A DNA stretch of 22,063 nt, taken from a virus. Below the pieces are notes generated by a model. That model worked only from the letters and a program-made list of their open reading frames with translations, was not told where the DNA came from and did not search any database. Positions 1 to 22,063 of this stretch are shown here, in pieces (the first letter of the stretch is position 1; each line of letters starts with the position of its first letter). The translations under genes were made by a program, and so were the position numbers. Where the stretch lies: the IMG/VR virus record IMGVR_UViG_3300042478_002875, positions 1 through 22,063 of that record; one strand, given 5' to 3'.

Positions 1-1
1 C

Positions 2-139
2 TGGGAACAAAACAAATTGAATCAATGGGCTGACAAGGGTGATATTGTTACTTTATCCAAACGCATTAATGGTGGAACAATAGGTCTTGAGGACCGAATT
101 AAGCATTATGAACATGCATTACATGTTTTAGGAGGGTAA
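2..139 (+). CDS. Endolysin, C-terminal end only (GH19/chitinase-like)
   Basis: The frame is open from the first bases of the window and stops at TAA 137-139. The 45 visible residues include the stretch DIVTLSKRINGGTIGLEDR. The 'RINGG..GL.DR' pattern is typical of the C-terminus of GH19-type phage lysozymes that cut peptidoglycan. The catalytic residues lie upstream of the window and cannot be seen. The next gene starts 2 bp downstream, and several small membrane proteins follow, as expected in a lysis cluster. It could be another muramidase with a similar tail. Confidence 0.62.
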   Translation, partial: WEQNKLNQWADKGDIVTLSKRINGGTIGLEDRIKHYEHALHVLGG

Positions 140-140
140 T

Positions 141-437
141 ATGTTCAACGATAGAAAATTATTTCTATGCTTATTGGTACTCATGGTTCTACCTTTGGGT
201 CTAGCTATTTTTGGTGGTGATAGATTTCGCTATCCATGTCAAGACCCTGCAAATTGGGATAAAGAGTTTTGTAAAATGCCAATATGTGATGTTAACAGAA
301 CTTGCCCAGAACACATATTTAAAGGCCAGCGCGACCCAAGATTAGGTCCACCACCAACAAGAACAGAACCTATGGTTCAAAGCGGAGCACCTGCCGCTTG
401 CACACCACCCGCACAAGGAGCAAATTGTGGAAAATAA
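141..437 (+). CDS. Small membrane-anchored or secreted protein in lysis cluster
   Basis: 98 residues. An N-terminal hydrophobic segment (about residues 7-25) follows a short charged start and acts as a signal or membrane anchor. A cysteine-containing segment follows (Cys at about 33, 44, 49 and 55, spaced as if for disulfides outside the cytoplasm). The C-terminal third is rich in Pro and Gln. The start is preceded by GGAGGG at 131-136, just 4 bp away. It overlaps the next gene by 11 bp and sits directly after the endolysin, so a role in lysis or envelope disruption is plausible. No family could be named. Confidence 0.7.
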   Translation: MFNDRKLFLCLLVLMVLPLGLAIFGGDRFRYPCQDPANWDKEFCKMPICDVNRTCPEHIFKGQRDPRLGPPPTRTEPMVQSGAPAACTPPAQGANCGK

Positions 438-900
438 TGCATTCGTTTATACCGAAGAACAGTTAATGGCCCGATTGAAGTTTTTCATCGGCGTCTGTCT
501 CGCACTTACATTAACAGGAATTGTTTTTGTTGTTCTATATTCTATCATTTTTGTTACGCAACCATTGAATGCGATTTCTCCAATTGACCAAAAGTTTTTT
601 GAGTTGATTATTCCTATCGCTACATTCTTGACTGGTACACTATCAGGTATCATGCTTGCTGGTGCTAAAAAAGAGGACCAAGAGGCAATGCTCGCTGCTC
701 ACAAAAATGCTAATGAAAATTTTGCTGAGACAAAGAAAGCAATGACTGCACCACCTAAGAAAGAACCAGAATTTGATTTTTCTTTACCTAAGGCACCTAT
801 GGGTGGTGGACTTTCACCAGCACCAGAAGTTGCACCACAAGTTACAACAGGTTTTGGTGGTAAGCCAGCGCCAGCACAAGCACCACAACCATTGCTATAA
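427..900 (+). CDS. Two-helix membrane protein with Pro/Ala-rich tail, holin-like position
   Basis: 157 residues, starting with GTG at 427. AAGGAG at 415-420 with a 6-bp spacer decides this start. Two hydrophobic segments (about residues 17-43 and 60-80) are followed by a charged region and a Pro/Ala/Gln-rich tail (about residues 105-157). The protein overlaps both neighbours (11 bp upstream, 1 bp TAATG downstream), so translation is probably coupled. Position next to an endolysin and the paired membrane helices suggest a holin or accessory membrane protein, but the long tail is unusual for a simple holin. Function is inferred from context only. Confidence 0.68.
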   Translation: MENNAFVYTEEQLMARLKFFIGVCLALTLTGIVFVVLYSIIFVTQPLNAISPIDQKFFELIIPIATFLTGTLSGIMLAGAKKEDQEAMLAAHKNANENFAETKKAMTAPPKKEPEFDFSLPKAPMGGGLSPAPEVAPQVTTGFGGKPAPAQAPQPLL

Positions 901-1136
901 TGTTAAAAGGTTTTTTATCTGATAGTCATAACGGCACATTGAGTAGCAAGAGAGTTGTCACGTTTCTTGCTTTCTCCATGTGCGGTGTCGCTTTTATTGC
1001 CAATTTATTTTGGGGTTTTGAAGTGAAACAATTTATGTATGACAGTATGATATATTTGGCTATGGTCGGGCTTGGCGTGACAGCATCTGAAAAATTTGCA
1101 CCTATAAATAAAGAATCTAAAAAGGGGATACTATGA
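900..1136 (+). CDS. Two-helix small membrane protein, possible holin
   Basis: 78 residues with two membrane segments (about residues 18-38 and 46-64) separated by a short loop, and a charged C-terminus rich in Lys. The start ATG overlaps the previous stop (TAATG), so it is read from the same message. Size, two helices and the charged tail fit the general form of small phage holins, which open the inner membrane for the endolysin. Holins share little sequence, so this rests on shape and neighbourhood. The 3' end carries a TATAAATA motif (1103-1110) that may serve the next gene. Confidence 0.68.
   Translation: MLKGFLSDSHNGTLSSKRVVTFLAFSMCGVAFIANLFWGFEVKQFMYDSMIYLAMVGLGVTASEKFAPINKESKKGIL
1103..1110 (+). 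promoter_or_regulatory. T4-like late promoter motif TATAAATA
   Basis: The exact octamer TATAAATA, the consensus of T4 late promoters read by the gp55/gp33 sigma system, lies 22 bp before the ATG at 1133. A ribosome site (AAGGGGATACT) sits in between. Placement inside the lysis cluster, which is late in T4-type phages, supports it. It is only an 8-base match in AT-rich DNA, and no gp55 gene is visible here. Confidence 0.4.
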
Positions 1137-1354
1137 AATTTCTAAGTTCTATCGTTATTGCACTTTCTGCACTCGCTTTCACTGCACCTGCTGTAGCTAC
1201 AGGCGAAACAAAAAAAGTTTGCGTTGATGTAAAAGACAAAGAAGGTAAGCCAGTCAAAGACGCAAAAGGCAATGTTAAACAGAATTGCAAAGAAGTGAAA
1301 GTTCACAAGAAACTTGAGGGAACACAAGTTCCTCCAACTCCTCCAAAGAAATAA
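1133..1354 (+). CDS. Small exported protein with signal peptide
   Basis: 73 residues. A clear Sec signal peptide (Lys at residue 2, hydrophobic core about 4-18, cleavage probably after AVA near residue 22). The mature part is short, very rich in Lys, Val and Asp, with two cysteines (in VCVDV and QNCKE) that could form a disulfide in the periplasm, and ends in Pro-rich residues. AAGGGGATACT precedes the ATG, and the start overlaps the previous gene by 4 bp. It has no lipobox, so it is not an obvious outer-membrane spanin subunit. Function unknown; it sits in the lysis cluster. Confidence 0.68.
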   Translation: MKFLSSIVIALSALAFTAPAVATGETKKVCVDVKDKEGKPVKDAKGNVKQNCKEVKVHKKLEGTQVPPTPPKK

Positions 1355-1356
1355 AA

Positions 1357-1662
1357 ATGGCAACTACGACAGAAAGATTGGGTGTTGTTGAAACTAAGGT
1401 CGAAAACCTTAGTGAAAAAATAGACGACATAAAAGTTGATTTGAAAGATATGCACGATTGTCTAGATAGGACACGTGAAGATTTAAAAAGTCAACTAAAA
1501 GAGATGTATGATGCATCTTGTTCCCAACATGCCGAATTGGCAAAAAAACTTAGCGCCTTGGAAAAAATCCGAGAAAAAACCATGTGGATGGTTGCTGGTG
1601 GAGTTGCCGTTGCCGGTATATTTTCTGGTCATTTGGATAAATTACTTGCATTTTTCGTTTGA
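1357..1662 (+). CDS. XhlA-like coiled-coil protein with C-terminal membrane helix
   Basis: 101 residues. Residues about 5-72 form heptad-rich coiled coil with charged residues. A single membrane helix follows (about 75-93, MVAGGVAVAGIFSG), then a short tail. This order, coiled coil then one C-terminal helix, is that of the haemolysin XhlA family, small phage membrane proteins linked to lysis or holin function. It is the last gene of the cluster, with only 2 bp to the previous gene. The family assignment is by architecture, not by alignment. Confidence 0.62.
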   Translation: MATTTERLGVVETKVENLSEKIDDIKVDLKDMHDCLDRTREDLKSQLKEMYDASCSQHAELAKKLSALEKIREKTMWMVAGGVAVAGIFSGHLDKLLAFFV

Positions 1663-1674
1663 TTGATGTAGAAT
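1646..1674 (+). promoter_or_regulatory. Predicted sigma70 promoter before primase gene
   Basis: TTGCAT at 1646-1651 and TAGAAT at 1669-1674 are separated by 17 bp. Transcription would start near 1681, in the only gap of note between the lysis cluster and the primase gene. Five of six bases match in the -10 and four of six in the -35 consensus. This would separate late lysis genes from replication genes. Confidence 0.45.
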
Positions 1675-1676
1675 AG

Positions 1677-1700
1677 AGTTTCTTGTAAACTTTTTCTTTT
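1677..1700 (+). terminator. Weak AT-rich hairpin with T-rich tail
   Basis: AGTTT (1677-1681) pairs with AAACT (1687-1691) over a 5-nt loop, followed by TTTTCTTTT. It lies after the lysis cluster and could stop part of its transcription. The stem is only 5 bp and A/T-rich. It overlaps the expected start point of the promoter at 1646-1674, so both may not be real. Confidence 0.25.
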
Positions 1701-1704
1701 CGTT

Positions 1705-2715
1705 ATGTCTGTTTTTATTGATAGAACCTTTCTGCTAAGGGTTTCCCCGAAGCTTCAAAAATTCACCACAAAGAAACCTGATCTATACAATTTCAGGTGC
1801 CCTCTTTGTGGTGATTCCTCAAAAAACAAAACCAAAGCCCGTGGTTATGTTTACCGCAAAAAGAACGACTATTTTTACCGGTGCCACAATTGTGGTGCAT
1901 CTACTTCCTTTTACAATTTTCTGGAAAAGGTTGATTCTAGTCTAGTTAAAGAATATGCACTAGAAAGATATAAGAACGGTGAAGACGGTAATCAAAACTA
2001 TCCAAAACCCGATTTTGAAGAAGTGAGAGAAAAACCAGTTTTCAAAAAGAAATTGGATTTGCCATGTATTGCCGATTTGCCTGATGAACATTATGCGAAA
2101 GTGTATGTTAACAACAGGAAAATTCCCGAAAGTAAACACTCAAATCTTTATTATGCTGAAGACTTTAAAAAGTTTGTAGAATCCTTAAATATTGAAAAAG
2201 ATGGATTGAAAGATGAAGATCCGCGACTAGTCATACCATTTTATGATGAAGAAAAGAATTTGGTAGCATTCCAAGGGCGAGCTCTCGGTGAATCCAAATT
2301 GAGATACATAACTGTAAAATTAACTGATGAAAATCACAAAATCTTTGGTTTAGATAACATCAACAAAGAAGAATATGTTTATGTTGTTGAAGGTCCGATT
2401 GATTCGTTGTTCCTAGAGAATGCAGTTGCAACAGCCGACTCAAATTTGACGGCTGCCGCGAAACATATTGATAAAAGCAAAGTAGTTTTGGTTTATGATA
2501 ATGAACCTAGAAACAAAGAACTGCACAAGCAAATGGATAAGGCCATTGAAGAACATTATAATGTTGTTATCTGGCCAGAAATGATTGAAGAGAAAGATAT
2601 CAATGATATGGTCTTGGCTGGATTTTCACCTGAGGAAATTCAAGATATTATAAGTAAAAACACCTTTGTAAATTTGAGAGCAAAGATGGAATTCGTAAAT
2701 TGGAAGAAAACATAA
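1705..2715 (+). CDS. DNA primase (zinc finger plus TOPRIM)
   Basis: 336 residues; makes RNA primers for lagging-strand synthesis, as gp61 does in T4 together with the gp41 helicase. An N-terminal zinc ribbon is visible (C32-x2-C35 and C60-x2-C63, the second within CHNCG). A TOPRIM-type domain follows: acidic E229-G230 with D233 (VEGPIDSLF) and the D265-N-E267 motif (VLVYDNE) that bind magnesium. Length is close to T4 gp61. No strong Shine-Dalgarno sequence precedes the ATG; TTTTCTTTTCGTT stands in its place, which is unusual here. A promoter is predicted at 1646-1674. The next gene begins 12 bp on. Confidence 0.9.
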   Translation: MSVFIDRTFLLRVSPKLQKFTTKKPDLYNFRCPLCGDSSKNKTKARGYVYRKKNDYFYRCHNCGASTSFYNFLEKVDSSLVKEYALERYKNGEDGNQNYPKPDFEEVREKPVFKKKLDLPCIADLPDEHYAKVYVNNRKIPESKHSNLYYAEDFKKFVESLNIEKDGLKDEDPRLVIPFYDEEKNLVAFQGRALGESKLRYITVKLTDENHKIFGLDNINKEEYVYVVEGPIDSLFLENAVATADSNLTAAAKHIDKSKVVLVYDNEPRNKELHKQMDKAIEEHYNVVIWPEMIEEKDINDMVLAGFSPEEIQDIISKNTFVNLRAKMEFVNWKKT

Positions 2716-2727
2716 TGGAGAAAATGA

Positions 2728-3411
2728 ATGAAAGTAACTTTAATTAATTATTCGCAAGGTCCTTTTGAAAATATCATGGGAGTAGATGTACCATCCAAAA
2801 GAAGTCTTCTGGATCAAGTCGCATACTGTGCCAGAGTTTCAAATCCGTCTAACCAAAACAACACCGAAACATCGGAGAAACTGGTTCGTTATCTGGTTAA
2901 GAACCAACATTGGTCGCCGTTGGAGATGGTTTCCGTCTGTCTGGAAATTGAAACTACACGGGACATTGCAAGGCAAATTCTTCGTCATCGTTCATTTTCA
3001 TTTCAGGAGTTTTCACAACGTTATGCAGACGCCTCTCAACTTGGATTCGAAACTCGGGAAGCAAGATTGCAAGATTTGAAGAATCGTCAGAATAGTATTG
3101 AAACTGATAATTTAGCAATTCACACTTGGTGGGAAAATTATCAGAAAGAAGTTATTAGAGTTGCTGGCGCAGCCTATCAATTCGCATTAGATAAAGGTAT
3201 TGCAAAAGAACAGGCGCGGGCCGTTCTACCAGAGGGTATTACAAAATCAAGAATTTACATGAATGGAACACTGCGTTCTTGGGTTCACTATATACAACTC
3301 CGCAGCGCAAACGGAACACAAAAAGAACATCAAGAAGTTGCTCTTGCTTGTGCAGATGCAATTGAACCGATTTTTCCAATGATCAAGGAGTATGTGAATG
3401 AACAGCCGTAA
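2728..3411 (+). CDS. thyX: FAD-dependent thymidylate synthase ThyX
   Basis: 227 residues. Converts dUMP to dTMP using methylene-tetrahydrofolate, FAD and NADPH. The ThyX signature RHRxxSxxxxSxR is complete at residues 86-98 (RHRSFSFQEFSQR). The C-terminal part holds the LPEGITKSR stretch and the conserved arginine region (LRSWVHYIQLRS) with a following EHQEVA, which bind nucleotide and flavin in the family. GGAG at 2716-2719 precedes the ATG. It stands between primase and a MazG-like gene and upstream of nrdA, in a run of DNA-precursor genes, and overlaps the next gene by 14 bp. Confidence 0.95.
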   Translation: MKVTLINYSQGPFENIMGVDVPSKRSLLDQVAYCARVSNPSNQNNTETSEKLVRYLVKNQHWSPLEMVSVCLEIETTRDIARQILRHRSFSFQEFSQRYADASQLGFETREARLQDLKNRQNSIETDNLAIHTWWENYQKEVIRVAGAAYQFALDKGIAKEQARAVLPEGITKSRIYMNGTLRSWVHYIQLRSANGTQKEHQEVALACADAIEPIFPMIKEYVNEQP

Positions 3412-3757
3412 AGATGTAAAAACATTCATGGATGCATGTGATCAGAAAGAAAGAGGTTTTGGTAATCAATCTGAACTGTATCTTGATCTTGTTGTTGAAG
3501 AATTCAAAGAATTGATGGCAGCATATGCCAATCGTGATATCGTTGAAGTTGCCGATGCATGTGCGGATTTGAAATGGGTGATTGAGGGCCTAGAGATCAC
3601 TCTAAATTTACCACAACAAAAGGTGTGGAATGAGGTTGCAAGGAGTAATCTGGCAAAAATCTCTCCGAACGGAAAAGTCCTGAAGAGAGAAGATGGAAAA
3701 GTTTTGAAACCAGATGGTTGGACTCCACCAGACATTAAAACAATATTAGAAAAATAA
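3398..3757 (+). CDS. MazG/HisE-like all-alpha NTP pyrophosphohydrolase
   Basis: 119 residues. The core reads LVVEEFKELMAAY, then VEVADACADLKWVIEG: an E-E-x-x-E helix followed by a helix with E and D, the metal-binding arrangement of all-alpha NTP pyrophosphatases (MazG, dUTPase-2 and HisE type). These hydrolyse NTPs or dNTPs to monophosphate and pyrophosphate. The start is supported by AAGGAG at 3385-3390, inside the end of thyX. Its place between thyX and nrdA suggests a role in nucleotide pool control. The exact substrate cannot be read from sequence. Confidence 0.8.
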   Translation: MNSRKDVKTFMDACDQKERGFGNQSELYLDLVVEEFKELMAAYANRDIVEVADACADLKWVIEGLEITLNLPQQKVWNEVARSNLAKISPNGKVLKREDGKVLKPDGWTPPDIKTILEK

Positions 3758-3767
3758 GGTGTAATAT

Positions 3768-5561
3768 ATGGAAGAATATCTAGGCATTAGTATCAATTTG
3801 GAAAGAGATGGACTATTTGATGAACTTGGAATCAAAAGACTTAAAGAATCTTACATGCGAGAAGATGAAGTCTCACCTCAACACAGATTCGCATACGTAT
3901 CCAAAGCTTTCGGAACCGATGTGGCTCACGCTCAGCGTCTATATGAGTATAGCAGTAAACATTGGTTATCTTATAGTACTCCTATTCTTAGTTATGGGCG
4001 CAGTAAGCGTGGCTTACCTATCTCATGTTTTCTCAACTTTATTGAAGATACTGCGGAGGGTCTAGTTGATAATCTTTCTGAAACTAATTGGCTGTCTATG
4101 TTTGGCGGTGGTGTTGGTATCGGCTTTGGGATACGTTCGGCGGACGATAAATCTACTGGCGTTATGCCGCACCTCAAGATTTACGATGCATCGAGCTTGG
4201 CTTATCGCCAAGGCCGTACTCGCCGTGGAAGTTATGCTGCTTACCTTGATATTAGTCATCCTGATATTGTTCCCTTCCTAGAGATGCGTAAGCCAACGGG
4301 TGATCCAAACGTAAGATGTTTGAATCTACACCATGGCATTAATATCTCGGATAAATTCATGCAAGTCATTGAAAACTGCATGTTGGATCCACAGGCAAGT
4401 GATGACTGGGAATTGATTGATCCGAATACAAAAGAAGTTCGTGAAGTTGTTTCCGCAAAACATTTGTGGCAAGAAATTCTAGAATTACGTATGCACACAG
4501 GTGAACCATACATCCATTACATCGACACAAGTAATCGTCATCTACCACAATGGTTGAAAGACAAAGGACTGAAAATACATCAGTCGAACCTTTGTTCGGA
4601 AATTATTCTTCCCACCAATGAAGAGCGCACGGCTGTGTGTTGCCTATCTTCTTTAAACTTGGAGTATTATGATGATTGGAAAGATAACGAACTATTTCTT
4701 CGGGACGTTGCGGAGATGCTCGATAACGTTCTTCAGCACTTCATTGATAATGCTCCTGACAGCATATCACGCGCAAGATACAGTGCTAGTCGTGAACGCT
4801 CTATCGGTATTGGTGCCCTCGGTTTTCATGCTCTTCTACAAAAGAACAACGTGGCCTTTGAAGGTGTAATGGCGAAAGTATTAAACAATAAGATTTTCAA
4901 ACATGTTAGGGAGAAACTAGATGAAGCAAATCTTCAACTCGGTTTGGAACGCGGTGAAGCACCCGATGCTGTGGGCACTGGCAAGCGTTTTAGTCATCTT
5001 ATGGCTATCGCTCCAAATGCTTCTTCGTCTATCATTATGGGAAATACTAGCCCTAGTATTGAGCCTTATCGTGCTAACGCTTACCGTCAGGACACTTTAT
5101 CGGGCTCATATTTAAATAAGAATCGTTGGCTTGATGCAATTATCCAGAAACATGCGGAAATACACAAAGAAGGTTGGGCCGATGAAGTTTGGTCTTCTAT
5201 CATTGCGAATGATGGATCCGTGCAACATTTAGAGTGGTTAGATGACAACACAAGAGAAGTTTTCAAAACATCTATGGAAATTGACCAACGTTGGATTATT
5301 GAACATGCCGCAGATCGTCAGCAGTACATTGACCAGGCACAGTCATTGAATGTGTTCTTCCGACCAGATTCACACATCAAGTATATACATGCTATTCACT
5401 TCATGGCATGGAAAAAAGGATTGAAGACATTGTATTACTGCCGTTCAGAGAAACTGGCCAAAGCAGATAAAGTTTCTAAGAAAATTGAACGTAAGGTGAT
5501 TGAAGAAATTGATATGTCTCAGATTGCCCAAGGTAATGACTGCATTGCATGTGAGGGATAA
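3768..5561 (+). CDS. nrdA: Class Ia ribonucleotide reductase, large subunit
   Basis: 597 residues. Reduces ribonucleoside diphosphates to deoxyribonucleotides. Active-site elements are all visible: C87 (in PISCF), the N274-x-C276-x-E278 catalytic triad (NLCSE), C291 (partner of C87 in the redox pair), the radical-transfer tyrosines Y556-Y557 (TLYYC) and the C-terminal shuttle pair C592-x2-C595. It is about 160 residues shorter than E. coli NrdA, and the missing part is the N-terminal ATP-cone, so overall dATP inhibition is probably absent. The radical-bearing partner is at 8503-9489 and a thioredoxin is at 8265-8510. Confidence 0.96.
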   Translation: MEEYLGISINLERDGLFDELGIKRLKESYMREDEVSPQHRFAYVSKAFGTDVAHAQRLYEYSSKHWLSYSTPILSYGRSKRGLPISCFLNFIEDTAEGLVDNLSETNWLSMFGGGVGIGFGIRSADDKSTGVMPHLKIYDASSLAYRQGRTRRGSYAAYLDISHPDIVPFLEMRKPTGDPNVRCLNLHHGINISDKFMQVIENCMLDPQASDDWELIDPNTKEVREVVSAKHLWQEILELRMHTGEPYIHYIDTSNRHLPQWLKDKGLKIHQSNLCSEIILPTNEERTAVCCLSSLNLEYYDDWKDNELFLRDVAEMLDNVLQHFIDNAPDSISRARYSASRERSIGIGALGFHALLQKNNVAFEGVMAKVLNNKIFKHVREKLDEANLQLGLERGEAPDAVGTGKRFSHLMAIAPNASSSIIMGNTSPSIEPYRANAYRQDTLSGSYLNKNRWLDAIIQKHAEIHKEGWADEVWSSIIANDGSVQHLEWLDDNTREVFKTSMEIDQRWIIEHAADRQQYIDQAQSLNVFFRPDSHIKYIHAIHFMAWKKGLKTLYYCRSEKLAKADKVSKKIERKVIEEIDMSQIAQGNDCIACEG

Positions 5562-6200
5562 ATGTCTCATATAATTGCAAACCTACCAACAGTGAAATGC
5601 TTTGTTCGCAAAGAATTTCTATATGACTTTGAAAAAGGTCACGGACTACTTGAGCCTTGTTGGTGGGTCAGCATCAAATCACTAAGAGGTCAGGCATTTC
5701 GTATTGAATCATACCTGAATCAATATGGTGCGTTGTATGATAAGTTACCAATTAGTGCTTATTGTTGGAAACCAATTGAAGGTGAACCTTTACCACTTGA
5801 CTACTTGCAATTATGGGACTGTTTGAGTTATGATATTACTGTGCTGAAGAAGGCACAACTTCAATCGATGAAGTGTAAATTCAAATTGAAAGACGGTGGC
5901 TGGATGTATGGTGAGTATATGTTCACAGTGGATTCGGCACATCCAGATTTTAATGTTATAGATACAGGCATGTCAGAGGATGTTGAGGACCATAAATCAT
6001 ATAACTTTATTAAATGTGATAACGGTCAGTTTGCATGTCAGCCCAATAATAGAATGATTGTGTTTGAGCCTTCTAGCAATCCTAAAGAATTAAAATATCC
6101 AGATTTCAAAGTATCAACCAAAAGGTGGTCTGTAGAAACTGAATCGAAGTGGGCTTTAGGTGACACCGATACCGTCATGTATGAAAGAACAGAAAAATGA
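5562..6200 (+). CDS. Hypothetical protein between reductase genes
   Basis: 212 residues starting directly after the nrdA stop codon, with GAGGGA just upstream in the nrdA end. Soluble, rich in Trp, Tyr and Cys (for example EPCWWVS, AYCWKPI, QLWDCLSYD), with no signal peptide or membrane helix. No catalytic motif was recognised. Its tight position between nrdA and the LpxH-like gene, with a 4-bp overlap downstream, shows it belongs to the operon but does not give a function. Confidence 0.75.
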   Translation: MSHIIANLPTVKCFVRKEFLYDFEKGHGLLEPCWWVSIKSLRGQAFRIESYLNQYGALYDKLPISAYCWKPIEGEPLPLDYLQLWDCLSYDITVLKKAQLQSMKCKFKLKDGGWMYGEYMFTVDSAHPDFNVIDTGMSEDVEDHKSYNFIKCDNGQFACQPNNRMIVFEPSSNPKELKYPDFKVSTKRWSVETESKWALGDTDTVMYERTEK

Positions 6201-6985
6201 AATACAAAAGCATATTCATTAGTGATGTGCATTTGGGAACAAACGACTGTAAAGCTGAGTTATTGAATAATTTTTTGAAACATAATAAATGTGAAACTCT
6301 TTATCTTGTTGGTGATATATTGGACGTTTGGCGTATTCAACAAAATAAATGGCGTTGGAAACAAAGTCATACCAACGTAGTTAGAAGAATATTGGGTCAC
6401 GCTAAAAGAGGAACAAGAGTAATATATGTGGCTGGTAACCATGATGAATTTCTTAGACCATTGATGCCGTATAATATTGGCTTTGGTAACATAGAAATTA
6501 TGAACCAGTGTGAACATGTTGGTATAGACGGTAAAAAATACCTAGTTATACATGGTGATTTATTTGATGGTATTAGCAGATTGGCTCCTTGGTTGAGTAT
6601 ATTGGGTGATAAAGCATATGATTTTGTTTTATGGCTGAATAATAAATTCAATTGGTGGCGCCATAAGTTTGGTTTTGGTTATTGGAGTTTGAGTCAGTAT
6701 TTGAAAGGTAAAGTTAAAACGGCAGTTGATTTTATTTTTCAATTTGAAAAGAATTTAGTTTCTTACTGCAAAAAACGTAATTTTGATGGTGTAATATGTG
6801 GGCATATACACAAGGCAGAAATAAAAGAAATAGATGGAACAATATACATGAACGATGGTGATTGGGTGGAATCTTGTAGTGCATTAGTTGAGCATATGAA
6901 TGGTAGATGGGAAATAGTTTATTGGAAGGAATTAATAAATGTGGACCCTAATACTCATAGCAGTGCATATGAACAACCCGAATGA
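6197..6985 (+). CDS. LpxH-like metallophosphoesterase (UDP-diacylglucosamine pyrophosphatase family)
   Basis: 262 residues. All motifs of the calcineurin-like metallophosphoesterase fold are present: D10-x-H12 (ISDVHLG), G39-D40 with D43 (GDILDVW), G80-N81-H82-D83-E (GNHDE), H119-G-D (IHGDLFD) and G202-H203-x-H205 (GHIHKAE). The sequence details and size match the COG2908/LpxH group, whose cellular members cleave UDP-2,3-diacylglucosamine in lipid A synthesis. Inserted between nrdA and nrdB and followed by a glycosyltransferase, it may alter host lipopolysaccharide, but other phosphoester substrates are possible. It overlaps the preceding gene by 4 bp and a small gene by 17 bp. Confidence 0.85.
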   Translation: MKYKSIFISDVHLGTNDCKAELLNNFLKHNKCETLYLVGDILDVWRIQQNKWRWKQSHTNVVRRILGHAKRGTRVIYVAGNHDEFLRPLMPYNIGFGNIEIMNQCEHVGIDGKKYLVIHGDLFDGISRLAPWLSILGDKAYDFVLWLNNKFNWWRHKFGFGYWSLSQYLKGKVKTAVDFIFQFEKNLVSYCKKRNFDGVICGHIHKAEIKEIDGTIYMNDGDWVESCSALVEHMNGRWEIVYWKELINVDPNTHSSAYEQPE

Positions 6986-7112
6986 TATTCCGGGTAGAAT
7001 CAATTTACAATTTCAATCTCAACAACAATGTGAACAAACTTTACAATCAATGACATACTGGTTGAAATTTGATAAATTTAAGGTTGAAGGAAAATGTCAG
7101 AAAACAAATTAG
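6969..7112 (+). CDS. Small hypothetical protein bridging two genes
   Basis: 47 residues, filling the otherwise empty 6986-7093 interval. It overlaps the LpxH-like gene by 17 bp and the glycosyltransferase start by 19 bp, a spacing typical of this genome. The sequence is Gln-rich early (NLQFQSQQQCEQ), then basic and aromatic (YWLKFDKFKVEGK), with a composition like a genuine small soluble protein. No strong ribosome site is visible. Function unknown. Confidence 0.5.
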   Translation: MNNPNDIPGRINLQFQSQQQCEQTLQSMTYWLKFDKFKVEGKCQKTN

Positions 7113-7813
7113 AAGATAAAATTACGATAGTTGTACCATGTAAAAATGAAGAAAATTATATTCATCACCTACTCAATGACTTGAAAAAACAAAATATCGG
7201 TAAAACTAGAATAATTATTGCTGATATCTCCACGGATAAAACAAGAGAAGTTATAAAGTCAAATCAAGGTGAATTGAACATTGAAATCATTGATGGTGGT
7301 CCGGTTTCTATTGCCAAAAATAATGGTGCTAGGTTGGTTGAAACGCCATACATACTATTCATTGATAGTGATGTGAGATTTTTTGAAAAAACCGTCATTA
7401 CCGATTGTGTTGAAGAAATTGAAAGAAACAATCTAGATTTGATTGGTCTTAAGATTAAATGTTATGATGATGACATTAGAGCAAAAATTGGTTTTGTGCT
7501 TTTCAATGTAATCAACAGTATTATGAAATATAAAGTGCCATTTGCAGTTGGTGCTTTTATGCTAACAAGAACCGATAGATTCAGAGAGTTTGATGGTTTT
7601 CCACAAAAGTATGAAACAAGTGAAGATTTCTTTTTGTCAAAGAAATATGACCCGAAAAAATTCAAATTGATGAATCATTATTTTGGTCAAGACAGCAGAA
7701 GATTTAAGAAAATGGGCTATACTGGCATGGCATGGTATCTCATTAAAAATTTCTGGAATAGAAACAACGAAAAGTATTGGAACGACATTGACTATTCAAA
7801 GTATTGGAAATAA
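7094..7813 (+). CDS. Family 2 glycosyltransferase
   Basis: 239 residues. N-terminal GT-A fold: TIVVPCKNEENYI at residues 11-23, the IADISTDKT nucleotide-binding segment at 42-50 and the DxD metal site D91-S-D93 (LFIDSDV), with the typical ISIAKNNGAR-like stretch (here VSIAKNNGAR, 71-80). It transfers a sugar from a nucleotide-sugar to an unknown acceptor; a phage could modify its DNA, virion or the host surface polysaccharide. A good ribosome site (GAAGGAAA) precedes the ATG. It follows an LpxH-like gene and precedes a secreted nuclease, so an envelope role is attractive but inferred. Confidence 0.85.
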   Translation: MSENKLEDKITIVVPCKNEENYIHHLLNDLKKQNIGKTRIIIADISTDKTREVIKSNQGELNIEIIDGGPVSIAKNNGARLVETPYILFIDSDVRFFEKTVITDCVEEIERNNLDLIGLKIKCYDDDIRAKIGFVLFNVINSIMKYKVPFAVGAFMLTRTDRFREFDGFPQKYETSEDFFLSKKYDPKKFKLMNHYFGQDSRRFKKMGYTGMAWYLIKNFWNRNNEKYWNDIDYSKYWK

Positions 7814-7825
7814 GAAGGAAAATAA

Positions 7826-8263
7826 ATGAAAAAAGTAATAATCGGTGCCATGATAGCACTAACCGCAGCTGCAAGTTTTGCACAAAAAGAAAAGGCCGGT
7901 GTCACATACGATGTACTCTTCACAAGAGTCATCGATGGCGATACCGTAGCCTTTCAAGCCAACTGGTTGCCTGACCCTCTTAAGAAAGAGTTGTCAATTA
8001 GAGTCTTTGGAGTCGATACTCCAGAAAAAGGACACAGAGCTAAATGCCCACAAGAAGATGCAAGAGGTCAAGCCGCAACACAATTCACTAAAGATACGAT
8101 TAACAAATCCCAAAAGAGACAGGTTGTTCTTATGGAATGGGACAAGTACGGTGGTCGTGTATTGGGAGATGTATTACTAGACGGCAAAAGTTTAAGAATG
8201 CTATTAATAACAAACGGTTTTGCCAGAGAATATTATGGTGAAGCCAAAACTTCATGGTGTTAA
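7826..8263 (+). CDS. Secreted staphylococcal-nuclease-like (SNase) endonuclease
   Basis: 145 residues. Sec signal peptide at 1-19 (MKK, hydrophobic core, cleavage likely after SFA). The SNase fold follows with its catalytic set: D37-G-D39-T40 (RVIDGDT), R59, D64-T65-P66-E67 (VDTPEKG) and R111 (KYGGRVLG). These enzymes cut DNA or RNA with calcium. Export to the periplasm is notable for a phage enzyme: it could degrade incoming DNA of competitors or nucleic acid outside the cell. Ribosome site AAGAAGGAAA. Two cysteines (74, 145) may form a disulfide. One base separates its stop from the thioredoxin start. Confidence 0.9.
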   Translation: MKKVIIGAMIALTAAASFAQKEKAGVTYDVLFTRVIDGDTVAFQANWLPDPLKKELSIRVFGVDTPEKGHRAKCPQEDARGQAATQFTKDTINKSQKRQVVLMEWDKYGGRVLGDVLLDGKSLRMLLITNGFAREYYGEAKTSWC

Positions 8264-8264
8264 T

Positions 8265-8510
8265 ATGAAAAAAGTTATACGATTTACAGCTTCATGGTGC
8301 CAGCCATGTAAAACACTGAGTAAAACATTGGAGAATATGGATGTAAAAATTCCTATCGATGTTGTTGATATCGATGAAAACTTAGATGTAGCAATAGAAT
8401 ATGGAATAAGATCAGTTCCAACACTTCTTATAGTTGAAGATGGAACGATTATGAAAAGAACGACTGGATTAAAAACAAAAGAACAATTAGAGGTGTGGTT
8501 AAATGATTAA
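8265..8510 (+). CDS. Thioredoxin/glutaredoxin-like protein
   Basis: 81 residues. The redox motif W11-C12-Q-P-C15 (TASWCQPCK) and the cis-proline P52 (SVPT) are in place, as in thioredoxins and in T4 NrdC. It most likely re-reduces the phage ribonucleotide reductase, whose subunits flank it (nrdA at 3768-5561, nrdB starting 8 bp inside its end). An upstream in-frame ATG at 8220 would lengthen it, but that lies inside the nuclease gene, and the fold starts naturally at MKKVIRFTAS, so 8265 is preferred. Short for a classical thioredoxin (about 105 residues). Confidence 0.88.
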   Translation: MKKVIRFTASWCQPCKTLSKTLENMDVKIPIDVVDIDENLDVAIEYGIRSVPTLLIVEDGTIMKRTTGLKTKEQLEVWLND

Positions 8511-9489
8511 GAAGTTAGAAACGAAACTCACGGATGAACGCAATCATTTTAAGCCGTTCAACTATCCTTGGGCTTATGATGCGTGGTTAAAACACGAACA
8601 ATCTCATTGGTTACACACAGAAGTTCCAATGGCTGAAGATGTGAACGATTGGAAAAAGAAATTAACGAATGAAGAAAAACAATTTTTAACACACATTTTT
8701 AGATTCTTCACTCAAGGCGATATTGACGTTGCTGGTGGTTATGTTCGTAATTATCTTCCTTATTTTCCTCAACCAGAAATTCGCATGATGTTATCCGGTT
8801 TCGCTGCTCGCGAAGCCTTGCACATTGCTGCATATAGTCATTTGATTGAAACTCTTGGTTTGCCAGAGACAACATACAACCAATTCTTGGAATATCAAGA
8901 GATGAGAGACAAACATGATTATGTTATGGATATCTCTTCAAAGAACGGAACAATCGAATCAACAGCAACACACATTGCTGTGTTCTCCGCATTCACAGAG
9001 GGTATGCAGTTGTTCTCTTCATTCATCATGTTGTTGAATTTCCCAAGACAAGGCAAGATGAAAGGCATGGGTCAAATCGTTACTTGGTCTATCGTTGATG
9101 AAACTCAACATGCAGAATCAATGATCAAATTGTTCCGTACATATATAGAAGAAAACAAAGAAGTGTGGAATGATGACTTAAAATCAAAAATCTATACGAT
9201 TGCTGAGAAGATGGTTCAGCTTGAAGATAAGTTTATTGATTTAGCATTCAGTTTGGGTAATATGGAAGGTTTAAATGCTGCTGATGTTAAAAAATATATC
9301 AGATACATTACTGACCGCCGATTGATTAGTCTTGGTCTAAAGGGTATTATGAAAGTAAAGAAGAATCCTTTACCGTGGGTTGAAGAAATGATTAATGCAC
9401 CAACACATACAAACTTCTTTGAGAACCGTGCAACAGATTATGCAAAAGGTGCTTTACAAGGAAATTGGGGTGATGTATGGGCAAACTAA
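8503..9489 (+). CDS. nrdB: Class I ribonucleotide reductase, small (radical) subunit
   Basis: 328 residues. The di-iron ligands are recognisable: D73 (FFTQGD), E104 and H107 (AREALHIAAY), E166 (FTEG), E200 and H203 (VDETQH). The radical tyrosine Y111 is four residues after H107, as Tyr122 is in E. coli NrdB. It makes the tyrosyl radical that the NrdA partner uses. The C-terminus ends GNWGDVWAN, where the family carries the tail that binds the large subunit. It overlaps the thioredoxin gene by 8 bp and the methyltransferase gene by 13 bp. Confidence 0.95.
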   Translation: MIKKLETKLTDERNHFKPFNYPWAYDAWLKHEQSHWLHTEVPMAEDVNDWKKKLTNEEKQFLTHIFRFFTQGDIDVAGGYVRNYLPYFPQPEIRMMLSGFAAREALHIAAYSHLIETLGLPETTYNQFLEYQEMRDKHDYVMDISSKNGTIESTATHIAVFSAFTEGMQLFSSFIMLLNFPRQGKMKGMGQIVTWSIVDETQHAESMIKLFRTYIEENKEVWNDDLKSKIYTIAEKMVQLEDKFIDLAFSLGNMEGLNAADVKKYIRYITDRRLISLGLKGIMKVKKNPLPWVEEMINAPTHTNFFENRATDYAKGALQGNWGDVWAN

Positions 9490-10202
9490 ATTCAAAAATT
9501 AGATGGCAACAAGATTTATCTTATGATATAAGAACACAAACGGCTTGGGACGATAAAGATGGTGATCCAAGAATTCCATTTAATGGATGGAAAGAAGTAA
9601 CTGAAGAGAACCGACAAGTTATTAAAGAAAGATTCCTTAGAGTTAGAGATTACTGCTCAGCTATACTAGAGATAGGCATTAGCAGAAATGGACCAGACTC
9701 TTTCACTCAAGTTTTTTTACAAAACAAAAAGAAAGAAACAATTTACATCGGCATTGATATTGATGATAAAAAATATTTGAATAATACCGAAGAAAATATT
9801 TACACAATACAAAACAGTAGTTCAAATTATGAAGAGAACATGAAAAGGATCAATGAAATATTTGAACGGTGTGGAACAGAAAGAAAAGAGTTTGATTTCA
9901 TTTTTATTGATGGTTGGCATAGCATCAATCAATGTTTACATGATTGGGAATTCACTAGTCTATTGGGCAAAAACGGAATTGTTGGGTTACACGATACAGC
10001 ATATCATCCAGGACCCAAACCATTTGTTAAAGCTTTGAATAGAGATAAATGGATTGTGGAAGAGAATGTTATCAAAACATCAAATGATTGGGGTATTGGT
10101 TTTGCTTGGAAAAAAGAGGGTAACATTTGGCAACCAGCAGAACCAGGTTATACATGGGAAATAGGTGCACCTGACGCTGATGTTGTTTCGAGATCAAGGT
10201 AA
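9477..10202 (+). CDS. Class I SAM-dependent methyltransferase (Methyltransf_24-like)
   Basis: 241 residues. The SAM-binding core shows ILEIGISRNGPDS (motif I), YIGIDIDDKKYL (acidic residue after strand 2), and the later FDFIFIDGWHSINQCLHDW with LLGKNGIVGLHDTAYH. This IDGWHS/HD pattern is that of class I methyltransferases of the cephalosporin-hydroxylase/Methyltransf_24 type, often acting on sugars or small molecules. The substrate cannot be read here; modification of a surface glycan made with the nearby glycosyltransferase is one possibility. The start lies inside the end of nrdB. Confidence 0.8.
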   Translation: MGKLNSKIRWQQDLSYDIRTQTAWDDKDGDPRIPFNGWKEVTEENRQVIKERFLRVRDYCSAILEIGISRNGPDSFTQVFLQNKKKETIYIGIDIDDKKYLNNTEENIYTIQNSSSNYEENMKRINEIFERCGTERKEFDFIFIDGWHSINQCLHDWEFTSLLGKNGIVGLHDTAYHPGPKPFVKALNRDKWIVEENVIKTSNDWGIGFAWKKEGNIWQPAEPGYTWEIGAPDADVVSRSR

Positions 10203-10222
10203 AAAACAAAATAAGGAACAAA

Positions 10223-10462
10223 ATGTTCGGTATAAAATGGGATACGGCTAAACTGTTTATTGATACAATTCAAGATACAAAAAGTTACTATACCGATGAG
10301 ATTGTGAAAGACGAAGTTTTAAATAAAGCATGTCACGATTTTATAAAATCACAAACAGAGTTCGCTTATATGTTAAAAAATAATTTTGTTAATATATCAA
10401 AATACTATGTGGAAACACAAACAAACTTTTTGTTTCCAAAAAGAGGGGTTAAAGATGAATAA
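10223..10462 (+). CDS. Small hypothetical protein
   Basis: 79 residues, preceded by AAGGAAC. Predicted mostly alpha-helical and amphipathic, with many Thr, Lys, Asn and aromatic residues and no membrane segment. No known motif. It overlaps the following zinc-ribbon gene by 8 bp, so the two are probably translated together. Confidence 0.65.
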   Translation: MFGIKWDTAKLFIDTIQDTKSYYTDEIVKDEVLNKACHDFIKSQTEFAYMLKNNFVNISKYYVETQTNFLFPKRGVKDE

Positions 10463-10631
10463 AACAATAACAGCTGAATGTCACAATTGCGAATCTTCTT
10501 ATGATATAGAATATGTCGAAGAATTAACATCATCAGAATATCCAGAATTTTGTCCATTTTGTGGTGAAGTCATAGAAGAACTTTCTGAATATGACGAAGA
10601 TGAAGATCCGGACAATCAAGAATGGGATTAA
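10455..10631 (+). CDS. Small zinc-ribbon protein
   Basis: 58 residues starting at MNKTITAECHNCE. Two CxxC knuckles (C-H-N-C near residue 9 and C-P-F-C near residue 34) form a zinc ribbon. The C-terminal tail is strongly acidic (EELSEYDEDEDPDN). AGAGGGG upstream supports this start over an in-frame ATG at 10386, which would lie deep in the preceding gene. Acidic zinc-ribbon mini-proteins are common in phages and often bind host transcription or nucleic-acid proteins. That is a general expectation, not something shown here. Confidence 0.75.
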   Translation: MNKTITAECHNCESSYDIEYVEELTSSEYPEFCPFCGEVIEELSEYDEDEDPDNQEWD

Positions 10632-11035
10632 ATTGGTCATATAATAATCAAGACTTCACCGAAGATTTGATTAATGATTATTATGGTTTTGTTTATGTAA
10701 TCACAAACACTGTTACTGGTAAACAGTATATTGGTAAAAAGTTCTTTTACTCCTCAAAAACAAAACAAGTTAAAGGTAAAAAGAAACGATTTAAAGTTTT
10801 TAGTGATTGGCAAAGTTACTATGGTTCCAATGAAGAACTTAAAAAAGACGTTGCAACTTACGGTAAAGAAAATTTTAAAAGAGAGATAAAACACCTTTGC
10901 AAAACAAAAGGTGAATGTGGTTATCTTGAAGCAAAAGAACAATTTGTCAATGGTGTTTTGGAGAGTGATGTGTATTACAATTCATGGATTATGGTAAGAG
11001 TGCGAAAATCACACATCAAAGGATTACAATGTTAA
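10622..11035 (+). CDS. GIY-YIG family nuclease
   Basis: 137 residues. The family signature appears as F-V-Y (residues 23-25, in YGFVYVITN) and Y36-I-G38 (KQYIGKK). Downstream are the phage-type YYGSNEELKKDVATYGKENF stretch and a catalytic glutamate candidate in LEAKEQF. Such proteins cut DNA and are common in T4-type phages as free-standing (homing) endonucleases or as recombination and repair nucleases. The short single-domain form lacks an obvious DNA-binding extension. It overlaps the zinc-ribbon gene by 10 bp and the next gene by 7 bp, so it looks integrated into the operon rather than newly inserted. Confidence 0.82.
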   Translation: MGLNWSYNNQDFTEDLINDYYGFVYVITNTVTGKQYIGKKFFYSSKTKQVKGKKKRFKVFSDWQSYYGSNEELKKDVATYGKENFKREIKHLCKTKGECGYLEAKEQFVNGVLESDVYYNSWIMVRVRKSHIKGLQC

Positions 11036-11382
11036 AGTTTTTTGAAACAGTAAAAGATTATGATACATTATGTTTTATACCAGTAGAGGGACAAAATAAT
11101 TCTCTTAATATAATAGTGAGTCAACACAAAACCGCTGGAGAACCTGTTGGTGGTAGCCCAATGGGTCCAGAATGGCACGTAGTATTATTCAAATCAGAAA
11201 ATGATGCTGTAGGTGACCTAGATCATTTTGATGCGATACTGACGGATCCTAGAGAGTATGTTTCCTCTTTAATAGAACAAGATTGGTATGGAATGGTTTC
11301 CAGAAAAACAACAACCTCCAAAGAATTTGTTGAAAGGGTGTTGACTTCACTGAAAGAATGTGATAAGATTGGTGAAGTGTAA
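11029..11382 (+). CDS. Hypothetical protein
   Basis: 117 residues starting at MLKFFETVKDYD; an in-frame ATG at 10984 lies further inside the nuclease gene and is less likely. Soluble, with a short Gly/Pro-rich segment (GEPVGGSPMGPEWHV) that could be a loop. No domain recognised. It sits between the GIY-YIG nuclease and RNase H genes, and its stop is followed by a T-rich stretch without a stem. Confidence 0.65.
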   Translation: MLKFFETVKDYDTLCFIPVEGQNNSLNIIVSQHKTAGEPVGGSPMGPEWHVVLFKSENDAVGDLDHFDAILTDPREYVSSLIEQDWYGMVSRKTTTSKEFVERVLTSLKECDKIGEV

Positions 11383-11399
11383 TTTTTTTAAGGTTTGTT

Positions 11400-12266
11400 A
11401 TGATTCTCGTTGATCTAAATCAGGTATTGTTGGCCGGTCTAATGGCACAAATTGCCAGCCAAAAAGGAGTTAAGTTGGAAGAAAGCTTAATTCGCCATAT
11501 GATCCTAAACATCATTAGGACTCATGTTAAAAACTTCCGAAACGATTATGATGAAATTGTTCTCTGTTGCGACAACAGGAAATATTGGCGCCGTGAGTTG
11601 TTTCCTTTTTACAAAGCTGGCCGCAAGAAAACTAGAGAAAAATCTGATCTAGACTGGCACCTCATCTTTGATATGTTGACGAAATTTAAACAAGAACTGA
11701 AGGATTACTTTCCTTACAAAGTTGTTGATGTTGAAGGTGCCGAAGCTGATGATATTATCGGCACACTTGTACCACGACACATTATGCATGAAAATATATT
11801 GATCATTTCTAGTGATGGTGATTTTCTGCAACTACAACAGTACAATATGCCATCAAACAAATACACAGTCAAGCAATATAATCCATCACAAAAGAAATTT
11901 ATTGTTTCCGAGAATCCATTGATGGAACTAAAGGAAAAAATTATTCGTGGTGACAAAGGTGATGGCATTCCTAATATTTTATCACCATCAGATTGTTTCG
12001 TTCGTGATTTACGACAAACAACAATTTCCAAGATCAAATTCGAAAAGCTGATGGAAAAAAACTATGGTGACTGGGATAATGAAAATGAAAAAATTGGTTT
12101 TTCTCGCAATCAGGCTTTGATTGATTTGAGAAACATACCCGGTGATATTAAAGACAAAATTATAAATACTTATGATGAAATCAAACCGGCACCTAAAAAT
12201 AAACTACTAGATTATCTAATAGCCAATAAACTTAAAAATTTAATTGATGTAATTGAGGATTTTTGA
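11400..12266 (+). CDS. rnh: T4-type RNase H / 5'-3' exonuclease (FEN-1 family)
   Basis: 288 residues, close to T4 Rnh (305). Removes RNA primers and adjacent DNA during lagging-strand maturation. The conserved acidic metal sites are visible: D5 (ILVDLN), the DNRKYWRRELFPFYKAGRKK segment that binds the substrate, VEGAEADDIIG, the SSDGDFLQLQQ segment, and IRGDKGDGIPNI (helix-hairpin type region). The TTTAAGG stretch 5 bp upstream gives a weak ribosome site. Its role pairs with the primase gene at 1705. It overlaps the next gene by 4 bp. A TATAAATA match inside it (12161-12168) is probably chance. Confidence 0.92.
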   Translation: MILVDLNQVLLAGLMAQIASQKGVKLEESLIRHMILNIIRTHVKNFRNDYDEIVLCCDNRKYWRRELFPFYKAGRKKTREKSDLDWHLIFDMLTKFKQELKDYFPYKVVDVEGAEADDIIGTLVPRHIMHENILIISSDGDFLQLQQYNMPSNKYTVKQYNPSQKKFIVSENPLMELKEKIIRGDKGDGIPNILSPSDCFVRDLRQTTISKIKFEKLMEKNYGDWDNENEKIGFSRNQALIDLRNIPGDIKDKIINTYDEIKPAPKNKLLDYLIANKLKNLIDVIEDF

Positions 12267-12691
12267 TGAAAACAATGTATGAGATTTTTGATGAATTTGA
12301 AAATGCCAAAAGCAAAAAAGAAAGAATGCAAGTAATTGGTAATAACTTGTCACAGACTTTAGTTGACATTCTAAAATTGACTTATCATCCAGATTTTAAA
12401 TGGAAAATAAAAGAGATTCCAGAAAATTATAAAGTACCAACTGATGTATTGCCAGGCATAACACATGATAGTTTAAATGCACAACTACGAAGAATTTATA
12501 TCTTTCTAGAAGGCAATCATACAGCAGAAACTCTCTCCGAGAAAAGACGCAACGAACTACTAATTCAAATGTTAGAATCTATTGAACCAAGAGAAGCTGA
12601 AGTACTGCTAGGTATTTTTCAAAAAGATTTAGGTGTAAAAGGATTAGATTATAAGTTTGTCAAGGAGGCTTTTCCTGATCTACTACCATGA
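12263..12691 (+). CDS. Conserved phage hypothetical protein (DUF6433-like)
   Basis: 142 residues, helical and charged. It follows RNase H with a 4-bp ATGA-type overlap. The pattern YEIFDEFENAKSKKERMQVI, then HPDFKWKIKEIPENY, then LRRIYIFLEGNH and EAEVLLGIFQKDLGVKGL resembles a family found next to replication genes in T4-type phages, which I recall as DUF6433. That label is from memory and unverified. No catalytic residues can be assigned. Its position suggests a replication-linked role. Confidence 0.72.
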   Translation: MMKTMYEIFDEFENAKSKKERMQVIGNNLSQTLVDILKLTYHPDFKWKIKEIPENYKVPTDVLPGITHDSLNAQLRRIYIFLEGNHTAETLSEKRRNELLIQMLESIEPREAEVLLGIFQKDLGVKGLDYKFVKEAFPDLLP

Positions 12692-13065
12692 TAACCAAAG
12701 AAAAAATAATAGTAACGTCTGGTTATTTTGATCCAATATCTTTAAAAGAAATAATACACCTACAGAAATGTAAACAGATGGGTGATTGGTTAATTGTGGG
12801 TATACATTCCGATATGTTACTTCATATGAAGACGGGTATACTAAACCAAAGTATGGAAACTAGAAAAACAATATTAGAAAGTATAAAATACGTTGATGAA
12901 GTTTTTATCTTCAACGATTGTAACGATAATGTATGTAATTTATTAAAAGTGGTGAAGGTATGTTACCCCCGCACAAACATCACTTATGTTTCTGAGTTTG
13001 ATATGTCAGATAGACCAGAAACAAAAATTGGGGGCATTAATTTTGAAGTTTTAAGTAAGGAGTAA
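12688..13065 (+). CDS. Nucleotidyltransferase-fold protein with degenerate HxGH motif
   Basis: 125 residues. The start VTSGYFDPISLKEIIHLQ and the later MGDWLIVGIHSDMLL and YVDEVFIF segments match the cytidylyltransferase (RfaE/TagD-like) fold. The catalytic HxGH is missing: after FDPI the residues read S-L-K-E where active enzymes have H-x-G-H. The C-terminal SxTxx motif is also not seen. It is probably a binding-only or structural relative, or an inactive remnant. It overlaps the previous gene by 4 bp and is followed at 5 bp by a short basic protein. Confidence 0.72.
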   Translation: MITKEKIIVTSGYFDPISLKEIIHLQKCKQMGDWLIVGIHSDMLLHMKTGILNQSMETRKTILESIKYVDEVFIFNDCNDNVCNLLKVVKVCYPRTNITYVSEFDMSDRPETKIGGINFEVLSKE

Positions 13066-13069
13066 CTAA

Positions 13070-13252
13070 GTGCCGAAAAATGTTGAAAGGTTTCGTAGGA
13101 ATAGAGACTACAACGAAGATGAATATGAGTTCTTCTATGAAAAAAAGAAGACAACTAAAACAAAACCATCTAGAAAAGCATTTTATAATGAAGATTATTA
13201 TGATAATGAATATCAAAAATCTTCCAGAAAACGATATAGACGACAAGACTAA
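13070..13252 (+). CDS. Small highly charged protein, GTG start
   Basis: 60 residues beginning with GTG at 13070; TAAGGAG at 13055-13061 decides this start. The sequence is dense in Arg, Lys, Asp, Glu and Tyr, with repeated patterns such as YNEDEYEFFYEKKK and YNEDYYDNEYQK. It is predicted to be disordered. Charge clusters of this sort suit nucleic-acid or protein binding, but no function can be named. It is the last gene before the hairpin and promoter at 13264-13317. Confidence 0.6.
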   Translation: MPKNVERFRRNRDYNEDEYEFFYEKKKTTKTKPSRKAFYNEDYYDNEYQKSSRKRYRRQD

Positions 13253-13263
13253 TATAAATCAAT

Positions 13264-13285
13264 GTTGTTGTTAGAACGCAACAAC
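13264..13285 (+). other. Intergenic hairpin before promoter
   Basis: GTTGTTG (13264-13270) pairs perfectly with CAACAAC (13279-13285) around an 8-nt loop. No T-tract follows, so it is not a standard terminator. It could protect the 3' end of the upstream message or mark a processing point, and it ends 4 bp before the -35 element of the next promoter. Confidence 0.45.
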
Positions 13286-13289
13286 CATC

Positions 13290-13317
13290 TTGACATTAAA
13301 TCCAATTCTGTTATACT
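13290..13317 (+). promoter_or_regulatory. Sigma70-type promoter
   Basis: TTGACA (13290-13295, perfect -35) and TATACT (13312-13317, 5 of 6) are separated by 16 bp. Transcription would start near 13324, and the first ATG (13337) follows GGAG at 13327-13330. It sits in the only clear gap of this part of the rightward block, and would give the 13337-18446 genes their own host-read start. Confidence 0.72.
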
Positions 13318-13336
13318 TATAGCATTGGAGATTATT

Positions 13337-13675
13337 ATGATGATTTATACACGAATACAAAAATCGAAGGTCAAAAAACGGCCTAAAGCTGAACGCGAGC
13401 AATATGAGAAATGGTTGGAGTCACACAAACCAACCAAAATTCTTAAACTTGCAAAGACCAGCAATTTGTTGACTGGTTATAAACTGTCGGCTCCTGCCGG
13501 CCGAGAGACTGTACGCCTTCCTTCACTAAGTACCGGTGAAAATGGCGGCACAAAAGCTGATCCCAAGGTTTATACTGGCACAAAAGTTGTCGGAATCGCT
13601 ACAATGCACAAATCCAATGCTGTTCCTGTGTTTTCCAATGAACAAGCGGTCGAAATTTCTAAAATGCGGCGTTAA
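13337..13675 (+). CDS. Conserved phage hypothetical protein
   Basis: 112 residues from ATG 13337; GGAG at 13327-13330 supports this start rather than the in-frame ATG at 13262, which would lie upstream of the predicted promoter. The N-terminus is basic (RIQKSKVKKRPKAERE). The C-terminal half carries a well-ordered pattern (TGYKLSAPAGRETVRLPSL, then VYTGTKVVGIATMHKSNAVP) that I recall from many phage genomes as a conserved unknown. No catalytic motif visible. The next gene starts 1 bp after its stop. Confidence 0.72.
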   Translation: MMIYTRIQKSKVKKRPKAEREQYEKWLESHKPTKILKLAKTSNLLTGYKLSAPAGRETVRLPSLSTGENGGTKADPKVYTGTKVVGIATMHKSNAVPVFSNEQAVEISKMRR

Positions 13676-13676
13676 A

Positions 13677-13829
13677 ATGAAGACAAAAAAGACTTTTGTT
13701 GTAAAATTACAACGTCCTGTGTGTCGGACTCCAATTAAATATGTTCAAAAGCACAAAAATGATGTAAAATACTCACGTAGAGACAAAAATTTGCGTAATT
13801 TTACTAAATTTGTAATTGGAGATGAATGA
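13677..13829 (+). CDS. Small basic hypothetical protein
   Basis: 50 residues, strongly basic (KTKKTF at the start, then many Lys and Arg), ending in KFVIGDE. The ATG lies 1 bp after the preceding stop and the stop codon abuts the next start. Basic mini-proteins of this kind often bind nucleic acid, but no motif supports a specific role. Confidence 0.55.
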   Translation: MKTKKTFVVKLQRPVCRTPIKYVQKHKNDVKYSRRDKNLRNFTKFVIGDE

Positions 13830-14021
13830 ATGTCGAAAGATTTTTCAAAAAAACACTGGACTACAAAACTGATCGAATCAGAAGATGGTTCCGGTGATGC
13901 AATCCTTCAATTTCCTGATGAACTCATTCAAGAAAAAGGTTGGAAAGAAGGAACTGTTCTAAATTTGAAAGTAGAACAGACAGAAACTGGCAATGTACTT
14001 GTAATTACCGAGAAAAAGTGA
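13830..14021 (+). CDS. AbrB/MazE-like swapped-hairpin DNA-binding protein
   Basis: 63 residues. The core DAILQFPDELIQEKGWKEG, then TVLNLKVEQTETGNVLVI, matches the SpoVT/AbrB swapped-hairpin domain used by antitoxins and transition-state regulators to bind DNA as dimers. GGAGATGAATGA upstream gives a ribosome site. No toxin-sized partner with a PemK or VapC motif lies next door. The following gene is the large CobT-like protein, so it may be a stand-alone regulator. Confidence 0.68.
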   Translation: MSKDFSKKHWTTKLIESEDGSGDAILQFPDELIQEKGWKEGTVLNLKVEQTETGNVLVITEKK

Positions 14022-14022
14022 T

Positions 14023-16128
14023 ATGAATCTGATTGACTCAAAATCTATTTTGGCCAAACTGATGGCCACCGAAGACCTGATCGTTGAACAGCGTAATGTA
14101 TCAACGGCTTTCTTTGATGTGCAGAACCGGATTCTTACAGTTCCTGTTTTGGATAAAAATATCTCTTCTCAACTTTATGATCTTTTCATGGGACATGAAG
14201 TTGGCCATGCTCTGTATACTCCTTTGGAAGGCCTGAAGAAATCCAAAGAAGAAAAAGTCAACATGTCGGTTTTGAACATTGTTGAAGATTCCCGCATCGA
14301 GCGTAAAATCAAATACAAATATCCTGGTCTAAAGAACTCTTTTGTAAAAGCTTATCAAGAGCTTCTGGAAAGAAATTTCTTTGAAACGACCGGCAAAGAC
14401 CTTAATGAGTATAACTTCATTGATCGTGTAAACCTGCACTGCAAAGGTGGCGCATTGCTTACTATTAAATTCAACGAAATCGAGCGCGAATTGCTGGGTC
14501 TTGTTGAATCAACCGAAACTTTCGATGAAGTTGTTGAAGTCACTAAAAAAATTATTGACTACATGAAGTTTGAAGAAGAGGAACGCAAAAAACAAAAAGA
14601 AGAACGCGGAGAAGACGACTCCGATGAAGATTATGACATTGAAGAATATGAACTAGAAGAAAGTGATCCTCCTAGTGATGAAGAAGATGGTGAACCAAAA
14701 GATCAGAGTGAAGATAATTCTGAAGAAACTGAGAAAGAGGCCAATTCTTCTTCAAGCAATAAAGATGATAAAAAATCCGACAAAGATGAAGAAGAAAAAA
14801 TTCGTTCTAAAACGGATGACGCCTATCGTAAAAACGAATATCAGTTGTTCGCTAATGATGACACCGAAATTCGTTATGTGAATATTCCAGATTTCAAAGT
14901 TGAGAACAACATCTTTGATTATAAAGATGTGTACAAACGATATGAAGAAGAAGGATATGATATCGCCAAAAAAGAATTCGATTCGTTCCGTAGAGATTCG
15001 AACAAAGTTGTTTCCTATCTTGTCAAAGAATTTGAAATGCGTAAGAATGCAGATCAATTGAAACGTGCTACGACAGCGAAAACCGGTGACTTGAATATGA
15101 AACAGGTGTTCTCATATCAATTCAATGAAGATATCTTCAAGAAAATTACTGTGGTGCCTGGTGGTAAATCACATGGATTGATCATGTTTGTTGACTGGTC
15201 TGGTTCGATGGCTCGTCACCTTGCAAATACAATCAAACAACTACTTAATCTTGTAATGTTTTGTAAGAAGGTGAATATTCCTTTTGAAGTGTATTCTTTT
15301 GTTGAGAGCACCATTACAGAAAATTCATCAACATTCAAATCAAAGAAAAATGATTTTGTGATCAATGATTTTGGTCTAATCAATTTGTTGTCTAGTCGAA
15401 TGTCGGCCAAAGATTTTACTTATGCTGGCGCTGCTCTAATGTATATGGGTGGATTATCATCTTATCGTGCAATTCCCCGTACTCCTCACTGGATGGCCTT
15501 GTCGGGTACTCCGTTGAACGAAACAATTATTGCTGCTATGGAAATCATTCCTTATTTCCAGAAAAAATACAAGTTGCAGATTGTTAACACCGTTTTTCTG
15601 ACTGACGGTGATGGACACTCTTTGTCACAGTATCTACTCAACGATAAACCTTATCACACTGGAGATGTTCGTTATTCTCTTTCGAGCAGTAGAACGAAAA
15701 AAGTTAATAAGGTTGTAATTCGTGATACGAAAACCAAAAATCAAGAAGAATATCAAGCGGATTCTTATCACAATGGTCAAACTTCAGCTCTTATTAAATT
15801 GTTGAAGGCAAGAACCAAATCTAATGTGATTGGTTTCTATATTGCTCATGGTAAAGACTATCGTCAGAAAGTTGATCACTTTATTCCTATAACTAAGTCT
15901 ATTGAAAGAGAAAAGGCAAAGAAAGATAGGTATTGTGTTGTGACAAGTGCAGGTTTTGATGACTACTATATCTTGCGTTCGGAGTCTATGGACACCGATG
16001 AAGACAACGAACTTGTCGTCAAAGAAAACGCAACGACACGTGGTATTGTATCTGCTTTCAACAAGTATACGGGTAACCGAGTTGGTAATCGTGTGATTCT
16101 TAACCGTTTCATCAATCTTATTATTTAA
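14023..16128 (+). CDS. CobT-like protein: metallopeptidase-like domain, acidic linker, VWA domain
   Basis: 701 residues, the largest gene here. The N-terminal part has a zinc-peptidase-like H58-E-x-G-H62 (MGHEVGHAL) and a downstream NIVEDSRIERK (87-95) whose acidic residue could be the third ligand. A low-complexity acidic linker (about 185-265) follows. The C-terminal part is a von Willebrand A domain with the MIDAS motif D391-W-S-G-S395 (IMFVDWSGSM). T4-like phages often carry this as a 'CobT-like' protein beside a CobS-type AAA+ ATPase; no CobS gene lies in this window. In cells CobS/CobT assist cobalt insertion; in phages the role is unknown. Confidence 0.85.
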   Translation: MNLIDSKSILAKLMATEDLIVEQRNVSTAFFDVQNRILTVPVLDKNISSQLYDLFMGHEVGHALYTPLEGLKKSKEEKVNMSVLNIVEDSRIERKIKYKYPGLKNSFVKAYQELLERNFFETTGKDLNEYNFIDRVNLHCKGGALLTIKFNEIERELLGLVESTETFDEVVEVTKKIIDYMKFEEEERKKQKEERGEDDSDEDYDIEEYELEESDPPSDEEDGEPKDQSEDNSEETEKEANSSSSNKDDKKSDKDEEEKIRSKTDDAYRKNEYQLFANDDTEIRYVNIPDFKVENNIFDYKDVYKRYEEEGYDIAKKEFDSFRRDSNKVVSYLVKEFEMRKNADQLKRATTAKTGDLNMKQVFSYQFNEDIFKKITVVPGGKSHGLIMFVDWSGSMARHLANTIKQLLNLVMFCKKVNIPFEVYSFVESTITENSSTFKSKKNDFVINDFGLINLLSSRMSAKDFTYAGAALMYMGGLSSYRAIPRTPHWMALSGTPLNETIIAAMEIIPYFQKKYKLQIVNTVFLTDGDGHSLSQYLLNDKPYHTGDVRYSLSSSRTKKVNKVVIRDTKTKNQEEYQADSYHNGQTSALIKLLKARTKSNVIGFYIAHGKDYRQKVDHFIPITKSIEREKAKKDRYCVVTSAGFDDYYILRSESMDTDEDNELVVKENATTRGIVSAFNKYTGNRVGNRVILNRFINLII

Positions 16129-16139
16129 AAGGGCATAAA

Positions 16140-16370
16140 ATGAATTCTGAATATTATAATGGCAACAAGAAGGCTGTCGTCAGTAAAAAGACTTCAACCA
16201 ATATCGATGAGAATCGATCTCTATGGGAAGTTTCAATGTATATCGATAATCGAATCGTACAAAAAACTAATGCATACAACGAACAACAAGCCGAGAATAT
16301 TGCTGAAGACTTCATCAATGCTGGTTCACAGACTTCTCCTACTTTTTTGAATGAGCATCTCAATGGATAA
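16140..16370 (+). CDS. Small hypothetical protein
   Basis: 76 residues; AAGGG at 16130-16134 precedes the ATG. Soluble, Asn- and Glu-rich, with a helix near the end (YNEQQAENIAEDFINA). No motif recognised. It overlaps the next gene start region by 8 bp, so it is part of the same message as the CobT-like and MazG-like genes. Confidence 0.62.
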   Translation: MNSEYYNGNKKAVVSKKTSTNIDENRSLWEVSMYIDNRIVQKTNAYNEQQAENIAEDFINAGSQTSPTFLNEHLNG

Positions 16371-16635
16371 GCAAATCAAAGAAGTTTTCTGTATTGCACA
16401 GGAAGAGTGTGCAGAAGTAACCCAAGCAATTTCCAAAATCTTCCGTTTTGGTTTCGATTCAAAGAATCCACAGACAAACAAAAGTAATAAACAATGCCTT
16501 GAGGAAGAAGTGGGTGACCTCCTGGCCATGGTTGACATTATGGTGGAGAAGTGTATAATCTCGGATAGTAACGTTAATGCTGCTCGAAAAGCCAAACGTG
16601 AAAAACTAAAGGTCTGGTCCAATATCGAGGTTTAA
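16363..16635 (+). CDS. Second MazG-like pyrophosphohydrolase
   Basis: 90 residues from MDKQIKEVF; an in-frame ATG 12 bp upstream is also possible. The helix pattern AQEECAEVTQAISKI and LEEEVGDLLAMVDIMVE gives the E-E-x-x-E and E-x-x-D metal-binding set of the all-alpha NTP pyrophosphatases. It hydrolyses nucleoside triphosphates, perhaps damaged or alarmone-related ones. It differs clearly from the MazG-like protein at 3398-3757, so two distinct enzymes are encoded. Confidence 0.82.
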   Translation: MDKQIKEVFCIAQEECAEVTQAISKIFRFGFDSKNPQTNKSNKQCLEEEVGDLLAMVDIMVEKCIISDSNVNAARKAKREKLKVWSNIEV

Positions 16636-16636
16636 A

Positions 16637-17092
16637 ATGTTTCACAAGATTATGAACAAGGTGGGTCGGTATCGGCTCATCAAAGACAGGTTGTCCGGTG
16701 ACGATTACATGCACCGTTATTACCTGTTTCTGAAAGATCGTAAATGGTTTCCGTTTAACTTCACCTTACACAAAATTGTAAAGTCTGATGAACCAGTGAT
16801 GCACGACCATCCGTGGCCGTACATGACAATCGTTCTCAAAGGCGGTTACCATGAGCACACACCAGTCTTTGACAAAGATGGCAAGATTTTTGCCGAAGTC
16901 ACTAAGTGGCGTGGTCCCGGCTCCGTCATTATCCGTGGCGCAAAAGAATATCACTGGTTAGAACTGGACAACAATCAACCAGCAACGACACTGTTCTTCA
17001 TGGGACCACAGCTTCGCGAATGGGGTTTCTGGAAGGGCAAATGGATTCAATCCGAAGAATATCTAGAGAAACGTCTTAAAAATGAGCAATGA
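16637..17092 (+). CDS. Cupin-like protein
   Basis: 151 residues. The middle carries a cupin-type pattern: MHDHPWPYMTIVLKGGYHEH (two His and a Glu-type ligand arrangement, H-x-H with later H/E) and a second motif in RGPGSVIIRGAKEYHWLEL. The C-terminus is aromatic (EWGFWKGKW). Cupins bind a metal and serve as isomerases, dioxygenases or sugar-binding proteins; the reaction cannot be fixed from sequence. Starts 1 bp after the MazG-like stop and overlaps the next small gene by 11 bp. Confidence 0.72.
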   Translation: MFHKIMNKVGRYRLIKDRLSGDDYMHRYYLFLKDRKWFPFNFTLHKIVKSDEPVMHDHPWPYMTIVLKGGYHEHTPVFDKDGKIFAEVTKWRGPGSVIIRGAKEYHWLELDNNQPATTLFFMGPQLREWGFWKGKWIQSEEYLEKRLKNEQ

Positions 17093-17234
17093 AGAGTTAG
17101 AAAGAATTTACGATGAGATGAAGGAAATCTTTGGAGATAATCTTCCTCATCCAGAACAGGAACCAATCCGTTTTGCATATTATGTTAGGCTCTACAAATA
17201 CTACCACGTTTCAAGCGCTTCCGACATTTCCTGA
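17082..17234 (+). CDS. Small hypothetical protein
   Basis: 50 residues beginning MSNEELERIYDEMKEIFGDN and ending in an aromatic-rich segment (FAYYVRLYKYYH). It fills the stretch between the cupin-like gene and the membrane protein gene, overlapping the former by 11 bp. The ATG lies inside the end of the upstream gene without a strong ribosome site. Function unknown. Confidence 0.55.
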   Translation: MSNEELERIYDEMKEIFGDNLPHPEQEPIRFAYYVRLYKYYHVSSASDIS

Positions 17235-17239
17235 GTAAA

Positions 17240-17422
17240 ATGCAAATCTTCTTTGAAATTTCTTTTGTTTCACTGAACCTTTTCAGCTTCATGCTCGGTA
17301 TGCTGTATACCCTCAGCAACATCTCGACATTTGGTAATCCGAAAAAACTCTGGTTACAAGTTGTTGCCTATATTGTTGGTATCGCAATTTATTTTTACTT
17401 AAAGAGTATAGGATACATTTAA
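17240..17422 (+). CDS. Small membrane protein
   Basis: 60 residues with two hydrophobic segments (about 4-26 and 38-56) joined by a short polar turn containing GNPKKLW. Ends at the TAATG that also starts the next gene, so the pair is coupled. No sequence family recognised; likely an inner-membrane protein. Confidence 0.62.
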   Translation: MQIFFEISFVSLNLFSFMLGMLYTLSNISTFGNPKKLWLQVVAYIVGIAIYFYLKSIGYI

Positions 17423-17724
17423 TGGTTCCCCAGTCCAACTTAAAGTATTACCGCATAGACGTTGTAATGAAGACGGGATTCAAGTACTCACTGGCTTGCA
17501 TGGGCAAACAGTTGAATGGTATGAAAGAAAGTTCAAGTGGGCACTGGACCGAATCTTTGAACGTTGCTGAGATAACCGAAGAAGATTATCGAAAATTCTA
17601 TTATGACGAAGAGTTGGACGCAGAACCGGCTCCTGAAAAAAAATCCAGAAAGTCTAAGAAACCAGTTGTGTTTTCCACTGTGGAAGATTTCTTAGAAGGT
17701 AACACGAAGAAGAGAAAGAAATAA
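17422..17724 (+). CDS. Hypothetical protein with basic C-terminus
   Basis: 100 residues. The first half holds YYRIDVVMKTGFKYSLACMG and the second half an acidic patch followed by a Lys/Arg-rich segment (EKKSRKSKK) and a KKRKK end. An in-frame Met at residue 16 (ATG 17467) is an alternative start. Soluble, perhaps nucleic-acid binding by its charge, but without a motif. Two bases separate it from the next gene. Confidence 0.62.
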   Translation: MVPQSNLKYYRIDVVMKTGFKYSLACMGKQLNGMKESSSGHWTESLNVAEITEEDYRKFYYDEELDAEPAPEKKSRKSKKPVVFSTVEDFLEGNTKKRKK

Positions 17725-17726
17725 TT

Positions 17727-18029
17727 ATGCCAGTATTTGATGATATGAAATTCGAACACCAAGAGTTTGCAATTGGCGGTAAACTCGTTACCGGTAGTAT
17801 AATCGTTAAAGAATACGAATACCAAGATCCAATTGCAGTTCAAAAAGTAATCAAAGAAAAACTCTTAGAAAGATTAGTGAATCATATCATAGAGAATAAA
17901 CTTGCAGAATTCACTATGGTTAAAAATCCAATAGAAGATTCCAGAATTTACAGAGTCCGTTGTTACCTTGCACCAGACCACACTGTTAAGATTCTAAGAA
18001 CCCTTAAACAGAACCAATTACAGTTATGA
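17727..18029 (+). CDS. Hypothetical protein
   Basis: 100 residues, mostly alpha/beta with alternating charged and hydrophobic residues (AVQKVIKEKLLERLVNHIIENK), no cysteine cluster or membrane segment. The overlap with the following gene is 4 bp (ATGA). No family could be named. Confidence 0.62.
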   Translation: MPVFDDMKFEHQEFAIGGKLVTGSIIVKEYEYQDPIAVQKVIKEKLLERLVNHIIENKLAEFTMVKNPIEDSRIYRVRCYLAPDHTVKILRTLKQNQLQL

Positions 18030-18166
18030 AATACGTTTACTCAGAAGAATATGATGCGTATTACGATGAAGACACCAATGAGTGGCTTGATGATAAGTGT
18101 GATGATCCGAATTGTGAATTCTGTATGAATAGACCAGAAAAACCACTGGAAAAATTAGATGAATGA
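18026..18166 (+). CDS. Tiny acidic Cys-containing protein
   Basis: 46 residues, very acidic with many Tyr, Asp and Glu, and a C-x5-C-x2-C cluster (KCDDPNCEFCMN) that may bind metal. Its start overlaps the previous stop (ATGA) and its stop overlaps the next start, the normal packing of this block, which supports that it is real. Confidence 0.58.
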   Translation: MKYVYSEEYDAYYDEDTNEWLDDKCDDPNCEFCMNRPEKPLEKLDE

Positions 18167-18446
18167 ACTTGTAGAAAAAAGACTATTAACCAGAAAGAAA
18201 AAACCAAAGGCTGGTTATCATCCGAACAGTGCGCCCTATAAAGTTATTGTGCATCCCTATCATTCTGATCCGTATATTAAAAGAGAATATTTGACAAAAG
18301 AGAAGGCTGAGAGATATGCTTTGGAACTATCAAAGAAATATAGATGTAAGATAACAATCGAATATATTAAGGTTTCCGGTCCAGGAAAAAAATTCGAATC
18401 TTCAGATTCCGGCCCAGAAAATAAAAAATTGGAAAAAAGAGTTTGA
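18159..18446 (+). CDS. Basic hypothetical protein, last of rightward block
   Basis: 95 residues, basic at both ends (TRKKKPKAGYHP at the start, KKLEKRV at the end), with His/Tyr-rich middle (VHPYHSDPYIKREYL). It is the last gene of the 18-kb rightward block. Downstream, GGTGGGGCTTTTT at 18450-18463 resembles the end of a terminator, but no convincing left stem arm could be found. Function unknown. Confidence 0.62.
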   Translation: MNELVEKRLLTRKKKPKAGYHPNSAPYKVIVHPYHSDPYIKREYLTKEKAERYALELSKKYRCKITIEYIKVSGPGKKFESSDSGPENKKLEKRV

Positions 18447-18541
18447 CCTGGTGGGGCTTTTTATTATATACGCGCTCACCCATACCCCCCATCCATACCC
18501 CATAACAGCTGCCATGGCAACCAGCAGCCACCATATAAGCC

Positions 18542-18565
18542 AAAAAAAAGGACGCCGAAGCGTCC
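18542..18565 (-). terminator. Rho-independent terminator for leftward module
   Basis: Read on the minus strand, GGACGC-TTCG-GCGTCC is a perfect 6-bp GC-rich stem with a UUCG tetraloop, followed by eight Ts. It lies 28 bp past the stop of the GP88-family gene and closes the leftward gene set against the converging rightward block. Confidence 0.93.
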
Positions 18566-18593
18566 CAAAGCAACCACCAACCACTAACCAATA

Positions 18594-19241
18594 TTAAGCA
18601 GCCACTGCTATCCGAATAACCTTTGCCATTTTCCGTCCATGGGCCGGATATCCAACCACTGCCACATCCTTGGAGTAGCAGGCACGGCAGCCATTACACT
18701 TGCCACCATGCTCATATGCACGGCACAGCGTGACACCAGCAGGCACATTGGATGCATCCGGCAGGATGGTGCTGCCATGGACACCATCCGTATACGTACC
18801 ATCCACAGCATCACTGGATGGACGGACCATGACATTAGGCAGTGCTTGCATGGCAGCAAGGATGGCAGCGAATTTAGTAAACTTATGCATCCTAGTGGGC
18901 AGCCAGTGCTTTACATGGGGAGTAGCCACCATGACAGCGTACATTTTCTCCGCAAGCTCAAGGCTGTACATGTCCCCAGAATCGAACCACCGGAAGAAGC
19001 GCTGTTTGGAGAGCGCTTTCACCATGGTGTCCACCCAGTCAGCTTCCTGCCAAGCCAGCTTATTGTCGAAGCGGACGGCTTTGACGCCAGGGAAATTGTA
19101 CATTCCGGTGGTAGCGTAGCAACCAGAGCAAGCAGCGACCAGGTCGCCGTTGGTGGCTTTGCTGCCGGGGCAAGTCTCAATAGCTTGCAGCGACCAGGAC
19201 AGGATGTTGTCCAGCTTGGAGGTTTTGGAGAGCTTATTCAT
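18594..19241 (-). CDS. GP88-family cysteine-rich phage protein
   Basis: 215 residues. Matches the plan of the phage 'gene product 88' family: an N-terminal TCPGS segment with cysteines C24, C38 and C41 (SGCYAT), a central RWFDSGDMYSLELAEK stretch, KHWLPTRMHK, and a C-terminal group C173, C182, C185, C188 (CRAYEHGGKCNGCRACY). The cysteine spacing suggests a bound metal or iron-sulfur cluster, and the biochemical role is not known to me. AAAAGG precedes the ATG, and promoter and terminator (19272-19299, 18542-18565) are its own. The GC-rich, CAGC/GCC-rich composition differs from the rightward block. The longer-looking plus-strand frames across it are shadows. Confidence 0.85.
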   Translation of the reverse strand: MNKLSKTSKLDNILSWSLQAIETCPGSKATNGDLVAACSGCYATTGMYNFPGVKAVRFDNKLAWQEADWVDTMVKALSKQRFFRWFDSGDMYSLELAEKMYAVMVATPHVKHWLPTRMHKFTKFAAILAAMQALPNVMVRPSSDAVDGTYTDGVHGSTILPDASNVPAGVTLCRAYEHGGKCNGCRACYSKDVAVVGYPAHGRKMAKVIRIAVAA

Positions 19242-19271
19242 TTTCTTGCCTTTTCTTGAATCGATGGATGG

Positions 19272-19299
19272 ATTATGACAGGACCAGAGGAAATGGCAA
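19272..19299 (-). promoter_or_regulatory. Leftward sigma70-type promoter P1
   Basis: On the minus strand TTGCCA (19294-19299), 16 bp, CATAAT (19272-19277). Drives the GP88-family gene. Upstream, minus-strand ACTAAAGTTTA (19303-19313) is separated from the -35 by 3 bp; the same box is at the promoters at 20164 and 20746. Confidence 0.85.
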
Positions 19300-19371
19300 C
19301 TGTAAACTTTAGTACTCCATCCGCCTGGTCAACCTCTTGCCAAGGACAATGGACTATGATAGGCTGCTCGG

Positions 19372-19509
19372 TTATGCTAGGACTGTACCGATTTGCTTGG
19401 CAATGCTGACAACACCATTCCAGAGGATGTTAGCGGTGGCCATGGTTTGCACAGGAAACGCAGCACCAAGAACCATGAAACCAAAAGCAAGCAGCAACCG
19501 AATGATCAT
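19372..19509 (-). CDS. Small membrane or exported protein
   Basis: 45 residues, hydrophobic N-terminal segment (IIRLLLAFGFMVLGAAF) then a weakly charged tail ending IAKQIGTVLA. Its ATG overlaps the stop of the preceding 33-residue gene (ATGA), and GGAG lies 6-7 bp upstream inside that gene. It is probably cotranscribed with the 19607-19870 gene. Function unknown. Confidence 0.6.
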   Translation of the reverse strand: MIIRLLLAFGFMVLGAAFPVQTMATANILWNGVVSIAKQIGTVLA

Positions 19510-19607
19510 ACAGCTCTCCAAAAGAAAACGTCCATACCAACCACGAACAATGCAAGCGCACCAACCACGGACAGGATCAGCAGCTCATGGCGATCAAAAA
19601 AGGACAT
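19506..19607 (-). CDS. Very small membrane protein
   Basis: 33 residues, a single hydrophobic helix (ELLILSVVGALALFVVG) flanked by charged ends. The ATG overlaps the stop of the previous gene (TAATG), and AAGGGGG is a clear ribosome site. Tandem overlap on both sides supports translation despite its size. Resembles small phage inner-membrane proteins; role unknown. Confidence 0.62.
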   Translation of the reverse strand: MSFFDRHELLILSVVGALALFVVGMDVFFWRAV

Positions 19608-19870
19608 TAAGCCCCCTTGGTGATAGTAACAGCACCAGCCTTGCGGTTGGCTTTGGCAGCCTTGGCACCAACCTTGCCGACCTGCTTGGACAGCAGCTTC
19701 TGGAGGCGAGCCTCTGCCTTAGCGATGGCAGCTGCCTGCTTGGCTTCTGCAGCCTCCAGCTTCTCTGCTTTCACCCGAGCAGCCAGCTGCTGGATCATAG
19801 CTTTAATTTCCTTAACATCAGCGCGAGCCTTACGGAGAGCTGCAACGGAGGGGGAGAGAGTCTTGGACAT
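19607..19870 (-). CDS. Ala/Lys-rich coiled-coil protein
   Basis: 87 residues. The N-terminal two-thirds is a predicted coiled coil (VAALRKARADVKEIKAM, then AEAKQAAAIAKAEARL). The C-terminus is basic and glycine/alanine-rich (AKAAKANRKAGAV), like a histone-type DNA-binding tail. GAAAGGAAG is the ribosome site in a leader shared with the 20500-20718 gene. First gene of a three-gene unit with the two tiny membrane proteins. Nucleic-acid binding is inferred from composition only. Confidence 0.7.
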   Translation of the reverse strand: MSKTLSPSVAALRKARADVKEIKAMIQQLAARVKAEKLEAAEAKQAAAIAKAEARLQKLLSKQVGKVGAKAAKANRKAGAVTITKGA

Positions 19871-19900
19871 ATTGTCTTCCTTTCAAATTACGATGGTTGA

Positions 19901-19928
19901 ATTATGACAGAATTGGAGGGATTGGCAA
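19901..19928 (-). promoter_or_regulatory. Leftward sigma70-type promoter P2
   Basis: Minus-strand TTGCCA (19923-19928), 16 bp, CATAAT (19901-19906). Drives the 19607-19870 gene. Upstream lies minus-strand CCGGTCAA (19944-19951) followed by ATCCAATGGAT, as at the promoter at 20441. Confidence 0.85.
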
Positions 19929-19952
19929 GCATCCATTGGATACTTGACCGGA

Positions 19953-20153
19953 TTAGTATGATTGACCACCAGGAAAACGCTCCCGGCTCCGACCAGGTTC
20001 GTGATAAGATTCGAAAACCTTCTCCTTAAGCTTGGTGCCACGAACCGTGCGGATGGCTTGAATCTCCGCCTCCAAGCGCCGGTGTTCGGTATGGTAAGCT
20101 TCCAAAGCCTTGGCTTGGAGGGCTTTTAATTCTCGGATAGATTGTGTTTTCAT
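19953..20153 (-). CDS. Small charged helical protein, possibly leaderless
   Basis: 66 residues from MKTQSIREL (or 67 from the ATG at 20156). Predicted helix (ELKALQAKALEAYHTEHRRLEAEIQAI), then a basic end (ESYHEPGRSRERFPGG). No recognisable family; a faint likeness to H-NS oligomerisation segments was considered but is not convincing. There is no ribosome site: the -10 at 20164-20169 ends only 7 bp before the ATG at 20156, so the transcript probably starts at or next to the start codon. Confidence 0.65.
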   Translation of the reverse strand: MKTQSIRELKALQAKALEAYHTEHRRLEAEIQAIRTVRGTKLKEKVFESYHEPGRSRERFPGGQSY

Positions 20154-20163
20154 CATGGAATGG

Positions 20164-20191
20164 ATTATGACAGAACCACAGGAAGTGGCAA
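20164..20191 (-). promoter_or_regulatory. Leftward sigma70-type promoter P3
   Basis: Minus-strand TTGCCA (20186-20191), 16 bp, CATAAT (20164-20169). Transcription should start at about 20157, placing +1 at the ATG of the next gene. The upstream box reads ACTAAGGTTGT (20195-20205) and overlaps the stop of the 20201-20413 gene. Confidence 0.82.
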
Positions 20192-20200
20192 TATACAACC

Positions 20201-20413
20201 TTAGTTCTCCAGCGGAGCGAACGGCTTTGCCATTTCATTATTGCAGGCCGCCGGGAACACTTTGCGGATGTCCTTGTGAACTGTCGCCAAAGACACTTCG
20301 AAGATCCAAGCCACAGTCTCCGCTCCTTCGGCACTGGGCCACAAAGCACCGCTATGATACTGGTGAGCTTTGGCTAAAGCCAGTTCCCAGATCGCTTCTT
20401 TGTAAGTTTTCAT
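20201..20413 (-). CDS. Small helix-turn-helix protein
   Basis: 70 residues from MKTYKEAIWEL; AAGGAGCTGACC decides this start over an in-frame ATG further upstream inside the promoter. The stretch AETVAWIFEVSLATVHKDIRKVF reads like a helix-turn-helix with a recognition helix (SLATVHKDIRK) similar in pattern to DeoR-type repressors. The protein is too short for more than a DNA-binding head. It could regulate the repeated promoters that surround it. Confidence 0.65.
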   Translation of the reverse strand: MKTYKEAIWELALAKAHQYHSGALWPSAEGAETVAWIFEVSLATVHKDIRKVFPAACNNEMAKPFAPLEN

Positions 20414-20440
20414 GGTCAGCTCCTTGTTGTCTATGTGTGT

Positions 20441-20468
20441 ATTATACCGGAACCGTGGAGAATGGCAA
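20441..20468 (-). promoter_or_regulatory. Leftward sigma70-type promoter P4
   Basis: Minus-strand TTGCCA (20463-20468), 16 bp, TATAAT (20441-20446, perfect). Drives the 20201-20413 gene. Upstream is minus-strand CCGGTCAA (20483-20490) and ATCCTTGGAT, matching the arrangement at 19901-19951. Confidence 0.9.
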
Positions 20469-20499
20469 CCATCCAAGGATAGTTGACCGGACTGGAGGG

Positions 20500-20718
20500 T
20501 TATTCCTCCTTAGCCAGCTCCTTGCCCATATCAAAGTCCAGGCATTCCTGAAGCGTAGGCTCGGGGAAGGCCAAGCACTCCTGCTCGACCATTTCACAAT
20601 AGACCTCAGCCACCCAGGACACGGGGACCTCATACTTGGAGGCAATCTCCGCAAAGGTCAAAGGACCATCCAGTATGTCCTTTTGGATATCAAAAACAAG
20701 GTTGGACATAGCGCTCAT
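20500..20718 (-). CDS. Small helix-turn-helix-like protein
   Basis: 72 residues. TFAEIASKYEVPVSWVAEVY has the spacing of a helix-turn-helix (first helix FAEIASKY, recognition helix VSWVAEVY). The C-terminus is acidic (ECLDFDMGKELAKEE). GAAAGGAAGAT is the ribosome site; an ATG at 20709 is a second choice. Encoded next to the other HTH candidate and among identical promoters, so a role in timing of this module is plausible. Confidence 0.65.
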   Translation of the reverse strand: MSAMSNLVFDIQKDILDGPLTFAEIASKYEVPVSWVAEVYCEMVEQECLAFPEPTLQECLDFDMGKELAKEE

Positions 20719-20745
20719 ATCTTCCTTTCAAATTACAATGGTTGG

Positions 20746-20773
20746 ATTATGGCGGATCCACAGGAAATGGCAA
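20746..20773 (-). promoter_or_regulatory. Leftward sigma70-type promoter P5
   Basis: Minus-strand TTGCCA (20768-20773), 16 bp, CATAAT (20746-20751). Drives the 20500-20718 gene. The upstream box is minus-strand ACTAAAGTTTA (20777-20787), 3 bp from the -35, identical to that at 19303-19313. Confidence 0.88.
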
Positions 20774-20806
20774 CCATAAACTTTAGTATTCCATCACCTT
20801 GGTCGG

Positions 20807-20956
20807 TTATTCCACAATCCGATACTTCCCGCTTTTGGGGAGGACGGTACCGTATGCACCAGCAATCCATACGGCGCGCTGGTAATGTGAAGCAGCAATG
20901 TACATTGTGACAACCTCACCATCCGGCTTCAGAATTTTGAGCTCATACCGTGTCAT
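20807..20956 (-). CDS. Small hypothetical protein
   Basis: 49 residues from ATG 20956. AAAGGA is 6 bp away; an ATG at 20962 lies too close to it. Sequence mostly beta-like with KILKPDGEVVTMYIAAS and PKSGKYRIVE. First gene of the leftward module, reading from the control region. No family recognised. Confidence 0.65.
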   Translation of the reverse strand: MTRYELKILKPDGEVVTMYIAASHYQRAVWIAGAYGTVLPKSGKYRIVE

Positions 20957-20985
20957 CCGCATTCCTTTGTTTAACCGATGGATGG

Positions 20986-21014
20986 ATTATGGCGGAGGAT
21001 GGAAGGATTGGCAA
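20986..21014 (-). promoter_or_regulatory. Leftward sigma70-type promoter P6
   Basis: Minus-strand TTGCCA (21009-21014), 17 bp, CATAAT (20986-20991). Drives the 20807-20956 gene, and possibly the rest of the module. The first transcribed bases (CCATCCATCG) match those of P1. The CCGGTCAAG inverted repeat lies 23 bp upstream. Confidence 0.86.
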
Positions 21015-21037
21015 GCGCTCAGGAATGATCCAGCGGA

Positions 21038-21059
21038 CCGGTCAAGAATGCTTGACCGG
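21038..21059. repeat. Perfect inverted repeat, candidate operator
   Basis: CCGGTCAAG (21038-21046), spacer AATG, CTTGACCGG (21051-21059). The right arm covers the -35 of the rightward promoter at 21052-21079, and the whole site is upstream of leftward P6, so one regulator could act on both directions. Confidence 0.8.
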
Positions 21060-21079
21060 GGCTCCAGCTCTGGTATAAT
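21052..21079 (+). promoter_or_regulatory. Rightward promoter P7 with extended -10
   Basis: TTGACC (21052-21057), 16 bp, perfect TATAAT (21074-21079), preceded by TG in the extended position (TGGTATAAT). Start expected near 21086. Its -35 lies inside the inverted repeat at 21038-21059. No gene follows for almost 190 bp, so it makes either a long leader or a small RNA. Confidence 0.85.
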
Positions 21080-21085
21080 GGACTC

Positions 21086-21173
21086 ATTCGAAAGCAGCCT
21101 GGGGTGGACGCTGGGGCTGCGTGACTGATCCACGACTATCGATACCTCTGCCGCGATAGGAATTTCCAATCGC
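21086..21173 (+). ncRNA. Candidate structured leader or small RNA
   Basis: The expected transcript of the promoter at 21052-21079 has no supported gene here. It could fold into three elements: GCAGCC/GGCTGC (21094-21099 with 21115-21120), CTATCG/CGATAG (21136-21141 with 21154-21159), and the dyad at 21153-21173. The second and third share 21154-21159 and exclude each other. No T-run follows. Existence as a separate RNA is a guess. Confidence 0.32.
21153..21173. repeat. 21-bp imperfect palindrome
   Basis: GCGAT-a-GGAA-t-TTCC-a-ATCGC: both arm pairs match fully, with single unpaired bases between. It lies between the two rightward promoters. It could be a protein-binding site or an RNA hairpin; without a T-run it is not a standard terminator. 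Confidence 0.6.
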
Positions 21174-21193
21174 AAAACGCTTGCCATAGCACT

Positions 21194-21207
21194 CCGGTCA
21201 AGAATGC
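21194..21207 (+). repeat. Direct copy of operator left half
   Basis: CCGGTCAAGAATGC repeats 21038-21051 exactly (14 bp). The matching right half (CTTGAC at 21216-21221) is shifted by about 9 bp, roughly one helix turn, and again overlaps a -35 element. Confidence 0.7.
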
Positions 21208-21216
21208 CAAAAGCGC

Positions 21217-21244
21217 TTGACAAACCGACCAATGCCTGTATTAT
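21217..21244 (+). promoter_or_regulatory. Rightward promoter P8
   Basis: TTGACA (21217-21222, perfect), 16 bp, TATTAT (21239-21244). Start expected near 21251, giving a short leader to the ATG at 21275 with GAAAGGCGA as ribosome site. Confidence 0.82.
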
Positions 21245-21274
21245 CTCATTATTGATTCAACGAAAGGCGACACC

Positions 21275-21484
21275 ATGAAAGCAGTAAAACTTCAGTATGC
21301 GGAAATTCGGAGTATTATCAGCAATATGTCCGAAGCATCATATTCAAAATATGGATCATATTCATATTCTGCTGGTTATCTGGAATCTCAATTGGCGCAA
21401 GTAATGGCCGATTTACCCGCTAATAAGCAAATTGATATTATCAAAACGCTTCAGCGGACCATTAATGATTTGCAAAAGGCATAA
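21275..21484 (+). CDS. Small hypothetical protein, rightward unit
   Basis: 69 residues with a clear ribosome site (GAAAGG) and its own promoter at 21217-21244. The middle is a Ser/Tyr-rich patch (SEASYSKYGSYSYSAGY) and the rest is helical (LESQLAQVMADLPANKQ). Composition is closer to the AT-rich block than to its leftward neighbours. No family recognised. The next gene starts 1 bp after its stop. Confidence 0.75.
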   Translation: MKAVKLQYAEIRSIISNMSEASYSKYGSYSYSAGYLESQLAQVMADLPANKQIDIIKTLQRTINDLQKA

Positions 21485-21485
21485 T

Positions 21486-21659
21486 ATGGATTATAAAATC
21501 GAATATGATGGCGAATTCTATAATGTATATTATGGAGATAATCATTTAGAAACCTTTTGGTCTCTGAGTGAGGCTCTGGATTATCGCGCTATTATGATAT
21601 GGGAGCGAGATAATGCCTTTCAGGACTATGGTACCGAGTGGGATATTGAGATGGTTTGA
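21486..21659 (+). CDS. Small acidic hypothetical protein
   Basis: 57 residues starting at MDYKIEYDGEFYNVYYG, acidic and rich in Tyr, Trp and Asp. It follows the previous stop by 1 bp, and the upstream GCAAAAGGCATAAT gives a ribosome site (AAAGG). A beta-rich start and a helix (LSEALDYRAIMIWERDN) are likely. Function unknown. It is the last gene before the origin-like region. Confidence 0.68.
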   Translation: MDYKIEYDGEFYNVYYGDNHLETFWSLSEALDYRAIMIWERDNAFQDYGTEWDIEMV

Positions 21660-21771
21660 GCGTCTCCTGCGTGATTTTGGTAGGTTTTGGATATATTTCG
21701 GTGCAATGCAGAAACTAAGTATCCAATCCTACTACCTATCCGCGACATTCTCCGCGCAGGTACGTACAGGC

Positions 21772-21802
21772 TGTGGATAACTTGTGGATAACATGTGGAT
21801 AT
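21772..21802 (+). repeat. Three DnaA-box-like 9-mers, 11-bp spacing
   Basis: TGTGGATAA (21772-21780), TGTGGATAA (21783-21791) and TGTGGATAT (21794-21802). The complement of the first two is TTATCCACA, the E. coli DnaA box consensus; the third differs at one end base. Starts are exactly 11 bp apart, so all face nearly the same side of the helix. Confidence 0.85.
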
Positions 21803-21803
21803 C

Positions 21804-21888
21804 ATCAGGTATGCATTATATTGCATAGTACTATAATGCATATCAGGTAAGCATTGAGGTAAGCATGGCGGTAGCGATCAGGTAGACT
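21804..21888 (+). repeat. Iteron-like repeats (CAGGTA-GCAT)
   Basis: ATCAGGTATGCAT (21804-21816), ATCAGGTAAGCAT (21842-21854), TTGAGGTAAGCAT (21854-21866) and ATCAGGTAGACT (21877-21888), with a weaker relative GCGGTAGCGAT between the last two. All in the same orientation. The same core recurs in the dyad at 21957-21979. Confidence 0.72.
21810..21842. repeat. 33-bp palindrome with 11-bp arms
   Basis: TATGCATTATA (21810-21820) and TATAATGCATA (21832-21842) are perfect inverse complements around an 11-bp centre. AT-rich, located between the first two iterons, a candidate for strand opening or cruciform formation. Confidence 0.8.
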
Positions 21889-21893
21889 CTATT

Positions 21894-21939
21894 TAATACA
21901 ATGGTTCTCATACTAAAACACTGGAGAACTATTGTATTA
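21894..21939. repeat. Large inverted repeat with 16-bp arms
   Basis: TAATACAATGGTTCTC (21894-21909) and GAGAACTATTGTATTA (21924-21939) pair with one mismatch (G-T, allowed in RNA) over a 14-nt loop. No T-tract in either direction, so not a standard terminator. It ends 2 bp before the -35 of the next promoter. Confidence 0.8.
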
Positions 21940-21941
21940 GG

Positions 21942-21970
21942 TTGACAAACGTTAGGAATACCTGTATGAT
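21942..21970 (+). promoter_or_regulatory. Strong sigma70-type promoter
   Basis: TTGACA (21942-21947, perfect), 17 bp, TATGAT (21965-21970, 5 of 6). Drives the partial gene at 22011. The -10 lies in the loop of the dyad at 21957-21979. Confidence 0.88.
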
Positions 21971-21979
21971 TCAGGTATT
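21957..21979. promoter_or_regulatory. Operator-like dyad over the -10
   Basis: AATACCTG (21957-21964) and CAGGTATT (21972-21979) are perfect inverse complements with the -10 hexamer between them. Each arm contains CAGGTA, the iteron core, as in plasmids whose initiator binds iterons as monomer and represses its own gene as dimer. Confidence 0.72.
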
Positions 21980-22010
21980 GATTGATTGATTCTTTACATG
22001 AGGTAACATT

Positions 22011-22063
22011 ATGACGCATTCTGATATTATTGAGATGGTAGACGATTTGTTGGATGAGCAAGG
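22011..22063 (+). CDS. Partial gene, start only (candidate initiator or regulator)
   Basis: ATG at 22011 with GAGG at 22000-22003 and a strong promoter upstream. Only 17 residues fit in the window, beginning MTHSDIIEMVDDLLDEQ, an acidic helix. The product cannot be identified. Its position after an iteron array and an iteron-derived operator makes a replication initiator a reasonable guess, but a repressor or unrelated early protein would also fit. Confidence 0.6.
   Translation, partial: MTHSDIIEMVDDLLDEQ

Follow-up and report, generated by a model that had tools for sequence, protein, structure and literature searches.

In textbooks, T4 is the example of a phage that relies on its own proteins to initiate and carry out replication. 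The 22,063-bp IMG/VR record analyzed here, taken whole and hereafter called the window, has the genes of a T4-type phage and, in an intergenic gap of its early region, a tandem array of putative binding sites for DnaA, the host replication initiator. What might such an array do in a phage of this type? A first-pass annotation had read the region as origin-like, possibly started with the aid of host DnaA, with the build of a theta-type plasmid origin and a hint of a phage-plasmid phase. We followed these proposals through the region itself, its counterparts in related phages and the origins that it resembles.

Source of the window

The exact 30-base array is also found in three other IMG/VR contigs, which are about 99.9% identical and belong to the same phage. 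One sister contig of 156,657 bp begins at window position 10805, and its end overlaps window positions 1-668 at 96.6%. Judged from these overlaps, the window is therefore a fragment of a T4-type phage with a circularly permuted genome of about 167 kb. The window record (G000) and this contig (G002) jointly span that map, which measures 166,793 bp when joined.

The T4-type character, with the phage's own primase, was borne out. The best-matching primases share 46-48% identity with that of the window phage and come from Kyanoviridae records, gp59-N and DnaB_C domains were found in the genome, and the T4-type replication set of primase, gp59 and replicative helicase is present. We searched G000 and G002 for DnaA-C, integrase, ParA and Rep_3 (N-terminal) domains, with Rep_3 as the one Rep family covered, and found none, which speaks against the suggested phage-plasmid phase. 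Window positions 18001-21000, a stretch shared with the sister contigs, have a G+C content of 0.44-0.52 against about 0.37 in the remaining window.

Anatomy of the region

The features of the region and its left flank are as follows.

18594-19241, minus strand: GP88-family gene (Pfam PF17338) of the early region
20986-21079: divergent promoter-like sites (minus strand 21014-20986, plus strand 21052-21079)
21275-21484, plus strand: 69-aa ORF with no PHROG or Pfam match
21486-21659, plus strand: short ORF upstream of the conserved element, counted from the ATG at 21486 (listed from the TTG at 21432)
21662-21759, plus strand: conserved non-coding element with the motifs AACTAAG (21713-21719), CGCGACA (21741-21747) and CCGCGCA (21752-21758)
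21757-21805: 49-bp lineage-specific segment containing the DnaA boxes, with CAGGTA flanks at 21757 and 21806
21772-21780, plus strand: DnaA box 1, TGTGGATAA, perfect match
21783-21791, plus strand: DnaA box 2, TGTGGATAA, perfect match
21794-21802, plus strand: DnaA box 3, TGTGGATAT, one mismatch
21807-21884, plus strand: AGGTA repeats at 21807, 21845, 21857 and 21880, and CGGTA at 21869
21810-21820/21832-21842: palindrome TATGCATTATA / TATAATGCATA, 11-bp arms with an 11-base spacer
21894-21909/21924-21939: inverted repeat directly upstream of the promoter, 16-bp arms, 94% complementary
21942-21970, plus strand: sigma-70-like promoter TTGACA-17-TATGAT, assigned purely by consensus match (11 of 12 positions)
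21957-21964/21972-21979: operator-like palindrome AATACCTG / CAGGTATT, overlapping the second promoter hexamer and carrying CAGGTA
22012-22063, plus strand: 5' end of the following early ORF, which is 84 aa long in a sister contig (L021)

The three DnaA-box-like 9-mers at exact 11-bp steps described earlier are there, two of them perfect. Such a triple, with no more than one mismatch per box, occurs once in the window, and 300 simulated windows with matching dinucleotide composition contained none. Individual boxes, with one mismatch allowed, occur across the window about as often as chance predicts (10 against 8.0 expected); what stands out is therefore the array rather than the number of boxes. 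Tandem consensus boxes about one helical turn apart are also a trait of bacterial chromosomal origins. Unlike these, the window array is phage-borne, and no phage DnaA-C domain was found with it. The exact 30-mer had 0 matches in the genome collection, and a copy of a host oriC was rejected on that ground.

The four CAGGTA/AGGTA iterons reported at 21804-21888 could likewise be placed. The first copy stands 38 bp apart and the later ones, CGGTA included, step by 12, 12 and 11 bp. Runs of AGGTA at 11-12 bp also occur in L026, L104, L035 and L060, and no run of three exact AGGTA copies is present in 8 of 12 loci, the window phage included. By eye, AGGTAA is similar to the ribosome-binding sites of the window phage, which somewhat weakens the iteron reading. 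Both large palindromes were recovered; that at 21810-21842 is identical in L026 and L104 and missing in L035 and L032, and the inverted repeat at 21894-21939 is kept in L026 and L104.

The interval was also found to be free of convincing genes from 21660 to 22011, as had been stated. Two ORFs of at least 60 aa fill it, both on the minus strand; by our own reading, the first is interrupted by an in-frame stop in L035 and starts beyond the 49-bp segment that is missing from L026 and L104. Sigma-70-like sites are abundant nearby, with 17 in positions 18400-22063 against 5.7 expected. The divergent sites at 20986-21079 and the GP88-family gene suggest that the genes left of the array run on the minus strand, and transcription may diverge near it. 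Genes at 19.2-20.9 kb are ambiguous, and the ORF picker chose plus-strand ones there. A repeated minus-strand promoter-like unit, TTGCCA-16/17-CATAAT, lies in several intergenic gaps of positions 19252-20991 with conserved flanks of up to 67 nt, and is suggestive of a group of related, strong early promoters. GP88-family relatives are also present in two other array-bearing loci (L260 and L271).

A variable slot beside a conserved element

We compared the orthologous regions of five close relatives (L026, L104, L035, L036 and L032). The non-coding element is 88-95% identical across 97-103 bp in these phages, and the promoter is kept in all five. L026, L104, L035 and L036 retain the phased AGGTA repeats, most of which are gone from L032. 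The 49-bp segment with the boxes is missing altogether in L026 and L104, the closest relatives, and its slot holds an unrelated tandem repeat in L035 and L036. The slot of L032 holds two boxes in the opposite orientation, and this stretch, when reversed, matches the window's at 22 of 23 bases. L026 does have two boxes, one perfect and one with a single mismatch, at a distance of 84 bp, but these stand at +1.4 kb, away from the site. Because slot contents differ between the window phage, L026/L104, L035/L036 and L032, the precise triple array is not conserved among close relatives. Conservation of the array had been named as a check on the origin reading, and here the exact triple box fails already in the nearest relatives.

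Box clusters recur at one map position

More distant relatives, which are metagenomic and many of them fragmentary, were aligned on a 701-aa gene at 14023-16128 (PHROG 459, 'peptidase'). Thirty-two loci were anchored on this marker, and 25 were used for simulation. A box-cluster score of at least 5 was reached by 5 of the 32 (the window phage, L056, L060, L074 and L083); in the simulation set the figures are 5 of 25 loci against 0 of 1,500 simulated sequences. All five clusters lie 4.3-6.4 kb past the marker gene, and the pair of L032 (score 3) lies at +5.2 kb, whereas 19 of the 25 anchored loci have no cluster at the site. Most of the recurrent clusters (L032, L056, L060, L074 and L083) adjoin the conserved element and precede an early promoter; in L056 the boxes are present and the element is doubtful. 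That the clusters return at one map position, with a conserved element alongside, speaks for a local role of the boxes.

A wider search covered 40 large contigs in which a relative of either the 701-aa gene or a 104-aa early gene is present. Tandem TGTGGATA pairs were found in seven of them (6 of 39 excluding the window phage) and were missing from 33. These contigs gave nine hits, against none for the reversed control pattern, and six of the nine pairs are exactly 11 bp apart, two of those in the window phage. None of T4 and eight named relatives (0/9) has a tandem pair, against one hit for the reversed control in this set. Among 160 loci of relatives (1.74 Mb), boxes spaced by no more than 60 bp occur at 10, five of which are the window phage. 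The boxes of G014 (locus L321) would lie 3.8 kb past the marker if the contig is circularized. G029 and G034 have pairs with no element seen alongside, and no gp59 match was found in G034 (383 kb). Among ten box-bearing contigs examined, gp59 is present in five, and several of the others are fragments.

Boxes are found in four of the seven marker-reached lineages with a clear element (L026, L104, L035/L036, L032, L060, L074 and L083), or in 4 of 10 when the weak elements of L067, L077 and L092 are counted; L244, L254/L233 and L321 were found through their boxes and are uninformative on this frequency. TTGCACTTTTTGACAC-like repeats lie near the slot in L067 (17909-17950), L092 (15799-15840), L077 (15560-15580) and L056 (18280-18320), and may be another repeat cassette.

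The conserved non-coding element

Diverged forms of the element were recognized in L060, L074, L083, L321, L244 and L254. In the first four, ACTAAG is followed by GCGAC and then by GCGC or GCGA upstream of the boxes; the elements of L060, L074 and L083 were first noticed while reading around their boxes. A diverged element is likewise seen in L244 and L254/L233; their proteins share 63-79% identity with those of the window phage. A strict composite pattern of the element returned seven stretches, all in lineages already known.

The loci from L013 on, among them 119 further viral stretches with arrays, were searched with a profile built from 11 element sequences. The strong matches are the model's own sequences or copies of them, a matter of consistency rather than discovery. 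Beyond these, the profile gave only weak matches in two loci without boxes, L077 (E 0.010, +6.9 kb from the marker gene) and L067 (E 0.012, +5.7 kb). L092, which was not among the profile matches, has a similar motif at +7.8 kb, also without boxes. Named phages were also searched at the DNA level with the window region, L083 and L060 as queries, and no T4-type phage was matched.

Could the element act as a structured RNA? Its predicted fold scores z -3.2 in the window and -1.5 to -2.4 in four close relatives, and only -0.6, -1.1 and +0.4 in L060, L083 and L074. RNAalifold showed 0 of 27 pairs changed on both sides, and Rfam returned just four matches, all far under their gathering scores. The fold of this short element is not conserved, and a structured RNA was rejected on these grounds. 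One possible compensatory change was seen by eye in L104 (GGTAG/CTACC against GGTAA/TTACC). We treat the element as a set of short sequence motifs, for which an RNA role is possible.

GC skew and duplex stability

An inflection of GC skew near the array had been proposed as a further check. Skew is positive in 47 of the 56 three-kb bins of the joined map. The bin at 18-21 kb dips slightly below zero between positive neighbors, and the strongest negative bins, at 45-51 kb, coincide with a block of minus-strand genes. The ORF map used in this comparison is rough, with 186 of 214 ORFs on the plus strand, including plus-strand ORFs taken at 19.3-20.9 kb, where in our view minus-strand genes lie. 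No inflection singles out 21.8 kb, and GC skew was rejected as an origin mark. The 60-bp stability scan of the region revealed no strong AT-rich unwinding stretch. Its lowest value, at the promoter, is in the 4th percentile of the genome; that of L244 is in the 33rd percentile of its own locus.

Other explanations for the array

Promoter control or DnaA titration would explain many of the facts behind the origin reading, and both are live rivals. Under the former, host DnaA or a CAGGTA-binding phage regulator would control the early promoter at 21942 and play no part in starting replication. This promoter lies 140 bp right of the boxes, promoter-like sequence was likewise seen by eye right of the boxes in L056, L060, L074 and L083, and the CAGGTA palindrome overlaps the second promoter hexamer. 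Yet L026 and L104 keep the promoter without any boxes, and the conserved element is found on the upstream side of the boxes, opposite to the promoter. We consider transcription control alone unlikely, while giving it real weight.

The array might instead be a decoy that titrates host DnaA and hinders initiation on the host chromosome, in which case its position in the genome would matter little. Triple 11-bp arrays, often of CCTGTGGATAACCTGTGGATAACCTGTGGATAACT, are present in at least 120 viral stretches (L001, L195-L313), mostly without visible relation to the window phage, and weaker matches occur in 11 named phage records (H28-H38), among them microviruses and coliphages. Such a spread would suit a decoy, but two to six sites are few for titration, and the clusters stand at one map position beside a conserved element rather than scattered. 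A decoy seems to us improbable. The Shigella phage VB_Ship_A7 has a similar array about 100 bases from the start of its record.

The CAGGTA copies that flank the 49-bp segment and the different slot contents of close relatives would also fit a neutral or recently copied piece, retained by chance in a fast-changing intergenic slot. We give this reading little credence, as box clusters recur at the same place in diverged relatives.

A theta-type plasmid origin serving a phage-plasmid phase can practically be set aside: the build is matched insofar as DnaA boxes adjoin phased direct repeats in the iteron plasmids RK2, P1, F and pSC101, but the window repeats of 11-12 bp are shorter than the iterons of 17-22 bp given for RK2, F, P1, R6K and pPS10 (both points from PMC4980987), and in place of a detectable Rep_3 or ParA (or DnaA-C or integrase) the phage has its own T4-type helicase, loader and primase.

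A possible early replicator of T4-type phages

The closest parallel appears to be oriE of T4. PMC3016281 describes oriE as having evenly spaced 12-nt repeats, whose role is still unproven, and a promoter of the early mode, in the neighborhood of a transcription switch. The window phage similarly has even repeats of about 12 nt and a promoter of early type, and the divergent promoter-like sites and minus-strand GP88-family gene would correspond to the switch. In T4, the repeats beside the annotated oriE (L315, 4427-4498) contain AGGTA three times at 24-bp steps, as the window phage has AGGTA; these repeats also encode part of gene 5, and the shared AGGTA may be chance. The T4 repeats are inside gene 5 and without tandem DnaA boxes, whereas the site in the window phage is intergenic, with boxes and a conserved element. 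For a Pseudomonas phage, an origin that contains DnaA boxes has been predicted by Ori-Finder (PMC11512268). In searches of an open-access library, we found no report of DnaA boxes in a T4-type phage.

We tentatively propose, with belief and doubt nearly in balance, that the region serves this T4-type (Kyanoviridae-like) phage as a module for early replication start, with the build of T4 oriE, in which host-DnaA boxes were gained or kept beside the element. The earlier suggestion of an origin-like region, possibly aided by host DnaA, thus survives in part: the recurrent clusters at one map position, the phased AGGTA repeats and the adjoining element speak for it, whereas the exact triple box and the GC skew do not. 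Early after infection, host RNA polymerase would transcribe the region. Host DnaA would bind the in-phase boxes and help DNA opening or R-loop formation, and a phage protein would bind the AGGTA repeats. The phage DnaB-type helicase and its gp59-like loader would then take over from the opened DNA to start replication, and later rounds would be recombination-dependent. DnaA would assist rather than be required, because the number, orientation and presence of boxes vary and most relatives are without them. The boxes are best read as an add-on, gained and lost, to an oriE-like early replicator.

A broader proposal, which we regard as possible and rather doubtful, is that this uncultivated T4-type clade uses a modular early replicator, in which a conserved element stands beside a slot that swaps host-DnaA boxes, AGGTA iterons and other in-phase repeats. 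Relatives offer a natural series, with three boxes, inverted pairs, five boxes or none. If the proposal is true, origin specificity evolves through the exchange of repeat cassettes, unlike anything known from T4, and in some lineages the T4-type replisome is started with the help of host DnaA. A clade that repeatedly has host-DnaA boxes at one early position would tie T4-type initiation to the replication initiator of the host.
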